From Selenomonas ruminantium AC2024 (GTDB lineage Bacteria > Bacillota > Negativicutes > Selenomonadales > Selenomonadaceae): a DNA stretch of 64,000 bases. Within the stretch, counting starts at the first letter, position 1. The number at the start of each line of letters is the position of its first letter. Shown here piece by piece: positions 1-64,000 of this stretch. Where the stretch lies: assembly GCF_000687995.1 (NCBI RefSeq), contig NZ_JIAC01000001.1, positions 1,860,001-1,924,000 on the forward strand, given 5' to 3'. The notes below the pieces were generated by a model. That model made no database searches. It was not told the origin of the DNA and saw only the letters and a list, made by a program, of their open reading frames with translations. The translations under genes and the position numbers were made by a program.

Positions 1-1705
1 TCTCGATACGTTCCCACTTCTTGGTAGCACCAATCCCCATGTATGTGACGGACTCACCGCCAAAGCGATTCTCCCCTATAGCTGGCTGGGCATAGGATAA
101 ATGCCTGCCACTTGGAAGTTCGATAAACAACATGCCACTACGGCATACGAACTGAAGCCCGTGGGTTTCCGTAGTGGTTTTCTCCTTCACGGCCGCTTTG
201 GCCGCCCTGTCCACATCCCACCAAAACTTCACGATATTAGGATTGGCCTCCCGCCATGCGTCCACCAATGGCTGAAGTTCATCCTCCTTCATGCCAGCCT
301 CCAGTGCCCCCATAGCCTTTAAGGCACCGACGGAGCCGCCATAGCCACAGGATAAAGTTGCCTGCTTGCCTTTCTGGCGAAGTTCTCCATTTTGCCCATG
401 CTTTACCACTGGCATATGGAACATCTTTTCGGCACAGGCACAATAAATGTCACCATTATTCGCAAAGACATCCAGCACCCATTGCTCACCTGCCAGCCAG
501 GCCAGGACACGGCACTCAATGGCTGAGAAATCTGCCACTATGAACTTATAGCCCGGTCGCGGCACAAAGGCTGTGCGGATAAGCTGGGAGAGCACATCTG
601 GCACGGAATCATACAGAAGATGCAGGGCATCATAGTTTCCCCGCCTTACCAGCTGACGGGCTTCATCCAAATCTAGCATACTGTTCCGAGCAAGATTTTG
701 TAATTGCACCAGCCGCCCTGCGAACCTGCCACTGCGATTGGCTCCGTAAAATTGGAAAAGGCCACGTGCCCTGTCATCTGCTCCAGCCACATTGACCATG
801 GCGGTGTATTTCTTGACGCTGGATTTAGAGAGTTGCTGCCGCAAGTCAAGCAGTTCATGTACCTGCCCCGTAGTCTCCTTAAGCAGGCGTTCCACCTCTG
901 ATTTTGCCAGTGAATCCACGGATATGCCGTTACTTGCCAACCATTCCTTGAGCTGGATTGGAGAGTTTGGATTTTCCAATCCTGTGATGGCCTGTGCCCT
1001 TTGCAGATTCTCCTTCGTACACTTCTGACTGATTGCTATGGCATTTCGCACCAAAGGCATATCTACCAGAATGCCACAGTCATTGATTTCCTGATCCTGG
1101 TGGTATTCATGCCACACCTGCTCAGGTACAGGAAATTTCGCCAGCCGTGCCTTGATGGCAAGCTCCACCTCCACATCACGGCGATTATACTTCTTGAACA
1201 AATCCCACTTGTCCGGGGCATCAGTGGGCAGGTTACGTTTTCGGCCACCATTGGTCTTAGTTGGCTTGCAGGGACAGCAGAAATAGCGGATAAGTTCCTG
1301 TCCTTCAGCCATCTTCTGCTGCTCTAAGCCCAGCACCGCACCTACTGACTTCAGCGACAGCGGCAGTCCCATATAGGCAGACCACACCATAGAACAATAC
1401 CACGATGCCGGGTTTAGAAACTTCCCCTCTGCCAGCAAGCCCTTATCCTGCAGGAACCTGGCAATACAGGTACGCTCAAAGGTACAATTAAATGCCCACT
1501 TTGGTATCTTATCATCCAACAGCACCGACAGGATTTCCTGCGGCAGTTCCTCGCCCTGGGTGAAGTCCACCACATGAACAGCACCGCCATCAACCGAATA
1601 GCCAAAGAGCAGGATTTCAAAATCCGAGCTTGCGATGTATTTATACACCCCGGATTTTGATAAATCCACGCTGCTAAATGTTTCAATATCTATGCTTAAA
1701 ACCAT
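1..1705 (-). CDS. Phage-type family A DNA polymerase (3' end outside window)
   Basis: Open reading frame of about 568 codons that runs off the left edge, so its C-terminus is missing. The ATG at 1705 follows a consensus AGGAGGCAC ribosome binding site. The N-terminus (VLSIDIETF) has the DxE motif of a 3'-5' exonuclease domain. About residue 200 reads FPVPEQVWHEYHQDQEIN, typical of phage polymerases. Motif A of the polymerase domain is present (ADFSAIECRVLAWL, around 480-535), and a motif B-like stretch follows (KQATLSCGYGGSVG). The catalytic motif C should lie beyond the edge. It is the last visible gene of a minus-strand replication block with DUF2815 and DUF2800. In prophages and conjugative elements of Firmicutes this trio is a common replication module. 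Function is confident; whether it serves a live phage is not visible. Confidence 0.88.
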   Translation of the reverse strand, partial: MVLSIDIETFSSVDLSKSGVYKYIASSDFEILLFGYSVDGGAVHVVDFTQGEELPQEILSVLLDDKIPKWAFNCTFERTCIARFLQDKGLLAEGKFLNPASWYCSMVWSAYMGLPLSLKSVGAVLGLEQQKMAEGQELIRYFCCPCKPTKTNGGRKRNLPTDAPDKWDLFKKYNRRDVEVELAIKARLAKFPVPEQVWHEYHQDQEINDCGILVDMPLVRNAIAISQKCTKENLQRAQAITGLENPNSPIQLKEWLASNGISVDSLAKSEVERLLKETTGQVHELLDLRQQLSKSSVKKYTAMVNVAGADDRARGLFQFYGANRSGRFAGRLVQLQNLARNSMLDLDEARQLVRRGNYDALHLLYDSVPDVLSQLIRTAFVPRPGYKFIVADFSAIECRVLAWLAGEQWVLDVFANNGDIYCACAEKMFHMPVVKHGQNGELRQKGKQATLSCGYGGSVGALKAMGALEAGMKEDELQPLVDAWREANPNIVKFWWDVDRAAKAAVKEKTTTETHGLQFVCRSGMLFIELPSGRHLSYAQPAIGENRFGGESVTYMGIGATKKWERIE

Positions 1706-1768
1706 TTTGTGCCTCCTATGCAAAAGGCAGCGACCCTAAAGCCGCCGCCCTGCAAAACTTAATTACTT

Positions 1769-2320
1769 TTAGGACAGGAAGTCCTCATCTGCACCGTCCA
1801 AAGCGGTGAAATCATCCGTGGCACTGGTACGCCCGCCCAAAGGCTCACCATCCTTAACCTTCTGCAGATTATTCAGCCCACAGGCAACGCCCTTGTTGCC
1901 GTTGCTGTTAAATGCATAAAGGGAAATCGAGGCACGAACATAGCAGCCGCTATAAACCTCGTTCCTATCCAGAATAGGACGCACGGCACGGTCGACAATC
2001 TGTGGAGCCGTTTTGCTATTGGCATTGATGAAGAAGGCATCCTTATATGCCTCATCCTCGCGCTCCGTATCCCCATCACGGAGAGGCAGTTTCAGTGCAG
2101 CTTTGTTTGGCTTCTTGCCGCCAAACTTGCCAATGCCTTCGGTGATAGCAGCCTCAACGGCCTCCTCAATAGCTTTTACGGTCTTCTTGTCGCTCTTAGG
2201 GATAATAAGCGATGCAGAATACTTCGGCTCCCCGCCATTGATACTGGCAGGCTCCCACACATGCTCATAGCTGAGACGAACGATACCGGTGATTACTTTT
2301 GTCTTAAGATTGTTAGCCAT
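1769..2320 (-). CDS. DUF2815 phage protein
   Basis: A 183-residue protein beginning MANNLKTKVITGIVRLSYEH, matching DUF2815, a family found almost only beside phage family A polymerases. Charged and lysine-rich, with a variable acidic tail (DGADEDFLS). The acidic C-terminus is reminiscent of single-stranded DNA-binding proteins, and a role in DNA replication or recombination is inferred from that and the neighbours. Its ATG overlaps the end of the DUF2800 gene by 8 bases, and the polymerase gene starts 63 bases downstream, so the genes should be one transcript. No catalytic motif is visible. Confidence 0.8.
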   Translation of the reverse strand: MANNLKTKVITGIVRLSYEHVWEPASINGGEPKYSASLIIPKSDKKTVKAIEEAVEAAITEGIGKFGGKKPNKAALKLPLRDGDTEREDEAYKDAFFINANSKTAPQIVDRAVRPILDRNEVYSGCYVRASISLYAFNSNGNKGVACGLNNLQKVKDGEPLGGRTSATDDFTALDGADEDFLS

Positions 2321-3446
2321 TTTCTTTTTCCTCCAAATTCGTAAACTCTGAACCTATATCTATCGCCGGACGCTTGTCGCTCTCTGGCACAAGTGTCGGC
2401 TTGCCTTGCGGTTTTATAATCAAACCGCCTAAGACCTCGTTGAATGTTGCCTTGCCCATCAGCTTTTCCATACAGGTAAGGGTGATGAGTTTGTGCTCGA
2501 AGATGTCCTTGAAGCCAGCAGATTTAGCGGCTTCAGCCACCTTTTCCTCATCAGCATATTTTCTGACGGAACGACCTGCCACAAGTTTATAGCCCGACCA
2601 TTTCTTGCCATGGTTGACTGCCGACTCTAAGGCATAAGCAGAAATCGCATTCGCCCACTTGGCCAGTTCCGGCAGTCGAGGCAGCAGGTCTGCTATCTCC
2701 TCATCTGTTAATAGTGGTGGCAGGCGAAACTCATCCTGCGCCACAGTAAGCTGGGCTTCGGCTCTTGCCCTGCAACGGGGAGACGCCCGGCAGAACTGGC
2801 ACCAGGCACCTGCCACAAAATCGCCTTCACCCTTAAATGCCAGCTGTGCTCTGGGCTTTACCGTTTTCTCGGCCCAGGCCATAATTTCATCGGCAGAGAT
2901 AGACCAAGTGGATACGTTCTCACGGCGTGGCTGGTAGATGGACATTCTAATTTCAGCCACATCGTAGAGACTGCCAAACATGGTCAGTGCTCCCAGCGCA
3001 TAAAGCATCATCTGTGGATTCTGCTCAGCATCCACCAGCACCCCAAGACCATATTTGAAGTCAATGACGTGGAGAAAGCCATCACCTACAATAAGGCAAT
3101 CTGCCGTACCAAACGCCTCCGGCACGAATTCCTGCAAATCCAGCCGCTGCTCGATGCACACCATAGCATTGGGAATTTCCTGCATCTGCTCCAGCACAAA
3201 GGCCGCATAACCATCGGCGCAGGCCTCCATCTCATCGGAGTCAAAATCTGAATGAGGACGGCGGCTCCGGCGTTTTAATGCCCTTTTCAGCTTATGCTCA
3301 CACAAAGCATGAGCCGCTGTGCCTTCTGCTGCAGCCTCCCCAGCAGAACTGGGGAACTGTGCCTCAAGGTTTGCTGACGGAGTACAATGGATAAGCCACC
3401 TGTCTGCCCCAGAAGGAGACAATTTCGCATGTGCTCTAGCCGCCAT
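2313..3446 (-). CDS. DUF2800 protein, Cas4/AddB-like nuclease fold
   Basis: About 377 residues from the ATG at 3446, which follows GGAGGTGCTTTGAG; a longer reading from 3482 has no better site. The N-terminus (LSPSGADRWLIHCTPS) and the EGTAAHALCEH stretch are diagnostic of DUF2800. The middle reads GTADCLIVGDGFLHVIDFKYG, the D...DxK core of a PD-(D/E)XK nuclease, and the cysteines in AGAWCQFCRASPRCRAR resemble the iron-sulphur cysteine set of Cas4/AddB-type nucleases. It presumably processes DNA ends for the element's replication or recombination. It follows the upstream small gene with one base between them and overlaps DUF2815. Confidence 0.82.
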   Translation of the reverse strand: MAARAHAKLSPSGADRWLIHCTPSANLEAQFPSSAGEAAAEGTAAHALCEHKLKRALKRRSRRPHSDFDSDEMEACADGYAAFVLEQMQEIPNAMVCIEQRLDLQEFVPEAFGTADCLIVGDGFLHVIDFKYGLGVLVDAEQNPQMMLYALGALTMFGSLYDVAEIRMSIYQPRRENVSTWSISADEIMAWAEKTVKPRAQLAFKGEGDFVAGAWCQFCRASPRCRARAEAQLTVAQDEFRLPPLLTDEEIADLLPRLPELAKWANAISAYALESAVNHGKKWSGYKLVAGRSVRKYADEEKVAEAAKSAGFKDIFEHKLITLTCMEKLMGKATFNEVLGGLIIKPQGKPTLVPESDKRPAIDIGSEFTNLEEKENG

Positions 3447-3447
3447 C

Positions 3448-3780
3448 TCAAAGCACCTCCGCTTTGGCCTTGAGGGCTGCATAATCCTTGGGATCTACTG
3501 CTGAAAGTTTTGCAGCACCAAAATCCTGCAGGAGCTTACGCACCTCGTCTGTATGCCCAGCACTGCTTTTCTCGGCCAAAACTGCTCGGACTTCTTCCAG
3601 CGTCACCTCGGGCGGAGCAGGATCAGGCTCAGGCTCTTTTGTCGCCTTTGAATCCGATATTGCCTGCTGTTCGCCAGCATCGCGCAACAGATAAATCGCC
3701 AGCGTTTCCAGCCCCTCTGCCAGTTTGTGCATGCTGTCTACCACACTGGCCAAAGTCTGCATTTCGTCTTCCTTCATCAT
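3448..3780 (-). CDS. Small phage replication-cluster protein
   Basis: A 110-residue protein: helical N-terminus, a proline/glutamate-rich linker (KEPEPDPAPPEVT) and a C-terminal block (VRAVLAEKSSAGHTDEVRKL) seen in many Firmicute phage proteins next to DUF2800. No enzymatic motif. Its ATGATG start overlaps the stop codon of the 31-residue peptide gene upstream (ATGA), and its stop lies one base before the DUF2800 ATG, so translation of the three is probably coupled. Function unknown; I infer an accessory part in element replication only from context. Confidence 0.65.
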   Translation of the reverse strand: MMKEDEMQTLASVVDSMHKLAEGLETLAIYLLRDAGEQQAISDSKATKEPEPDPAPPEVTLEEVRAVLAEKSSAGHTDEVRKLLQDFGAAKLSAVDPKDYAALKAKAEVL

Positions 3781-3872
3781 TTGCGATACCTCCTCAGAAT
3801 TTTCCGTGCGGCGTTCCTGGCTATCAGGCTGATAACCAAAAGAATTGCCGCAGCATACTTGCTACTATGCAT
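3777..3872 (-). CDS. 31-residue peptide, one hydrophobic helix
   Basis: A very short reading frame, ATG at 3872 behind AAGGGGGAATGTGAA. The peptide starts MHSSKYAAAILLVISLIARN and ends in a basic tail (RKILRRYRK). The stop codon TGA overlaps the ATG of the next gene by four bases, which argues that it is translated as the coupling leader of that gene. The helix could insert in the membrane, with a positively charged end inside. No family recognised. Confidence 0.5.
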   Translation of the reverse strand: MHSSKYAAAILLVISLIARNAARKILRRYRK

Positions 3873-3919
3873 TTCACATTCCCCCTTCACCATTAAGAGG
3901 ACATTTTCAGCCCCTTTGG

Positions 3920-4456
3920 TCACCCTGCCAGCAAAATATTTTTCAAAAATTCTATAATCCGAACTTTACGCTTATGCACAGCAGTCTTGGACCGCCCCAT
4001 TCTGGCAGCAGCCTCCCGCTCTGTCTCATCACCAATCAGTACACCCAGGAGGTCATAATCTTCCTTATCCAGCTGGTCTATAGCTTCATGCAGTTCCTCT
4101 ACAGCCACTCTTTTAAGGAAGGCTTCCGCTACATCCTTATGAACCGGTACTTCCTTAGAGCCATTTTCTTCCATACGATTCAGCGAATACTGCCGATATA
4201 CGGGATGAGTGCAGCTCCCGCAGTAACCATCGCACTTAGAAGTCCCCTTATAGATACATTCCAGCCCACGCTGTTCAGCCTTCACAGCACTCCACTGAGG
4301 GCGCATGATTTCCTTGTATAAATCTTCCGATACTGGTACATACAAGCCGCTCTCCTTGATGTAGTAGAACTTCTTATACTTACGCTGCCACCGCTTGAAC
4401 TGCTTTTTCTCCACCGTAACGATTTTGTTGCTGACATAAATGCGAACCATATCCAT
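3920..4456 (-). CDS. Sigma-70 region 4-like phage regulator
   Basis: About 178 residues from the ATG at 4456, chosen because AGGAGG lies nine bases upstream. The C-terminal 60 residues resemble sigma-factor region 4: acidic helix (AIDQLDKEDYDLLGVLIGD), then a helix-turn-helix (EREAAARMGRSKTAVHKRKV). The middle has four cysteines (CIYKGTSKCDGYCGSC), a possible zinc site. Proteins like this sit at the head of phage replication blocks and may redirect host RNA polymerase or act as simple DNA-binding regulators. It is the most upstream gene of the minus-strand block; its 5' flank is a large inverted repeat. Confidence 0.65.
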   Translation of the reverse strand: MDMVRIYVSNKIVTVEKKQFKRWQRKYKKFYYIKESGLYVPVSEDLYKEIMRPQWSAVKAEQRGLECIYKGTSKCDGYCGSCTHPVYRQYSLNRMEENGSKEVPVHKDVAEAFLKRVAVEELHEAIDQLDKEDYDLLGVLIGDETEREAAARMGRSKTAVHKRKVRIIEFLKNILLAG

Positions 4457-4486
4457 GATGCTGTTCCTCCTTGCCGGAGGCTGAAA

Positions 4487-4612
4487 CCGGGCAAGGGAAA
4501 ACGAGCACATACCGAGCCGCAAAAAGGCCGCAACAAGGTAAGGCACGCCCTACAAAATATGCTCTTCTGCCACGAGGTGACGAGTATATTTTGTTAGGTG
4601 TCCCTTGCCCGG
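4487..4612. repeat. Large imperfect inverted repeat
   Basis: Outer arms CCGGGCAAGGGA (4487-4498) and TCCCTTGCCCGG (4601-4612) are perfect complements. Inside, ACAAAATATGCTC (4552-4564) pairs with GAGTATATTTTGT (4582-4594) with one mismatch, leaving a 17-base loop. The structure sits in the 5' region of the sigma-like gene (minus strand) and before the NACHT gene (plus strand). It could be a structured leader RNA or a protein-binding dyad. Confidence 0.6.
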
Positions 4613-4787
4613 CTGCAGCCTTATGGGCGATAGATACACATCCACAAGCAGTATTTACAATGCAGATGTAGAATGTTAACATTAGGGAGGGTTACTCCCT
4701 GCTTTATGTTTAAAACAATAAAGTTACAATTGTTAATGGTAAAATGTTATATCAATTAAACTTGTTAAAGTTGTTATGAGGTAAAAT

Positions 4788-7466
4788 ATGGACCACGAAT
4801 ATGACTATTATCTCTGCGGAGGCACTTTTTTTAGCCTTCTCGTACAGGCAAAATCAACTGATAAATCTGAGCCCGCTATGATGAAGGGCTTACTTAACAT
4901 TATGGACGCCAACTATCAGGCCCCTCCAAAAAGTACCGCTGAATCATTTAAAGGCAATGTGTCAGATTACAAATATTGTAAGAAAGGCTACACGAAGTAT
5001 CTAAAATTCAATAATCGACAATTAAGAGACGGTTTTGATAATGCTGTAAGGGAGCACTACGATGCTTTAATTGAAAAAATGTCTCTATTCGCAAATGAAT
5101 ATATCGATTTGAATCATTCTGCCCAGTGGCTAGGAGATGCCCTCATAGATTTGCTTTATTTTGACCCAAAAATAAAGCACAGCCAAGTATTCATCATTGA
5201 TAGCGGCAATCGTACGAAGACAAAAAAAGAGCTCTGCGATTCGCAGAGCTTAACGTTGGAAAATTTACTATTAGGCCTTTGGCACTTCATAATTACGAAA
5301 CGGTGGGATAGTAACAAACAGGGAGCTACCACAATTACAGACTGGTATACCGCCCCAGCTAATGGACAGCGTCGTCATTTCAATAGTGATATAGGCAGAT
5401 TCCCTGAACATGATATATCTTTTTTCACCAGAGGAGTCAATACGATACGCTTGACAACAAAAAAGGAGGAGCAGCCTACTCTTCCCTCCAATGAAATCAT
5501 TTCTGAGAGCATAATAAATGTGTATCTACGCAAAGCTCACGACAAGTATGGCAAGATGAAAACCTTACTATACACGGACGCAGAACGAGAATTTTACGAC
5601 TTCTACGTTTGTAACACCATCTACCAGCGCAGTCGCAATTACACTTATAAGACGATAGAAGCCTCTATAAGTGCCTTTAATCGTATATCCAATTTTATAC
5701 TCATCTCTGGCACAGGCGGACTTGGAAAATCAATGCTGATGCGCCATTTGCTGTTGAGCTCAGTTCTAAATTATGAACCAGGCGATCGCATACCTATATT
5801 CCTGCCCCTTAAAGATTTCGATGAAAACTCATTACTCGGCTTTGCCTATGATTGTTTCACAGCACGAATCCCTGATGAGTATATGAATATAAATCTGAAA
5901 GATGATTTCCAGACTGCTTTGCAAGAAGGAAAATTTATCCTGTTGTTTGACGGTATGGACGAAATAAGTTCTGAGGCAGAGCAACTTTTCCAGTTGGAAC
6001 TAGAAAAAATCACAGATAAGTTCCCCGAAAACATTTTTATCATTTCATCACGTCCTTATAAGCAGTTTATAAGTTTAAGCAAGTTTTATGAATTACATTT
6101 ACAACCGTTCTCAAAGGTGCAATCACTAGAATTAATTCAAAAGCTGGATTTCCGGCCAGACGAACCGGACATTAAGAGACAGTTTTCATTATTACTAGAT
6201 ACAACGCTCTATAAGACGCATAGAAGTTTTGTGGAAAATCCTTTACTGTTGACAATTATGTTGATGACATTTGAACAATTTGCAGAAATACCAGACAAGA
6301 TGCATATCTTCTATCACGATGCCTATGTTGCCCTTGCACAGAAACATGATGCAACCAAAGGGGCGTTCAAGCGAACCTTTCACACGGGTTTAACGGCTGA
6401 GGAATTCGAAAATTGTTTGACAGCGTTTTGTGGCATAACATATATTGATGAGAAAATAGACTTTACAGAAGAGGAATTGCGCGACTATTATTCTCAGATA
6501 GACGATAACTTGTTGCAACCATCCCGTGCGTTTGTGCGGACTAACGAAACTAGAAATCTTTACAAACCATCTGCTGAAAACTTCATCTACGATATGACTG
6601 TGAATCTCTGCCTAATGTATAATGAGAGTCTAAAATACCATTTTACACATCGCTCATTCCAAGAGTATTTCTGTGCCTTGTTCTTCTCCCAGCAGACGGA
6701 TGAAGACTTAAAAACCGTAGCAAAATTTTTTGAAACTCGTGGCAAAGGTAGCGACAGCACTTTTTCTATGTTATACGACATGATTCCTAAGAAGGTAGAA
6801 CAATTTATCTTATTACCATTCCTGGAAAAACTAATAAACGAGTGCGAGAAAAATAATGGTTTTCCATACTTTCTTAATAAAATGTACCCAACTATCTATT
6901 ACGAAGAAGGTGAAGTTGACGAAGTCCATACCAACACATCAAATTCTTATATCTACGAATTCATAGCACGCCATATACTCGAAATAGAACCTGCTGAGTA
7001 TGATTTCGATTTCAAGAACGAATTCGTAGATGCTTCTTATGTGTATTACCTTTGTAATTGGGACAAACCGCGATTAGAATTTATAAATGGCAAAGCCTAT
7101 GAAAATGATCCCGATGAAATAGAAATGTGTACTGATGATTCCTTACCACCAGGGTACATAGAAAAGTTTGGTTATCCTGACGTAGTTGGCCACTCTTTTA
7201 GTTTCAATACGGATGATGTTATAGAATCACCAAATTTCAACGATGATTATTATACCGATTTTGATTTTACCAACGAGAAAGAAGTGGCAAAAGAATATGT
7301 GGAGATATCCAGTTATCCAGATATCTGTGAGGATCTTTTAAGCGATAGTTCCCCTTTGAGAAAAGAATACGAACAAATGAAAGCATATCGGCAATCATTG
7401 ATAAAAAGAGGCAAACAATCTCATCAACAATTTTCCAGCCTATTTAAGAAAAAACGGCAAAAATAA
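4788..7466 (+). CDS. NACHT-domain NTPase, probable anti-phage defence protein
   Basis: An 892-residue protein. The ATG at 4788 follows GAGGT nine bases upstream. Residues 1-290 are a region I cannot assign. A NACHT module follows: Walker A GTGGLGKS near residue 308, Walker B FILLFDGMDEI near 385, and the sensor-like SSRPY near 420, then a winged-helix-like stretch up to about 640 (HRSFQEYFCALFF, typical of NACHT proteins). The last 200 residues are strongly acidic and aromatic (DFDFKNEF, DDYYTDFDF) with a basic tail; no leucine-rich, TPR or WD repeats are visible. Bacterial NACHT proteins are STAND ATPases and many protect against phages. Location beside a phage replication block on the opposite strand fits an element-borne defence gene. 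The AT-rich composition differs from its neighbours, suggesting transfer. Confidence 0.85.
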   Translation: MDHEYDYYLCGGTFFSLLVQAKSTDKSEPAMMKGLLNIMDANYQAPPKSTAESFKGNVSDYKYCKKGYTKYLKFNNRQLRDGFDNAVREHYDALIEKMSLFANEYIDLNHSAQWLGDALIDLLYFDPKIKHSQVFIIDSGNRTKTKKELCDSQSLTLENLLLGLWHFIITKRWDSNKQGATTITDWYTAPANGQRRHFNSDIGRFPEHDISFFTRGVNTIRLTTKKEEQPTLPSNEIISESIINVYLRKAHDKYGKMKTLLYTDAEREFYDFYVCNTIYQRSRNYTYKTIEASISAFNRISNFILISGTGGLGKSMLMRHLLLSSVLNYEPGDRIPIFLPLKDFDENSLLGFAYDCFTARIPDEYMNINLKDDFQTALQEGKFILLFDGMDEISSEAEQLFQLELEKITDKFPENIFIISSRPYKQFISLSKFYELHLQPFSKVQSLELIQKLDFRPDEPDIKRQFSLLLDTTLYKTHRSFVENPLLLTIMLMTFEQFAEIPDKMHIFYHDAYVALAQKHDATKGAFKRTFHTGLTAEEFENCLTAFCGITYIDEKIDFTEEELRDYYSQIDDNLLQPSRAFVRTNETRNLYKPSAENFIYDMTVNLCLMYNESLKYHFTHRSFQEYFCALFFSQQTDEDLKTVAKFFETRGKGSDSTFSMLYDMIPKKVEQFILLPFLEKLINECEKNNGFPYFLNKMYPTIYYEEGEVDEVHTNTSNSYIYEFIARHILEIEPAEYDFDFKNEFVDASYVYYLCNWDKPRLEFINGKAYENDPDEIEMCTDDSLPPGYIEKFGYPDVVGHSFSFNTDDVIESPNFNDDYYTDFDFTNEKEVAKEYVEISSYPDICEDLLSDSSPLRKEYEQMKAYRQSLIKRGKQSHQQFSSLFKKKRQK

Positions 7467-7499
7467 GAACTTATCTCTTAGGACCATAAGCATTAAAAG

Positions 7500-7526
7500 G
7501 CCCCATGACCTTTCGAGTCATGGGGC
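7500..7526 (+). terminator. Hairpin after NACHT gene
   Basis: Perfect 10-base stem GCCCCATGAC/GTCATGGGGC with a 7-base loop, 34 bases after the NACHT stop. It is followed by TTATTAAT, a weak T-rich tail, so it is a likely intrinsic terminator. Confidence 0.75.
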
Positions 7527-7632
7527 TTATTAATGCAAAGATTATGTTATATCAAAAATTACTTCAGGGAATTTACACAGAATATGGGACGGCCTCGGAT
7601 ATAGACTCCACAATCTTACTTCCAGCTCCCAT

Positions 7633-7660
7633 AAAAAAACGCATGGCATAGCACCATGCG
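7633..7660 (-). terminator. Terminator of the Rpn-like gene
   Basis: On the minus strand the stem CGCATGG/CCATGCG is followed by seven T. It lies 11 bases after the Rpn-like stop codon. A similar hairpin follows the deleted copy of this gene at 63723-63753, so the terminator travels with the gene. Confidence 0.75.
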
Positions 7661-7670
7661 CCATCTGTCA

Positions 7671-8633
7671 TCAGTTCTTATCCTTTTTGATTACCTTCAT
7701 AATCTTTTCTTCTGTCCATTTTGTAACATCCTTGATGAACTCAACATCCATACCCTTATTCCAAAGATTCATTATTACCTCTATTGTCTTTGCTTCGGCT
7801 CCCTGTGCCATGCCACGCTCATAGATGCCTTCACTCAAATTGCACATCGTTCTCAACTCCTCCTCCATCTCGGCGGTAACCTCGATATCAAACTTCTTCC
7901 TGAGGATTTCACTTTTTTCTTCAGCCGTCTTATCTGTCTCCTGGAATATTACCTGCAACATGGCAAGCGTCTTGTTCCTCACCGGCCCCGGTGCCAGATA
8001 AACCATCACAATGTTAATCAGATCATAATTCTCCTGCGGCTCCTTGTATTTGCCAACCAGATGACGTTCCATCAAGCGGTAGTGGTTGATGACACTCCTA
8101 TCTGTAGGAGATTCCATGCATATCCAGATGGTATATACCTTCTTGACCTCGCTGTAGTCCGAGCCGCTGAATTCTGTTTCCTTCTGCGACGATATCAGCC
8201 TGCTGGCATAAAAGACGGCTCTCTTCGTAAGGATATACTTCAGCGTAGATTCCGAGAAGGTCTTCTGAGCCTCTATGTTGATTATAAGGCGTATGCGCTC
8301 CCCGCTGTCCGGGGTAAGTGCATGGAAGATGATATCGAAGGTAATCCAGCCCTCTGTTACATCCCCTGCTTCATTGCGGAGCCCCTTTATCTTCTTCGGT
8401 CTTTTCGCCGCATTCGTCTTGCCAGGGTTTACTGGCACCTTGCTGACCTGAATATCGCCCTCGATGCATTTTTCAGCAATATCCTTGATGCTTACGTTCT
8501 TGAACTCCGGCACGGTTCCCTTAAGTATATATGCTGCTACAGACCGCTCCGACAAGACATTCTTGGCGGCAAGGTCATACTGCGGATTATTGAAACCAAG
8601 CAGTTCTTCTGCTGGTGGTTGGCTTTGTGTCAT
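7671..8633 (-). CDS. Rpn-family PD-(D/E)XK nuclease (transposase-like)
   Basis: About 320 residues from the ATG at 8633, preceded by AAGGAG; a longer frame from 8672 lacks a good site. The family is the Rpn/PDDEXK_2 group, recombination-promoting nucleases often labelled transposases. Visible family features are GWITFDIIFHALT, the IRLIINIEAQK stretch holding the catalytic D/ExK (IEAQK), YILTKRAVFYASRL, and the lysine-rich C-terminal helix. It stands alone with its own terminator. These genes are usually multicopy, and a deleted second copy lies at 63759-63880. No terminal repeats were recognised, so it is not an IS in the usual sense. Confidence 0.85.
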   Translation of the reverse strand: MTQSQPPAEELLGFNNPQYDLAAKNVLSERSVAAYILKGTVPEFKNVSIKDIAEKCIEGDIQVSKVPVNPGKTNAAKRPKKIKGLRNEAGDVTEGWITFDIIFHALTPDSGERIRLIINIEAQKTFSESTLKYILTKRAVFYASRLISSQKETEFSGSDYSEVKKVYTIWICMESPTDRSVINHYRLMERHLVGKYKEPQENYDLINIVMVYLAPGPVRNKTLAMLQVIFQETDKTAEEKSEILRKKFDIEVTAEMEEELRTMCNLSEGIYERGMAQGAEAKTIEVIMNLWNKGMDVEFIKDVTKWTEEKIMKVIKKDKN

Positions 8634-8714
8634 TGATGGTGGCTCCTTCCTCTTGCCTGAATTATACCACAAATCGCCATATACATAAAGTCCCCAAGCG
8701 GCTGTTACACCCTT

Positions 8715-9029
8715 TTAACGATTGCCCCTACTCGCTTAACGATAGCCCCAGCAATCGTTAAACGGGTATGCATCGTTAATAGAGTATGCCCCCCGCCGCT
8801 CTGCTACCTCCGATTTCCGGGCAAAACAAAAGGCCGCCCAAAGACAGCCATCGTCCGAAAGCCCATATACCAAGCGGTTTCAAGCCTGTTGACCTATCGC
8901 TAAATTGTATTAATTCGGAGGGTGCAACATCCCCTTTACCAATCAAAATGATACAAAATAACGATGCACCCCCTATACTCTATTAACGATGAACCCCCTT
9001 GCACCCCCCTGCCTATCGTTAAGCGAGTA
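8715..9029. repeat. Cluster of TTAACGAT sites with two nested inverted repeats
   Basis: Gene-free stretch between the Rpn-like gene and the IS. The octamer TTAACGAT (or its complement ATCGTTAA) occurs at about 8715, 8736, 8753, 8772, 8983 and 9016, with a partial copy (AACGAT) near 8959. Two pairs are longer: TACTCGCTTAACGATA (8729-8744) is perfectly inverted at 9014-9029, and CATCGTTAATAGAGTA (8771-8786) at 8976-8991. The pairs are nested around a centre near 8880. Iteron-like binding sites or the ends of a small decayed element are possible. Confidence 0.6.
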
Positions 9030-9170
9030 TAGCCCGTGAAGCCGCACGGGACAAGGGCTCTCGGCATAGTAAAAGGGGCTGTTGCATGAGCGAGACATTA
9101 CTTATGCACAGCCCCATTAGCTTTTCAACTTGACGATATCTTAAAATTAAGAGCAAAATACAGGAATTTT

Positions 9171-9219
9171 GAGCGCAAGACACTAGACGGTCTGAAAATC
9201 GTCTTTGTTTCTTGCGCTC
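9171..9219 (-). terminator. Hairpin after transposase gene
   Basis: GAGCGCAAGA (9171-9180) pairs with TCTTGCGCTC (9210-9219), enclosing a smaller GACGRT/ATCGTC stem. It lies just after the transposase stop (minus strand) and is followed by AAAATTCC rather than a T run, so it may be a structural end-protecting hairpin as much as a terminator. Confidence 0.55.
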
Positions 9220-9228
9220 TTTGATTTT

Positions 9229-10854
9229 TTAAGCAGCGTTATCCACAGGGATTCGGTGCCGATTCAGCTTTTCTGCCTGTATTTTGCAGTGCAGCTTTTG
9301 AATGTTATAAGCCATAGCCAACAGCATCGTTTCCACAAGGACATTTTTATTGCCACGGGTTAAAAATCGACGGAAGGTCATATCCGCTTTTACCATGGCA
9401 AAGGCTCCTTCGGCCTGGATGCTACGATTTACCCGCAACTGGATGCCTTCCGGTGAGGTTATCCGTTCCAGAGCTTCCTGCCGCTGGCGCTGAAACCGTT
9501 TGGATACTTCTATATTCTTGGTTCGCTCTTCCAGCGGAGTCTTGCAGTGATTTCCGTGTATACATTGACTTTTTACCGGACAGTCTTTGCAATTCTCGCA
9601 GCTGTAGTGGGTTATCTGGCTATGGAATCCTGTTTTACTTTTCCGGATAAATTCCTTGGTTACGGTCAATTTCCTGCCTTGGGCACACAGATAGGCATCC
9701 TCATCGGCCAGATAGGTCATGTTTTCCCTGCGGCCAATGTCCTGTTTCCATTTTCGAGTCTTGCTCTTCTCGTAGTTGCTTGGCTTGATAAAAGAACTCT
9801 GCTGATTGGTTTCGAGATAAAGATAGTTCTCTTCGCTCTCATAACCAGAATCTGCTACTACATTGCGGTAACGTTTGTTCGTATAGCGTTCCAGTTCCTG
9901 TAAAAATGGAATCAGGGTCGTCGTGTCCGTTGGCTGCGGACCAACCGTAGCCCAGGTAACGAATTCGGAATCTGTGCCATACTGGATGTTGTAGGCAGGT
10001 TTTAGCTGGCCGTTTTTCATGGCATCCTCCTTCATCCGCATGAAGGTGGCATCTGTATCTGTCTTGGCAAAACTGTTGCGATTCCCCATGATATGCAGGT
10101 ATTTGTTGTATTTTTTTAGCCGGGCGATGAACTCGTCCAGCTGTTCCATGGTTTTCTGCAGGCTAGTTTTGCGTTTCCCAATTCCATGGACAAACTGGAT
10201 TCCCTGCTCCTTCTGCCTGACTTTCAATTTGCGGCGCAGCTTCTTTAGATGGTGCAGGTGGATATCTTTGCCATGTGAGAGGGAAACCGAAAAATCTTCC
10301 TTGACTTTGTCCACGAAGTCTGGCAGCTTTTCCATAAGCTTGGCTTGATTCTTTTGGACAGACTTTTTCCAAACAAACTTGTATTTGTTGGCAACGGATT
10401 CGATTTTTGTTCCATCGATGAAAATATCCTGTAGGGAAATAGCTCCCATATCTTCCAGCATGAAGTCCATCTGGGCAAACAGTTCCTTAATGCAGGAAGC
10501 CAAATGTTTGGAACGGAACCGGGCGATGGTTGTATGGTCAGGCACAGGCTTGCCCTCCAGCAGGTACATGAAATTGATATCCCGCCTGCAGGCAAGTTCT
10601 ATTCTGCGGGAACTGAAAATATGATTCATCCCGGCATAGACAATGATGGCCAACATCTGCCTTGGCGACGCCAAATTTCGATCTATCCGCTGATAGGTCT
10701 TTTCCAGTGCCGTAATATCCATACCCCCAATACAATGGCGAAGCAGGCGGACGGGGTCATCTTTGTCAATCTGAAATTCAAGATTAAAAGGAAGAAATAC
10801 TTGATAACCTCCTTCAAAAGACGTATAATCTCTTTGTGAATTTGGTTTTTGCAT
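9229..10854 (-). CDS. IS1182-family DDE transposase
   Basis: A 541-residue protein. The N-terminus contains a DUF772-type domain (DPVRLLRHCIGGMD, GKPVPDHTTIARFR). The first catalytic aspartate is in DIFIDGTKIESVANKYKFVW. The second is likely in NVVADSGYESEENY, and the glutamate in NRSIQAEGAFAMVKADM. Four or more cysteines (CENCKDCPVKSQC) form the zinc-binding insertion of IS1182 transposases. Full length and without frameshift, so the copy may be active. Confidence 0.93.
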   Translation of the reverse strand: MQKPNSQRDYTSFEGGYQVFLPFNLEFQIDKDDPVRLLRHCIGGMDITALEKTYQRIDRNLASPRQMLAIIVYAGMNHIFSSRRIELACRRDINFMYLLEGKPVPDHTTIARFRSKHLASCIKELFAQMDFMLEDMGAISLQDIFIDGTKIESVANKYKFVWKKSVQKNQAKLMEKLPDFVDKVKEDFSVSLSHGKDIHLHHLKKLRRKLKVRQKEQGIQFVHGIGKRKTSLQKTMEQLDEFIARLKKYNKYLHIMGNRNSFAKTDTDATFMRMKEDAMKNGQLKPAYNIQYGTDSEFVTWATVGPQPTDTTTLIPFLQELERYTNKRYRNVVADSGYESEENYLYLETNQQSSFIKPSNYEKSKTRKWKQDIGRRENMTYLADEDAYLCAQGRKLTVTKEFIRKSKTGFHSQITHYSCENCKDCPVKSQCIHGNHCKTPLEERTKNIEVSKRFQRQRQEALERITSPEGIQLRVNRSIQAEGAFAMVKADMTFRRFLTRGNKNVLVETMLLAMAYNIQKLHCKIQAEKLNRHRIPVDNAA

Positions 10855-10861
10855 ATCTAAA

Positions 10862-10910
10862 TTCTACACCTAATCCCGAGGCATTCAAGCCCCGGGATTA
10901 TCTTTTTGTA
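10862..10910. other. Hairpin in the transposase upstream region
   Basis: AATCCCG and CGGGATT pair around a GAGGCATTCAAGCCC core, just upstream of the transposase gene and inside the IS. It probably stops read-through transcription from the chromosome into the transposase, a common IS self-regulation device. Confidence 0.45.
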
Positions 10911-10990
10911 CATGAAAAAGGACTGCTGCACGTCACATTACGTGCAACAGCCCCTCGGTTGGGATTTTGCACCCCTATTTAACAATTTGT

Positions 10991-11785
10991 TCAAAGAACT
11001 ATAGTTTCACCATCTTCAGGCATAAAATAATCATTGATGCCTCGTCTCGCCAAAAGCCCTCGCATAGAATGGCGAGTGATTGTGGCATGAGCAACATTGT
11101 CCATATGGGAAATGACCAATTTGGCATCAGGCGCTGCTTTTGCCACCCAAGATACATCTTCGTCATTCATAATGAGCCGCCCGTTCTCCACTGTTTCGAC
11201 AGCGCAGGCGTTCAGGATTATTACCTCCGGTCGATAAGCAGACAATGTTTTCTTCACACCATCATACCAAATGGTATCCCCCGCCAAATACAAAATCTTT
11301 TCACTCGGATGCTCAAATATAAGGCCACAGGCATCGCCGCAAGGAACAACTGTGCCGTGCAAAGCCGGTGTCTTTGTTATTTTTACACCGTCTATATCAA
11401 GTGCTTCCTCCATTAATGTCTTAACTTGTTTAAAGCCTGATTTACCGAATACTGCCCTCTCTTGTTCGTTTTGCGCTAAAATCGGCACGGATTTATCAAG
11501 AAAAATTCCCACATCTCCATTGAGAGCTATGTCTATGTGATCGGGATGAATGTGGGTAACTATGTAATATTCTACACCGCTAAGCACAGACGTCATAGGC
11601 TCCGGCAAGTCAAAAAGAGGCATCGGAATTCTCTCCTTGACGGGATCAGGCGTATGAAAGGGCATTCCGGGGATATCAACAAAACGGAAACGAGCTTCTG
11701 TTCCAATCAATCACGGATCAATCAAAAAAGTTTTGCCACCGTATTCCAGACGAAGGGTTGCATTGCGAATCTGCTTAATTTTCAT
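10991..11785 (-). pseudogene. MBL-fold metallo-hydrolase with one in-frame TGA
   Basis: The frame from the ATG at 11785, behind a consensus AAGGAGA, encodes 24 residues (MKIKQIRNATLRLEYGGKTF, then LIDP) and meets TGA at 11711-11713. It then continues in the same frame for 239 codons to the stop at 10991. Joined, it is a normal UlaG-like metallo-beta-lactamase-fold protein of about 264 residues with the metal motif THIHPDHID. Relatives often have Trp after IDP, so a TGG to TGA change is the simplest explanation. Restart at the TTG after the stop would lose the first beta strands. Selenocysteine is possible in principle, but the position is not catalytic. The IS inserted just past its 3' end. 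Confidence 0.75.
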
Positions 11786-11878
11786 AAAAATTTTTTCTCC
11801 TTATTTTTCCAACTGTCCGACAGTAAAGCCAAAACCTCTATGATAACATAATAATTTCTCTTTATCGTATAATCAACA

Positions 11879-12991
11879 TCAATTTAATAGTTTTGAAGAG
11901 TATTTTCCCACTATCAGTCTCAATACAAAACAGGCTGCGCCCAAAATAACCAGCATAACAATATCGTTTATCAAATGAAAGGCATTACCCATTAAAAAAA
12001 TGTCTCTGACATTGTTTGAAAGATACGAAAGGGGAAAAAACTTTGCCAAAAAAGCCATTCCCTCACCCATTGATTCTTGCGGCCAGGTATAGCCGGAAAG
12101 AATAAAGGCAGGTACAGGGTACATAATAAGAAAACGGACAAACTGCATTTCCTCCGCAAAAAAAACGGAGAACAGACAACATAAGCCAAGAACGCTGAAA
12201 GTATAAGCTATGCCCAAAGTAAGCAACAATAAAAAATCTCCCTTCAACTCAATGCCTAAACCGTAATATATAAGAGCGATAATAAGCAAGAATGAGAGCA
12301 TGGCAAAAAACTGATAAAACATGGTTTTTGCCACAATTTTTTTGAAAGTCAAGATTTTTTCCTGAAATAGCGACGCTCCCATGGCAAAGAGAATGCCTTG
12401 CTGAAAAGCTGCCATGGCGAGTCCGATAAGGAAAAAATACAAATACCCCTGGGTTGGATTGCCCAAAATACGAAAGCGGGATTCTACGGTGGCAATGCGT
12501 TTTTTTATAATATTTTCGTCAATTCCCGTGACCATAGCGGCTCGTTCTGCCCCCAAGGCATTAGAAGATTCTTCCAAAATGTTTTGCAAAGCCGAGGATG
12601 TGACATTGGTCATGATTATATTGGAGCCGTTTGCCATGTATAAAATATTTGCCGAGCCGCTTTGAGCCAAGTCCCGGGAAAAATCCACCGGTATCTCTAT
12701 GGCAACAAAAGCCTCTTTATTTCGTAAACTTTTATGCATATCCTCTTCATTTTGAGAATAACCCGCAACCAAAAAGCTGTCGCTGTCCTCAATGTTTCGG
12801 ACAATTTTACGACTTAATGCACTTTGATCGACATCGTAAATGACAGTTGGGATTTCTCGTACGATGTTTGGCAAGTACAGCATGCCGAACACAATAAGAT
12901 AAGCAAATGCCGCGCCAAAGAGAAATATAAAACGGCGGGGATCTTTTAAAGCATCTCGCCATTCCTGCTGTAACATACTTTTGAAACCCAC
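11879..12991 (-). CDS. ABC-2 type permease (second of pair)
   Basis: A 370-residue membrane protein starting at GTG 12991, nine bases after AAAGGAGG. One N-terminal membrane helix (FIFLFGAAFAYLIVFGMLY) is followed by a large outside domain (residues 45-180, IYDVDQSALSRKIVRNIED) and five C-terminal helices. This is the YbhR/YhhJ type of ABC-2 permease, which exports drugs or small lipophilic compounds with an HlyD-type adaptor. It shares the layout and about the same motifs as the gene upstream (13064-14227), so the two probably form a heterodimer. No ATP-binding protein is encoded nearby. Confidence 0.85.
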   Translation of the reverse strand: MGFKSMLQQEWRDALKDPRRFIFLFGAAFAYLIVFGMLYLPNIVREIPTVIYDVDQSALSRKIVRNIEDSDSFLVAGYSQNEEDMHKSLRNKEAFVAIEIPVDFSRDLAQSGSANILYMANGSNIIMTNVTSSALQNILEESSNALGAERAAMVTGIDENIIKKRIATVESRFRILGNPTQGYLYFFLIGLAMAAFQQGILFAMGASLFQEKILTFKKIVAKTMFYQFFAMLSFLLIIALIYYGLGIELKGDFLLLLTLGIAYTFSVLGLCCLFSVFFAEEMQFVRFLIMYPVPAFILSGYTWPQESMGEGMAFLAKFFPLSYLSNNVRDIFLMGNAFHLINDIVMLVILGAACFVLRLIVGKYSSKLLN

Positions 12992-13063
12992 GCCACTACG
13001 CCTCCTTTATTTCTGTTTTCGATACATCAACCGTCGCTTGTTTGGCAGGTGCAAACAGTCGCA

Positions 13064-14227
13064 TCACGCTCCTGTGCCCGCACTAAACCATCCTTGGTCG
13101 TCGCGAGAGCGCAGCCAGAAGATACAAATTGACAAGAAAGCCGCCAAAAGCCCGCCAATTACCATACGGACGCAATTTTCAAGAAGCGAGGGAGCATAGG
13201 ACATGAGCAAAATGTCACGCAAGGTATCTCCCGCATAGGTCATGGGAAGCAGAAAAGCAAAGGCCGTCGCGTACTCACTCATATCAAAAATCGGCCAGGA
13301 AAGGCCGCTGTACAAAAGTCCCGGCATGATATAGAGCATTGGAGCTTGCAATGTCATTATGCGAATGGGGGCGCAAATTGAAAACAAAGAGATTGCCCCC
13401 ATCACAAAAATTATGAAACATATCCCCAAAAGCATTGCCTCCGTCCAGCTTCCCCGCATGGGTAACGAAAAAATATTAACGGCCATGCAAAGAGCGAGAC
13501 AATATCCGATGAACGCAAACAAACCGTAAGGTACAGCCCGAACGAGAGGCAACAGCCATTCACCTATGCCATGTCTTTTTTTACGCCGTTGCAATTCATC
13601 GTAAAGATAAGGCGAAAGCACTATCATGATGCCGATTTGCAGCCCGTTAAGCAAAAGGCCGGACAGCATAAATGGGGAGTAACCGTTGGCCGGATTGCCC
13701 AAAATACGCACACCCAAACGAATGGAATACGCTGTGCTTACGGCCTCGGCAGGCAACAAACCGGTTCCTTCCAGCAACTTTTCCGAAATTGCAACCGTGA
13801 AACTGCGGTTGATTTCCTGCGCTGCGGAAAGGGCAGCGTTGCCAAACATATTGTTAGCAGAATTAACCGTCAGCAATATGTTTGTTCCCTGTCCCGATTG
13901 AATATTTTTGGAAAAATCCGCCGGTATTATAAGAGCGGCTTTTACATTCCCCGTCCGGATTTCCTTTTCCATTTCCTCATCATCGGACACATAGGAAACC
14001 GCCCGGAACCGTTCGGCATCCTCGTACATTTGCACAAGTTTGCGGCTAAGGCTGGTTTGGTCCTGATCATATATGGCAAGAGGAATATGGTTTACCACAT
14101 TTTCTTCATATATGATACCAAACAAAGCGGTAAAAATTACGGGAAGGGTTATCAGTATTACCACCGGTGGGACTTTACCCCCCAAAAGATATTTTATCTC
14201 CTCGCGAAAAAGAAGGCAGATTTTCAT
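13064..14227 (-). CDS. ABC-2 type permease (first of pair)
   Basis: A 387-residue protein with the same architecture as its downstream neighbour: N-terminal helix (VPPVVILITLPVIFTALFGI), external domain with IYDQDQTSLSRKLVQMYED, and a C-terminal bundle of membrane helices. The ATG overlaps the adaptor gene's stop by four bases (ATGA), so it is translationally coupled to the HlyD-like gene. The pair plus adaptor matches the YbhG-YbhS-YbhR plan, but the YbhF-like ATPase is absent here. The C-terminus ends in RSRDDQGWFSAGTGA. Confidence 0.85.
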   Translation of the reverse strand: MKICLLFREEIKYLLGGKVPPVVILITLPVIFTALFGIIYEENVVNHIPLAIYDQDQTSLSRKLVQMYEDAERFRAVSYVSDDEEMEKEIRTGNVKAALIIPADFSKNIQSGQGTNILLTVNSANNMFGNAALSAAQEINRSFTVAISEKLLEGTGLLPAEAVSTAYSIRLGVRILGNPANGYSPFMLSGLLLNGLQIGIMIVLSPYLYDELQRRKKRHGIGEWLLPLVRAVPYGLFAFIGYCLALCMAVNIFSLPMRGSWTEAMLLGICFIIFVMGAISLFSICAPIRIMTLQAPMLYIMPGLLYSGLSWPIFDMSEYATAFAFLLPMTYAGDTLRDILLMSYAPSLLENCVRMVIGGLLAAFLSICIFWLRSRDDQGWFSAGTGA

Positions 14228-15228
14228 AAACTATTCTCCAACAGTCGAAACCTCATGCCGGGATGCAGGTTTTCACTGTCAACCTGTATTTTTACATTAA
14301 AGCTGATAATATCAGTAGAATCTCCCCGTTCACTGGTGGCACGCTGGGTTGCAAATTCAGATTTGCTACTTATATCTACAACTTCACCGGAAAGCCGGGT
14401 CTTTTCATCGCGTCCCAAAAGTTCCACGGTCTGGTGCAAGTGAAAATGACCGAGTTCCGTTTCCGGGATCTTGAAATTCACCCAATTATCCAAGGGATCC
14501 TGGAGCGCAAACAAAGGCGTACCTTGAGAAATCATGGAACCTTCCTCCACATATTTTGCCGTTACGATTCCCGCAAATGGTGCTTTTATCTCTGTTTCAT
14601 CAAGTGATACCATAAGTTCGTCAAGGGCGGCCACAGCTTGCTCCAAACGCTTGACAAGCACTGCTTCGTTGGCGGCATTTACATCGTTTTGCATAAGAGC
14701 GGCTATAGCCTGCGAAGTAGTTGCTTGTGCCTTGGCGTAAGCGGCCTCTGCCACTTGACAACGGTTGCGTTGTTGTTCAAAAGCTTGCACGGATACGGCA
14801 CCTGTGCTTGCCAATTCTTCATACCGCACATAATCTGCCTTTGCCATATTGAGATCGGAAAGTGCGCTGTTTTCCGCCGATTGAGCCTGATTTAACGCTG
14901 CATTGGTTGTGCCGGACTGCATGGCTGTGGTGGCGGCGGCCTGAATTTGTTGCTCTTGTATGGCTTTTATGTCAGCCTCCAGTTGAGCTTTTTGCGCCAA
15001 TAGACTGCGCTTGTCAATATAAGCAAGAAGCTGTCCTTGTTCTACTTTCTCTCCTTCTTTAACAAGCAGCTTCACCACACGCCCTGAAATTTTGGAGTTG
15101 ATGTTGATTTCTTTGGCATCTGCTCGTCCCCAAGTTACCGACAATTCTTCCTGTGCCGATTTATTTCCGCACCCCCATAGCAGGAGTGTTACTGATAAAA
15201 GCGCAAATGCTATTGCCACTTTTCGCAT
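14224..15228 (-). CDS. HlyD/YbhG-family membrane fusion (adaptor) lipoprotein
   Basis: A 334-residue protein. The N-terminus is a lipoprotein signal (LLSVTLLLWGCGNK, lipobox LWGC). A split biotinyl-lipoyl domain (GRVVKLLVKEGEKVEQGQLL and IKAPFAGIVTAKYVEEGSMI) surrounds a long alpha-helical hairpin (about residues 75-200), then a beta-barrel. It would link inner-membrane permeases to an outer-membrane channel, which implies a diderm envelope. It is the first structural gene after the tetR gene, with AAGGAGG before its ATG and a 14-base operator 22 bases upstream. Confidence 0.9.
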   Translation of the reverse strand: MRKVAIAFALLSVTLLLWGCGNKSAQEELSVTWGRADAKEININSKISGRVVKLLVKEGEKVEQGQLLAYIDKRSLLAQKAQLEADIKAIQEQQIQAAATTAMQSGTTNAALNQAQSAENSALSDLNMAKADYVRYEELASTGAVSVQAFEQQRNRCQVAEAAYAKAQATTSQAIAALMQNDVNAANEAVLVKRLEQAVAALDELMVSLDETEIKAPFAGIVTAKYVEEGSMISQGTPLFALQDPLDNWVNFKIPETELGHFHLHQTVELLGRDEKTRLSGEVVDISSKSEFATQRATSERGDSTDIISFNVKIQVDSENLHPGMRFRLLENSL

Positions 15229-15250
15229 GATCTTATTCCCTCCTTAATAG

Positions 15251-15264
15251 TTGAACATGTTCAA
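15251..15264. promoter_or_regulatory. Operator TTGAACATGTTCAA upstream of adaptor gene
   Basis: Perfect 14-base palindrome in the 65-base gap between the tetR stop and the adaptor ATG. The identical palindrome lies before tetR at 15979-15992. It is the probable binding site of the TetR-type protein encoded between the two. Confidence 0.8.
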
Positions 15265-15293
15265 ATAAATTGCAAAAAAACACACCATTGCCA

Positions 15294-15962
15294 TTATCGG
15301 AATGGTTGCTTTACCAAATCGTTGCCAATGTCAAGCCATAGGGATTCCTTTTCGTCAATGTGCTGCAAAATGTCAGCCGTCTCTGCCTCACTTGCTCCAA
15401 AAAGGATTAGCGCCATTTGCTGAAGGTGCTTACGAGAATTGGCAAACCGAATTTTTTGCTTAAAATATAACTCAGTCAGACAGGCGTACATACCGCCCTT
15501 TATTAAGAGGGTATTGGCATAATAATCTTCATCTGAACATTCGTGTACTGTTCCTTGGAACAAATCCCTGGCCAAATTCACAAATTGCTCCACCATGCCT
15601 TCAAAAATAAGCCCGGAGCAATATCCATCGCGATATGTGTCGCGAATAATGGGATATTCTGCCAAAACCCTAAGTTCCACTTCGCACACCGCCGCATACT
15701 GAAAAAGAGGCGATTCACTCCCACAACGGCTTTTTATTGCACGCTGGCAATCCTTGGTAAGTTCCAGCAACATAGACTTAAAAATTTCCTCTTTATTCTT
15801 GAAAAGGTAATAAATGCTACCGGTCAGTACGCCGGAGCGTTCCACGATTTTGCGAATTGTTGTTTTGCGGTAACCCTCCTCGGCCAAAAGCTCCTTAGCA
15901 CTGTTGAGGATTTTTATGCGAATTTCCTGTATATGATTACCTTCACTCTTTACCGTGCCCAT
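15294..15962 (-). CDS. TetR/AcrR-family regulator of the efflux operon
   Basis: A 222-residue protein. Residues 10-60 form the TetR DNA-binding domain: RIKILNSAKELLAEEGYRKT, then a helix-turn-helix (TIRKIVERSGVLTGSIYYLF) and NKEEIFKSMLL. The C-terminal two thirds is a variable ligand domain. It is the first gene of the minus-strand operon with the adaptor and two permeases. It probably represses itself and the efflux genes through the two identical palindromes, released by the exported compound. Its own operator overlaps the region just before its ribosome binding site (AAGAGGTG). Confidence 0.9.
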   Translation of the reverse strand: MGTVKSEGNHIQEIRIKILNSAKELLAEEGYRKTTIRKIVERSGVLTGSIYYLFKNKEEIFKSMLLELTKDCQRAIKSRCGSESPLFQYAAVCEVELRVLAEYPIIRDTYRDGYCSGLIFEGMVEQFVNLARDLFQGTVHECSDEDYYANTLLIKGGMYACLTELYFKQKIRFANSRKHLQQMALILFGASEAETADILQHIDEKESLWLDIGNDLVKQPFR

Positions 15963-15978
15963 AAATCAATATCACCTC

Positions 15979-15992
15979 TTGAACATGTTCAA
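15979..15992. promoter_or_regulatory. Operator TTGAACATGTTCAA upstream of tetR
   Basis: Perfect 14-base palindrome 17 bases before the tetR ATG, touching its ribosome binding site. Identical to 15251-15264, pointing to autoregulation. Confidence 0.8.
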
Positions 15993-16028
15993 TTATAAAA
16001 GATATACTGGTGAGTGTCAAGATATTAT

Positions 16029-17173
16029 TTAAAATGTGTAATTTATCTCCGTCCCATCCCGGAACGTCACCGTCAGCCCCTTGTCCACGCCAACCGTGAC
16101 ACACTCCACCATGCTCGCCCAAAGCTGACTGTCAAACTCCGCCACAGACTCGGCATGGTCTTTGAGCGTCCGCTCGAACATCGCCAGCCGCTCGGCTTGG
16201 GATTCCTTGGTTGAAATGGCCTCCGTCACCTCATCAAACCGTGCCTTGACGGTATCGTACCTCGCCACCAGTCCATTGTAGTTCCGCTGATACTCCCCTT
16301 GGTCTTGGGCAATACGGGCGTTCTGCATGACAGCTTTTTCCGTCATCTCCACCAGCACCGCCAGTTCCTGCCCCAAGACGGCTTTTTCCTTCTCCAACTC
16401 CGAAGTGTCGCAGAGCGTCTGCCTGACCACCTCGGCATTTGCAACAATCTCCTCCCGCTCCGTCACCAGCTTGTTGAAGGCCGTGACGAAGGCCGTTTTG
16501 ATCTCCTCCTCGGTCACATGGGGTGTTTGGCATTTCTTGCCACCGTATTTGTGGTTACAGCGATAGATAACCCTGCGGTATTTATCGTTGCTGTGCCAGA
16601 CTTTGGCTCCAAACCAGCCACCGCACTCCCCGCATTTTATCTTGCTGGCGAAAATGCTCACGCCGCTGTATCTCCTGCCGTCCTGCTTACGCCTTGCAAT
16701 CTCGGTCTGCACCATCTCGAAAGTGGCAGGTTCTATGATGGCAGGGTGGCTTTGCTCCACAAGGTAGCTGGGAACCTGCCCGTTGTTCTTCACGGCTTTC
16801 TTGGTAAGGAAGTCCGGCGTGAAGGTTTTCTGGATTCGTGCCATCCCGGCGTACTTCTCATTTCTTAAGATACTGTTGATAGTAGCTTGATTCCATTTGC
16901 TCTGTCCCGTGACCGTCAAGATTCCTCGTCTTGTCAGTTCCTTGGCAATGGCATAGGGTGTCAGCCCCTCGAGAAACAAGCCAAAGATTAGTCGCACAAT
17001 CTTGGCCCGCTCTTCTTGACGGCCTCCGTTTCCTTTTGGTTCACGACATAACCGCTTGGTGTACTTTTATAGTCGAAGGGCTTTTTAATTGAGTATTTGT
17101 AGGTTTTACCCTTCCGCTGTTCGAAGTATTGTATACGGGGAGCTTTGACCTTGACATCGTAAAAATGAAACCT
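16029..17173 (-). pseudogene. Large serine recombinase remnant
   Basis: The intact part (16029 to about 16997) encodes a Recombinase domain (GLTPYAIAKELTRRGILTV, ATINSILRNEKYAGM), a zinc ribbon (IKCGECGGWFG ... CNHKYGGKKC) and a long coiled coil, the C-terminal two thirds of a large serine recombinase. Upstream sequence continues in another frame (PFDYKSTPSGYVVNQKETEA), joined by the apparent loss of one base near 17023-17027 (AAGAAGAGCGG where AAGAAGGAGCGG would restore the frame). There is no start codon upstream of 17173 in that frame, and the N-terminal catalytic serine domain is absent. The gene is therefore dead, a trace of an integrated element. Confidence 0.8.
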
Positions 17174-17224
17174 TTAGCTTCATAAAGTCCTAACAGGCTC
17201 TCGCCTCTATGCCGTCGCCCATTT

Positions 17225-17415
17225 TACACCCTGCAAACGGGACACTACACCTTACAAACGGCTTACCTTCAGCCCTGCAACCCCTTTGAAACAAAAACGC
17301 CGAAAAATCCCCCTGCCTCCCTGCCATCTGTTTCAGGCCACTCCACCACAACACAAAAAACACCTCGAAGCCCCTTATTTCATAGGGGTTCGAGGTGTTT
17401 CACACGCTATATTCT
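17225..17415 (-). repeat. Diverged direct repeat, copy A, with terminator hairpin
   Basis: About 190 bases that recur at 19748-19950 in the same orientation. Shared blocks are ACCCTGCAAA, CTTACAAACGG-like, CTGCAACCCC, TTATTTCATA, GGTTCGAGGTGTTTCACAC and CTATATTCTTGT. It contains a strong hairpin, AAACACCTCGAA (17357-17368) against TTCGAGGTGTTT (17389-17400) with an inner CCCC/GGGG. On the minus strand this is followed by a T run, so it can terminate transcription. The two copies bracket the sirtuin-macrodomain operon. Functions as attachment site, terminator or repeat family cannot be told apart here. Confidence 0.65.
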
Positions 17416-17505
17416 TGTATCAATTCGGCTATGATTTTGTCCATTAATCTTGTTAATCACATAACAATCATTTTACCATAAAATAAGAAGTTAAGACAAG
17501 AAAAT

Positions 17506-17529
17506 TGGCACGGGACTTTGCCCGTGCCA
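17506..17529 (-). terminator. Terminator after the macrodomain gene
   Basis: Perfect 9-base stem TGGCACGGG/CCCGTGCCA with loop ACTTTG, about 55 bases after the macrodomain stop. On the minus strand it is followed by ATTTTCTTGT. Confidence 0.75.
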
Positions 17530-17582
17530 CCAATCCGGCTGGCCATAGGCGGTTATGAGTCTGTCATAAATTTGTTTTGAGA

Positions 17583-18098
17583 TCAGCATTTCTGCAATGC
17601 TCCATCATACACCAGCTTTGTCCGCTCATCGAACAATACCCACAGGATTTCGTCAAACACTGCTGGGTGCTTCTTTACTATTTCTCTGACTGTCCCAATG
17701 GCAATCTCCGCTGCCTGTTGCACGGGATAGGAATACACGCCTGTTGAGATTGATGGAAAAGCCACGCTGCGGATACCTCTCTCTATGGCAATCTCCAGTG
17801 AGTGACGATAGCAGTCAGCCAGTAGTTCTGCTTCACCGTGTTTTCCGCCATGCCATACCGGCCCCACAGTATGGATGATATAATCGCAAGGCAGCTTATA
17901 CGCTTTAGTAATTTTCGCCTGTCCAGTCTTGCAGCCTCCAAGCGTTCGGCACTCTGCTAAAAGTTCCGGCCCAGCGGCTCGATGTATTGCTCCATCTACG
18001 CCACCGCCGCCAAGCAGGCTCTCATTGGCGGCATTGACAATGGCATCGGCATAATGCTTTGCTGTAATGTCTCCTAACTCAGTTCTGATTACGGTCAT
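17583..18098 (-). CDS. Macrodomain protein, O-acetyl-ADP-ribose deacetylase type
   Basis: A 171-residue single macrodomain. The N-terminal strand and ligand loop read [21 protein letters not shown], the MacroD/YmdB signature, followed by [18 protein letters not shown] and the second loop [12 protein letters not shown]. Family members hydrolyse O-acetyl-ADP-ribose and remove mono-ADP-ribose from proteins. Its ATG overlaps the sirtuin stop by four bases, so the two proteins should be made together. The sirtuin's product is the macrodomain's substrate, which makes this a functional pair. A terminator follows. Confidence 0.92.
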
Positions 18099-18838
18099 AC
18101 CGCACCTCCTTTCCTAACGGCTGCACTCAGCACCTTGCCTATTGGTTCCCGAATGACCAGATTAGCACTCATATCTGCCTTGGTAGCAGTTTTATTGATA
18201 ATCACCAGATTATCGCCCCGAAAATAATCCAATAGACCTGCCGCTGGATACACAGCCAACGAAGTGCCGCCTACAATAAGCGTATCAGCCTTGCGAATTG
18301 CCCGCACAGCTGCTTCAATTACCAGTTCATTGAGTGCTTCTTCATATAAAACCACATCTGGCCGCACGATGCCGCCACAGTTTTTACAAACAGGAACCGG
18401 CTGGTTTTGCAGGGCATATTCCAGTGTATATTGCCTGCCGCAGTCCATACAATGCCAGTGCATAATTGAGCCATGAAGTTCGCACACACTTTCACTGCCA
18501 GCGCTTTGATGAAGACCATCTATATTTTGCGTGACCACTGCCAGCAGCTTTCCTTTGCTTTCCAGATCAGCCAAAGCATAATGCCCTGCATTGGGCTTGG
18601 CATCAAGGAATACCATCTTGGCAAAGAAAAAGTCAAAAAAATCATGTGGGTGGTCACACAGAAAGGTGTGCGATACCATCTCTTCCGGGCTGAACTCTCG
18701 GTTAAGTTTTTGGCTGTATATACCGTCAGCACTGCGAAAGTCTGGTATGCCTGACTCGGTGGACATACCGGCACCGCCAAAGAATACCATATTGGAACTG
18801 GTGGCCATAATTCTCGCCAGTTCATCAATCTTGCTCAT
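18095..18838 (-). CDS. cobB: Sirtuin NAD-dependent protein deacylase
   Basis: A 247-residue SIR2-family protein. NAD-binding motifs [15 protein letters not shown] (residues 21-35) and [12 protein letters not shown], the catalytic histidine in ELHGS, the zinc-binding pairs CMDCGRQY and CKNCGG, and [11 protein letters not shown] are all present. The sequence resembles the class U/CobB type rather than the SirTM mono-ADP-ribosyltransferase type, although SirTM genes are also linked to macrodomains. It removes acyl groups from lysine, using NAD and releasing O-acyl-ADP-ribose. Start: ATG at 18838, nine bases after GGAGGTG. The downstream macrodomain gene overlaps by four bases. Confidence 0.92.
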
Positions 18839-18864
18839 TGTCTGGCACCTCCATCATGGTACAG

Positions 18865-19344
18865 TCATTTTTTCTCAAACCGATATTTCTGCCCTGCCTG
18901 CGGGTATTTCTCGTGGTCAACCTCGCTCATGAACATATCCAGTGGCCGACAGTATATACCATAGCTGCCATAAAGTGCCTGATACACGCAGTAAATCTCC
19001 TGCGACTCTGTGTGCATGACAGGGCAGGCCACAATCTTATACTCGTTATTCTTGAAGTGGTACCACACTTCTCCACTCTGCGGAATAGCCCTGCGATACT
19101 TGGCACCGAGCAATCGCCGCTGCTCCTGATTTTCTTTCATTTCTTCCATCAACGCTTCCTCCCTAGTCGCACAAAGTGGGATGACATTTATGACGGGCTC
19201 TTCATAGGGATGGACAGTTCTTATAGCCCGTAAGGTGCTGTTCAGCTTGTCGCTGCTGACATTGACCTCTATGCCATATTTTTTTGCCACCTGCTCCGTC
19301 TCTTTCACTACGGGGCAGGCGTCAGCATCAACGTAAATACGCAT
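18865..19344 (-). CDS. Three-part chimera: YaiI start, HPYEEPV segment, DUF1653
   Basis: About 159 residues from the ATG at 19344 (GGAGGG upstream; the GTG at 19380 would add 12 residues). Residues 1-26 (MRIYVDADACPVVKETEQVA) are the beginning of the YaiI/YqxD (DUF188) family. Residues 28-57 (STLRAIRTVHPYEEPVINVI) match the C-terminus of NIF3/YqfO-type proteins such as that at 62651-62992. From about residue 85 on, the sequence is DUF1653 (EVWYHFKNNEYKIVACPV, VYQALYGSYGIYCRPLDMF). The first two pieces are too short to be complete domains. It therefore looks like recombination scars joined to a working DUF1653 domain. It lies between the 85-residue gene and the sirtuin, in one operon. Function unknown. 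Confidence 0.75.
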   Translation of the reverse strand: MRIYVDADACPVVKETEQVAKKYGIEVNVSSDKLNSTLRAIRTVHPYEEPVINVIPLCATREEALMEEMKENQEQRRLLGAKYRRAIPQSGEVWYHFKNNEYKIVACPVMHTESQEIYCVYQALYGSYGIYCRPLDMFMSEVDHEKYPQAGQKYRFEKK

Positions 19345-19376
19345 CAGACAAGATTTCCCTCCAGATGATCCTATTC

Positions 19377-19634
19377 TCACTTCATCTTCAAATCAAGCAG
19401 CACCTTATCCGTCACCCACGGCGAGTGGGTATCCTGCTTGTCTGCATAGAACTCCTCAACCTGCTCCTTCTGCGACATCTCGCCCTTTATCCGACTGTAA
19501 AGGCGGTTCTCCTCGCACCACGAGCATCTGCCATGGTTGCGGCACCATAAGTCAACGGATTTCGCTCCTCTGTACGGCCTGCGATGTTCGGCGTTCTTCT
19601 TGCGGTTGTTCTTCTCTAAGTGCTCGTCGCGCAT
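19377..19634 (-). CDS. Small cysteine-containing protein of unknown function
   Basis: An 85-residue basic protein, first gene of the operon with the chimera, sirtuin and macrodomain genes; GGAGGGGAGCAA precedes its ATG. Its central part, CRNHGRCSWCEENRLYSR, holds three cysteines and two nearby histidines or arginines in the style of a small zinc or nucleic-acid-binding knuckle. The N-terminus is rich in lysine, arginine and asparagine. No family recognised. Its stop lies 32 bases before the chimera's ATG. Confidence 0.6.
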   Translation of the reverse strand: MRDEHLEKNNRKKNAEHRRPYRGAKSVDLWCRNHGRCSWCEENRLYSRIKGEMSQKEQVEEFYADKQDTHSPWVTDKVLLDLKMK

Positions 19635-19747
19635 TTGCTCCCCTCCTCCAACAGATATTCTCTCTTTCTGATAAGCATATTTGATATCTGCAAAATTTAT
19701 CCGATATGCTACTATTTTTTCATCTCTTCATCGGCCAGCACTAAAAT

Positions 19748-19950
19748 TTGCATACCCTGCAAATTTTGCCTGTTCGAACAACAGCACCTTGCAAACGGGC
19801 TATTTCCGTCACTGCAACCCCCTCGAATCAAACAGCTAACAAATTCCCTTTTGCCTATCTGCCCACTGATTCAAGCCATCTTCCTACAACATAAAAACAA
19901 CTCGCCTCTTATTTCATAAGGGTTCGAGGTGTTTCACACTCTATATTCTT
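19748..19950 (-). repeat. Diverged direct repeat, copy B
   Basis: Same order of blocks as copy A (17225-17415), offset by 2,534 bases at the hairpin: TTATTTCATA at 19909 and TTCGAGGTGTTT at 19923-19934. The left hairpin arm is degraded (AAACAACTCG), but on the minus strand a stem followed by a T run remains and could terminate the flavodoxin-like gene. Confidence 0.6.
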
Positions 19951-19953
19951 GTC

Positions 19954-20439
19954 TTATCGTATCTTAAGCAACTGCTCGCCCATCCGCTGGCCATAGGTTA
20001 CAAACAAGTCCTTGAAACGTTCAATGTCCTGACTCATCCCCACCGGCCCTAGATGAATTACAGGCTTTCCGCAGGCAGAGCCGCCGGAGTAGGTCATCAT
20101 TCCCATGACCATCATGAATACCAGCATTTCCTGGATGGCATTTTCCGCGCCTCCGTGGATATACTGCTCCGTAGCATAAGCGCCACCAAGCTTGCCTGCC
20201 AGTTTCAGCTTGCCGGCATTGCTTTCCAGCCAGCTCTTCATCTTAGCCGTAACAGAAGCCATATACGTTGGCGAGCCCAAAATCACCAGCTGGGACTGCT
20301 GGATATACTCAAAATCAGCCTCATCGATATGGAAGCACCGTGCCTCAATGCCATTAACGGATTTTAGTCCCTCGGCAATGAGGGCTGCTGCCCTCTCTGT
20401 CGTATGTGTTCTCGAATCAAAAACGATTGCTGCTTTCAT
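19954..20439 (-). CDS. Flavodoxin-like FMN protein
   Basis: A 161-residue protein with a flavodoxin fold. The phosphate-binding loop is SRTHTTERAA (residues 9-18), followed by LVILGSPTYMASVTAKMKSW, the substrate/FMN loop of WrbA-like and flavodoxin-family reductases, and GGAYATEQYIHGGAE. It could be a quinone or other NAD(P)H-dependent reductase, or an electron carrier; the sequence does not decide. It lies 71 bases downstream of the TIGR04076 gene on the same strand and may be the last gene of the NRPS operon. Confidence 0.8.
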   Translation of the reverse strand: MKAAIVFDSRTHTTERAAALIAEGLKSVNGIEARCFHIDEADFEYIQQSQLVILGSPTYMASVTAKMKSWLESNAGKLKLAGKLGGAYATEQYIHGGAENAIQEMLVFMMVMGMMTYSGGSACGKPVIHLGPVGMSQDIERFKDLFVTYGQRMGEQLLKIR

Positions 20440-20510
20440 TTGTTAAACTCCTCCTTGTGAGTACCCTTTAGTTTCATTATGCATAACCATCGCAACCACG
20501 GTCCGTCATC

Positions 20511-20813
20511 CTAATCCACCACCTCTAGCAGAAAACTTACCGGACGGAAGCCATCATTGCAGGAAATCATAGCTGACCGAGGATTTTTCATCCAACCATC
20601 GTAGAAGTTCTCTGCACCATGTGCCAGCCCCATTACGAATGGCGACATGGTCTCCCAGGCACTTTCGCACAATCCCTCCGGTCTTTGCCAGCCATTGGCG
20701 ATGAACACAGTGCCTTCCTCTATGTCACAGGCATGCTCTATGGGATTTTCATATTTTTTCATCAAATCCGGGTAGCATGCTTTCCGCACAACAGTTATCC
20801 GCACCTTCTTCAT
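20511..20813 (-). CDS. TIGR04076 family protein
   Basis: A 100-residue protein starting MKKVRITVVRKACYPDLMKK, with ATG at 20813 after AGGAGGTG. It has the family's hallmarks: KxxCYPDL near the start, the CDIEEGTVFIANGWQRPEGLC block and the ISCNDGFRPVSF end. The biochemical role of this family is not known; members often sit beside redox or radical enzymes. Here it follows a MATE exporter and an NRPS, so a role in tailoring or redox control of the product is possible but unproven. Confidence 0.8.
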   Translation of the reverse strand: MKKVRITVVRKACYPDLMKKYENPIEHACDIEEGTVFIANGWQRPEGLCESAWETMSPFVMGLAHGAENFYDGWMKNPRSAMISCNDGFRPVSFLLEVVD

Positions 20814-20845
20814 GCCAGCACCTCCTGCCATATAAAACCACCATA

Positions 20846-22186
20846 TTATTTCAAACTGTCCCCGCAGTAGTCTTTGCGGTATCTGTACAGCAGGCCTGCT
20901 GCCAAAAAGATGGATAGAAATTCCGCTGTCGCCTGGGATATCCATAAGCCCTCTGCCCCCATAAACAGCGGGAGGCCGAATATTGCCAGTGTCTGAATAA
21001 CAAAGGAGCGCATGAGCGCAATAATCCCGGAGATTTTGCCATTATTGAGGCCCGTGAAGTAAGCCGAGGCATAGATGTTAAAGCCCTGAAAGACGAAGGC
21101 GAAAGCAAAGACAGACAGGGCATGTTCCGCCAGTGTACAGACTGCCGTATCATAGCCTACATAAAGTTCTGCAATATAGGACGCTGTCCAGCGGGCTGTA
21201 AAGAACATGAGCAAGCCAAATGCCAGATTGAGCACGATTCCTTTTTTTAACAGGCTTTTTAGTTCTGTAAAGTTCTTTGCTCCAAAATGATAGCCAACGA
21301 CTGAATTGGCCTCCAAGGCCAATCCGGTGAAGACGGCAGAAAAAATACCTTCAATGAATATTACTACGCCAAAGGCCGCTACACCATCCTCGCCGAGAAA
21401 ACGCAATAACTGGATATTGTAAAAGACGAAAATCAACGAATAGGACATATCATCGACCATTTCCGACAGGCCATTGCTGCATGCCGCTAGCAGCGGCTGT
21501 AATTCCAGTTTATATGGCTGGAACTGCAGGCTGCTGGAATTGGGGCGTGAAAAGTAAACCCAGGGAATAATCCCATTCAGGCAGGCTCCGATTCCCGTGG
21601 CTGCAGCTGCGCCCACCATTCCCCAGTCAAAGGCCACAATAAAGAGATAGTCGAATATGAGATTGCTGAACATATTGGCCAGCGACAAATATAAGCCCAA
21701 CTGTGGTTTTTCTGCCGTAATCAATATGCTTTGGAATGCATAGCCGACAATCATGACGGGCAGGAAAAGGAACAATGTCCGTCCATAGGGCAGGCCATAG
21801 ACCATAATATCAGGTGTAGCGCCAATTAGGACGGCAATGTCAGGCAGGAAGATAAAGCCGACTACAGCCAAAGCAATACCTAAATATAGGGCCGTCTTGA
21901 TTATCATGGTAAAGAACTGGTTTGCCCGTTCCGGCTCATGGTTGCCTAATTTTGAAGCAATCAGCGCACTGCCACCCGTACCGAACATATAGCCCACAAT
22001 GGAAAGCAATAGTTGAAACGGATAAATGAGATTAACCGCGGCAAATGCTGTCTTGCCGATATAGTTGGAGACAAAATAGCCGTCAATCACATCATAGGTG
22101 ATGGCAATCATCACGGTACCTATGGTCGGAGCAGCAAAGCGCAATAGTTTTTGATAGGTAAAATGGTCCGATAACTTGATGTTCAT
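20846..22186 (-). CDS. MATE-family multidrug/metabolite exporter
   Basis: A 446-residue membrane protein with 12 predicted helices in two repeats. MATE features include PTIGTVMIAITYDVIDGYFV at the start, MFGTGGSALIASKLG in the first half and ALEANSVVGYHFGA at the start of the second. The gene starts 12 bases after the NRPS stop, so it is cotranscribed and is the likely export route of the peptide product. Usual length for the family. Confidence 0.92.
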   Translation of the reverse strand: MNIKLSDHFTYQKLLRFAAPTIGTVMIAITYDVIDGYFVSNYIGKTAFAAVNLIYPFQLLLSIVGYMFGTGGSALIASKLGNHEPERANQFFTMIIKTALYLGIALAVVGFIFLPDIAVLIGATPDIMVYGLPYGRTLFLFLPVMIVGYAFQSILITAEKPQLGLYLSLANMFSNLIFDYLFIVAFDWGMVGAAAATGIGACLNGIIPWVYFSRPNSSSLQFQPYKLELQPLLAACSNGLSEMVDDMSYSLIFVFYNIQLLRFLGEDGVAAFGVVIFIEGIFSAVFTGLALEANSVVGYHFGAKNFTELKSLLKKGIVLNLAFGLLMFFTARWTASYIAELYVGYDTAVCTLAEHALSVFAFAFVFQGFNIYASAYFTGLNNGKISGIIALMRSFVIQTLAIFGLPLFMGAEGLWISQATAEFLSIFLAAGLLYRYRKDYCGDSLK

Positions 22187-22198
22187 AACCCTGTGCCT

Positions 22199-25100
22199 CT
22201 AACCAAAGACAATGCTAATGAATTTTTCGATGTAAAGATTCTGGAATGCGCGTATCTTTTTCCGGGAGAATAGATTTCCCGCCCATTCAAATTCCGATTC
22301 AAAGCAGCCGGAATTGTTGTCATTCTCCAGGAATTCCAGTTCCAGTCTGGCTCCAGGAGCAGAATAAGGATTGGGCAAGGGCAGATAGAAAGGCCGAAGT
22401 TCCCCTAGTTCATCTGCGTTAATGTTCAACTGGTAGTTAACCTCCATCGGGTCATCCAGGAAAGGCTGGTCGTTGGCTACGAAATAATCATAGCTGGAGT
22501 GGGCAATCCCATCGGTCACCTGCCGTTTTACCTCGGCCAAAAGAGCGCTGGTGCTGTCTATCTTGTCCATATGTATGCCAACGGGAAGATTTTTAATCAG
22601 CATGCCTACGGAATTGGCCGCATAGCTGCCCAAACGGTTATTGAAAATCCAGTTGGTCATAATATCTTTTTTCCCGGAAAACTCATGCAAAGCCTGAATC
22701 GCCGCGGCGATGGCAATAACACTTCGGGATGTGTGCAGTCGCTTCTCGGTTTCGGCCAAATCCACTTCGTCAAAGGGAAGCTGGACTTTGCGCTGTTCTG
22801 CCTCCAGATGGTAGGTATCGTCTTTGTCCGGTTCCGGAATCTTGCACCAATCATAACCGCCATAGGTCGTTTGAAAATACGCCTTATCTTCTTCATATTG
22901 AGGGGACTCGCGTATTTTTTCTTCATTGGCCAAATAAGCACAATAATAATCCCGCGGTAAATCTTCTCCATTATATGCCCGCATAATATCTGCCAGAACG
23001 ATACTGAGGGACGAACCATCCATGGCCAGATGATGCACGTCGAAGAACAAATAGGTGTAGCGGTCTGACTTAAACATGCGCACGTTTAGCAGCGGCGCAT
23101 TAAATACCTTAAAGGGCTTTATCAGCTCGTGGGATAATTTGATGATTTCCAAATCCGACATATATTCGATTTTGACTTCCGGCAGACTTTCCGGCGAATA
23201 GACCTGCACCATGTCATTGTCATCATCGAAAATAATCTTCATGGCCAGAGCTGGATGATTATGGATGGCCGCAATAACCGCCTGCTGCAGTTTCTGGGAA
23301 TCGATGTTCCGGGAAAAGCGGAAGAAATAGGACATATTGTTGAACATGGTAGTCCGCGGCATCATCATCTGATTGTCCACCATCTCCAACTGCATGGGAG
23401 AAAGTTTGTGCGGCTGCTGGCGCTCGTAATCGTCTATGGCATCCAGTGATTCGGCATTGCTGCGTTCATCGAGCAGAGCCGCCAAGCGCTCAACCGTTCT
23501 TAGCGAGAACACATCTGCACTGGAAATGCCTTTGTCCATCAAATGGGAAACCAGCACCATGCTGGAAAGCGAGTCGCCGCCCAATTGGAAGAAATCATCC
23601 TCCACGCTGACGGTTCCTTCATCCAGATGCAATACCTCAGCAAAAGTCTTGCAAATATACGCTTCACTCTCATTTCGCGGGGCCACATAATTTTCCGTAC
23701 TCTGAACGGGTGCAATATAGGGCAGCTGCTTGCGGTCGATTTTGCCATTTACCGTCTGCGGCATACTGTCTACCTGCAGCATGACGGCCGGAATCATGTA
23801 CTCGGGGAGACGGTTCTTCATGAAATCGGTAATATCCTGTATTTGTGGATTGGTATCGGGAGCTGCCGTGAAGTAGCCTGCCAGATAATCCGATTTCCCG
23901 GAACGGTTCAAAACCTTTACGGCGCAGGAATCCACCTGGGGAAATTCCGCCATGACTTTCTCAATTTCATCGAGTTCAATGCGGAAGCCGCGCAGCTTAA
24001 TCTGATTGTCAATACGTCCATGAATGCGGATGGTTCCCTGCTCTGTCCATGAGGCCAAATCCCCGCTGTGATAGGCCCGCAGGCCGTTGCAGGTAAAGAA
24101 GGCCTTGGCCGTCCTGTCCGGCAGATTGATATAGCCGCGGCCGACACAATCGCCGCAGATAATCAGCTCGCCCTTTTCGCCCACAGGCAGAAATTCTCCC
24201 TGCTGGTCAACGATATAAAACTTGGTATTCACCATCGGCCCGCCGACTACGATTTCACCTTCTTCTTCCATCAGGGCCGCAGAGCAGCCCATGGTGCATT
24301 CCGTCGGCCCATAGACATTCATGATTACACTATCCTGACGCAGGCTTCTTAGCTTGGTAAAGAGCCCTGCGGGAAATGCCTCGGCACCAACATCATAAAA
24401 ATCGACATTTTTCAGGGCCTCGGCACATTCCGGGATGTTCAAAATGCTAAGCAGAAAAGTCGGCGTACAGGTTATGCCGTTTACTCCCGACTCCTGCATG
24501 AGCTTGGCCAGCAGGAAGGGGTCATGAATTTCTTCCTCCGTGGCAATACATACCGTACAGCCATTGGTCAGGGGGACAAACTCCTCTACGATTGACACGT
24601 CAAAAGAAAAGGCTGCCAGAGCCAGGGAAACGCGTCCCTCGCGCACATAGTGCATGATTTCCAGGGACTTCTCATCGCGCTGCACATAATTGGCCAGACT
24701 ATGCTGTTCAATCATTACGCCCTTGGGCTTTCCCGTAGAACCTGACGTATAAATGACATAGGCCAAATCATCCGGGCCAATGTTTACCGCCTCAGGATAA
24801 GAGACATCCGTACTCGCCAAAAGTTCTTCGATGGTGATAACCTCATAATCGCCGTTGAAGTTCCTTGCCTGCCGCAAAGCCTCTGAAGTAATCAGCAGCG
24901 GCGCATTGGCATCTGCCAGGCAAAAGTTAATGCGTTCATCCGGGTAGGAAGTCACAAAAGGAAGAAAGGCCGCCCCGGCCTTTAAGATTCCCTGCTCTGC
25001 CACATAAGCATATTCAGAGCGTGCCAGTGCCACCCCGATGATAATATCCTTGCTCTTTCCCAAACGATTGATTTTTTGCAGCAAAAAATTGGCTACGCGG

Positions 25101-25273
25101 CTCGATTGCATATCAAGCTCGCCATAGGACATTTTGCGGCCTGCGGAAATCACGGCTATTTTATCTGGCGTTTTCAACGCCTGCTGATGAATTTGTACGG
25201 AAACCGGGACAAAGGGAAAACTGCTCTCTGTATGATTAAATTTATCTTGTTCTGCTAAAAACGTATTGGACAT
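22199..25273 (-). CDS. Single-module NRPS: adenylation, carrier, condensation
   Basis: About 1,024 residues from the ATG at 25273 (GAGGGGGTC upstream). Residues 30-530 are an adenylation domain: YVIYTSGSTGKPKGV near 178, FSFDVS (the aspartate that binds the amino group of an alpha-amino acid), NVYGPTECT, and NGKIDRKQLP at its end. A carrier domain follows with the phosphopantetheine serine in FFQLGGDSLSSMV near 566. A condensation domain occupies about 630-1020, active-site motif HHLAMDG near 750. There is no starting condensation domain and no thioesterase. The terminal condensation domain may release the aminoacyl group onto an amine or alcohol. A MATE exporter gene follows by 12 bases. Substrate and product unknown. 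Confidence 0.93.
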   Translation of the reverse strand: MSNTFLAEQDKFNHTESSFPFVPVSVQIHQQALKTPDKIAVISAGRKMSYGELDMQSSRVANFLLQKINRLGKSKDIIIGVALARSEYAYVAEQGILKAGAAFLPFVTSYPDERINFCLADANAPLLITSEALRQARNFNGDYEVITIEELLASTDVSYPEAVNIGPDDLAYVIYTSGSTGKPKGVMIEQHSLANYVQRDEKSLEIMHYVREGRVSLALAAFSFDVSIVEEFVPLTNGCTVCIATEEEIHDPFLLAKLMQESGVNGITCTPTFLLSILNIPECAEALKNVDFYDVGAEAFPAGLFTKLRSLRQDSVIMNVYGPTECTMGCSAALMEEEGEIVVGGPMVNTKFYIVDQQGEFLPVGEKGELIICGDCVGRGYINLPDRTAKAFFTCNGLRAYHSGDLASWTEQGTIRIHGRIDNQIKLRGFRIELDEIEKVMAEFPQVDSCAVKVLNRSGKSDYLAGYFTAAPDTNPQIQDITDFMKNRLPEYMIPAVMLQVDSMPQTVNGKIDRKQLPYIAPVQSTENYVAPRNESEAYICKTFAEVLHLDEGTVSVEDDFFQLGGDSLSSMVLVSHLMDKGISSADVFSLRTVERLAALLDERSNAESLDAIDDYERQQPHKLSPMQLEMVDNQMMMPRTTMFNNMSYFFRFSRNIDSQKLQQAVIAAIHNHPALAMKIIFDDDNDMVQVYSPESLPEVKIEYMSDLEIIKLSHELIKPFKVFNAPLLNVRMFKSDRYTYLFFDVHHLAMDGSSLSIVLADIMRAYNGEDLPRDYYCAYLANEEKIRESPQYEEDKAYFQTTYGGYDWCKIPEPDKDDTYHLEAEQRKVQLPFDEVDLAETEKRLHTSRSVIAIAAAIQALHEFSGKKDIMTNWIFNNRLGSYAANSVGMLIKNLPVGIHMDKIDSTSALLAEVKRQVTDGIAHSSYDYFVANDQPFLDDPMEVNYQLNINADELGELRPFYLPLPNPYSAPGARLELEFLENDNNSGCFESEFEWAGNLFSRKKIRAFQNLYIEKFISIVFG

Positions 25274-25361
25274 CAAAAGACCCCCTCGCAAAATATTTGC
25301 TTATTATTTCGCCGAAAATCCATTTATTTCCTGCAATTATAAAGGAGGCATGGCATAATAA

Positions 25362-25388
25362 AAGACCGGTTGACAAGTCAATCGGTCT
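25362..25388 (-). terminator. Terminator of dnaE
   Basis: AAGACCG/CGGTCTT with the inner GTTGAC/GTCAA pairing, just after the dnaE stop. On the minus strand it is followed by TTTTATTATG. It separates dnaE from the NRPS gene. Confidence 0.75.
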
Positions 25389-25407
25389 TCTTTATGTGCT
25401 TATGTGG

Positions 25408-28400
25408 TCAGCGTTTTTTTACGCCTTTGGGCCCTAAAAGAGCTTCCAGCTCGGTCAGGGTTTCCGGTGCATTGTCCAGCCAATAGCCTTCGCCGAGTTT
25501 TTGCCAGCTGCCGCGATAAAGATAGACAACATGGTCGCCGTGGTGTTTGGCCATGAGTTCCTTCAAGTCATTGAGGAGCTGCTCACCGCCTCCCGCCGCG
25601 GGCATCAGATAATACTCTGGCTGGTATTCTTTGGCAGGCCAGATTTTGTCGGCCAGCAGCTTGACTTCATCATCCCGCAGGTCAACCTTGCCCTGCATGA
25701 CAACCGGGGTGTCCGGTATCAGCAGATTCATATACTGCAAAAAAGTGCGGGGGAAGATGGTGACTTCGAGCTGTTCCGTGTAATCTTCCACGGTGGTAAA
25801 GCACATGGTATCGCCCTTCTTCGTGGTGATGCGCTTGCTTTCCGTAATCAGCCCGGCAATGCGAACCACCTGTTTGTCCTTGACGCTCCCTTGCAGGGTT
25901 TCAATGCCCGGTAGATGACCGATTCGGTCCTTGTATTCGTCCAAGGGATGGCCTGTGATGTAAAAACCGGTGTTTTCCTTTTCCCAGCCCAGCATGGTGA
26001 GTTTGGGAACTTCCTCAACGTCCGGCAGCTGCATATCCGCTGCATCATCCTGCATAAAGTCGCCGAAGAGTCCGAGCTGGCCATGGGCAAAGTCCTTCTG
26101 CCGCCTCTGGGCCTCCCCTGTTACCTTGTCGAGCACGGAGAGGAGCTGACTGCGCTTATTGCCCAGCGAGTCAAAGGCTCCGCATTTAATCAGGCTTTCA
26201 ATGACCCGTTTGTTGACTGTGCCCATATCGAGGCGGGTACAGAAATCCAGCAGGGACTTAAAGTCGCCATCTTTTTGCCGCGCGGACATGATGGCCTTAA
26301 TGGCGGCGTCACCTACGTTGCGCACCGCCGCCAAGCCAAAGCGGATATCGCCCTTGTCTACGCTGAACATGATATTGCTGGCGTTGATGTCCGGCGGCAA
26401 TATCTTGATGCCCATGCGATGTGCCTGCTCGATATAGACCGGCACCTTGGCTGCATTGTCCATGACGCTGGTAAGCATGGCCGCCATGAACTCAGCGGGA
26501 TAATGGGCTTTGAGATAAGCCGTCTGCCAGGCTACGAGTGCATAGGCGGCACTATGGGACTTATTGAAGCCGTAATCGGCAAAGTGCGTCAGAAGGTCGA
26601 AGATGGTGTTGGCAAGCTCAGCGTCGATATTGTTGGACGCGCAGCCCTTGAGGAAATTCTCCTTCTGGGCCATCAGGATTTCATGCTTCTTCTTACCCAT
26701 GGCGCGGCGCAGCAGGTCGGCCTGGCCCAACGAGAAGCCCGCTAATACCTGCACAATCTGCATAACCTGCTCCTGATAGAGTACCACGCCGAAGGTTTCC
26801 TTGAGGATGGGCTCCAAGAGTGGATGCATATAGGTGACTTCCTTGCGCCCATGGCGGCCGCCGATAAAGTCATCCACCATGCCGCTGCCCAAAGGACCCG
26901 GACGGTACAGGGCTACGGTAGGAATTAAATCGGCAAAGTTCTTCGGTGCCAAATCCTTTACGAGATTGGTCATGCCCGAGGATTCCATCTGGAACACTGC
27001 CCCCGTGCGCCCTTCGCAGAGCATCTTGGAGGTCAGCTCATCTTCTAAAGGGATGGCGTTGATGTCCACAGTTTCCCCACGGGTGGCTTGGATGTTGTTT
27101 AAGGTGTCGCTGATAACCGTCAGCGTGCGCAGCCCCAAGAAGTCCATTTTGAGGAGGCCCAGCTCCTCCACGTGGTCCTTGTCAAATTCCGTTACCAAAG
27201 TGCCTTCGGATACGGAAACCGGCAGGTAATCCGTCAGCGGGTGTTTGGCAATAACCACGCCGGCTGCATGGGTGGAAGAATGACGGGGCAGCCCCTCCAC
27301 CTTCCGGGCAAAGTCAATAAGCCGATGCGCATCCTCCGAGGATTCGTAGAGATTGCGGAACTCCGTGGAGGCCTTCAGGGCTTTGTCCAAGGTCATTTTG
27401 AGTTCGTTCGGAATCAGCTTGGCAATGGTATCCACCTGCGCATAGCTCATGCCCAAAGCACGGCCTACATCGCGGACAGCTCCTTTGGCCGCCATGGTAC
27501 CGAAGGTGACAATCTGGGCCACATGGTCGTAACCATAGCGTTCCTTTACGTAGTCGATAACCTCTTCGCGGCGGATATAGCAGAAGTCGATATCAATATC
27601 CGGCATGGTCACGCGTTCTGGATTCAGGAAGCGCTCAAAGAGCAAATCGTATTTGAGCGGGTCAAGGTTCGTGATACCCAACAGATAAGCTACAATACTG
27701 CCTGCCGCCGAGCCACGGCCCGGGCCGACGGAAATCCCCTGCTCACGGGAGTGATTGATGAAATCCCAGACAATGAGGAAGTAACTGTCATAACCCATGC
27801 GGTGGATGATGGAAAGCTCGTAATCCAAACGCTCCTGTACTTCCTTGGTGACTTCTGGATAGCGGGACGGCAGCGCCTTTTCGCAGAGGGCCCGCAAGTA
27901 GGCTTCGTCATCCTTATAGGCTTCGGGGATGGGATAATACGGCAGCTGGATATGACCAAATTCAAAATCCACCTGACAGCGCTCGGCAATCTTTACGGTA
28001 TTGCTTAGGGCTTCGGGATGGTCCGGGAACAGGGCGGCCATTTCTTCGGAGGATTTCAAGTAATAATCATCGCTGTTGAAGCGCATGCGGTCCGGGTCAT
28101 CCACCGTCTTGCTCATCTGAATGCAGAGCAGAATATCGTGGAATTCACTGTCCTCGCGGCGTACATAATGGCTGTCGTTGGTGGCCACAAGGCCCAGGCC
28201 GTACTTTTCCGCCAGTTCGATAAGGCCTGCATTAGCTGTGCGTTCCTCTGGCAGACCGTGATTTTGGATTTCCAGAAAGTAATTGTCCTTGCCGAAGATG
28301 TCAATGTATTCCTGTATCAGCCGTTCGGCTTTATCCTTGTTGTTCTGGATAAGGGCCTGAGGCACATTGCCTGCGATACAGGCGGACAGGCAGATAATGC

Positions 28401-28806
28401 CCTCGTGATACTGGCGCAGCAGCTCCATATCCACCCGGGGCTTGTAATACATGCCCTCGATATTGGCCAGCGACACGAGCTTGACGAGGTTCTTATAGCC
28501 CGTTTGATTTTCCGCCAGCAAAATCAAATGGTAGTAGCGGACACCGTTGACATCCTGCCGTTCTTGACGTGGGCCGGGCGCTAAGTAGACCTCACAGCCG
28601 ATAATGGGCTTGATGCCCTGCTTCTTGCATTCCTTGTAAAAGTCAATGGTGCCATACATTACGCCATGGTCGGTGATGGCCAGATGTTTCATGCCCAGCT
28701 CTTTGGCCCTCGCTACCAAATCCTTGATGCGGGCGGCACCGTCCAGCAGACTGAATTCCGTATGGACGTGCAAATGGGCAAAGTCTATATTGTTAACTGC
28801 TTCCAT
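25408..28806 (-). CDS. dnaE: DNA polymerase III subunit alpha
   Basis: An 1,132-residue DnaE-type replicative polymerase. The N-terminal PHP domain starts HLHVHTEFSLLDGAARIKDL. The polymerase active site includes SVGPGRGSAAGSIVAYLLGI and TMPDIDIDFC, and the finger domain DLLRRAMGKKKHEIL. A helix-hairpin-helix region and an OB fold (VVRIAGLITESKRITTKKGD) end the protein. Length is normal for DnaE1. It is a single-gene unit with its own terminator. The next gene, on the plus strand, is divergent from it. Confidence 0.97.
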   Translation of the reverse strand: MEAVNNIDFAHLHVHTEFSLLDGAARIKDLVARAKELGMKHLAITDHGVMYGTIDFYKECKKQGIKPIIGCEVYLAPGPRQERQDVNGVRYYHLILLAENQTGYKNLVKLVSLANIEGMYYKPRVDMELLRQYHEGIICLSACIAGNVPQALIQNNKDKAERLIQEYIDIFGKDNYFLEIQNHGLPEERTANAGLIELAEKYGLGLVATNDSHYVRREDSEFHDILLCIQMSKTVDDPDRMRFNSDDYYLKSSEEMAALFPDHPEALSNTVKIAERCQVDFEFGHIQLPYYPIPEAYKDDEAYLRALCEKALPSRYPEVTKEVQERLDYELSIIHRMGYDSYFLIVWDFINHSREQGISVGPGRGSAAGSIVAYLLGITNLDPLKYDLLFERFLNPERVTMPDIDIDFCYIRREEVIDYVKERYGYDHVAQIVTFGTMAAKGAVRDVGRALGMSYAQVDTIAKLIPNELKMTLDKALKASTEFRNLYESSEDAHRLIDFARKVEGLPRHSSTHAAGVVIAKHPLTDYLPVSVSEGTLVTEFDKDHVEELGLLKMDFLGLRTLTVISDTLNNIQATRGETVDINAIPLEDELTSKMLCEGRTGAVFQMESSGMTNLVKDLAPKNFADLIPTVALYRPGPLGSGMVDDFIGGRHGRKEVTYMHPLLEPILKETFGVVLYQEQVMQIVQVLAGFSLGQADLLRRAMGKKKHEILMAQKENFLKGCASNNIDAELANTIFDLLTHFADYGFNKSHSAAYALVAWQTAYLKAHYPAEFMAAMLTSVMDNAAKVPVYIEQAHRMGIKILPPDINASNIMFSVDKGDIRFGLAAVRNVGDAAIKAIMSARQKDGDFKSLLDFCTRLDMGTVNKRVIESLIKCGAFDSLGNKRSQLLSVLDKVTGEAQRRQKDFAHGQLGLFGDFMQDDAADMQLPDVEEVPKLTMLGWEKENTGFYITGHPLDEYKDRIGHLPGIETLQGSVKDKQVVRIAGLITESKRITTKKGDTMCFTTVEDYTEQLEVTIFPRTFLQYMNLLIPDTPVVMQGKVDLRDDEVKLLADKIWPAKEYQPEYYLMPAAGGGEQLLNDLKELMAKHHGDHVVYLYRGSWQKLGEGYWLDNAPETLTELEALLGPKGVKKR

Positions 28807-28921
28807 AAGTAGTTCCTTCCTAAACGAAAAACGATTACCCTCTAGTATAGCATAAAACCTTGCCCCCTTGCAGGCTCTTTGCTAAAATATTAGTAACAAT
28901 AGTTTTCGGGAGGTGCCCGCG

Positions 28922-29182
28922 ATGACCATACACGGAGCCGTCATTATCGAACAGGGAGTGACCTTTGCCATTATCGCAGTGAAACAAACCGTTACCATGT
29001 ATACTGCCCGGATGGTGCAGACCCGTCACGAACTGGCCCAGTTCTTCCCCAATATGCCCATCATCCTCATGAGTCAGGACAACAGTGGCACACCCCATTA
29101 CTACGGGCGGAAGGACATTGTGGAATTCCTAAAATCCATCCGGCTGGACCAAATACCGTGGAAAGAGTATCACATCTATTGA
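28922..29182 (+). CDS. Small conserved-looking protein of unknown function
   Basis: An 86-residue protein starting MTIHGAVIIEQGVTFAIIAV at the ATG 28922; GGGAGG lies eight bases upstream, better than the GTG at 28913. The sequence is evenly mixed alpha/beta with KDIVEFLKSIRLDQIPWKEY near its end and no cysteine. It is divergent from dnaE and followed by a two-way terminator. No family recognised. Confidence 0.7.
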   Translation: MTIHGAVIIEQGVTFAIIAVKQTVTMYTARMVQTRHELAQFFPNMPIILMSQDNSGTPHYYGRKDIVEFLKSIRLDQIPWKEYHIY

Positions 29183-29206
29183 ATTGTGACTATCCATGCA
29201 CATAAT

Positions 29207-29242
29207 AAGAACCTGCCCTGGCGAAAACCATGGCAGGTTCTT
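29207..29242. terminator. Bidirectional terminator
   Basis: Perfect 11-base stem AAGAACCTGCC/GGCAGGTTCTT between two convergent genes, followed by TGTTTT on the plus strand and TTATTATG on the minus strand. Confidence 0.8.
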
Positions 29243-29245
29243 GTT

Positions 29246-29986
29246 TTACAATGTGATGTTCTGCACAACTTTCAGTACGAATTGCTGGCAGGCTTTTGCC
29301 GATTCCGGCTGGAATTCCTCATCCTGAAATTCTGTATTGGATATGATGCGGATACCCAGGAAGGGGATTTTATATTGCTGGCAGATTTGTGCGGCAGAAT
29401 GGACTTCCATTTCCTCACAGGAGGAACCGAACTGTTCATGCAGATAGCGGATGCGTTCTTTTTGACGGTTCCAGGTGTTACTGCTGGCAAAACAGCCATC
29501 CACTACTTTTCCATGGGTATAATCAGAAGCTGCTTTATGCGCTGCTTCTAATAGTTTCTGGTCACCGGCATAGTAAACCGATTGCGGCAGGAATGTTTTT
29601 TCCTGTGGGTCATAGGCATAAGCGCCCATCAGTTCCATGTGCCGCCAGTCTGCTTGCTCCTCTTTAGCTGTGCGATAGGAACTTGCGTCAAAAGACTGTT
29701 TGCCTAATACGATATCAAAGGCTTTTAAGGCGGGGGCATGACCGCCTGCAGTTCCTTGATTGATTACAGCGGCAGGGTGAAAATGCTCGATGCCTAAGGC
29801 GGTAGCTGCTGCAGCATTAGCGGAGCCAATGGAAGTGGCCGCGATTACCAGAGGCTTATCTTTATAGATTCCTTCCACAAAGCGCCACTTTCCCAGTAAA
29901 TATTCCTGTGGCTGCTCCAAGGAAGCGATAAGCAGTTCGGTTTCTAAATCCATGGCGCCTTGCAGCATGATTATTTTAGTATTCAT
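29246..29986 (-). CDS. MTA/SAH nucleosidase-family protein
   Basis: About 246 residues, ATG 29986 chosen because AGGGAG lies nine bases upstream. It belongs to the PNP/UDP phosphorylase superfamily: the glycine-rich phosphate or ribose loop is TSIGSANAAAATALGIEHF and INQGTAGGHAPAL. The ribose-binding EMEVHSAAQICQQY replaces the usual EMEGAA, and ISNTE stands where ISD is usual. It probably cleaves 5'-methylthioadenosine, S-adenosylhomocysteine or a related nucleoside. The altered binding residues mean the exact substrate is uncertain. Confidence 0.82.
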   Translation of the reverse strand: MNTKIIMLQGAMDLETELLIASLEQPQEYLLGKWRFVEGIYKDKPLVIAATSIGSANAAAATALGIEHFHPAAVINQGTAGGHAPALKAFDIVLGKQSFDASSYRTAKEEQADWRHMELMGAYAYDPQEKTFLPQSVYYAGDQKLLEAAHKAASDYTHGKVVDGCFASSNTWNRQKERIRYLHEQFGSSCEEMEVHSAAQICQQYKIPFLGIRIISNTEFQDEEFQPESAKACQQFVLKVVQNITL

Positions 29987-30139
29987 CAACATTGACTCCC
30001 TCTGTCTTTATCTGTTGTTAATGATAGCATTCTTATTTAAGATAAGCAACCGGCGAAACCTTGACATTCCCCATCCGGTCGCTTACCATAAAATTATCTT
30101 CTTTCGCATAAAATAAAACTCAAAGGAGCCTTGTCCATT

Positions 30140-30337
30140 ATGGAAATTTTACGCTATATCGTGAATATCGTTTGCTTTATTGCGCTGTTTATCACGCTGG
30201 AAGTTGTCTGGGCCAATGTAAAAAGTCACTGGCAGTCCAAAAATCTTTTGGGCTGTGCAGAATATTTAATCGGCGGCATTACGGTACTGTTGGTGCTTAT
30301 CGCTCTTAGTAATGCAGTAAACAATATGTTCCTTTGA
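30140..30337 (+). CDS. Small membrane protein, two helices
   Basis: A 65-residue protein starting MEILRYIVNIVCFIALFITL; AAAGGAG lies about ten bases before the ATG at 30140. A second hydrophobic stretch, AEYLIGGITVLLVLIALS, follows a short polar loop (KSHWQSKNLLGC). It lies 59 bases upstream of hydE on the same strand. No known family. Confidence 0.6.
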   Translation: MEILRYIVNIVCFIALFITLEVVWANVKSHWQSKNLLGCAEYLIGGITVLLVLIALSNAVNNMFL

Positions 30338-30396
30338 TATATTCTGTTATTCTGTGCTGCTGGCCATAATCCTTTTTGAGATGCAGGAGGTCCTAT

Positions 30397-31497
30397 ATGC
30401 AGGCTGTCATTGATAAACTGGAACGAACACATAATCTGTCGGACGATGAATTTGCTGCACTGCTCGCCCCCATCTCCGCTGACGATGAAAAATATCTTAG
30501 CCAACGTGCTTGTCATGTGCGTGAAAAATATTATGGCAAGGATGTTTATATTCGCGGGTTGATTGAATTCACCAATTACTGCCGTAATAATTGCTATTAT
30601 TGCGGTATCCGTCGGGATAATGCCCATGCCCAGCGTTACCGCTTAACTGCTGAGCAGATTTTATCCTGTTGCCATACAGGCTATCAGCTGGGATTTCGTA
30701 CCTTTGTCCTGCAAGGTGGTGAGGATGCCTATTTTACGGATGAACGCCTCTGTCAGCTGATACAGGAAATAAAGAGGCGCCATGCAGATTGTGCGGTAAC
30801 TCTGTCCATTGGGGAACGGAGCAAAGAAAGCTATCAACGCTTATTCGCGGCCGGCGCTGACCGCTATTTACTGCGCCATGAAACGGTTGATAAAGCGCAC
30901 TATGAACAGCTTCATCCTGCGGAACTATCGCACAGTCATCGCCTGCAATGCCTGCGTGACTTAAAGGAAATCGGTTATCAGGTAGGCTGTGGCATGATGG
31001 TCGGTTCACCGGGGCAAACGCTCAATTGCCTGATAAAGGACCTGCGCTTATTGCAGGAACTTCAGCCAGAAATGGTCGGCATCGGGCCCTTTATTCCCCA
31101 ACATGATACGCCCTTTGCACAGGAGGCGGGCGGTACAGCCGCTATGACCGTGCGCCTGCTCTCCATTATCCGTCTGCTTCTGCCGCACGTATTACTGCCG
31201 GCCACTACGGCTTTGGGTACAATTGACCCCAAGGGCCGTGAAAAGGGGCTGCTTGCCGGCGCCAATGTGCTGATGCCCAATCTTTCTCCGACGGAAGTAC
31301 GCAAGAAGTACGCACTCTATGACCATAAAATCTGCACTGGCGAGGAGGCTGCTGAATGTGTCCGCTGTCTCGCCGCCCGCGTGGAATCCACCGGATATAA
31401 AATTGTCGTCAGCCGTGGCGACCATATAACGAAGGAGGGGCTATATCATGCAAACCAATCTCACCCGAATCCGCGAACAGACCATAAAGCTATTTGA
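30397..31497 (+). CDS. hydE: Radical SAM protein HydE
   Basis: About 366 residues from ATG 30397, behind AGGAGGTCCTAT. The radical SAM cluster motif is CRNNCYYC (CxxxCxxC), preceded by RGLIEFTNYC, which is characteristic of HydE rather than biotin synthase. VLQGGEDAYF, LRHETVDKAHYEQLHP and VGSPGQT also fit HydE. HydE makes part of the diiron ligand of [FeFe]-hydrogenase. HydF, HydG and the hydrogenase are not in the window. Its last 50 bases overlap the next gene, so the two are coupled. Confidence 0.9.
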   Translation: MQAVIDKLERTHNLSDDEFAALLAPISADDEKYLSQRACHVREKYYGKDVYIRGLIEFTNYCRNNCYYCGIRRDNAHAQRYRLTAEQILSCCHTGYQLGFRTFVLQGGEDAYFTDERLCQLIQEIKRRHADCAVTLSIGERSKESYQRLFAAGADRYLLRHETVDKAHYEQLHPAELSHSHRLQCLRDLKEIGYQVGCGMMVGSPGQTLNCLIKDLRLLQELQPEMVGIGPFIPQHDTPFAQEAGGTAAMTVRLLSIIRLLLPHVLLPATTALGTIDPKGREKGLLAGANVLMPNLSPTEVRKKYALYDHKICTGEEAAECVRCLAARVESTGYKIVVSRGDHITKEGLYHANQSHPNPRTDHKAI

Positions 31498-32149
31498 CAC
31501 AACGCCCCTCATTCCCCGCAAAGCCATCGAAAACATGGGCGCAGCCTGCCATCCCTTTGCGAACTCCATCTTCTTTTATCACCGGAACAGACAAAAATGG
31601 CTGGATATTTCTACACCGAACAGCTACGCTTTTTATCGCCACCTTATTCTCGACAGGATAAACAGTCTTAGTCTGCCATTTATCTATGATATGATTCTGG
31701 ATGATTATAAGCTCACCTGGTTTCAACTCTGCAAAGATTATATGAGTCGTGAAGACTTTGCCTATTATCTCAAGCACAGCTGGCTCGATGAAGAAGACCC
31801 CAATCAGGACCCGACGGTTGACCGCGAGGAAGTTCTCCACTATTTTCGGCAGGCTGATAAACGCTGCTTGATGAATCCCAGCGACCTTGCTTATTACCAA
31901 AATCTTCCCCATACCTTAACCATCTATCGCGGCGTCAGTCCGCACCGGGCAAAGTATGGACTGTCCTGGACAGCTGACCAGGACATGGCCATGTGGTTCA
32001 AAAAACGCTATGAAAGTGGCAGCCAAGGACAGCTCTTAACCGCTGTTATCAGCAAAAAGCATGTTTTGGCTTACATTGATGAACGCAATGAGCATGAATT
32101 GATTGTCGATGTCTTTAAGATTCAATCACAGATTTATCCGGTTATATGA
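31448..32149 (+). CDS. Unknown protein with ADP-ribosyltransferase-like R-S-E pattern
   Basis: A 233-residue protein, ATG 31448 behind AAGGAGGGG, overlapping the end of hydE by 50 bases. Residues 1-150 are unassigned. The C-terminal part has, in order, TIYRGVSPHRAKYGLSWT (arginine, then S-W-T), AMWFKKRYES, LLTAVISKKHVLAY and DERNEHELIVD (E-H-E). Arginine, SxT and ExE in this order are the R-S-E signature of arginine-type ADP-ribosyltransferases. I did not compare structures, so this is a hypothesis. Such folds are used by toxins and phage enzymes. Its 3' end overlaps the next gene (minus strand) by 16 bases. Confidence 0.6.
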   Translation: MQTNLTRIREQTIKLFDTTPLIPRKAIENMGAACHPFANSIFFYHRNRQKWLDISTPNSYAFYRHLILDRINSLSLPFIYDMILDDYKLTWFQLCKDYMSREDFAYYLKHSWLDEEDPNQDPTVDREEVLHYFRQADKRCLMNPSDLAYYQNLPHTLTIYRGVSPHRAKYGLSWTADQDMAMWFKKRYESGSQGQLLTAVISKKHVLAYIDERNEHELIVDVFKIQSQIYPVI

Positions 32150-32619
32150 TAACCCAAATACAAAAAAATATTTTGTAAGGGCTGTTTGTCCCGGATATCC
32201 AGCCAATCATCCGGGCGGCTGTTATCATCAATCAAAATCAAAAGATAGTCAAGTATCAGCCGTCTTGCCGCCCAGAGGCCAACTTCGCTGGCCGTGTATT
32301 TTTGACCAGTCAAACGTACGGAGCCTTGCACATAGCTGTCGGCGATAATCATGTCACCCAGCACAGGCACTACGGCTTCCAATGCTGACCAAACAGGCAG
32401 GAAAAAATCGCCATTTTTCCTGCCATAATTGGGACTATGCTCGATAATTTTATACGCCATCTGCAAGGCGTGGTTTTGGGCAATATAGGCTATGGGGGTC
32501 AAATCTTCATTTCGCAGCGCATCCTGCATGGCATTATAGCGCGCTTGTGGTTCAGCCTTTGCTCTGGCTGCTTTAGCCAGGCGTTCTTCTCTGGCCTTGG
32601 CAAAATCGATGATTTCCAT
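32134..32619 (-). CDS. Helical protein of unknown function
   Basis: A 161-residue mainly helical protein starting MEIIDFAKAREERLAKAARA. It contains IAQNHALQMAYKIIEHSPNY and ends DKQPLQNIFLYLGYHITG. No signal peptide, cysteine or enzymatic motif is visible. Convergent with the preceding gene, overlapping it by 16 bases. No family recognised. Confidence 0.55.
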   Translation of the reverse strand: MEIIDFAKAREERLAKAARAKAEPQARYNAMQDALRNEDLTPIAYIAQNHALQMAYKIIEHSPNYGRKNGDFFLPVWSALEAVVPVLGDMIIADSYVQGSVRLTGQKYTASEVGLWAARRLILDYLLILIDDNSRPDDWLDIRDKQPLQNIFLYLGYHITG

Positions 32620-32645
32620 TAATACTCCTGAATCGAACCGTTTAT

Positions 32646-32674
32646 TTTAACTGCGGGTATACCCCGCAGTTAAA
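32646..32674. terminator. 12-base inverted repeat hairpin
   Basis: TTTAACTGCGGG and CCCGCAGTTAAA are perfect complements with loop TATAC. It lies between the starts and ends of two minus-strand genes, about 61 bases after the DUF6033 stop, so it is a probable terminator. The minus-strand tail (ATAAACGG) has few T, so a regulatory role for the gene at 32134 is also possible. Confidence 0.6.
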
Positions 32675-32734
32675 TAAGTATACTATAATCGTTCCCATAA
32701 TTCTACAACTTATGCTTATTTCCTAAGAGGGGTA

Positions 32735-33709
32735 TCATATCAGTGTATTGATGGTCATAGCACTTTGTTCCGACAAGGTGGGCGACCGGTCAGGCAATCT
32801 GCCCATTTGCTGTTTTGCTTGTTCGATAAGTTTTTTGGCTTTTTTGACCTCGGCGGCATCACAGGCATTTTGATTGTATCCGTCTTCAAGTTCCTGCAAA
32901 TCTTGCGCTAAAATAGCAAGCACTGCCTGCATATCGCCCTGTGTTGCTGCGGCGGCAATCTGCCGGCGGCGTTTATCTTCGTTGATGGATTCCGTGGTCA
33001 CTTCGCCGTTCTCGTCAATAATCACCTGCATCCCCTGAAAGCCCACTTCATCCTTGCGGCTGGCATAGGCTTCGTCTGCCGCCCGCAGGGTATCGAATAA
33101 TTGATTGCGGCTTTCCTCATCGGTGAGGCATTTTTGCAGGTATTTCTCGTAAATCTTCGTCATACCGGCATGGACAACATTGAACTTTTCCCGCAAATGC
33201 ACATACAATTCATTGGTGTTGCGAAATGATTTCTTGTCTTTTGTGGCCTTCTTGATTTGATTTTTAGGCAGCAATTCCTGCCACCAGTTCTTTTTGTCTG
33301 AGCGTTTTACATGCGACTGCTGTCTACGATTGCCATCATTAAATTCCGAAATCCCCCAGCTGCGCAAACCGCCATCATCCTCAATGATAAAGCCATGGGA
33401 TTTCAGCTTATGCTCCGGCGCACGGCCACTTTGTACATCTGTATGGGCAATATCATAGATAAGCGCTTCATACTCCATGCGCTTATCCGGGTCTTTCTCC
33501 ATTTGTTTAAGGATTTTGGATGAAATAGACAAATTATTCATCCCCGTTCCGGAAAAAGGCTTTGTTCCCACGCTGAACTTGAGATGGGGAAACTTTTCCG
33601 CCAAACTTTTCAGCACACCGCCGCTATCTTCGCTCTTATCCGTAACCTGCGCCTTAGCAAAACTATAAGCTGACTCTGACACATAACTGCCTCCAACCTT
33701 CACCGGCAT
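32735..33709 (-). CDS. DUF6033-like protein
   Basis: About 324 residues from ATG 33709, behind AAGGAGGTTGATTACA. The N-terminal half matches the DUF6033 pattern: LAEKFPHLKFSVGTKPFSG, TGMNNLSISSKILKQMEKDP and KRMEYEALIYDIAHT, then SHGFIIEDDGGLRSWGISE. The C-terminal half is long and helical, with KKAKKLIEQAKQQMG. DUF6033 proteins occur in gut Firmicutes and their role is unknown. No signal peptide. A single-gene unit. Confidence 0.7.
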   Translation of the reverse strand: MPVKVGGSYVSESAYSFAKAQVTDKSEDSGGVLKSLAEKFPHLKFSVGTKPFSGTGMNNLSISSKILKQMEKDPDKRMEYEALIYDIAHTDVQSGRAPEHKLKSHGFIIEDDGGLRSWGISEFNDGNRRQQSHVKRSDKKNWWQELLPKNQIKKATKDKKSFRNTNELYVHLREKFNVVHAGMTKIYEKYLQKCLTDEESRNQLFDTLRAADEAYASRKDEVGFQGMQVIIDENGEVTTESINEDKRRRQIAAAATQGDMQAVLAILAQDLQELEDGYNQNACDAAEVKKAKKLIEQAKQQMGRLPDRSPTLSEQSAMTINTLI

Positions 33710-33837
33710 TGTAATCAACCTCCTTGTAAATAAGGTCCCTACCTCCTCTTACCTATATATCGTCCAATCCTGGAAACGCCTAATACAAATGGCGCGAACA
33801 GCCACGAAATCAGCGTGAACATATCGAGGTGATAATC

Positions 33838-34413
33838 ATGCGAACGAACCTGCGTTACATTTTGCTCCCCCTCGCCCTTCTCCTATCCATTTTGACCATA
33901 AATGTCTTTTCTGCCCGTGATGCCAACAAGCAAAACCTCCTTCGCTTTCCTGCGTTTCAGACGGTTGACGTCAATGGCAACACCGTAACCAATAAGATAT
34001 TTACCGGCAGGTTTACCGTCGTGGTGCTCTGGGTCACCAAGGATGAAAACAGCCGGCAGCTTTGGCGCTGTTTATCCGACTGGCAGCAAGCTGAAGCTAG
34101 CCCAATACAAATCATCGGCCTCGTAGGTGATGTAAAGAGCACTGATGATTCTGTCAAAATCAGCTATGCACGGCAAATGACCGCTGACTTTGCCCAGCCG
34201 CAGCTGCTTGTCAATGATGATATGGCAGAATTTCTCACCAACATGCGGGCTGCTCCTGCCATTTGTTTTGTGGATGCCAACGGCAGGCTCGTGGGCCAGC
34301 CAGTAATTGGCTACGAACCGGAACTCATCAAAAAAGAAGCCCGCCGCCTGTTGGCAACGGACTCCCAAGCCGATAGGAATAAATCCTTGTTTATGAAAAA
34401 AGCCTCTCAATGA
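33838..34413 (+). CDS. Thioredoxin-fold (redoxin-like) membrane-anchored protein lacking CxxC
   Basis: About 191 residues from ATG 33838 (GAGGTGATAATC upstream). An N-terminal anchor (YILLPLALLLSILTINVF) is followed by a TlpA/AhpC-like fold: FPAFQTVDVNGNTV, TGRFTVVVLWVTKDENSRQL, and PAICFVDANGRLVG with the cis-proline region AAPAIC. Where TlpA proteins have WCxxC, this has WVTKDENS, so it cannot do thiol-disulphide exchange at that site. It probably acts outside the membrane as a binding or scaffold protein. Other explanations are a divergent redoxin using another residue. Confidence 0.75.
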   Translation: MRTNLRYILLPLALLLSILTINVFSARDANKQNLLRFPAFQTVDVNGNTVTNKIFTGRFTVVVLWVTKDENSRQLWRCLSDWQQAEASPIQIIGLVGDVKSTDDSVKISYARQMTADFAQPQLLVNDDMAEFLTNMRAAPAICFVDANGRLVGQPVIGYEPELIKKEARRLLATDSQADRNKSLFMKKASQ

Positions 34414-34510
34414 TAGAGTTTGGGTCAGACAAAAGCGTAGGGATTCAGTTTCAAGCATAGTTTTTCTGAACAGTATCATCTATGTCACAGTCAAATAGAT
34501 TCTTTACTGC

Positions 34511-35440
34511 TTACGGAAATAACCTTGTGTTTATAATCAAACGTTCAACTTCTTCCACCGTAGGAATGGATGTCTGCGCTCCCTGACGGGTTACGGCGAT
34601 GGCCGATGCCTTTGCAGCAAAGTCGATAGCTTCGGCATAATTACGGCCATCAAACCGGCTTATAAATGCGGCCAGGAAGCAATCGCCAGCGGCGGTGGTA
34701 TCGACAGCCTTAACCTTGTAAGCTGGGAATTTTTCCACCTTATCTGTCGAAACGTGCATGGTGCCGTCACCGCCTAAGGTCACCAGCACGTTTTTCACGC
34801 CCTTAGCAATGAGAGCTTTTGCCGCTGTCACCACTTCTTCCTCCGTATTGGTCGGCAGTCCGGTGAGCAGGGCAAGTTCTGTTTCATTGGGTTTGGTGAT
34901 ATCCACCTGCGCCCAGAGTTCATCCGGCAAATCGTTCCGAGCCGGAGCTGGGTCGAGCACCACGGTCTTGCCGTGTTTTTTGGCCAGCTTTGCGGCAGCT
35001 ACTACGGATGGCAGGGGGATTTCCAGCTGCATGACCACAGCATCAGCCTGTACAAACTTATCCTCCTGCTCCTGCACCAAGGCTTCATCCACGGCAGCAT
35101 TGGCACCAGCAATCACGCTGATGCTGTTTTGCCCGCTTTTTTCAATCTCGATAAATGCCTTGCCGGTTTCTGTACCGGCAATTTTTTTGATGCCATCCGT
35201 TGCCACACCCACATTTTCCAGATTGGCCAGCATCTGCTCACCGAAGGTATCCATGCCTACAGCGCCAATCATGGAAGTGTTTGAGCCCAATTTTCCTAGC
35301 GCATATGCCTGATTGGCACCCTTGCCGCCGGGCACAAGCTTCATACTCTGCGCCATGACTGTTTCCCCGGCTTTAGGCCTTCTATCCATATAGACTGCAA
35401 AATCCATATTCAAACTGCCAACAACCAATACCTTATTCAT
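34511..35440 (-). CDS. rbsK: Ribokinase
   Basis: A 309-residue PfkB-family sugar kinase. The N-terminal signature VVGSLNMDFAVYMDRRPKAG and PGGKGANQAYALGKLGS match ribokinase. The second signature DTTAAGDCFLAAFISR contains the catalytic aspartate (D in AAGD) and the anion hole. It phosphorylates D-ribose at O5. It is alone: no ribose transporter or LacI-type regulator is next to it. Confidence 0.93.
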   Translation of the reverse strand: MNKVLVVGSLNMDFAVYMDRRPKAGETVMAQSMKLVPGGKGANQAYALGKLGSNTSMIGAVGMDTFGEQMLANLENVGVATDGIKKIAGTETGKAFIEIEKSGQNSISVIAGANAAVDEALVQEQEDKFVQADAVVMQLEIPLPSVVAAAKLAKKHGKTVVLDPAPARNDLPDELWAQVDITKPNETELALLTGLPTNTEEEVVTAAKALIAKGVKNVLVTLGGDGTMHVSTDKVEKFPAYKVKAVDTTAAGDCFLAAFISRFDGRNYAEAIDFAAKASAIAVTRQGAQTSIPTVEEVERLIINTRLFP

Positions 35441-35625
35441 GAAAATCCCTCACATTCCAGATTTTCTCTATATTATAATCGCTTTGTCATATCCTTATCC
35501 TGTCATTTTACACAATAAAGACATGTTCCTTCCCACGCCTACATATATTCATATGCCGCCACATTGTCACCATTTTCTCACACAGCTAAACTCAAACAAG
35601 CTTTAAAATGTACTGAAGCGACCAT

Positions 35626-37698
35626 TTAATTGCGTGATGGATGAATCTGATATTCACGCATTTTTTTATAAATCGTTGCCTTAGATATCTTGAGCTGCAA
35701 AGCTGCCTGAGTAACATTTCCACTGGTTCTTTCCAGTGCATGGCGAATAGCCTGTTTCTCCCAATCGGCCAAAGTAATCCATTCATTCCTGGGTGTAACA
35801 TCGGTCTGCTCATGAACAGGCTGGGCAGGTAATTTTTCTCGTTGGATAGATTCCGGAAAGCAGTGAATATCTATTGAGTCTCCTGCCGCTACATTAGCCG
35901 CATAAATCATAGCATTTTCCAACTGCCGGACGTTGCCTGGCCATGGATAGGAACAAAGCCACTCCTCAGCCTCTACCGTCAGTTTCTTTTCCTTTACACC
36001 AATCTTACGGCAATATTTTCCGATAAAGAACTTCGCCAGCAGTACAATATCTGTACCACGCTGGCGCAAAGGGGGAAGCTGTAAAGTCAGCACAGATAGA
36101 CGGAAGTATAAATCACTGCGGAAAAGACCTTGAAGCTGCATCTGCTGTAAATCCCGGTTGGTTGCTGCTACAATGCGGAAATCCACCTTGCGACTCTGAC
36201 GCCCACCAATACGGATGACTTCCTTATTTTCCAGCACCCGCAGGAATACCGGCTGCAATTCCAGCGGCATATCACCGATTTCATCCAGAAATAACGTTCC
36301 CTCATTGGCTAGTTCTATTTTACCGGGGCGCCCGTTTTTATCTGCTCCCGTAAAGCTGCCGCTTTCATAGCCAAAGAGCTCACTTTCAATCAGGTCACGA
36401 GGCAGCGCAGCACAGTTAAGTGCTACAAAGGGGCCCTGACGGCCAGAGGCGTTATGAATGGCCTGTGCTAAAAGTTCCTTTCCTGTGCCGCTTTCCCCAC
36501 AGATAAGCACGGCTTCATCAATCACAGCAAATCGCTTGCCCAGCTCCAAAGTCCGCTTTATCAGGCTGCTCTCACCAATGATGTCGTTAAAATTATACGG
36601 CGACTGGGAACCAACTCTTCGGCTCATAGACGCATTGATGTTTTTCATGCGATTAATTTTGAGAATTGCACCGCTGGTTTTGGCTGGATAGATAACCACT
36701 TGGCAATTTGTCCGCGTCTGTCTGCGGCCCATATCCAGTTCCATCACCTCCTGATTACCTGCGGCTAATGCTTTATACAAGCGTGGTGCATCATCCGTAA
36801 ACTCTGCGATATTGACCCCTGTTAATTTTTCTTTGTCGCCTATGCTCAAAAGTTGCCGCGCCATCTTATTTAAGTTGGTTATATTGCCGTGTCCATCTAT
36901 ACTCAATATACCATCATCCAGCAGATTAAGCATGACCGACAATGCTTCACTGGCTCGCTGCTGGGCAATATTACTTTGACAGAGACGCTGGCTGGTCTTC
37001 ACTAGACGATATTGGAGTTCGATGGCTTCGGCCATAGATGCCACCAGCCCCAGGGTATGGGCACATGTTTCTCGGTAATTATCCGTCAGTACCAGACTGG
37101 CAATCCGTTGATTAAGCACTACTGTGGCATGGATATTACCATCCGCATCACATATAGGAGCCGCTGTACCAATCATATTTTCAAATACGGCTCCATATTG
37201 TTCCACTGATAACAGCTGAATTGGCTCTAAATAGCGCATACTGAGCACATGGGAACAGGTGCCCACTGTATCTTCTCGACAAATCTTACCTGGCTTGCCG
37301 CTGAACCAGCGATTATTTTTCTCCTGCCGCCCCTGGGTAAAGAGCATTACTCCATCCTTGTCAAAAAGGTAAAGCCGATAACCCGTCAAGTTGATCAGAT
37401 TGCGAAAAGGCTCAAATACATCATGGGCAATCTTCAGGAGCACTGCATCCCGCTGCTGTATCTTTTTTAATTGCTGGGGGGATACGAACTGTTCCGGAAT
37501 ATTTTTATCGATGTGCAGTCCTGCCGCCTGTGAACGTGCCCAGGATGCAGCTATAATGGGATTTAATCGGGGATATTCCCGTGGATCAGAATCAGGATGA
37601 TGTAAAAAATAATCCCTGCACTCTGCCATTAATTCCCAGCGCTCCTTGGTTACGACCCGGAGCCAATCCAAATTTTTATCTGTTGCTTCTGATTTCAT
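35626..37698 (-). CDS. Sigma-54-dependent transcriptional activator (AcoR-like)
   Basis: A 690-residue enhancer-binding protein. Residues 80-210 look like a GAF-type sensor, 260-330 like PAS (LLDDGILSIDGHGNITNLN). The AAA+ domain spans about 370-610: Walker A GESGTGKE near 403, the sigma-54 contact loop GSFTGA near 446, Walker B GTLFLDEIGDM, and the arginine-finger region RSDLYFRLSV. A Fis-type helix-turn-helix (GNVTQAALQLKISKATIYKK) closes it near 669. It lies downstream of the molybdo-enzyme operon on the same strand, separated by a terminator. The operon has a consensus sigma-54 promoter and upstream repeats, so this protein is its probable activator. The ligand is unknown. The ribosome binding site is weak. 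Confidence 0.93.
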   Translation of the reverse strand: MKSEATDKNLDWLRVVTKERWELMAECRDYFLHHPDSDPREYPRLNPIIAASWARSQAAGLHIDKNIPEQFVSPQQLKKIQQRDAVLLKIAHDVFEPFRNLINLTGYRLYLFDKDGVMLFTQGRQEKNNRWFSGKPGKICREDTVGTCSHVLSMRYLEPIQLLSVEQYGAVFENMIGTAAPICDADGNIHATVVLNQRIASLVLTDNYRETCAHTLGLVASMAEAIELQYRLVKTSQRLCQSNIAQQRASEALSVMLNLLDDGILSIDGHGNITNLNKMARQLLSIGDKEKLTGVNIAEFTDDAPRLYKALAAGNQEVMELDMGRRQTRTNCQVVIYPAKTSGAILKINRMKNINASMSRRVGSQSPYNFNDIIGESSLIKRTLELGKRFAVIDEAVLICGESGTGKELLAQAIHNASGRQGPFVALNCAALPRDLIESELFGYESGSFTGADKNGRPGKIELANEGTLFLDEIGDMPLELQPVFLRVLENKEVIRIGGRQSRKVDFRIVAATNRDLQQMQLQGLFRSDLYFRLSVLTLQLPPLRQRGTDIVLLAKFFIGKYCRKIGVKEKKLTVEAEEWLCSYPWPGNVRQLENAMIYAANVAAGDSIDIHCFPESIQREKLPAQPVHEQTDVTPRNEWITLADWEKQAIRHALERTSGNVTQAALQLKISKATIYKKMREYQIHPSRN

Positions 37699-37772
37699 GG
37701 GGCCTATGCCTCGCCTTCACCAAAATGTCTTTACTTTACTATTCCCCATATATGGGTAAAATCCCTGCTCAT

Positions 37773-37814
37773 AACCAAAGGCGGGTGCCTTAACTTCCTA
37801 CACCCGCCTTGGTT
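37773..37814 (-). terminator. Terminator after the molybdo-enzyme operon
   Basis: AACCAAAGGCGGGTG (37773-37787) pairs with CACCCGCCTTGGTT (37801-37814) with one bulge. It lies after the last ferredoxin gene and before the activator gene, so the activator probably has its own promoter. Confidence 0.75.
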
Positions 37815-37833
37815 AGAGTTCTTCTGAACATCA

Positions 37834-38961
37834 TTAGTTTTTCTTCAAGCCGCAGCCCAGCAAAAACGACAACCTATTTTCCATACTGCCCAAGGCTGTT
37901 TCCATCTGCCTGGCAGGACGATTGGCAACTTCATATTGTTTTTCTTCAGACACCGCCTGCCAGGAGACGCTGCGTGTAAGGCCGATACTATCCTGCATGC
38001 AGATTTCCTGGCAAAGTCCACAGCCCGTACATTTGCCAGGTGCATGAACTAAAATTCTTCTTCCTGCTTTTTCCTGCAATGTCATAGCTCCTGTAGGGCA
38101 GGCATTTGCACAGGCACCACAACCATGACAGGACTGACTTACCTCTACTCTGCCAAAATAACCCTGTATCTTCGGATGTTGATTAGTCCTTGCGCCCAGA
38201 TTATTCATAGCAGCGCTCAGCAACTTGTGCTCATAGGGCAGATATTTTTCTGTCTCTAGGCTTGTCTTTTTAACCTCCTGTCTGAAGCCCCTGCCCATGT
38301 CCGCCACCATATGCCCCAGCAGATTCACCGATCCACGCCGGATATCCGTAAGGAAACGCCGCCGGGAAATACTGCTTACTTCGCCTTGCCGACCAGCCTT
38401 CGTTTCCCCTTTGTATTTATCCCTGTTAAAGACAAACTGACATTTAGCCCCGTAATCATGCAGTATTTCATAGATATGTGACACACGAGCCGCCAGAATA
38501 TCCCAGCACATTTCCCCCCGGGGACATTCCACACAAGATTCTGCCCCCAGCAGAATCCTTTTGGCTCCCTGGGATGCTAAAAGGAGCAGCAAAGCTTCAC
38601 TGCATCCCAACAAGCAGGGAATACGAAAGGCGCCAGCAACTTTAGGGTTTTTTCGGCAAATAAAGGCACAAGCCTGCGTCTCCCGCACATGACGTATCAG
38701 CTGGGGTAAAAGTTTTAGCAGCCACGTTTGCTGTATGGCGCCAGCAGGACAGATTGTTGCACAAAGTCCACAGCCGTCACATTTTTCTGCTATGAATTTT
38801 CCTTTCTCTATCGCTCCCTGAGGGCAAACCTCCGTGCAACGATTGCAGGAGCTTCCCTGATGACGGCTGTGCAGGCAATATTCTTCCTTTATCTCCACCT
38901 GGCTATCCGTAAGACTGGAACAGGAGGTACAGATATATTTCAGCGATGCTAACACAGGCAA
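37834..38961 (-). CDS. Multi-cluster 4Fe-4S ferredoxin-type protein
   Basis: A 375-residue cytoplasmic protein. It has an N-terminal pair of 4Fe-4S motifs (CNRCTEVCP, CDGCGLCATICP) and a C-terminal pair (CHGCGACANACP, CTGCGLCQEIC). Between them is a domain with CLLGCSEALLLLLASQGAKR and CVECPRGEMC, which resembles the cysteine-rich part of MvhD/HdrA-like proteins. The start is TTG at 38961 or GTG at 38955. It begins right after the NapH-like stop, so it is the last gene of the operon. It probably passes electrons between a cytoplasmic donor and the membrane NapH-like protein. Such a fusion is unusual beside NapGH. Confidence 0.82.
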   Translation of the reverse strand: MPVLASLKYICTSCSSLTDSQVEIKEEYCLHSRHQGSSCNRCTEVCPQGAIEKGKFIAEKCDGCGLCATICPAGAIQQTWLLKLLPQLIRHVRETQACAFICRKNPKVAGAFRIPCLLGCSEALLLLLASQGAKRILLGAESCVECPRGEMCWDILAARVSHIYEILHDYGAKCQFVFNRDKYKGETKAGRQGEVSSISRRRFLTDIRRGSVNLLGHMVADMGRGFRQEVKKTSLETEKYLPYEHKLLSAAMNNLGARTNQHPKIQGYFGRVEVSQSCHGCGACANACPTGAMTLQEKAGRRILVHAPGKCTGCGLCQEICMQDSIGLTRSVSWQAVSEEKQYEVANRPARQMETALGSMENRLSFLLGCGLKKN

Positions 38962-39759
38962 TCATCTCCTCAAAAAATTTATGGCATTTTGCGGACAGAC
39001 GGCAGCACATTCCCGGCATTTTGTACATACGGCAAGCTCACCGCAGGAGTTTTCGGCTCGCAAATCAATCCCCGCCGGACAGCTTTGGGCGCACTGTCCG
39101 CAAGTTTTTCCCTGCACGGACAAGCATTTTTCCTTGTCAATCCTGGGCACAAATAATCTCTGGCCTCTGGCCAGCAGGGAGAGCAGTGCCCCCACCGGGC
39201 AGAATCTGCCACACCAATGCCGAAGAACAACCAGCTCCACCACCAATAGGATCGGAAAAATCACAAGGTCAAAAGACGGCTCATTTACCCCCACCAGCCG
39301 GATAATGGCAATGAGGGTAGCAAGGCTAAGACCTATGGGGCAAATCAGGCAAAAGACGGGAAAGCCAAAGACCGCCGCCGAGCCAAGAGTAAGCCCCAGC
39401 ACAGTCAAAGACCCTTTTGCCTGAGGCTTACAGCCATTTTCCGGCTTATCATCCAGCCGGTTGACCAGCAGCTTGCGCGTCAGCGGCACAGGACATACCC
39501 AGCCGCAAAATATCCGTCCTGCCAGCAGGCTGATGAACGCGATAAGCATAAAAGGAACAGCAGCTCCCAAAAGCCAAGATTTGCTGGACGCCATCGCCTC
39601 CAAATACCCCAAGGGACATATCAGATACAGCCTGTCCCAGCCAATCGTGGAAAAACTTCCCGTCCCCCAGCGGCAGGAAGCTCCTAGAAATATAACGAGC
39701 AACACCAACGCCATGGAAAACAGCCGCATATAACGAACCTGCTGTGTTTTTTTGCTCAT
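38962..39759 (-). CDS. NapH-like membrane 4Fe-4S quinol dehydrogenase
   Basis: A 265-residue membrane protein with about four helices, CxxxCP motifs at helix ends (CGWVCPVPL, CGRFCPVGAL) and two C-terminal cytoplasmic 4Fe-4S motifs (CGQCAQSCP, CTKCRECAAVCP). This is the NapH/MauN family, which oxidises quinol and passes electrons to NapG. The ATG overlaps the end of the NapG-like gene. It suggests that the molybdo-enzyme here draws electrons from menaquinol through NapGH as well as NrfD. Confidence 0.88.
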   Translation of the reverse strand: MSKKTQQVRYMRLFSMALVLLVIFLGASCRWGTGSFSTIGWDRLYLICPLGYLEAMASSKSWLLGAAVPFMLIAFISLLAGRIFCGWVCPVPLTRKLLVNRLDDKPENGCKPQAKGSLTVLGLTLGSAAVFGFPVFCLICPIGLSLATLIAIIRLVGVNEPSFDLVIFPILLVVELVVLRHWCGRFCPVGALLSLLARGQRLFVPRIDKEKCLSVQGKTCGQCAQSCPAGIDLRAENSCGELAVCTKCRECAAVCPQNAINFLRR

Positions 39760-40364
39760 TTATCTTCACCGCCTTCCCTGACCTCTACCTTTATTCCGCG
39801 GATACGCTGAGTGCGGTTGCCACTGAAACCATGAAGTACCAAGGCAGGACAGACATTTTCGCAAACACCACAGCCATTGCATTTTTCCTCATCCACCACG
39901 GGAAGATTCTGCGCGTCCATACAAATAGCCCCATAAGGGCAGGCATCCACACACAGACGGCATCCACGGCTGTCATAAGCCAGACATATATCCGGCTGTA
40001 TATTCGCCCGGCCAATCTTATCACGTAGCGGGTCAAAGAACTGCAAAGCTCCAGTAGGACAAACTTCCATGCACTTCCTGCAAAAATCGCATATCCCCTG
40101 ATGAAAGTTAAGCACCGGGGTCCGGGTATTAACGAGGCCGTCCCTCACATTGGCAAGTCCAATGACCTTTGTGGGACAACTACTACGACAGCGGTCACAA
40201 CGTAAACAGCGGGATAAAAAATCCGCCTCCTGTTGACCGCCGGGAGGGCGCAGCATTTTTTTTGCCGGCAGCACTTTGCTTGCTGTCCCTGTTCCCAGCA
40301 GAGCCACCCCTATCCCTCCAGCAATTTTGAGAAAATCCCGCCGGGAAGGCTGAAAATCCTTCAT
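39756..40364 (-). CDS. NapG-like periplasmic ferredoxin with Tat signal
   Basis: About 202 residues from ATG 40364 (AAGGTGAGAACG upstream). The twin-arginine signal is SRRDFLKIAGGIGVALLGTG. Four 4Fe-4S motifs follow (CLRCDRCRSSCP, CDFCRKCMEVCP, CRLCVDACP, CNGCGVCENVCP), as in NapG/MauM. It would receive electrons from NapH and pass them to the exported catalytic subunit. It lies between the chaperone and NapH genes. Confidence 0.88.
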   Translation of the reverse strand: MKDFQPSRRDFLKIAGGIGVALLGTGTASKVLPAKKMLRPPGGQQEADFLSRCLRCDRCRSSCPTKVIGLANVRDGLVNTRTPVLNFHQGICDFCRKCMEVCPTGALQFFDPLRDKIGRANIQPDICLAYDSRGCRLCVDACPYGAICMDAQNLPVVDEEKCNGCGVCENVCPALVLHGFSGNRTQRIRGIKVEVREGGEDK

Positions 40365-40378
40365 CGTTCTCACCTTTT

Positions 40379-41044
40379 TCAGGCAGTCATGGCTTCATCA
40401 TTCAGCAGGGCACCTTCCATATCCAGATAACTTTTGGTAATCCGGGCTGCCCCCCTGTAAAAATCCGTACCAGCATATTTCAGCACATCATTACAGAATC
40501 TTTCTTGCCATTTCAGTAAATGTTTCTGCAAAAATTCCTGCTGCCGGTTTAAACTCTGTTGCATCTGCACATCATTTCTCTGACGGGCAAATTCAGCCGC
40601 TTCACCACAAAGATAAGCCATAAACTCCAGTTCAAAGGCTATATGATCTTCCGGTTCGCTTAAATCATGACTCCTATCCACCCCGCAGGAGCGGTAAAAA
40701 GTCACGACTTCATCCCGTGGTTCCTGCATAATTAGCTTCTTTTCACTAAGATACACGGACTCATAAGGATAAGCCGCATCAAAATTGATGATACCAGCCC
40801 CCAGGAACAACCGGGCATAATCAACAGCCAGATTTTCAAGCGTCTTGTCATTGCGAGAAGACACCGCTGCTTGCAGCAAATTATAACCATCAGACATTTC
40901 CTGCGGGCAATCCTGAGGAAATGTCATCTTTGCCAACTGCTCCAGCATTTCCGCATCTACTTCAATCCGATAAAAACGGGCCAACAGACGGTACATTTTT
41001 TCCCGGGCCTCGTTAATTTCCAACCATTCTTTTAAATAATCCAT
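40379..41044 (-). CDS. TorD/DmsD-family molybdoenzyme chaperone
   Basis: About 221 residues from ATG 41044 (AAGGGG upstream). It is helical and acidic, with the family pattern REKMYRLLARFYRIEVDAEM, VDYARLFLGAGI (the LARLFLG-like block), PYESVYLSEKKLIMQEP and PEDHIAFELEFMAYLCGEAA. Such proteins bind the Tat signal of their partner and help insert the bis-MGD cofactor. Its partner is clearly the catalytic subunit at 42453-45164. Confidence 0.87.
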   Translation of the reverse strand: MDYLKEWLEINEAREKMYRLLARFYRIEVDAEMLEQLAKMTFPQDCPQEMSDGYNLLQAAVSSRNDKTLENLAVDYARLFLGAGIINFDAAYPYESVYLSEKKLIMQEPRDEVVTFYRSCGVDRSHDLSEPEDHIAFELEFMAYLCGEAAEFARQRNDVQMQQSLNRQQEFLQKHLLKWQERFCNDVLKYAGTDFYRGAARITKSYLDMEGALLNDEAMTA

Positions 41045-41057
41045 AAATCCATCCCCT

Positions 41058-41879
41058 TCAGCTAAAGAAATTCCTAACACTGGAACCAATCATAAACATC
41101 ATAATGCGAAACGACAGTGCTCCTGCAAGCACACAGATAAAGCTCGCTAGTGCCATTTTAGCGGCCTTGCCATCTTTGATGAACTTTACTGGCAAGCCCA
41201 TACCTACAATTAAGATGCCCAGCCAGGAAATTGGCGCAATATCGCCAGCAAAAATCCTCTGCAAGGAACGACTGTAATCCGGATAGGGTGCTATTGCTAC
41301 CATTACAAGATAGAGTAACAGTATCACAGCCTGTACACCGATAACTTTTAACATCAGCCTTTGCAGAGTATAATGAGCGCCTTCATCTTCCCCCAGTAAT
41401 AAGTTCAGGGCAAAGGCTCCCAACACGCCTGCAGAAGCGATATAACAGATGGGTAAAAGCAGTGTATTCCAGGCAGGACGAGAAGCCATAACAAAGGTAT
41501 CTCCGTTGATAAAGGCCATAACCACTGCTACCACTGCGCCGATTGTGCCCAGAATTTTCGTAACTCCAGCTCCTGCCTCACGGCGCACAGCAAGCATATA
41601 AGCTACGATAATCGCTCCCAGGGTAAACTCCACAGCAGCTTCCATAAAAATACCAGAAGTCGGATGACCTAAAGCCCCAAACATTCTCTCCGGATGCCCC
41701 AAGTGCAGTTGGGCGCAAAAACCACCTGTTGCCATACAAATAAGCACCAATATACTTACTTTCAATCGCTTATCCAGTGCCTTTCCCTGATATTCTGCCA
41801 AATAGACCAAACTGAAAAACATGCCACAGGCAATGCCCGTAAAAATACTGAAAAACACCAATGGCCATTCAATGCTCAT
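41058..41879 (-). CDS. NrfD/PsrC-family membrane quinone-interacting subunit
   Basis: About 273 residues from ATG 41879 (GGAAGGAG upstream). Eight membrane helices of the NrfD/DmsC type: WPLVFFSIFTGIACGMFFSL, AAVEFTLGAIIVAYMLA, FALNLLLGEDEGAHYTL, SWLGILIVGMGLPV, and ASFICVLAGALSF. It anchors the FeS subunit and exchanges electrons with menaquinone. It starts just after the FeS subunit's stop. Confidence 0.9.
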   Translation of the reverse strand: MSIEWPLVFFSIFTGIACGMFFSLVYLAEYQGKALDKRLKVSILVLICMATGGFCAQLHLGHPERMFGALGHPTSGIFMEAAVEFTLGAIIVAYMLAVRREAGAGVTKILGTIGAVVAVVMAFINGDTFVMASRPAWNTLLLPICYIASAGVLGAFALNLLLGEDEGAHYTLQRLMLKVIGVQAVILLLYLVMVAIAPYPDYSRSLQRIFAGDIAPISWLGILIVGMGLPVKFIKDGKAAKMALASFICVLAGALSFRIMMFMIGSSVRNFFS

Positions 41880-41884
41880 CTTCC

Positions 41885-42460
41885 TCACTCCTTCCAGGTT
41901 CCATTTTTCTTATGCAGGATATAGGCAGTTGAAGGATGATTGCCCACATCCGGCAGGTAATGAACATTTTCCTCGCCTGCCTCCTTAATGGCCTTGGACA
42001 CATTGCTGTTGGGGTCATCCAAATCCCCCACGATCCGGCAGGCGCCCGGGCAATTCTTCACACAGGCAGGTTCCTCACCAATGGCAAAGAGATGCATGCA
42101 CAAGGTGCATTTTTCCACGACCTTGCTCTCCTTGTTGAAGGTACGCACACCATAGGGGCAGGCCATCATGCAATACTGACAACCAATACACTTTTCTTTA
42201 TCTACTAGCACTACGCCGGTCTTTTCATCCCGGTAGGATGCCCCCGTGGGACACACCTTGACACAAGGAGCATCCTTGCACTGCTGGCACATCGTTGGCA
42301 GAAAATACATATTTAAATCCGGATATTTCCCCTCTGGGCCAATCTGTAAGGTCTTATTCCAATAACATCCTAGGGCTACATCATTTTCCTGTTTACAGGC
42401 TACTTCACAGGATTTGCAGCCGCAGCATTTATCCAGGTCTACGACCATCGCTCTACGCAT
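41885..42460 (-). CDS. 4Fe-4S electron-transfer subunit (DmsB/NrfC-like)
   Basis: A 191-residue protein with four cysteine groups: CCGCKSCEVACKQEN, CQQCKDAPCVKVCPTGA, CIGCQYCMMACPYGV and CTLCMHLFAIGEEPACVKNCP. This is the classic DmsB/PsrB/NrfC arrangement. It has no signal and is presumably carried across with the catalytic subunit's Tat signal. The ATG overlaps the catalytic stop by 8 bases, behind GGAGGTGGGCAAGA. Confidence 0.92.
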   Translation of the reverse strand: MRRAMVVDLDKCCGCKSCEVACKQENDVALGCYWNKTLQIGPEGKYPDLNMYFLPTMCQQCKDAPCVKVCPTGASYRDEKTGVVLVDKEKCIGCQYCMMACPYGVRTFNKESKVVEKCTLCMHLFAIGEEPACVKNCPGACRIVGDLDDPNSNVSKAIKEAGEENVHYLPDVGNHPSTAYILHKKNGTWKE

Positions 42461-45164
42461 TCTTGCCCACCTCCAGTTCTACGCGCGGAGTTTCCTCCGT
42501 ATATTCAGGCAGCCATTTCTTAAACTCCTCCGGCTTGAGCCAAATCCCCTCAGGGGCGCTATCCGCCTTATACACCTTTACCAAAAAGCCACGCAAAGTG
42601 TATGTTCCCATCATATCGTTATAAGGCGGCTCATTGCTGCTCAGCAGATTGACATTGCATTCTTTGAAACCACGGGTAGCCGTATTCATTGTCTCAGGGA
42701 ACCAAAAGCGTTCCATATAGACCACGCCAGGATTAATACCTTCCGTTACCCATGCAACGGCCCTGGTCTTATTACGCTTGGATTCCACCCACACCCAGTC
42801 GCCAGTCTTAACGCCGGATTTCTTGGCGGCTTCCGGATGAATCCAAATTTCCGGAGCTGGATAAATTTCTCTGAGCCAAGGTACATTACGCAAGGTCCCA
42901 TGATGGAAATAAGGCAGGCGACCATTTGTCATAACCAATGGGAATTCTTTGGCCAGTTCACTGCCGGGCAGCGGACTTTCAGCCGGTTCCATATAATAGG
43001 GCATAGGATCATAATCCTTATCCACAGGATCAAGAACCGGATAAGGAGCAAAAGGTTTGCCCGTACGTCCTAAAGTGATAAAAGCTTCGCCGTATATTTC
43101 CAGCTTCTTAGTTGGTGTACCGAATCCGTTTGGCTGGCCGGTCTTGGGATTGATTTGCTTATAGAAACCATAGCGGCGCCATTCGCTGATTGGCATAACT
43201 TCATAGGGGCCTTTCTTGCAAAGTTCCTTCCAGGTCATCCCTAGCCTGCGGGTAGTCATATAGCTCCAGAATTCATCCATACTTTCCCAATAAGGCTGTT
43301 CCGGTGCAGTTTTAGCTGGATCAAAGGAATCCTTGCATGCCTGATGCCCTAACTGGCCACAGCGTTTGGCAATCTTTGCCCAAATAACCGTTTCGTTCAT
43401 GGTTTCGTATATATGCGTTACTGCCTGTCGTGGGAATATCCAGTTCAGCGAAGGAACCACAAAATCAGATTCCAGCCATTCAGTTACCGGCAACAGCACA
43501 TCGGCAAAGGTGGAAAAGCTCGTGGGATACATATACATGTGGACGATTAAATCCAGCTTTTCCATGGCTGGCACCCAGGATTCTGCGTTAGCCATTACGG
43601 CAAACTTATTACCGGAGCGTTCAATCCATGCTTTAATTGGATATGGTTTGCCTTCCAAGATTGCCTTGCGCACATAAGGGCTATGGCAGGACCCCCAATG
43701 CAGAGCTGCTTTGAACTCCTTACTGCCCAGACGCTTCTTAAACTGTTCCGGTGGCAGAAATTTGTATAGAGCCGATACCGCCGAGCCACCGAATTTCACC
43801 GACTTAAAGTTCTGAAGCAGTGTTCCCGGTTTCTGCATATACCCCATCATCAAATCCAGAGCACAAGCTCCCATAGCCGCTTGCATAGACTGGGGATTCT
43901 GGTCCGTTGCCACGCCTAAGCTCAAACCACCGGGGCCTTCAGCATAAATCTTGATAGCTTCCTCAATTTTGCCAGCATCCAGCCAGCATACTTCTGCGGC
44001 CTTTTCTAGTGTCCATTCCTCGCAGCGCTCCTTATACATTTGGAAGCCAGTCTTACATTCCATACCATTAACTGTGTAAGTGCCAAAAAGCTCCGGTTCT
44101 AAAGCATCATTCCAAGGATAAGGAAGCGGCTGAGCTGATTGAGTCTTCTTATCCCAGACCATATACGTATCTGGGCTGCCGCCGGGAGTAACATCACTTT
44201 CCCGCAGGCACATCTTTGTCTTCGTATTAACTAGGAAAGGCAGATTCGACCATTTGAGGCAAACCTCCTCATCGTAAAGCTTATGCTCAATGATATAGCG
44301 AATCCAGGCCAGCATTAAAGCCACATCCGAGCCGGGACGTATGGGCAGCCATACATCAGCCTTGGCGGCATCATTGGTCAGGCGCGGGTCAACTACAACC
44401 GTTTTAACGCCCTTAGCCCTTAGTGCAATAACTGCCCGTCCGCCAAAGGAAGGATTGTCATTGCTGGCACATGTGCCCCACATTACCAGTGACTTCATGG
44501 GAGTATCTTCGTGGAAGTAAATCTCTAGTGCATCCGTATCTGCAATACTGGTGGTCTGCAACGGTGACTGTTCCGTCAATCCGTACATCAGACGATATGT
44601 CGAAGTACGGGGCATCCAACACTGCTGTGCGCCTGGCTCCCACCAGTTAGGCGTACCAAATACACTGGCGAAGCGACGGGCACTGCCGAATTCAGGATTC
44701 CCACCGCCTCCGGTGGTGCACACCAAACCCTCGGCACCATATTTTTCCCGTACTTCCATCAGATTTTTAGCAATGTAATCAATGGCTTCATCCCATGATA
44801 CACGCCGCCATTTGTTTTCCCCGCGTTCGCCTGCACGAATCATGGGGTATTTATTGCGATTTGGGTTATATAATGCCTGAATCGCCGCCAAGCCTTTTGC
44901 ACACATTCTCCCACAAGACATGGGGTGTATAGGATCCCCTTCAATCTTCACCACTCTGCCGTTCTTGACATGAGCTAGTACTCCACACATAGCGATGCAG
45001 GCACGGCAGACCGTATGTACGACTTTTTCTTCCCCTTTTTCCTCTGTACCAGCAGCTTCAGCAGCTTTTTCAATGCCCTTAAAGGAACCGCTGATAGTCG
45101 CCGCTAAGCCAGTAATGGCTGTAGCCTTTAGAAAGCTTCTCCTGCTCAAGGTAAAATCTTTCAT
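42453..45164 (-). CDS. Molybdopterin (bis-MGD) oxidoreductase catalytic subunit, Tat-exported
   Basis: About 903 residues from ATG 45164, six bases after AAGGAGAGACG; the longer frame to 45242 overlaps the promoter. Tat signal SRRSFLKATAITGLAATISG. The 4Fe-4S motif is CRACIAMCGVLAHVKNGRVV with the fourth cysteine in MCAKG. The cofactor domain follows (VSWDEAIDYIAKNLMEVREK), and GAQQCWMPRTS may supply a cysteine ligand to Mo/W. MWGTCASNDNPSFGGRAVIA and ADVLLPVTEWLESDFVVPS lie further on, and the C-terminal cofactor-binding cap contains MTNGRLPYFHHGTLRNVPWL. The length and these motifs fit the large branch that holds acetylene hydratase-like and catechol dehydroxylase-like enzymes better than PsrA/PhsA. 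I could not assign the substrate. Confidence 0.9.
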   Translation of the reverse strand: MKDFTLSRRSFLKATAITGLAATISGSFKGIEKAAEAAGTEEKGEEKVVHTVCRACIAMCGVLAHVKNGRVVKIEGDPIHPMSCGRMCAKGLAAIQALYNPNRNKYPMIRAGERGENKWRRVSWDEAIDYIAKNLMEVREKYGAEGLVCTTGGGGNPEFGSARRFASVFGTPNWWEPGAQQCWMPRTSTYRLMYGLTEQSPLQTTSIADTDALEIYFHEDTPMKSLVMWGTCASNDNPSFGGRAVIALRAKGVKTVVVDPRLTNDAAKADVWLPIRPGSDVALMLAWIRYIIEHKLYDEEVCLKWSNLPFLVNTKTKMCLRESDVTPGGSPDTYMVWDKKTQSAQPLPYPWNDALEPELFGTYTVNGMECKTGFQMYKERCEEWTLEKAAEVCWLDAGKIEEAIKIYAEGPGGLSLGVATDQNPQSMQAAMGACALDLMMGYMQKPGTLLQNFKSVKFGGSAVSALYKFLPPEQFKKRLGSKEFKAALHWGSCHSPYVRKAILEGKPYPIKAWIERSGNKFAVMANAESWVPAMEKLDLIVHMYMYPTSFSTFADVLLPVTEWLESDFVVPSLNWIFPRQAVTHIYETMNETVIWAKIAKRCGQLGHQACKDSFDPAKTAPEQPYWESMDEFWSYMTTRRLGMTWKELCKKGPYEVMPISEWRRYGFYKQINPKTGQPNGFGTPTKKLEIYGEAFITLGRTGKPFAPYPVLDPVDKDYDPMPYYMEPAESPLPGSELAKEFPLVMTNGRLPYFHHGTLRNVPWLREIYPAPEIWIHPEAAKKSGVKTGDWVWVESKRNKTRAVAWVTEGINPGVVYMERFWFPETMNTATRGFKECNVNLLSSNEPPYNDMMGTYTLRGFLVKVYKADSAPEGIWLKPEEFKKWLPEYTEETPRVELEVGKNA

Positions 45165-45225
45165 CCTCGTCTCTCCTTCCATAATTGGGGTAAATATTAT
45201 ACATATTTTTTCCATATAACAAATA

Positions 45226-45242
45226 TGCAAGGAGCATGCCAA
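45226..45242 (-). promoter_or_regulatory. Sigma-54 promoter of the molybdo-enzyme operon
   Basis: On the minus strand TTGGCATGCTCCTTGCA matches the consensus TGGCAC-N5-TTGC, with GG and GC exactly ten bases apart. Transcription should start near 45216, leaving a leader of about 52 bases before the ATG at 45164. Confidence 0.85.
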
Positions 45243-45290
45243 TTTTTAGACAAAAAAATAAGCCCTTTCCCATGGAAAAGACTTATTATA

Positions 45291-45341
45291 CGTTTAATTT
45301 CTAAACGCCAGTTTAATTTCTAACCGTTTATATTCTAAACT
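45291..45341. promoter_or_regulatory. Three enhancer-like repeats upstream of the sigma-54 promoter
   Basis: CGTTTAATTTCTAAACG (45291-45307), AGTTTAATTTCTAACCG (45310-45326) and CGTTTATATTCTAAACT (45325-45341) share a palindromic NGTTTA-N5-TAAACN pattern, two with minor mismatches. A weaker half lies near 45350. They are 75-125 bases upstream of the start point, the usual place for activator binding, and are the probable sites of the protein encoded at 35626-37698. Confidence 0.7.
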
Positions 45342-45408
45342 ATAATGCTCGTTTACTTTACTACGCTAGCTTTGGTCATCTCATCGGCATCCTTGAAGCC
45401 ATGTTCTT

Positions 45409-45687
45409 ATGCCAGTAAAATTATCTATTACGCTCTACATATTGCAGGCTTTGAATTCTCTTCTGTACCTGTCTTTCTGCTTCTTTATCGCCGGCATCAT
45501 AGAAGAATGTAAAAATCCAGCCTATACTTTTACGGGAAACCGTTACTATCTCAATTTCTACGTTGTCCTCCTCTGTCTATGCTGCTGCTTAATATGTGTC
45601 TTATATTCTTCTATATATTTATATTTCGATGCGACTGAATTGGTCAGCCCGGCACATTCGCAGCCTGCCAAGCTGTACCGTTGTTAG
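45409..45687 (+). CDS. Possible small membrane protein
   Basis: A 92-residue frame with two hydrophobic segments (LYLSFCFFIAGII, LNFYVVLLCLCCCLICVLYS) and many cysteines. There is no recognisable ribosome binding site before the ATG. It follows the enhancer repeats of the molybdo operon and ends before a hairpin. It may be a real membrane protein or a chance frame. Confidence 0.3.
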   Translation: MPVKLSITLYILQALNSLLYLSFCFFIAGIIEECKNPAYTFTGNRYYLNFYVVLLCLCCCLICVLYSSIYLYFDATELVSPAHSQPAKLYRC

Positions 45688-45707
45688 GCCACCTGCCCCA
45701 TACGAAA

Positions 45708-45727
45708 AGCCACCCCGCAGGGTGGCT
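45708..45727. terminator. Hairpin terminator
   Basis: AGCCACCC/GGGTGGCT, loop CGCA, followed by ATTATATTGTT on the plus strand and TTTTCG on the minus strand. Serves the convergent genes on either side. Confidence 0.7.
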
Positions 45728-45763
45728 ATTATATTGTTACGACAATTATAGATTATTCCTTGC

Positions 45764-46039
45764 TCATTTGTCAAAATTCTGCTTTTGTTCTTCATTCATA
45801 TCTGCATTCAGCGGTTTATCCGGGTGGTTTTCATTATACTTTGCTATGAGCTTCTTGTTGTACTCTTCCCGATTTTCCCTGCTCGGCAAAAGACCGGTAT
45901 GGACATACCATTTTTCCATCCACTTGTATTTTGGATAATCTGCTGGCAATACAATACTTGACATTTTAGCGATATCATCTGGTGTTCTCGTTATCGTACA
46001 GCATACCGCATCTACAAAATTGAATAGCTGCTTAACCAA
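45764..46039 (-). CDS. Small protein of unknown function
   Basis: A 91-residue protein with a TTG start at 46039, seven bases after GAGGTGG. It reads VKQLFNFVDAVCCTITRTPD at the start and is followed by KYKWMEKWYVHTGLLPSREN and a charged, proline- and asparagine-rich C-terminus. No membrane segment and no known family. It is convergent with the small membrane frame. Confidence 0.5.
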   Translation of the reverse strand: MVKQLFNFVDAVCCTITRTPDDIAKMSSIVLPADYPKYKWMEKWYVHTGLLPSRENREEYNKKLIAKYNENHPDKPLNADMNEEQKQNFDK

Positions 46040-46208
46040 TTTGCCACCTCAAATCACCTTATTCTACCCCTGGAAAACTATCTACGTACTTAATCTTGAT
46101 CTCCGCAAAGTGCTCCACAACCTATACCTTATTTTATATTTTCGTCAACAGTATCGCTATGTCCTGCCTTGAGGACAGTTTTATGCAACAGTATCCATAT
46201 ATAACAAA

Positions 46209-46240
46209 AGAAGAAACCGCTAAATTCTGCGATTTCTTCT
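46209..46240 (-). terminator. Terminator of the 38-codon gene
   Basis: AGAAGAAACCGC and GCGATTTCTTCT pair with one mismatch, loop TAAATTCT. On the minus strand it is followed by TTTTGTTAT, 12 bases after the stop at 46253. Confidence 0.65.
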
Positions 46241-46252
46241 GTATCGTTCCTC

Positions 46253-46369
46253 TTATAAGTGCGGGTGAAATACCAGTACTCCTGCCTCGTTGACTTTCCC
46301 TAGGTGTTTGAGGAAGAATCGGGCGATGGTTCCGGTTATCAGAGCGGATATCGAATATTGAAAAGTCAA
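46253..46369 (-). CDS. 38-residue basic/hydrophobic peptide
   Basis: TTG start at 46369 immediately behind GGAGGAAAA; peptide MTFQYSISALITGTIARFFL, then KHLGKVNEAGVLVFHPHL, stop at 46253. One hydrophobic segment followed by a positively charged part, and its own terminator. It looks like a complete minigene. Hydrophobic peptides of this size include type I toxins and holin-like toxins, but I see no clear family match. Confidence 0.5.
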   Translation of the reverse strand: MTFQYSISALITGTIARFFLKHLGKVNEAGVLVFHPHL

Positions 46370-46468
46370 TTTTCCTCCGTTTATATCTGATACGCTTGAA
46401 GGATTACTGGCTTAATAGTCGAACCACTATGTAGATGTATGATTCAACATTTTTAGGAGGTGCTTGAA

Positions 46469-47092
46469 TTGAAAAAACTATTGCTTAGTTGTTTCTTGTT
46501 ACTGGTCTGCCTATTTGGCATCCCGCAGGCGGTCTCTGCGCAGGAAACAGGATTCCTGACACCTGGCGAATCCACATTTCTTTATTTGGATACCCGTATT
46601 CTTAACGAGACCTATGATAATGAGCCCATTAAGTTCGTACTTCAGCAGGATGGCGTACTGCGGCTCATGAGCCGTAATGGGACCCGTGACTATCTCTCAT
46701 TCACCGGATACGATGATACCAATGCCGGTATCGGCTATAAAATCCGAAAGATTTACACGATGTTCCCCAGCATGCAGTTTTTCGAGATAATTGCTGACCG
46801 GGGCGCTCATGCAAAAAACTGCGGCTATTGGATTATCGGCAAGAGAGATGGCCAATGGGTTACTTACGTCTCCATCGATAGTCTGGCTGCCATGGGTTAT
46901 ACTCCCAGCGAATGGCATCAAATCAGCACGGCACTGAACAGCGATGCTACTGGCCGCTTCATTCTCACCAGCAGGCACGAATATATGCCACCTGGCGCTC
47001 AATATGGTTACCAGCGCAAATTTGCAGTAGACCTTCAACTCCAGCTTTTCTGGGATCAAGATGCAAAATGGTTTGGTATCCGTAGACTGTGA
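46469..47092 (+). CDS. Secreted protein of unknown function
   Basis: About 207 residues from TTG 46469, eight bases after AGGAGG (the GTG at 46460 overlaps that site). Signal peptide KKLLLSCFLLLVCLFGIPQAVSAQ, cleaved after VSA-Q-like. The mature part is beta-rich with paired tyrosines and tryptophans (FLYLDTRILNETYDN, ISTALNSDATGRFILTSRHE). Sixteen bases separate it from the next gene, also secreted. No domain recognised. Confidence 0.7.
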   Translation: MKKLLLSCFLLLVCLFGIPQAVSAQETGFLTPGESTFLYLDTRILNETYDNEPIKFVLQQDGVLRLMSRNGTRDYLSFTGYDDTNAGIGYKIRKIYTMFPSMQFFEIIADRGAHAKNCGYWIIGKRDGQWVTYVSIDSLAAMGYTPSEWHQISTALNSDATGRFILTSRHEYMPPGAQYGYQRKFAVDLQLQLFWDQDAKWFGIRRL

Positions 47093-47107
47093 TAAGGATG
47101 TGATAAT

Positions 47108-47722
47108 ATGAGTCGGTGTCTTATGAAAATTCCCTTTTTGCTTATGGCTTTCCTATTTTCAACTGCAGCATATGCATTAGCTGCTGAAATTCCTGCAAAC
47201 TATACGGTATGGGACAGGATGCCAGCCGAAGCTGCAGTTGATGCAAAACTGAAAATCCAAAACACTGTAACACTTTATATTGCACCAAACAGCGGCAAAG
47301 TGAGCGGCTCAATTTCTCCAGGCGAAATTGTCAATCGTATTTCCTGTGTGGTCTATACGCACCCAAATCGCCATGCAGTCAAAGTACTGAAAGCCACCAA
47401 GGCCTATAAGTATCAACACTCTTCCAATCCACAATTCATTACACTATATCCAGGTACAATCATTCATCTGCTCCAGTATACTGGCGAGGGAACATACCTG
47501 GGCTTATGGAACGGACAGCTACTCTGGTGGCTGGAGGGGTACAACATTTCAGGATTCACCAATGCTAAACCGAATGCTCCATGGGGCGCTTATATTGGAG
47601 AGGCAACCACTGCTGATTTAGGCATTGATTTCTGGATGTGCCTTAGAAAAGCCGATGGCACCGTTGGCTGGGCTCATCCTAAGGATTATCCCAAAGGAAC
47701 ATTTAATTCATATTGGAAATAA
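47108..47722 (+). CDS. Secreted SH3-like protein of unknown function
   Basis: A 204-residue protein with a signal peptide (KIPFLLMAFLFSTAAYALAA). Blocks such as TVTLYIAPNSGKVSGSISPG and GTVGWAHPKDYP resemble bacterial SH3 folds that bind cell-wall material, and YLGLWNGQLLWWLEGYN is aromatic-rich. Paired with the preceding secreted gene, probably in one operon ending at the hairpin at 47727. Function unknown. Confidence 0.65.
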   Translation: MSRCLMKIPFLLMAFLFSTAAYALAAEIPANYTVWDRMPAEAAVDAKLKIQNTVTLYIAPNSGKVSGSISPGEIVNRISCVVYTHPNRHAVKVLKATKAYKYQHSSNPQFITLYPGTIIHLLQYTGEGTYLGLWNGQLLWWLEGYNISGFTNAKPNAPWGAYIGEATTADLGIDFWMCLRKADGTVGWAHPKDYPKGTFNSYWK

Positions 47723-47726
47723 CTGA

Positions 47727-47761
47727 GAAGAAGGGCTTAGCCGTAAACTAAGCCCTTCTTC
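47727..47761. terminator. Terminator of the secreted-protein pair
   Basis: Perfect 14-base stem GAAGAAGGGCTTAG/CTAAGCCCTTCTTC with loop CCGTAAA, followed by TCGTTTTTATATT. Confidence 0.85.
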
Positions 47762-47781
47762 TCGTTTTTATATTCTCCTCG

Positions 47782-48501
47782 CTATATCGATGACTGATAT
47801 ACTTCCCCACTTAATAAATCAGCGCAGGATACGCGGCCATTCCCCATGAAACTCCCCGTGTCCATTAAAACCAGCCTGCCATCTTGTAACCATTGCGGAT
47901 TTGCCTGATAGCCTAAGGCCTGCACAGGAGTATGCCCCAGAACAATAATCTGTTTTCCCTGGTGAAGTTGTGGATGCATTGCCAGGCTTCTGTTCCATAA
48001 TAATGTTTTTGTTTTTTGCTCGGCTAGAGGAACATCCGGCTCACAATCAGCATGCATAAACCAATATATCCTGCCATTAACCTTGACTTCTGTATATAAT
48101 GGCAGTTGCTCTATCAGTTTCAGCCAACTGTCAATGAGTCTATCCTTCCGGTCTGCCTTTTCTATTTCGGATAAGGTTATACTGCCTCCGTTGTTGAGCC
48201 ACAATGCTTTAGGCGAACCAAATAGAAACGACAACAGATTATCCGGCTCATCTTTAGCTTTCATAGCCGTATAAAACATCTGCTCATGATTGCCGCGCAG
48301 GAATACTATATGCTTTTGGCCTAAGTGTTCCATTACCCACTCCATCACTGGCACCGGTTGCTCACCGCGGTCAAGATAGTCTCCCAGGAAAATCAACAAG
48401 TCCTTATCAGGATTGAAAGCCGCCTTTTGATAAGCCATCATAAACCGATCCCATTTACCATGAATATCACCAAAGACCAATAATCTTTCTATTCTGTCCA
48501 T
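47782..48501 (-). CDS. Metallophosphoesterase (PrpE/PP1-like)
   Basis: About 239 residues from ATG 48501 (GGGAGTTACT upstream). The metal-binding motifs are GDIHGKWDRF, LGDYLDRGEQ, LRGNHEQMF and LGHTPVQAL. This is the calcineurin-like family of bacterial Ser/Thr phosphatases and diadenosine tetraphosphatases (the sequence order GDIHG-GDYLDRG-RGNHE). The physiological substrate is unclear. Confidence 0.88.
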   Translation of the reverse strand: MDRIERLLVFGDIHGKWDRFMMAYQKAAFNPDKDLLIFLGDYLDRGEQPVPVMEWVMEHLGQKHIVFLRGNHEQMFYTAMKAKDEPDNLLSFLFGSPKALWLNNGGSITLSEIEKADRKDRLIDSWLKLIEQLPLYTEVKVNGRIYWFMHADCEPDVPLAEQKTKTLLWNRSLAMHPQLHQGKQIIVLGHTPVQALGYQANPQWLQDGRLVLMDTGSFMGNGRVSCADLLSGEVYQSSI

Positions 48502-48665
48502 AGTAACTCCCAATGCCCCTTTTATCTACGGAGTTGGTAGCACCTACATAACCTACCACATATCCGATTGATAGATAATACAGTTCAAGGATAAAGTCAA
48601 CTCTTTCATGATATTCCATCGCATTTTATCTCAAATCTGTATCATTTTTCCTTTGAAACAACACA

Positions 48666-48890
48666 CTAGCTCTTCCTGGCATTTTCCTTCTCTGTGGTCA
48701 CAACAACCACCGTATCGTCATCATCTATTTCCGCTCCACATCGAGGGCAGCATCCATATTCTGTACCGTCGGCCAGTTTTCGTTTTCCCTGGCATTTCGT
48801 GCAAAAATCAGTCTTGCACCTCTTACAGTGTAAAATTTCACCAAAGTCTCTTCTCCCGCATCGGGGACAGCCATCGTAATACTTAGCCAT
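48666..48890 (-). CDS. Small zinc-ribbon protein
   Basis: About 74 residues from ATG 48890 (GAGGTGAGC upstream); an upstream ATG would give 95. It is dense in CxxC knuckles (CPRCGRRDFG, CKRCKTDFCTKC, CCPRCGAEID), three or four possible zinc sites. The C-terminus (DDDDTVVVVTTEKENARKS) is acidic then polar. Likely nucleic-acid or protein binding. No named family. Confidence 0.65.
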   Translation of the reverse strand: MAKYYDGCPRCGRRDFGEILHCKRCKTDFCTKCQGKRKLADGTEYGCCPRCGAEIDDDDTVVVVTTEKENARKS

Positions 48891-49023
48891 AGTAATGCTC
48901 ACCTCTTTATACAATCTGTGTCCATCACGACCTAAGGACACATTATTTGCCATCTTCGCTTCTTTTCTACAAATCTGCCGGATATTCCTTCTCCACACAA
49001 AGCATTACAAACCATTACACTGC

Positions 49024-49240
49024 GGCAGGTATCCTGCCACAAAAAATATAACAAACATTAGCAGGTGGCGGCAGCCATCCTGACTTAATCTATTACAGAT
49101 TTTGTTTTTGTCTGCCGCATTATACGGGCGTCAAAAACAAAAAATCCGGCGGGCAGGCGGCAAAAGGAGGGGTGATAAGCCTGCAAGAACATCCACTGTT
49201 TATCTATGAGGAGGATTCTGCTGGTTCATATCGAAATGAA
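49024..49240. other. Gene-poor stretch with GCGGCAGG repeats
   Basis: Between the zinc-ribbon gene and the cupin gene. GGCAGG-TAT-CCTGCC (49024-49038) forms a small hairpin. TTTTGTTTTTG near 49098 is nearly complementary to CAAAAACAAAAAATC near 49131. A 27-codon frame (GTG 49171 to TAA 49254, MISLQEHPLFIYEEDSAGSY) sits behind AAAGGAGG but with almost no spacing, so I do not call it a gene. Confidence 0.3.
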
Positions 49241-49284
49241 TTACCAGTGTTGTAAATCAGGTTTTATCGAAAGGGTGGTTTTGC

Positions 49285-49776
49285 ATGAAAAAACGTTTGG
49301 CAATCCTATGTGCATTGGGCTGTATGGCATTTGGAACGGTTGCTTTTGCTGCGGACAGCAAGGCAGCCGCACCGGATGAGCAATGCTACACACCGGATAA
49401 GCTGATTACGCTGGACAAGCAGGATGTCGCAAAAGGAAAAGGCACTTTATATGGAAAATTCTCCTTTACTCGCGATATGCCACCTGCAGAGTCTGCCATG
49501 AAAGAAATCGGCTGGATGACCTTAAGGAAAGGCGCATCCATCGGCCTGCATAAACATGCTTTCAACGAAGATGCTTATATCATCATTTCCGGCGAGGGTA
49601 TCTTTACGGATGGCACTGGCAAAGAAACGGTTGTACGGGCTGGCTCCATCACCATTGCCCGCCCCGGTCAGTCTCACGCGCTCAGAAATGAAAAGGACGA
49701 GCCCTTAGTCTTCCTGGATATTATCGCGCAGAACGATACCTATAAGGCAAATCATCCTGAGACCAACAAGAAATAA
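49285..49776 (+). CDS. Secreted cupin protein
   Basis: A 163-residue protein with a signal peptide (AILCALGCMAFGTVAFAADS). The cupin core is GASIGLHKHAFNEDAYIIIS (H-x-H and the later glutamate), then GSITIARPGQSHALRN with the last histidine. Three His and a Glu can bind a metal. Small secreted cupins are often dioxygenases, isomerases or sensors; which one is not decided here. A single-gene unit with its own promoter region. Confidence 0.8.
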   Translation: MKKRLAILCALGCMAFGTVAFAADSKAAAPDEQCYTPDKLITLDKQDVAKGKGTLYGKFSFTRDMPPAESAMKEIGWMTLRKGASIGLHKHAFNEDAYIIISGEGIFTDGTGKETVVRAGSITIARPGQSHALRNEKDEPLVFLDIIAQNDTYKANHPETNKK

Positions 49777-49802
49777 GTCGGATATTGGCAACCACGACTA
49801 AG

Positions 49803-49844
49803 TATAAAAAATGAGACTGGTGCATTGCATCAGCCTCATTTTTA
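49803..49844. terminator. Terminator after the cupin gene
   Basis: AAAATGAGACTGGTGCA pairs with TGCATCAGCCTCATTTTT with a few mismatches, followed by TATAT. It is close to the end of the minus-strand small frame at 49850 as well. Confidence 0.6.
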
Positions 49845-49849
49845 TATCC

Positions 49850-49933
49850 TTAGTTTTTAATTTTTGCTAGAACCTCTTCGGCGCTGATATTGTTTGCCAG
49901 CATGTAATCGGTGAGATCTTTATAATCCCCCAT
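49850..49933 (-). CDS. 27-residue helical peptide overlapping the MFS gene end
   Basis: ATG 49933 lies inside the last codons of the MFS gene in another frame and reads MGDYKDLTDYMLANNISAEE, then VLAKIKN, stop at 49850. It is amphipathic and helical. The ribosome binding site is weak (AAGAAAG), but overlap with the MFS stop would allow coupling. Could be a chance frame. Confidence 0.35.
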   Translation of the reverse strand: MGDYKDLTDYMLANNISAEEVLAKIKN

Positions 49934-51131
49934 CAGCTTTCTTGGTTTTCAGATCATCCAACACAACTGTTGCATCATCCTTGCTCCGATACTGAATAAC
50001 TGCCAGCAACAAAAACAAGCCCATTATAGCGGCAATCCAGCCAAACATTCTGGTAAAACCAATTTCCCCAGCTACAGTTCCCAGCACCAAAATACCGGTA
50101 CTCGTGCCAATATCCAGCATATTGTAGAACGTGGCACTGGCTGCACTGTGCCGGTCCGGCCGCACCTGATTGAGCATCCATGTCAAAAGTGCCGGTAAAA
50201 GGGCACCAGCGCCTAAGCCATAAAAAGCCGATGCTGTTAGCATCCAGCCCAACGACGGAGCCCAAAGCAAAAGCCCCAAGGCCGCCAAGTACGAAACTGC
50301 CCCCGGGAGAACCACTGCAAAGGCCCCATAACGATCCAGTAACCTGCCGCCGAAGGGACGGGATATAAAGATGAATAATGTACCGATTACAAAGAAAAGG
50401 CCAGCTCCCTCAATCCCCTTTTCCGCTGCCAGCATGGCAATGAAGGTATTGACGCTGCCGTAGCCAGCACCAAACAAAATGGTCAGTAGTGCCGGTCCCC
50501 CGGTATTGCGTTCACACAAGCGGTTGCGGATGGAAGACTTGATAGGCGAAACTTCAGGAAGTTCTGATGCATGCTTTTTCCCCCGGCAGATATAGGCAAA
50601 GAACAGGGCCAGCAGGGCAGCAGTTATCGACGATAAGAAAAGATTTACTGCCCCCTCAGACAAAAGCCACAATCCTAAAGCTGGAGCCATAGCCATAGCG
50701 ACAGTACTTCCCAAACCGAAATAACCGATCCCCTCGCCCCGGCGGGAAGCAGGAATCACATCGGCCGCCAGCGCCGCCGCAAAAGTCGTAGACAGGCCAA
50801 AGCCAAAACCATGGATTACCCGGGCAAACACCAAGGCATGGATGTTGGCAAACAGCATATAGCCAAGCGTTGCCAAAACACAAAGTACGAGACCAGCATA
50901 CAAGCAAATTTTCTTACCAAAAGCCCGCACTCCCGTGTCCGTAAACAAGCGGATAAAAATCGCTGAATAACCAAAAATACCGCCAATTAACCCCATTTGC
51001 ATTCCTGTAGCCCCGAGACTTGCCGCATACAGGGTAATCGTCGGTAGTAAAAAATGAAAACTTGCAAACAACAGGCCATTCGCCGCAATTAACGCACCGA
51101 AATTCCGTGTCCATAATTTTTCTTTTGTCAA
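49920..51131 (-). CDS. MFS transporter, drug/metabolite exporter type
   Basis: A 403-residue, 12-helix protein of the major facilitator superfamily. It starts with TTG at 51131 (GAGGAGCGAC upstream). The first loop motif is FGYSAIFIRLFTDTGVRAFGK and helix 4/5 has RVIHGFGFGLSTTFAAALAA with ADVIPASRRGEGIGYFGLGS, a pattern of small exporters. A strong sigma-70 promoter and a palindromic operator precede it. No regulator gene is adjacent. Confidence 0.9.
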   Translation of the reverse strand: MTKEKLWTRNFGALIAANGLLFASFHFLLPTITLYAASLGATGMQMGLIGGIFGYSAIFIRLFTDTGVRAFGKKICLYAGLVLCVLATLGYMLFANIHALVFARVIHGFGFGLSTTFAAALAADVIPASRRGEGIGYFGLGSTVAMAMAPALGLWLLSEGAVNLFLSSITAALLALFFAYICRGKKHASELPEVSPIKSSIRNRLCERNTGGPALLTILFGAGYGSVNTFIAMLAAEKGIEGAGLFFVIGTLFIFISRPFGGRLLDRYGAFAVVLPGAVSYLAALGLLLWAPSLGWMLTASAFYGLGAGALLPALLTWMLNQVRPDRHSAASATFYNMLDIGTSTGILVLGTVAGEIGFTRMFGWIAAIMGLFLLLAVIQYRSKDDATVVLDDLKTKKADGGL

Positions 51132-51149
51132 AATGATGTCGCTCCTCTC

Positions 51150-51171
51150 TGTAATTGACCCGTCAATTACA
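51150..51171. promoter_or_regulatory. Palindromic operator before the MFS gene
   Basis: TGTAATTGAC and GTCAATTACA are perfect complements separated by CC. It overlaps the expected transcription start, so a repressor here would block transcription. The TTGAC-type half-sites suit a MarR-family protein, but none is encoded beside it. Confidence 0.75.
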
Positions 51172-51178
51172 ATCTCCC

Positions 51179-51207
51179 ATTATAGTATGTAATAATCAAC
51201 ATGTCAA
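51179..51207 (-). promoter_or_regulatory. Sigma-70 promoter of the MFS gene
   Basis: On the minus strand TTGACA, 17 bases, TATAAT: both hexamers are perfect. Transcription should start near 51172, at the edge of the palindrome. Confidence 0.9.
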
Positions 51208-51250
51208 TTTGCTATTATTGAAGAACGCTGCTGTCCCTCCCCTTGCATAC

Positions 51251-51278
51251 AAAAAGGGATGTGTTATTTCACACCCCC
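51251..51278 (-). terminator. Possible terminator
   Basis: AGGGATGTGT and ACACCCCCT form a stem with a G-U pair and loop TATTTC. On the minus strand it is followed by TTTTTG, after the 79-codon gene. Confidence 0.5.
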
Positions 51279-51296
51279 TGTAAGGTACTATATTCC

Positions 51297-51536
51297 TCAT
51301 GCAGCCATTTCCTTTACATACTGCACGAGTGTTTTTTCGTCTGTGGCTATCATTGATTCCGGTACATAGAGGAAAACTCCTTCATCAATAGCGCGGGCTT
51401 CCTCTGATACATAACAGCCGTCCTTGGTCATAAGTGCAACATCCAGTCTATCTATCGATATCAACCGCTTGCCACTTACATCGATTAGTCTAGCCGGATA
51501 ATCTTCACCGTCAAATTTGATGGTTATCATTTTCAT
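51297..51536 (-). CDS. Small acidic protein of unknown function
   Basis: A 79-residue protein (MKMITIKFDGEDYPARLIDV) with beta strands and an acidic C-terminus (FLYVPESMIATDEKTLVQYV). Its ATG overlaps the stop of the 46-codon gene by four bases, so the two are coupled. No family recognised. Confidence 0.6.
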   Translation of the reverse strand: MKMITIKFDGEDYPARLIDVSGKRLISIDRLDVALMTKDGCYVSEEARAIDEGVFLYVPESMIATDEKTLVQYVKEMAA

Positions 51537-51673
51537 GCCACGACCACACTTTTATTCTGTTCTGATGCTCTGTTGGACTTTTTCGGATTCTGATTTCTCA
51601 GTGCATCAATAAGCCGCACTGCACTGCCTTCGTTAAATTTCCTAGGTCTCTCTTCAAACCGTAACACACACAT
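51533..51673 (-). CDS. 46-residue basic protein coupled to the 79-residue protein
   Basis: ATG 51673 behind AAAGGAG; MCVLRFEERPRKFNEGSAVR, then LIDALRNQNPKKSNRASEQN and a short tail. The TGA overlaps the next gene's ATG (ATGA). Together they look like a two-gene cassette of small partners, one basic, one acidic, a layout common in toxin-antitoxin pairs, though neither sequence matches a family I know. Confidence 0.6.
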   Translation of the reverse strand: MCVLRFEERPRKFNEGSAVRLIDALRNQNPKKSNRASEQNKSVVVA

Positions 51674-51779
51674 TTCGGGGATTCTCCTTTACATCTTAAT
51701 TTTTGACAGCATTTCCACCGTCAAGGGGATAGCCAATAACATACCATAAATCCAGATAAAACTGCAAGCTTATTTTTCA

Positions 51780-51869
51780 TTAGCCTTTCTGCGCCAGGAC
51801 AATACCTGCAAAAACCAGCAGCATGCCCATTCCCATAGCCAGCGTCAGAAACGGATAAATGTGTTCCAT
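51780..51869 (-). CDS. 29-residue single-helix membrane peptide
   Basis: ATG 51869, four bases after the stop of the ABC ATPase, reads MEHIYPFLTLAMGMGMLLVF, then AGIVLAQKG, stop at 51780. It is almost wholly hydrophobic and could be a membrane peptide of the transporter. No clear ribosome binding site, but re-initiation after the ATPase stop is possible. Confidence 0.45.
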   Translation of the reverse strand: MEHIYPFLTLAMGMGMLLVFAGIVLAQKG

Positions 51870-51873
51870 TATC

Positions 51874-52650
51874 TCAAATGTAATATTCGGTTTTATCCTC
51901 AGGTTTTAAGGCAAAGCACTCAAAAACTCGTTCACGGATATCCCAGAAATCCGGGCTGGTACGGTCGCGCTGACCATGCAGGTCTACCGGCAGTATGGTT
52001 TTAATCTGTCCAGGATTTGGTGTCATGACCACAATGCGGTCTGCCAGCACCACCGCTTCATCGATATCATGCGTGACAAAAATAATGGTCTTTTTCTGCT
52101 CTCGGCAGATAGCCGATACCTCATCCTGTAATTTCATACGGGTTAAAGCATCTAACGCCGCAAATGGTTCATCCATAAAGATAATTTCCGGGTCAACTGT
52201 CAATGCTCTCGCTATTGCCACACGCTGCTGCATCCCACCGGATAGTTCTGCCGGATGGCTGTCTGCAAAATCCTGCAAGCCAACAACCTCCAAATAGTGA
52301 CGAGCAATTTTTTCCCGTTCATCTGCAGGAAGCTGCTGTTCTTCCAATCCGAGTTCTACATTCTTTAGTACAGTACGCCAAGGCAGTAAGCCATAGTTCT
52401 GAAAAATCGTCACATATTTCGGACTAGGCTTAGCCACGGTTTGTCCATCAATCGTAACCGTTCCAGCACTAGCCCCTTCAAAGCCTGCCAGAATATTGAG
52501 CAGGGTACTTTTGCCGCAACCAGACGGCCCAAGCAAGCAAATAAATTCTCCTTGCTTTATCTCCAAATCCACATGGTCAAGAGCTTGAAACACACTGCCA
52601 TCCGCCTTGGTAAACTGACGGGATACATCTTCCACTTTTATATAACTCAT
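51874..52650 (-). CDS. ABC transporter ATP-binding protein (SsuB/TauB/NrtD type)
   Basis: About 258 residues from ATG 52650 (GAGGACCTAAGT upstream). Walker A GPSGCGKST, signature LSGGMQQRVAIARALTVDPE, Walker B IIFMDEPFAALDALT, H-loop FVTHDIDEAVVLADRIVVM. This is the family that energises nitrate, sulphonate, taurine or other small-anion uptake. It is third in the transporter block after a substrate-binding protein and permease. Substrate unknown. Confidence 0.93.
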   Translation of the reverse strand: MSYIKVEDVSRQFTKADGSVFQALDHVDLEIKQGEFICLLGPSGCGKSTLLNILAGFEGASAGTVTIDGQTVAKPSPKYVTIFQNYGLLPWRTVLKNVELGLEEQQLPADEREKIARHYLEVVGLQDFADSHPAELSGGMQQRVAIARALTVDPEIIFMDEPFAALDALTRMKLQDEVSAICREQKKTIIFVTHDIDEAVVLADRIVVMTPNPGQIKTILPVDLHGQRDRTSPDFWDIRERVFECFALKPEDKTEYYI

Positions 52651-52652
52651 AC

Positions 52653-53411
52653 TTAGGTCCTCCTCGTTAATCCCCACCGGCGGTAAATCTGCCCTTCCAG
52701 ATAACTTACGATTCCATCCAAGACTAAGCCCAGAACACCAATGGTCAGTATTGCAGCCATCAGCCAGTCTGCTCTTAGATTATTACGGGCATCAATAATC
52801 AAAAAGCCAAGACCAGATTGCGCACCAGCCATTTCTCCAGCAACGAGGAATACCCAGGCTGTCCCTAAAGCTAAATGCAGGCCTGTTGCAATACGGGGAA
52901 AAACTGCGGGGAATACGATTTTCCCTAAAATCTGAGGCTGGCCTATGCCAAAATTTTTAGCGACCTTTAAGTACACAGGTTCCATCCCCTGCACCGCCGC
53001 TACAGTGGCCAAAAGCACGGGAAAAAAGGCAGCGATAAATATAATAACAAGAGCGGGCATTTCACCAATGCCGAAGAATAATACGATAAACGGCAGCCAG
53101 GCCACAGGTGATACCGGGCGCAATACCTGCGCTACTGGATTAAGATAATTCCAGATTTTTTTATACCAGCCTAATACCAATCCTAAGGCCATGGCTAAAA
53201 CCACTGCACTGATATAACCCAGAGCAAATCTGCTGAGACTAGCACGAATATCTGCAGCCAGCACACCACTAGCCAGAAGTTCTCCCAAACCACGCACGGT
53301 TCCTAATGGCGAAGGAAACAACGCTTCATTCCAGCCCCCCAGCCAGGTTACGATTTGCCAAAACGCTAACAAGATAATAAGCGAACCACCAATATATTTA
53401 ACCTTATGCAT
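52653..53411 (-). CDS. ABC transporter permease (SsuC type)
   Basis: About 252 residues from ATG 53411 (GGAAAGGCG upstream). Membrane protein with six helices and the binding-protein-dependent EAA loop (AAVQGMEPVYLKVAKNFGIG ... FPRIATGLHLALGTAWVFL). It pairs with the ATPase downstream and the binding protein upstream. Confidence 0.92.
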   Translation of the reverse strand: MHKVKYIGGSLIILLAFWQIVTWLGGWNEALFPSPLGTVRGLGELLASGVLAADIRASLSRFALGYISAVVLAMALGLVLGWYKKIWNYLNPVAQVLRPVSPVAWLPFIVLFFGIGEMPALVIIFIAAFFPVLLATVAAVQGMEPVYLKVAKNFGIGQPQILGKIVFPAVFPRIATGLHLALGTAWVFLVAGEMAGAQSGLGFLIIDARNNLRADWLMAAILTIGVLGLVLDGIVSYLEGQIYRRWGLTRRT

Positions 53412-53442
53412 ATAATCACGCCTTTCCACTCCTGCCCAACAT

Positions 53443-54390
53443 TTACGGCAGGAGCGTTCTGTCTACAAAATCCTCATATTCCGGTATGCGTTCAATCAAT
53501 TTTGCCGCAGACATACGCTTTACTAGTTCGGCATAAGCCTCAGGCGTAATCTGCAGGTCATCATAACGAATGAGTTTCAAAGACATTTCCACGACTTTTG
53601 CCTTAGCCTTCAAATATAGCTGAGCAATTTGGGGCTGCTCTTCTTCATGTTCGGTTAGATGCTTTCCAGCAGCTAAATATTTTGCTGTTGCTTTCTTTGC
53701 CAGTTCATGATGTTTATTCACAAAATCACCATTAAATACGAGAGCACAGCATAAGCTATCCGGCCATAAATCTTCTGCTTTAGCCAAAATATGCCCTTTC
53801 CCCAGAGCAATCGCTTTGGCACCAAACGGTTCGGCTACACAGTAACCGGCAATCTGACCCTGAGCAAGTCCTGCCGGCATTTCCGGTGGTGACAATTCTA
53901 CAACCGTCAAATCCTGAAGACTCATGCCATGCTCGGCAAGCATCTGCTGCAAAAGTAAATTATGGGTAGACTGCTTGTGCGGTATGGCAAAGATTTTGCC
54001 ACGCAAATCCTCGACTTTTTCAATGCCATTTCCACCGATAATCACATTGCCATCCTTATGTCCCAAGGCCGCAGCCCGTACGTCGATGCCTTGTTCTCTG
54101 GCCTTTACGGCAAGTTCTATAAGCACAGACGCGCCATCCACTTTACCGGTATTTAATGCATCCATAAGTTCCGGCCATGAGCCATATTTAATCAGCTCTA
54201 CCTGTACATCATCATCTGCTGTCAGCAGTTCTTTTTCCGCAAATAGGGGCAAAGCATGTGTTATGGGCAGATAGGCAATGCGCACCGTATGTTTTTCTTC
54301 CGCTGCACTTTGTCTATCTCCTGACCATAAAAACCAGCCTGCACCACCTATAAGCAGGAGCAGAAGTATTACACTCCATAGTTTTCGCAT
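53443..54390 (-). CDS. ABC transporter substrate-binding protein (NMT1/SsuA-like)
   Basis: A 315-residue protein with an N-terminal hydrophobic segment (KLWSVILLLLLIGGAGWFLW) that probably anchors it. Family blocks: VRIAYLPITHALPLFAEKEL, KVDGASVLIELAVKAREQGI, DLRGKIFAIPHKQSTHNLLL, QIAGYCVAEPFGAKAIA. The ligand of such proteins includes sulphonates, nitrate, thiamin precursors and other small ions. It begins four bases after the CODH stop, so it is in the CODH operon. A ligand linked to CODH is implied but unidentified. Confidence 0.88.
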   Translation of the reverse strand: MRKLWSVILLLLLIGGAGWFLWSGDRQSAAEEKHTVRIAYLPITHALPLFAEKELLTADDDVQVELIKYGSWPELMDALNTGKVDGASVLIELAVKAREQGIDVRAAALGHKDGNVIIGGNGIEKVEDLRGKIFAIPHKQSTHNLLLQQMLAEHGMSLQDLTVVELSPPEMPAGLAQGQIAGYCVAEPFGAKAIALGKGHILAKAEDLWPDSLCCALVFNGDFVNKHHELAKKATAKYLAAGKHLTEHEEEQPQIAQLYLKAKAKVVEMSLKLIRYDDLQITPEAYAELVKRMSAAKLIERIPEYEDFVDRTLLP

Positions 54391-54394
54391 AGCG

Positions 54395-56428
54395 TTACCC
54401 CCAGCCTAATTTTTTTCGTGCTTCTTTCATATCCGCAACAATTTTTTCACCTAACTCCCGTCCATTGACATTAACCGTCATTACGGCTCCTAAAAGGTCT
54501 TTCGTATCTTCTTTTAGAAATTTTTCGACTGCCGTTGAGCCTTGAACTGGCGGTTCCACGCAATGATAAGAGTCAATACCGAATAACCGGAATGCCAGGG
54601 AAGCATCCAAGCCTTTTTCATTCGACCACTCCGGGCTGGCGAAAGCATAAGGCATATCCTTAATTGCTTGTCCGGCTTTTGCCGCTACCCCACCAAAAAT
54701 TCCAGACGAGCGGGTGTTATCAATACACTCACCCACATGCCAAACCGGTGGTACATCATATTCCTGAACAAACTCCTTTAAGGACTTACCACACCGTTCT
54801 GCCCCCTCCTTGCTGCAATACCCGAGTTTCAACAGCGGGAACGATGCACAACCATTGGTTAAAATCAGCACATTATTTTCCAGTAGAACATCCGCTACAT
54901 CAAGTGTTGCTTTTTCATAAACCACGCGTGGATTGCTGCAGCCAACCATATTGACAATACCTAAGATACGCCCATCCTTTAACGCCTCATAAAGCTTTTG
55001 GAAATCATCAAACTGCGCACCTACGTTTTCTGCAGTAAAACCAATATCTGCCGTAACTTCATACTGTGGAATCGATACAGCTACATCACGGCGGTCAGCG
55101 AAGCTTTCAATGGCTCTGGTCACAATCTTACGAGCCAATTTTTCCGTGTCACCGATATTGCTGTGTCGATAATCATAAGCATAATGCTCAGCCCCCGGCA
55201 AACGCGCTGAGTCACTGGTAGTGACCACTGTTGTCTTAAAGCAACGAGCAACATCCATAATCGCCGGATAAACATCCTGCACGTCAGCCACCCATAAATC
55301 CAGTGCTCCTGTCCCCAGAATAAGTTCTGCACCTACTGCATTAGACAAGGGAATTACCCCTTCATAGCGATACATAGCCGCCAGGCAAGAACAACAAATC
55401 CCATAGAACTGAATCCCCTTGGCACCTTTTTCCCTTGCCAGTTCCACCATTTCCGGCAAATGGCCTATGCGAACAATTTCACTGACCAGGGTCGGTAGAT
55501 GCCCATGTACAGCAATATTGACGTACCCTTTCTTTAGGGCACCAACATTGACTTTGGAAGTCGCCCGATGGCCGGTGCCGAACAGAACATCTGTACCAAT
55601 ATTTGACGCTACTACACCAGTAAAGCAGAATGCCAGACCACAGCGCAGGAAGGCCTTCAATATACTTTTATAATCGCCGTCCGTTCCCACACCTGTACGG
55701 TGATACGCATCAAATACTTCCTGATAAGCACTTATGGGAATAATCCCCAGCTTATCCCATACAGCTTGACGCTCTGCAGGTGCCAAAGAGCGGATAGTTC
55801 TATAATCATCCGGCAGTGGACGAGATAAATCATCCAGCAGCACATCGGCCAATTTCCCCACTAACCGTTTTGCTGACTGCCCTCTGGTTTCAATGCCAAA
55901 AGCCTGACATACAGCACGAAGTTTCTTCTCTCCCAAAATCGGCAGATTCAGCTTGCCTTCGGCAACAAACTTCATGGTAAGCAATATTTCTCTGGCATGG
56001 GCACCATGCTGGGCTACACCAGCAGCTGCACTGCGCAGAAGATTTCGTGCCACGATTAAATCCGCATCTGCACCACACACACCTTTTGGGCTTTTCTTGG
56101 TTATCTTACATGGCCCCATATTGCAGAACTTACAACATACACCGGCAAGGCCGAAAGAACATTGTGGTTTCTGTGCATCGAAGCGGTCAAAGATTGTCTC
56201 TTGTCCTAACTCATCCATCCTATGCAAAAGTTCCTTCACGGCAGGGTCTGGCGTTTCCTCCAGAACGTCCTTCTTTGTAGCAAAGGTTTTACGATATTCT
56301 GCTACAGCCTGCATATAGTCATTTACACCGCCATGCTCATGAGGATGATTGGCATCATGTTCATGGAAATGCCAATCCGCATGTTCATGAACATGGTCAT
56401 ATTCGTGATGGTGATTTTCTGTCGGCAT
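54395..56428 (-). CDS. cooS: Ni-Fe carbon monoxide dehydrogenase CooS, His-rich N-terminus
   Basis: A 677-residue catalytic subunit of anaerobic CODH (CO + H2O to CO2 + 2 electrons). Residues 1-33 contain 12 histidines (NHHHEYDHVHEHADWHFHEH, then DANHPHEHGG). The D/B cluster cysteines follow in CSFGLAGVCCKFCNMGPC. C-cluster ligands are visible: HGH near 306, GICCSC near 345, VARC near 393, GCSNPRV near 498, NGCASF near 523 and GECIDN near 565. No CooF or CooC gene and no acetyl-CoA synthase gene is in the window. A sigma-70 promoter lies upstream and a divergent Rrf2 gene beside it. The histidine tail is reminiscent of Ni-binding tails in HypB and CooJ and is probably for nickel. Confidence 0.95.
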   Translation of the reverse strand: MPTENHHHEYDHVHEHADWHFHEHDANHPHEHGGVNDYMQAVAEYRKTFATKKDVLEETPDPAVKELLHRMDELGQETIFDRFDAQKPQCSFGLAGVCCKFCNMGPCKITKKSPKGVCGADADLIVARNLLRSAAAGVAQHGAHAREILLTMKFVAEGKLNLPILGEKKLRAVCQAFGIETRGQSAKRLVGKLADVLLDDLSRPLPDDYRTIRSLAPAERQAVWDKLGIIPISAYQEVFDAYHRTGVGTDGDYKSILKAFLRCGLAFCFTGVVASNIGTDVLFGTGHRATSKVNVGALKKGYVNIAVHGHLPTLVSEIVRIGHLPEMVELAREKGAKGIQFYGICCSCLAAMYRYEGVIPLSNAVGAELILGTGALDLWVADVQDVYPAIMDVARCFKTTVVTTSDSARLPGAEHYAYDYRHSNIGDTEKLARKIVTRAIESFADRRDVAVSIPQYEVTADIGFTAENVGAQFDDFQKLYEALKDGRILGIVNMVGCSNPRVVYEKATLDVADVLLENNVLILTNGCASFPLLKLGYCSKEGAERCGKSLKEFVQEYDVPPVWHVGECIDNTRSSGIFGGVAAKAGQAIKDMPYAFASPEWSNEKGLDASLAFRLFGIDSYHCVEPPVQGSTAVEKFLKEDTKDLLGAVMTVNVNGRELGEKIVADMKEARKKLGWG

Positions 56429-56534
56429 AATTTTCTCCTACTCTCCAATACAAATACATTACACAGCAACAATACTCTTTTTTAACATCTAAAACTTAAC
56501 ATTTTATATTTACATTTAAAAAAATCATGTTTAG

Positions 56535-56563
56535 ATTGTATACCTTCTTACCCATAGTGTCAA
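56535..56563 (-). promoter_or_regulatory. Sigma-70 promoter of cooS
   Basis: On the minus strand TTGACA (56558-56563), 17 bases, TACAAT (56535-56540). It leaves a leader of about 100 bases. An AATAGGTATTTTAT-like element (56562-56575) abuts the -35 box, and a similar AATAGGTGATAAAAT is at 56604-56618; these may be regulator sites. Confidence 0.85.
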
Positions 56564-56577
56564 TAGGTATTTTATTA

Positions 56578-56606
56578 TTGCGCATCCAATTACCTTGTAG
56601 TATAAT
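56578..56606 (+). promoter_or_regulatory. Promoter of the Rrf2 gene
   Basis: TTGCGC, 17 bases, TATAAT at 56601-56606. It faces away from the cooS promoter, leaving only about 15 bases between the -35 boxes, so one regulator could control both. Confidence 0.65.
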
Positions 56607-56643
56607 AGGTGATAAAATTTTTCCATACCAAGGAGTTGATTAT

Positions 56644-57039
56644 ATGATTTCCACTCGCGGGCGTTATGCACTTCGCGTTATGGTTGACTTAGCTGAACAT
56701 GAAAAGGGGCAGTATATCCCACTTAAGGATATCGCTGCCCGTCAGGAGCTTTCCAAGAAATACCTGGAAATAATTGTGAAAGATTTAGTTCGCAGCCATC
56801 TGATTATTGGCACAAGCGGTAAAGGTGGCGGCTATAAACTGTCTCGTCCACCAGAGGACTATACGGTCGGAGAAATTATCGAACTTATGGAAGGAACTTT
56901 GGCTCCTGTTGCTTGTCTGGCAGATGGAAATCCGGAATGTCCCAGAAAAGATATTTGTAAAACAAGGCCTCTATGGGTTGAATACTATTCCATGAAGCAT
57001 AATTTCTTCTACTCGAAAAAATTATGCGACTTATTTTAA
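56644..57039 (+). CDS. Rrf2-family regulator with Fe-S type cysteines
   Basis: About 131 residues from ATG 56644 (CCAAGGAGTTGATTAT upstream). The start MISTRGRYALRVMVDLAEHE and the helix-turn-helix IPLKDIAARQELSKKYLEII are typical of Rrf2/IscR. The later cysteines C-x7-C-x5-C (CLADGNPECPRKDICKT) match the [2Fe-2S] ligands of IscR-type members. It is divergent from cooS and probably regulates it in response to redox, Fe-S status or CO. Which signal is not visible. Confidence 0.9.
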   Translation: MISTRGRYALRVMVDLAEHEKGQYIPLKDIAARQELSKKYLEIIVKDLVRSHLIIGTSGKGGGYKLSRPPEDYTVGEIIELMEGTLAPVACLADGNPECPRKDICKTRPLWVEYYSMKHNFFYSKKLCDLF

Positions 57040-57075
57040 TCCACACACCACCGGAGCTCTGCAACAACACAAAAA

Positions 57076-57110
57076 GCATGGCACATTGTCCAATAAACTA
57101 TGTGCCATGC
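57076..57110. terminator. Terminator after the Rrf2 gene
   Basis: GCATGGCACA and TGTGCCATGC are perfect complements, followed by CATTAAAACTTAT on the plus strand and TTTTTGTG on the minus strand. Serves both convergent genes. Confidence 0.75.
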
Positions 57111-57182
57111 CATTAAAACTTATCATTCCACAATTTTGATAGCCATTTGGATGATATCTTCAGTTGCAGTCAGCTATGAGAC

Positions 57183-58640
57183 CTAAATGATAATTCCAAG
57201 CCACTTCCAATATGTTGCCGCCATCAGCATAATGAGGCTATAAGCTATTACGGTCAGCGGAATACCTGTCTTTATAAATGTCTTTGCCTCAAATGTTTCC
57301 GTACCGAAAGCCACCATATTCTGTGGAGCATTTACCGGCAGGATAAATCCAAAGCAAATGACATATTGCAAAATCAGTGTCATTCCTACAACGTTAAGAT
57401 GTGAATATTCGGCTGATCCTTGAAGCACCGAAATAATAATCGGAATCATCGCTGCCGCTAATGCAGTTGCACTAGCAAATCCCATATGAATCACAATCAG
57501 GAACATAGCCAGAATAGCTATAATCATAAAAGCAGACGTATGATACAGACCAAATACATTCACAATCATATGCGCTATCCAAGTTGCAGCCTTGGTAGAT
57601 AGAACTGCAGAACCAAGACTAATTCCTACACCAAACAGCACCAGTGTTCCCCAACCAATTTTGGCCTGTGCTTCTTTCCACGTCATAATCCCTATCCCTG
57701 GAAGCATCATGGCCGTTATTGCCGCCATTGTCGTGGAAGATGTATCAAAGTTATGCAATATCTTTTCCGTAGACCATAGAAATAACAGCAACAGGGATAT
57801 TCCCAGCAGTTTCTTTTCACTCAGCGTCATCGGGCCTAACGCTTTCAATTCCCGTGCCACGGTTTCCTGCCCACCTTCTATCTCATCCATTTCAGGAGGG
57901 ACAAGTTTCAACAACAAGAAATACAAAATCACGCTCATAATTGCAGCAAAGGGAGCCGCTGTTATAAACCAATCCAGCCAGCTAACAGTTGTCCCCAACT
58001 GTTTCTCGATAAATTCCAACGCAATCATGTTCTGTGCCGCTGCCGTCTTTATCCCAACATTCCAAATGCTGTCAGCCTGAGCGATGGCAATCATCATCAC
58101 CGCTGAAAACCGACTTTTAAGTGGCACACCAAAAGCGGCAATGATGCCCATAACAATCGGCACCATACATGACACTCTGGCTGTAGTGCTGGGGACAAAA
58201 AAACTTAGGATAAAACCTACCAGAATTACTCCGGCTAGCACATTTTTAGTCTTGGCACCAATCTTAGACAGAATAAACAAGGCCAAGCGTTTATCAAGAC
58301 CAGTCTTCATCATCGCGGCTGAGATAAATAACGCTGCCCCTACCAAGGCAAGAGCAGGACTAGAAAATCCCGACATTGCCATTTTTAGCGCTCCGGAAGT
58401 TCCTAAAACCTTATCAGGATTTATCATATTCGGTGCCGTGCCAAGCATGAATGCCATAAGCGAGATGATTATTACAGCAGATACCGGATAAGAAACCGTT
58501 TCAAACATCCAAATTACGACAGCGAACACCAATATCGCCAGCATTCTATGTCCTGCTGTTGACAAATCTGGTGGTGTAGGCAACAAAAGTATCACCAACA
58601 GCGTAAATAATCCTAACGGCAAACCTATCTTTTTTCTCAT
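57183..58640 (-). CDS. DASS/SLC13-family sodium:anion (dicarboxylate or sulphate) symporter
   Basis: A 485-residue membrane protein with about 11-12 helices. Family motifs: FFVPSTTARVSCMVPIVMGI (the SNT-like substrate loop, here PSTTAR) and, in the second repeat, FGFILPVNAPQNMVAFGT (the second SNT-like loop). This is the DASS group (CitT, SdcS), transporting di- or tricarboxylates or sulphate with sodium. The exact ligand is not decided. Preceded by a consensus promoter and a leader with terminator/antiterminator folds. Confidence 0.9.
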   Translation of the reverse strand: MRKKIGLPLGLFTLLVILLLPTPPDLSTAGHRMLAILVFAVVIWMFETVSYPVSAVIIISLMAFMLGTAPNMINPDKVLGTSGALKMAMSGFSSPALALVGAALFISAAMMKTGLDKRLALFILSKIGAKTKNVLAGVILVGFILSFFVPSTTARVSCMVPIVMGIIAAFGVPLKSRFSAVMMIAIAQADSIWNVGIKTAAAQNMIALEFIEKQLGTTVSWLDWFITAAPFAAIMSVILYFLLLKLVPPEMDEIEGGQETVARELKALGPMTLSEKKLLGISLLLLFLWSTEKILHNFDTSSTTMAAITAMMLPGIGIMTWKEAQAKIGWGTLVLFGVGISLGSAVLSTKAATWIAHMIVNVFGLYHTSAFMIIAILAMFLIVIHMGFASATALAAAMIPIIISVLQGSAEYSHLNVVGMTLILQYVICFGFILPVNAPQNMVAFGTETFEAKTFIKTGIPLTVIAYSLIMLMAATYWKWLGIII

Positions 58641-58660
58641 TTACATTCATCCTTTCACGC

Positions 58661-58721
58661 AAAAAAGGCACACCTCACTCAGGAATTTGTGTTCCTCAAT
58701 GCGATGTACCCCTTTGTACAT
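58661..58721 (-). promoter_or_regulatory. Attenuator-like leader of the symporter gene
   Basis: On the minus strand the arm 58702-58710 plus 58692-58701 pairs with 58667-58685 (17 of 19 positions paired including wobbles) around loop CACAAA, followed directly by six T (58661-58666): an intrinsic terminator between promoter and ATG. Its 5' arm can alternatively pair upstream as ATGTAC (58716-58721)/GTACAT (58704-58709), which would disrupt the terminator. This is a classical attenuation layout; no leader peptide or known riboswitch was recognised. Confidence 0.6.
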
Positions 58722-58761
58722 TTACTATACATTATCTACATATGTTCTATGCTTTTTTTAC

Positions 58762-58790
58762 ATATTAACTTAATTGATATCTTTTGTCAA
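58762..58790 (-). promoter_or_regulatory. Sigma-70 promoter of the symporter
   Basis: On the minus strand TTGACA (58785-58790), 17 bases, TAATAT (58762-58767). Transcription starts near 58755, giving a leader of about 115 bases that holds the attenuator. Confidence 0.8.
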
Positions 58791-58799
58791 TATGTTTTT

Positions 58800-59110
58800 T
58801 GTAAACTTGTAAACAAGAAAACTAACTTAATTCTTGATAAACTTACATTCTAAAGTGCATATATCAAATGACTACGCTGACTTGTTAAACTATAAGTCAC
58901 CATACTATCACCACAGATTCAAGCAAAGATGCATTTGCGATTCCTAATCGAGTGTGCATTACCACAGTCAACCAGCTTTATTTATGTAAAAATATACAGT
59001 ACCGCAAGCAGTATTCTGTCATATAATAAGTCACATAGCATTTACAGGCACTGTCCTCTCCCCAATCCCCATTGGACAGCGCCGTTTGTGAGCTTCCCCA
59101 GTTCGCATAA
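58800..59110. other. Gene-free AT-rich stretch
   Basis: No supported gene on either strand between the symporter promoter and the repeat at 59118. TGTAAAC repeats (GTAAACTTGTAAACAAG near 58800-58816) may be regulator sites. Nothing else stands out. Confidence 0.4.
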
Positions 59111-59117
59111 AGAATAA

Positions 59118-59233
59118 GCCCTGACTGGTCTTTCCCCAAAACCAGTCAGGGCACTTTTTATATCATTTTCATGTTCATCCATAAAACATCATTATCAGCT
59201 ATCTAGTCAATGCAGATGTTAATTATTAACATC
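59118..59233. repeat. Hairpin plus palindrome element, copy 1
   Basis: GCCCTGACTGGT (59118-59129) pairs with ACCAGTCAGGGC (59141-59152), followed by ACTTTTTAT, a good terminator. Downstream lies the 19-base palindrome GATGTTAATTATTAACATC (59215-59233). The same order occurs at 62272-62388. Confidence 0.7.
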
Positions 59234-59276
59234 CATGCTTATAATACCTTCAATTTGTCCTTTCAACTAAATGAAG

Positions 59277-59986
59277 CTATAAGCCCTGCCACGGCGCTCT
59301 GAACGCAGGTAATGACCTTATCTGTTTATCCTGCAGTTCATAAACTATGCCGTTATCTGCCAGTTCTCGCAAAAATGCATTTAGATAAACAGGGCTTTCA
59401 AACTTCTGCATGAAATCCAGTGTAAATCTGCCATTTACCGCTGAGATTTGAATGGTGATGTCCATAACAGTGGCACTCCAGGCGTGGAACTCTTTTATAT
59501 ATTTTTCCGCTTCTCCGAAATTCGCTTTTCCCACATAGCTCACATTGGCCGCAGCAAATCGATTGGCAGCCTCATCAACCTTTGCCATCATCTCCAGTCT
59601 TTCCTTATGCGTTCCCTTTGCCAAAAGCATTTTGGTCAAGCCGGCCATATGCGCCACGCCGGACAGTACCATCTCTTCATTTGCCTGTGCCGCAGTCCTA
59701 TTCCTATATGCCTTCACCTGCTCAGGGAGTGGCAATTTACGCAGCTGTTCATCATATTCCAGAAAAGCACCTCCGACCAGGCTTTGATGAGCCCGGGGTG
59801 CATGCAGGGCCTGGCGCTGATTAACGCACAAAATTACGGATACCGCTCCATCGTGGTATCCACTGCCCTGCGTAGTACCACAGGGTCAACAGCATCCTGC
59901 AGCCGTATACGGATTTTAATTGTATATGGATTATCCTTACGTGAACGATAAAGGGGAATGATTTCGGTAAACAGTCTCTGTTCCAT
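59277..59986 (-). pseudogene. Decayed condensation-fold acyltransferase
   Basis: ATG 59986 (GGAGGTGCTGGC upstream) starts MEQRLFTEIIPLYRSRKDNP ... VDTTMERYP and stops at TAA (59837-59839) where PYF would be expected. A second open part (about 59277-59780, another frame) continues with SYVGKANFGEAEKYIKEFHA and MDITIQISAVNGRFTLDFMQ, the C-terminal half of a condensation-domain or alcohol-acetyltransferase-like protein. Roughly the middle 200 residues are missing. The gene is therefore dead, with an internal deletion and frame loss. Related enzymes acylate alcohols or amines. Confidence 0.7.
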
Positions 59987-60139
59987 GCCAGCACCTCCAA
60001 CCTCAAGCTACAACTATTTTACCATAAAAAAGCGACACGACCTTCCCCGCCTGTCTGAAAACAGGAAAAAAACGTTCTGGTGACGAATAAAGACTTAATT
60101 TCACACAGATATAACTATATGATTAGGGAGGTCTGCCTT

Positions 60140-60379
60140 ATGACCATTGAAACGGAACGAAATTCACAGGCACAAGCTAACCCTGTATTCATGACGGCAA
60201 AAACTGCCATCTGCCTTATGGCTGCCGCTAATATTCCTGATGCTTCCACAATCGTCCGTTGCTTAGAACTTGAAAATCGTGACCCTCTGCAAAATATGAT
60301 TGACCCTGATGTTATACTTGGCAATGCTCTGGTAGTTGAAACAAAATATCGCGCCATGTGCTCTTTGATAAAAGATTAA
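60140..60379 (+). CDS. Small protein of unknown function
   Basis: A 79-residue protein from ATG 60140, preceded by GGGAGGTCTGCCTT; an upstream in-frame start at 60080 is less likely. It starts MTIETERNSQAQANPVFMTA and contains ASTIVRCLELENRDPLQNMI. It is 35 bases upstream of the methyltransferase gene, on the same strand. No family recognised. Confidence 0.6.
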   Translation: MTIETERNSQAQANPVFMTAKTAICLMAAANIPDASTIVRCLELENRDPLQNMIDPDVILGNALVVETKYRAMCSLIKD

Positions 60380-60414
60380 CTTGCTTCGCTTGTTTCCAGA
60401 AAGGATAATGCTGT

Positions 60415-60906
60415 ATGAAAGGAGCTTGGCTAAAGGCAATTCTATTATTGCCCTTTAACGTTACAGTCATAATCCCCATCCTGCTGTTATGGTATACAGA
60501 TTATCAGTGGTGCATTCCAGCAATGTCACAAATCATTTTAGGCGTTATATTATTCTGTGGTGGATTGGGCTTATTTATCAAAACCACACTACTTTTTCAT
60601 AAGATGGGCCAGGGAACCCTTTCGCCATTAGCGCCGCCTAAGCGGCTCATTATTCAGGGGCCATATAAAATAGTCCGTAATCCGATGCTATTAGGAATCC
60701 TTTTTATCCTGTTATCAGAGGCGCTTCTTTTTAGTAGCTGCTGTATTTTTATATATACGCTTATCTTTTTCCTTATTAATTGCATATACTTTAAGACTGT
60801 GGAAGAAAAGATGCTAATCAAACGCTTTGGTCAGGATTACATCACATATAGGAACAGTGTTCCCATGTGGCTGCCTAATTTTCGCGGTAAATGCAAGGTG
60901 AATTAA
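60415..60906 (+). CDS. ICMT/PEMT-like membrane methyltransferase
   Basis: A 163-residue protein with four or five hydrophobic segments and the family motif GPYKIVRNPMLLGILFILLS followed by VEEKMLIKRFGQDYITYRNS. It belongs to the isoprenylcysteine carboxyl methyltransferase/phospholipid methyltransferase group, using SAM to methylate a lipid-like or small hydrophobic acceptor. The target is unknown. Between two small-gene neighbours on the same strand. Confidence 0.8.
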   Translation: MKGAWLKAILLLPFNVTVIIPILLLWYTDYQWCIPAMSQIILGVILFCGGLGLFIKTTLLFHKMGQGTLSPLAPPKRLIIQGPYKIVRNPMLLGILFILLSEALLFSSCCIFIYTLIFFLINCIYFKTVEEKMLIKRFGQDYITYRNSVPMWLPNFRGKCKVN

Positions 60907-60962
60907 TATCCACATTCTAATCCTTTTCAATACATAAAGCTTTTTGCGGAGGATGAAATGCC

Positions 60963-61784
60963 ATGCAGAATCATACGAAAACAAATCTCCCACATCAGCT
61001 GCTTGCTGATGCCGCCAACACACTTACCCGTTTTCTCGGTGTGCGCGACCTACCAAAACTAAGCCACAAAACCTTACAACGCAGATATGGCATTGAACAG
61101 GCAGATGTGCTTATGCTTTTCGGTGGCACTATTCCCTTTGGCTGTGATGTTGCTGCTGCCGCATGGAGGCGAGGCGTGGCCCGTCACCTGATGATAGTTG
61201 GCGGCATCGGTCATACCACGCAGTCTCTTAGGGGTAAATTTAGAACCAGATTCCCGGATATGGATACCGATGATAAATCAGAGGCTGAGCTGATTGCTAG
61301 CTACCTGTCCCGGAAGTACGATATTCGTGATATCCTCCTGGAAACAAAATCCACCAACTGCGGTAATAATGTCACTTATGCCCTAGCAAAACTCAAAGAG
61401 GCAGCTATCCCGGCAAAATCGCTCATAATCATGCAGGATCCTTCTATGCAACGCCGCATGGCTGCCGGCTTTGCCAAGGAGCTGAAACATGGCAAGGATA
61501 CTACCATCATAAACTATGCGACTTATCGTCCCTATCTTACTGCTAAAAATGGTCCCCTACGCTTTATCCGCCAATATTGGGGCCTATGGGATATAGAGCA
61601 TTATATTACACTGCTTCTAGGAGATATCTCCCGTCTCAGAGATGACACGCAAGGTTATGGCCCTAATGGCAAAGGTTTCATCACGCATGTAGATATTCCA
61701 CCGGAAGTCGAAAAAGCTTTTCACATTCTAAACGTCAGCCAACTGGGCACCATCCGCACTGCCAACCCAGCCTTCAGAAGCTAA
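60963..61784 (+). CDS. YdcF-family protein (DUF218)
   Basis: A 273-residue protein of the YdcF/DUF218 type without the membrane part. Family features: ADVLMLFGGTIPFGCDVAAA, HLMIVGGIGHTTQSL, SEAELIASYL, LLETKSTNCGNNVTYALAKL and IIMQDPSMQRRMAAGFAKEL. Members include envelope-related and SAM-binding proteins of uncertain function. 56 bases after the methyltransferase gene, so probably cotranscribed. Confidence 0.85.
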   Translation: MQNHTKTNLPHQLLADAANTLTRFLGVRDLPKLSHKTLQRRYGIEQADVLMLFGGTIPFGCDVAAAAWRRGVARHLMIVGGIGHTTQSLRGKFRTRFPDMDTDDKSEAELIASYLSRKYDIRDILLETKSTNCGNNVTYALAKLKEAAIPAKSLIIMQDPSMQRRMAAGFAKELKHGKDTTIINYATYRPYLTAKNGPLRFIRQYWGLWDIEHYITLLLGDISRLRDDTQGYGPNGKGFITHVDIPPEVEKAFHILNVSQLGTIRTANPAFRS

Positions 61785-61856
61785 CGCATTGGATTTATGA
61801 CGAAATTAACGCGGTTTGATATATGCTTCAATACCCTAGCTGCCGGAGAGTGTAAA

Positions 61857-61913
61857 ATGGGAATAAAAAAATCCCTAAAAAGAATTAACACTTTTGAGCG
61901 ATTAGGGATATAA
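61857..61913 (+). CDS. 18-residue cationic peptide overlapping a hairpin
   Basis: ATG 61857, eight bases after GGAGAG, reads MGIKKSLKRINTFERLGI, stop at 61911-61913. Within it ATCCCTAA (61871-61878) and TTAGGGAT (61902-61909) pair perfectly, with an inner AAAAG/CTTTT, so translation would open the hairpin. It lies 35 bases before the bacteriocin-like gene and may be a leader peptide or a signal peptide. Very short, so uncertain. Confidence 0.4.
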   Translation: MGIKKSLKRINTFERLGI

Positions 61914-61948
61914 AGAACAGAAGAAAATTATTTAGAGAGGTGATTACC

Positions 61949-62177
61949 ATGAAAGAGCTGATTCGTAATAAAATGAATGATACCGACTTAGGCAATGTAG
62001 TTGGGGGGGAATAAGCCCGAAGAAAAAGCCCCAAAGAAAAAGCAGCCTAAGATTGAAAAAGTTCCTGTTCCCGTTCCACCAATTAATATCATTCCTGTTC
62101 CACCTTTGGACATAGACAAAATCGATATTTCCTTTCCTTCAGGAAAAAAGTCCCCAAAAAATGAAAAGAAAAAGTAA
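61949..62177 (+). pseudogene. Double-glycine peptide precursor frameshifted at a G7 run
   Basis: ATG 61949 follows GAGAGGTGATTACC. It encodes MKELIRNKMNDTDLGNVVGG and then, because of seven G at 62003-62009, hits TAA at 62012. The last residues (DTDLGNVVGG) form the double-glycine leader recognised by C39-peptidase exporters. With six G the frame would continue for 55 codons: a lysine/proline-rich core (NKPEEKAPKKKQPK, VPVPVPPINIIPVPP, SGKKSPKNEKKK) ending at TAA 62175, just before a terminator. The gene therefore looks like a bacteriocin or signal-peptide precursor that is out of frame in this sequence. Phase variation by slippage, a real mutation, or a base-call error in the run all fit. 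Confidence 0.65.
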
Positions 62178-62190
62178 TTAAGATGGTGAA

Positions 62191-62229
62191 AAGAAGGTGA
62201 GACACTCTGTAGCAGTTGTTCACCTTCTT
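62191..62229 (+). terminator. Terminator of the peptide precursor
   Basis: AAGAAGGTGA pairs with TCACCTTCTT, followed by TTTT, 14 bases after the frame-corrected stop. Confidence 0.8.
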
Positions 62230-62271
62230 TTTTCATGCCCGCGATTACACACTAGCTACCATCAATAGTCA

Positions 62272-62388
62272 AGCCCTGACTGGACGTTCATCCATACCAG
62301 TCAGGGCTTACTTGTTATGATATGAACATGCGTTCATGCGAGGGGGCGGGGACATTACATACCATTACAGATGTTAATTATTAACATC
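62272..62388. repeat. Hairpin plus palindrome element, copy 2
   Basis: AGCCCTGACTGG (62272-62283) pairs with CCAGTCAGGGCT (62297-62308), and GATGTTAATTATTAACATC is at 62370-62388. Matches 59118-59233 in both parts, though the loop and spacer differ. The palindrome lies directly after the thpR remnant stop. Confidence 0.7.
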
Positions 62389-62389
62389 C

Positions 62390-62654
62390 TTATCGTTTGC
62401 TGGTTACGCCAATCTCCGTATATATCATGCCATGTTTGCCACGTTCTGACCGCATTAGGGAGATATGTTCTATGACCATTTCTCCCTGTGGCGGCTCGAC
62501 TTCAGGCAAAATCGTCTTGCCGTGATAAGTTGCCTTGCGAACCACTGTAATATGTGGATTAAACCGCCACGCCGGAAGCTTTTAATCGTGACTGAAAAGC
62601 CTCCAAAGCATCTATCATAGGGTCCGTAAACTGAATGCTAATAAAAAGCCTCAT
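62390..62654 (-). pseudogene. thpR: ThpR (2'-5' RNA ligase family) remnant
   Basis: ATG 62654 overlaps the previous stop (ATGA). The first 32 residues MRLFISIQFTDPMIDALEAF ... are the start of a 2'-5' RNA ligase/cyclic phosphodiesterase; then a stop, and the sequence resumes in another frame with RFNPHITVVRKATYHGKTIL ... ISLMRSERGKHGMIYTEIGV, the C-terminal HxTxxR-like motif (HITVVR). The middle, including the first HxT motif, is missing. Dead, in operon with the cobalamin gene. Confidence 0.75.
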
Positions 62655-62992
62655 GAATTTCCCATCCCCTTATCCGAATACAGTGGGATTACATTGATTA
62701 CCGGTTCCTCGTAAGGATGAACCTCACGAATTGCTTTTAATGTCTCCTGCAGAGCCTCCTCCTGGATGTTGACCTCTACTTTTATTTCCGGAGCTTCGCT
62801 GATTTCATCACATGTACCAATATATGGCTGGCTTCCCTGCAATGGCCGCCAGGTTCCCGTCACATGGCTGTATGCCAGACAACTGTCATAGTTTCCGATT
62901 TTTCCAGCCCCAACTGACTGCAAAGCCTGCCGTAACTTAGCAAGATGTGTTTCCGGTATGAAAATCTCCAGCTTTAACTTTGATACGTTCAT
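62651..62992 (-). CDS. NIF3/YqfO-type CutA-like domain protein
   Basis: About 113 residues from ATG 62992 (AGGAGGATATAAAATC upstream). Blocks KLEIFIPETHLAKLRQALQS, GAGKIGNYDSCLAYSHVTGT, FRPLQGSQPYIG-like text and EVHPYEEPVINVIPL define the CutA-like domain inserted in NIF3 proteins, here free-standing. Function unknown. Its C-terminus is the only close match in the window to residues 28-57 of the chimera at 18865-19344. Lies between the adenosyltransferase gene and the thpR remnant. Confidence 0.85.
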   Translation of the reverse strand: MNVSKLKLEIFIPETHLAKLRQALQSVGAGKIGNYDSCLAYSHVTGTWRPLQGSQPYIGTCDEISEAPEIKVEVNIQEEALQETLKAIREVHPYEEPVINVIPLYSDKGMGNS

Positions 62993-63017
62993 GATTTTAT
63001 ATCCTCCTGCTCGTGTG

Positions 63018-63590
63018 TTAACACTCAATCCCCTTACGGGCCTCAACGCCCTTTGTATAGTAGTGCTTAACTTCCTTCATGTCCGTCACAAGATCCGCAC
63101 GCTCAATCAGCCAATCTGGAGCGCCTCTTCCGGTCAACACCATTTCCGTATCCTCCGGCACCATTTTCAATAGTTCCTCAACAGCGGTTCTGCCTATCAA
63201 ACCAAAATGCAGTGCCACATTTAGTTCATCCAGGATTACCAAGCCGTATTTTTTTGAAGATATGGCTCTTTTCACTTCCTCAAAGCCCGCGTTTATAAGT
63301 TCAATATAATCTTGCGGAGGCTTTCCTTTCGGAAATATCACGACAGCATCTCCAAATTTATCTTGTAACTCATTGCTTAATGTTCCTTCTTCTGCAATGA
63401 AAAACGGCTTTCCACTGGTTCTTAAGGTAAGCTCAGGTAAAAATCCCTGCAGTATCTTCTGCTCACTGTATGCCAGACTTTTCATGAACTGCATGATATA
63501 TACTTTCCTGCCTGCCCCTAAGGCTCTAATGGCAAGACCAATGGCAGCCGTAGTCTTTCCTTTGCCATTTCCTGTATAGACCTGAAGCAT
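63018..63590 (-). CDS. cobO: Cob(I)yrinic acid a,c-diamide adenosyltransferase (CobA/BtuR type)
   Basis: About 190 residues from ATG 63590 (AAAGGAGGTCAGC upstream); a longer frame starting at 63692 lacks a site. Walker A TGNGKGKTTAAIGLAIRALG, FMKSLAYSEQKILQGF, and YGLVILDELNVALHFGLI (the DELN region) are typical of CobA/CobO/BtuR. It adenosylates cobalamin precursors. A cobalamin-related gene fits an anaerobe using B12 enzymes. No cobalamin riboswitch was recognised upstream. Confidence 0.93.
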   Translation of the reverse strand: MLQVYTGNGKGKTTAAIGLAIRALGAGRKVYIMQFMKSLAYSEQKILQGFLPELTLRTSGKPFFIAEEGTLSNELQDKFGDAVVIFPKGKPPQDYIELINAGFEEVKRAISSKKYGLVILDELNVALHFGLIGRTAVEELLKMVPEDTEMVLTGRGAPDWLIERADLVTDMKEVKHYYTKGVEARKGIEC

Positions 63591-63722
63591 TAAGCTGACC
63601 TCCTTTAATGTGTATATAATTCCGTATCTATGGCCAATCTCCTTCTTACCGGGAGGAATAGCTGCCCCTATGGTATAACCTAAAATATACATTCGCTAGT
63701 CTCTCTTTACCTGTTACCTAAA

Positions 63723-63753
63723 AATGACGCCAGGCTTAGCACCTTGCGTCATT
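63723..63753 (-). terminator. Terminator of the Rpn remnant
   Basis: AATGACGC/GCGTCATT stem, followed on the minus strand by TTTTAGG. Related in layout to the terminator of the intact Rpn-like gene at 7633-7660. Confidence 0.65.
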
Positions 63754-63758
63754 AGTCA

Positions 63759-63880
63759 TTATTTATTGTTGTTTACCACACGCATAATCTGTTCTTCTGC
63801 GCTTCAATGTTGATAACCAGGCGTATGCGCTCATTCGTTTCTAATGCTACTGCGTGAAATATTACATCGAAGGTTATAGC
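63759..63880 (-). pseudogene. Internally deleted copy of the Rpn-like gene
   Basis: The minus strand reads ITFDVIFHAVALETNERIRL, then VINIEAQK, like residues ITFDIIFHALT...NIEAQK of the gene at 7671-8633. It then jumps, in a shifted frame, to EEQIMRVVNNNK and the stop (63759), equal to that gene's last residues EEKIMKVIKKDKN. The N-terminus and most of the middle are gone. Confidence 0.75.
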
Positions 63881-63926
63881 GACTATTAGACGGAAGTTTC
63901 AACGGCTAGGGAGTGAACGGCATGGT

Positions 63927-64000
63927 TTACGGTGCGAATGACGGTGTTACCTCACCCACTTCACCATCCAGCGAAACCGTCATCTGGGTTTCGACGTCAG
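63927..64000 (-). CDS. 3' end of an unidentified gene (edge)
   Basis: The last 24 codons of a minus-strand frame that enters from the right edge: DVETQMTVSLDGEVGEVTPS, then FAP and a stop at 63927. Too short to identify. Confidence 0.35.
   Translation of the reverse strand, partial: DVETQMTVSLDGEVGEVTPSFAP

What the first reader, a model, noticed from the sequence alone, without database searches (positions are those of the whole stretch)
61949..62177. Double-glycine peptide precursor switched off by a G7 run at its own cleavage site
The reading frame gives a 20-residue leader ending in LGNVVGG and then stops two codons later. Removing one G from the run of seven at 62003-62009 opens a 55-codon lysine/proline-rich core ending just before a terminator. 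A homopolymer exactly at the leader/core junction is a place where slippage would turn the peptide on and off. A peptidase-exporter was not seen in the window. I recognise the core as no known bacteriocin.
Basis: partly seen in the sequence, partly recalled or inferred. Interest (0 to 1): 0.75.

Follow-up and report, generated by a model that had tools for sequence, protein, structure and literature searches.

The report
Broken member of scattered secreted-peptide family
This interrupted small gene is one copy of a scattered family of small, probably exported peptides in rumen Selenomonas that share a promoter and leader but carry unrelated cores and seem to be run by a sigma factor encoded beside their exporter; its run of seven Gs looks more like a mutation of this copy than a switch.

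Summary
In detail: an ATG at 61949 opens a 20-residue leader ending VVGG, a G7 run covers the GG codons, the frame then stops, and the adjoining frame runs to 62177 before a terminator-like hairpin. The two frames belong together: same-genus genome G011 has one intact 70-codon homologue with matching 5' region and core. It has no long G run, and no other decoded relative has one above six. GG precursor: supported. Conserved on/off switch: not supported, though without reads or strains it is not excluded.

The larger finding is the promoter. ACACTTT-N8-11-GGGATATAA occurs 14 times in this genome and 74 times in 13 of 22 genus genomes (reversed control 1). In this genome 13 of 14 sites precede GG-type leaders; 12 of these have similar 5' ends but mostly unrelated cores. 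The genome has two C39 exporters, each with an ECF sigma gene downstream. Sigma-B type and motif co-occur over 121 family genomes (18 both, 4 motif only, 5 sigma only, 94 neither), and 13 of 28 such sigma loci have the motif downstream. I infer an ECF-sigma-controlled, dispersed, exported peptide repertoire. Transcription, export and activity are untested.

The parts
61888..61913 (+). promoter-like motif ACACTTT-N10-GGGATATAA, followed by AGAACAGAA; proposed ECF-sigma promoter
   Evidence: Pattern found 14 times in the own genome; PSSM score 48.2 against 34.6-58.1 for the 87 distinct sites it was built from; no sigma-70-type site found here
61935..61942 (+). ribosome-binding-site-like GAGAGGTG
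   Evidence: read from sequence; aligned with GAGAGGAG in L002
61949..62014 (+). ORF as it stands: 20-residue double-glycine leader plus Glu, then stop
62003..62009 (+). G7 run over the GG codons where the leader and core frames part
   Evidence: only G or C run of 7 or more in the window; not present in the homologue
62010..62177 (+). core-coding frame (lysine/proline-rich), out of frame with the leader
   Evidence: homologous to the core of L002; codon-position pattern
62187..62234 (+). terminator-like hairpin and T run
   Evidence: z -3.97; not reported by the simple scan

Best explanation
The locus is one member, disrupted in this assembly by a frameshift at a G7 run, of a dispersed set of double-glycine-leader peptide genes. 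Members share a promoter-like motif, a 5' segment and a leader of about 20 residues but have different cores. Inferred mechanism: an ECF sigma factor (sigma-B type), encoded downstream of a C39/NHLP-type exporter, directs RNA polymerase to the motif at scattered loci; the exporter's C39 domain cuts after GG (or GA, GS) and the core leaves through the ABC/HlyD/TolC-like channel. Shown by computation: the homologue, the motif, its co-occurrence and physical linkage with sigma-B, the exporter genes, similar 5' ends with unrelated cores. Inferred: use of the motif by sigma-B, cleavage, export, and a competition- or signal-peptide role. For this copy a fixed mutation or base-call error is likelier than a reversible switch.
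For: Intact homologue. Motif 74 times in 13 of 22 genus genomes against 1 reversed-control match. In the own genome 13 of 14 sites precede GG-type leaders; for the 12 besides the window gene the segment from motif to GG is 0.82-0.93 identical over 66 pairs, while the next 90 bases have median 0.59 (range 0.52-1.00), the shuffled baseline. Two C39 hits over the cut-off in the genome; the L035 operon passes the NHLP cut-offs for TIGR03794, TIGR03796 and TIGR03797 and has an ECF sigma gene next. Co-occurrence 18/4/5/94 in 121 family genomes, and 13 of 28 sigma loci with a same-strand exact motif 0-8 kb downstream, none within 8 kb upstream. Matrix sites above score 20 at 16 of 30 sigma loci, against a maximum of 7.6 in 300 shuffled loci.
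Against: 35 of 87 distinct decoded sites were not called GG-type by regex: some are GG genes missed by the regex (L041, L191), others are signal-peptide proteins, small ORFs beside sigma, or have no clear gene. 14 of 30 sigma loci have no site nearby. No site was found upstream of the exporter operons in L035 and L036. Four family genomes have the motif without close sigma-B, five the reverse. Genomes are related, and the 59% identity line was drawn after seeing the table, so the p values overstate. The window gene is only 0.62-0.68 identical to the own members in the 5' segment. No promoter, cleavage or export was measured.
Confidence: 0.65

Rival explanations
1. Phase-variable gene: slippage in the G run moves the core in and out of frame and the population holds both states.
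For: G7 lies exactly at the leader-core junction; an own paralogue has an in-frame G6 at the same codons (L136:6648).
Against: The tract is not conserved in the homologue or in the other 51 regex-called precursors; a neighbouring gene is broken too; only one state has been seen.
Confidence: 0.15
2. Base-call or assembly error: the strain has an ordinary intact gene.
For: Homopolymers are common error sites (recalled); the homologue is intact.
Against: Most long genes of the window read as intact frames, so indel errors are not rife; no reads were available to test this base.
Confidence: 0.25
3. The motif is a sigma-70 promoter or the site of another regulator encoded near the exporter, not an ECF-sigma promoter.
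For: Sigma-B and exporter are neighbours, so co-occurrence does not separate them well; ATAACA with an 18-base spacer to TATAAA is a partial sigma-70 match (own reading of the sequence).
Against: The sigma-70 scan finds no site. G004 and G013 have C39 hits but no motif; G004 has no sigma hit at E<=1e-8 with the sigma-A query and G013 only 39-42% ones. At 15 of the 16 sigma loci with a matrix site it lies downstream of sigma.
Confidence: 0.2

Closest known systems
NHLP/NHLM bacteriocin export systems (Haft et al. 2010, PMC2887384; two passages seen by term search)
   Same: Exporter proteins at L035 pass the curated cut-offs for the HlyD, C39-ABC1 and ABC2 models
   Different: Three precursors of the family and the window core match no NHLP or Nif11 leader model; leaders are about 20 residues; an ECF sigma gene follows the exporter; precursors are scattered. 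The words sigma and Selenomonas do not occur in that paper's main text
Prochlorosins (listing and start of abstract of PMC10783134; details recalled)
   Same: Many precursors with similar leader and diverse cores
   Different: Nif11 leaders and a modifying enzyme; no shared ECF promoter known to me
LahT-type C39 transporters with several precursors (PMC6363468, passages)
   Same: C39 domain that cuts diverse cores off related double-Gly leaders, also after GA and GS
   Different: Precursors in one cluster with Nif11 leaders; no sigma link in the passages seen
Sublancin of Bacillus subtilis (PMC4336743, listing and start of abstract)
   Same: Double-glycine precursor in a paper that names extracytoplasmic function factors; ECF involvement in its control is recalled
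   Different: One glycopeptide gene cluster, not a dispersed family under one motif
Poly-G contingency loci (recalled)
   Same: G tract inside a reading frame
   Different: Tract short, not conserved in relatives, no variant seen

Membership tests
NHLP/NHLM export system | C39-ABC1, ABC2 and HlyD-type components over curated cut-offs | tested here: met
   L035: TIGR03796 978.7 (cut-off 853.3), TIGR03797 740.4 (709.4), TIGR03794 229.3 (156.2). In L036 only the C39 domain and a TolC-like protein below its cut-off (151.4 of 225.15) were tested
NHLP/NHLM export system | Precursor with NHLP or Nif11 leader | tested here: not met
   NCBIfam: no family for L002, L018 and the window core; for a fourth precursor only a weak CTB-bacteriocin match, 12.3 bits against cut-off 32
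Double-glycine exported peptide | Short N-terminal leader ending in GG before a separate core | tested here: met
   L002 and sister genes; the window leader itself
Double-glycine exported peptide | Cognate C39 exporter in the genome | tested here: met
   Two hits over the cut-off, 117.4 and 115.7 bits against 22; that they accept this leader is not shown
Bacteriocin | Kills or inhibits other bacteria; immunity gene | not testable with these tools
   No activity test possible; immunity genes were not searched for systematically
ECF sigma factor | Sigma-70 regions 2 and 4 / ECF superfamily model | tested here: met
   Sigma-A: Pfam Sigma70_r2 and r4_2 over cut-off, TIGR02937 120.1 of 42.9. Sigma-B type from G003: TIGR02937 109.8. 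The own sigma-B was not scanned itself; it is 41% identical to sigma-A
ECF sigma factor | Sigma-B recognises the shared motif | tested here: inconclusive
   Co-occurrence and adjacency only
Phase-variable contingency locus | Repeat tract in the frame whose length decides expression | tested here: met
   G7 at the junction of two frames of one gene
Phase-variable contingency locus | Tract kept in relatives | tested here: not met
Phase-variable contingency locus | Both states present in a population | not testable with these tools
   No reads; one genome of the species held

The most novel reading that the evidence does not exclude
Rumen Selenomonas and Anaerovibrio keep a scattered, fast-changing repertoire of secreted peptides built as cassettes: a constant promoter-5'UTR-leader segment joined to exchangeable cores, switched on together by an ECF sigma factor encoded with the NHLP-type exporter. 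Recombination in the constant segment swaps cores, and single members drop out by frameshift, as in this window.
Probability: 0.55. Interest if true: 0.78.

Novelty: new variant of a known kind. Interest (0 to 1): 0.6.

Why it matters
If right, one sequence motif would list much of the small-peptide secretome of common rumen bacteria, including genes too short or divergent for the family libraries tried here, and tie it to one testable regulator and exporter. A term search of the main text of a 2026 survey of bacteriocins in the Hungate1000 rumen collection found neither Selenomonas nor Anaerovibrio. It would also be a case of constant leader and variable core in which the constant part reaches back into the promoter.

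Tried and rejected
Chance frame: rejected on the homologue and codon-position pattern; frame length alone would not have done it. Phage- or plasmid-borne family: no support; a motif pattern had 0 matches in viral contigs, the L002 peptide found no relative there, and two queries (one 118-aa member, one 281-base stretch of another) had no match in the plasmid collection. Window core in genome contigs: 238 pattern stretches, none confirmed. Of the weak matches, L003-L012 and L017, L019-L021 were not used as relatives; L003, L019 and L020 were read, the others judged from the tables. L015, L016 and L018 are GG precursors of the family, but with weak E-values to the L002 query (0.007 to 0.135); my first reading of L015 looked at the wrong coordinates. 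The third C39 hit of the own genome is below the cut-off, in a 259-aa frame, and is not counted as an exporter. Literature: ten searches; searches found no paper; the others gave listings, in which I saw nothing on this regulon by title or start of abstract (searches listed 20 of 58, 10 of 38 and 15 of 18). Three papers were opened, by term search only.

Full report
What is in the window. The sequence is as described: ATG at 61949, 20 residues ending VVGG, a Glu codon, stop at 62012-62014; seven Gs at 62003-62009; an adjoining frame open to the stop at 62175-62177; then a hairpin with a T run, which the simple scan did not report. G7 is the only G or C run of seven or more in the window.

Is it a gene? 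The window lies in a one-contig genome of 2.83 Mb. Same-genus genome G011 has an intact frame, 70 codons from its ATG, whose core is 63% identical over 49 residues, E 4.5e-13, with an alignable 5' region and leader. It was the only match below E 0.01 besides the window itself in the 60 genomes. G011 contig C7 (429194 bases, site at 6634-6668) equals in length and site position the record SVCA01000002.1, Selenomonas ruminantium isolate SIG242; that the window's own genus is Selenomonas in this sense is inferred from such matches. In a 29-codon core block the differences by codon position are 3, 6 and 18, and 15 of 21 unchanged residues have a changed codon. The two frames were therefore one protein-coding gene. 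Open length alone is weak: 525 of 20000 shuffles stay open.

The G run. The homologue reads GGCGGC there. Among 52 precursors called by regex the longest G run at the site is 2 in 33, 3 in 12, 4 in 2, 5 in 3, 6 in one own paralogue (in frame) and 7 only in the window gene. The regex set is not clean: L105 and L125 are signal-peptide proteins and L121 is doubtful, while L041 and L191, which carry GG, were called non-GG. The neighbouring gene at 59277-59986 (minus; acetyltransferase-like by my own reading, not by a family search) is also broken: its 183-residue piece lies in a 202-aa frame here but in frames of 429, 430, 480 and 427 aa in G009, G003, G007 and G011; in G006 the frame is 189 aa. 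Other own members are short or mosaic, for example a 25-residue frame at L136:13218. A fixed mutation or a base-call error is simpler than phase variation, but without reads the switch is not excluded.

The promoter and the family. Upstream lies AACACTTT-N10-GGGATATAAAGAACAGAA. The strict pattern was found in 11 of 41 relatives with no reversed-control match and in 31 stretches of the species collection, titled Selenomonas ruminantium, Anaerovibrio or uncultured Veillonellaceae. The relaxed pattern ACACTTT-N8-11-GGGATATAA occurs 14 times in the own genome and 74 times in 13 of 22 genus genomes; the reversed pattern occurs once, in G005. In a family sample it occurs in 22 of 121 genomes. Of 87 distinct sites 65 have spacing 10 and 20 spacing 9. 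By regex 52 of 87 distinct downstream genes are GG-type; leaders resemble MDKKFMNKMDDMELDMVAGG and cores differ widely. The rest include signal-peptide proteins (MSLKKVFPLLFLL..), 69-86-aa ORFs resembling the one after sigma-B, and sites with no clear gene. In the own genome 13 of the 14 sites precede GG-type leaders, one with VVGS; the other precedes a 61-residue ORF without GG. For the 12 besides the window gene, the segment from motif to GG is 0.82-0.93 identical over 66 pairs, while the next 90 bases have median 0.59 (range 0.52 to 1.00) and shuffled cores 0.59. A nearly identical core stands behind three different leaders (L103:2087, L135:4348, L136:13777), and one copy in L136 begins inside the shared 5' segment, as a recombinant would. 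The window gene is an outlier, 0.62-0.68 in that segment.

Exporter and sigma factors. The genome has two C39 hits over the Pfam cut-off. In L035 an adaptor-like protein, HlyD-type (TIGR03794), C39-ABC1 (TIGR03796) and ABC2 (TIGR03797) genes are followed by an ECF sigma gene, sigma-A. In L036 the C39 gene is followed by a 926-aa ORF (not scanned), a TolC-like gene (below its cut-off), a second sigma gene, sigma-B (3485-4039 minus, 41% identical to sigma-A), and a 75-aa ORF. In the genus, sigma homologues at E<=1e-8 and the motif are both present in 12 genomes, motif only in 1 (G018), sigma only in 1 (G013), neither in 8 (Fisher p 2.4e-4). In the family sample, with sigma-B at 59% identity or more, the counts both / motif only / sigma only / neither are 18/4/5/94 (p 1.6e-13); outside the own genus 11/3/5/89 (p 4e-9); with any sigma at E<=1e-8 20/2/42/57 (p 2.9e-5). 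The 59% line was drawn after seeing the identities, and genomes are not independent, so these p values overstate the case.

Linkage. I took 28 sigma loci: 23 from the family sample and, the sigma-B-like locus of five further genus genomes. At 13 of 28 an exact motif lies on the same strand 0-8 kb downstream; at none within 8 kb upstream, though short contigs limit this. A matrix scan of the 30 sigma loci fetched (up to 1.5 kb either side) finds a site above score 20 in 16; the maximum over 300 mononucleotide-shuffled loci was 7.6. In 12 of the 16 the best site is not an exact pattern match, and in 15 of 16 it lies downstream of sigma. They include four of the five sigma-only genomes (G087, G061, G111, G078; not G106) and three below the identity line (G103, G023, G022). 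The matrix was trained partly on sites in the same loci. The own sigma-B is followed by such a site, score 35.9. Against: 14 of 30 loci have none nearby, and none was found upstream of the exporter genes in L035 and L036. G004 and G013 have C39 hits but no motif; G004 has no sigma hit at E<=1e-8 with the sigma-A query, G013 only 39-42% ones. This favours sigma-B over the exporter as partner of the motif, on two genomes. An AAC-containing -35 and about 16-17 bases to the -10 would suit an ECF promoter (recalled); the sigma-70 scan found no site.

Mechanism. Most likely sigma-B transcribes the scattered genes, the C39 domain removes the leader after GG/GA/GS and the core is exported. What the cores do is unknown; size, diversity and turnover suggest competition peptides or signals. 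Cleavage of diverse double-Gly leaders, and after GA and GS, is documented for the C39 protease LahT150 (PMC6363468, passages).

Novelty. The parts are known; I did not find the arrangement (ECF sigma beside the exporter, one motif, scattered genes of constant leader and variable core) in ten searches of the held library, most of which gave listings only. Passages of three papers were read by term search: the Haft 2010 main text holds neither sigma nor Selenomonas, and the Hungate1000 survey main text neither Selenomonas nor Anaerovibrio. Subscription papers were not searchable, so this is no proof of novelty.

Noticed in passing
window 59277-59986 (-): Gene that I read as acetyltransferase-like (not scanned) is broken into short frames here but matches frames of 427-480 aa in four same-genus genomes.
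   Followed up: partly
window 62390-62654 (-): Two short frames that read like pieces of one RNA ligase/phosphodiesterase (LigT-like) gene, out of frame with each other; own reading, not searched.
   Followed up: no
L036:3173-3400 (-) and like ORFs of 69-86 aa (L038, L102, L128, L147, L179-L184, L190): Small ORF after sigma-B, and similar ORFs behind the motif in other genomes, often ending DELDxxAAAG before a short tail; no Pfam match for the L036 one. A long-leader precursor or a sigma regulator are both possible.
   Followed up: partly
L137, L049, L056, L124: A conserved core of 98 residues (FDYGYGRGKDIWVDGKKYYVV..) behind a VVGS site recurs in several genomes; no Pfam match for the L137 form.
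   Followed up: partly
L136 near 15300 (-): GG-peptide gene that starts inside the shared 5' segment directly after another member, as a recombination product would.
   Followed up: partly
L131:6264-6416 (+), L136:6744-6899 (+), L136:14937-15170 (-): Further GG-leader ORFs in the own genome without the exact motif, so the repertoire is larger than the motif count.
   Followed up: no
L051, L112, L141:7194: A signal-peptide protein (MSLKKVFPLLFLLTLMLSSSAFAEK..) stands behind the same motif in three genomes, so non-GG secreted proteins may belong to the regulon.
   Followed up: no
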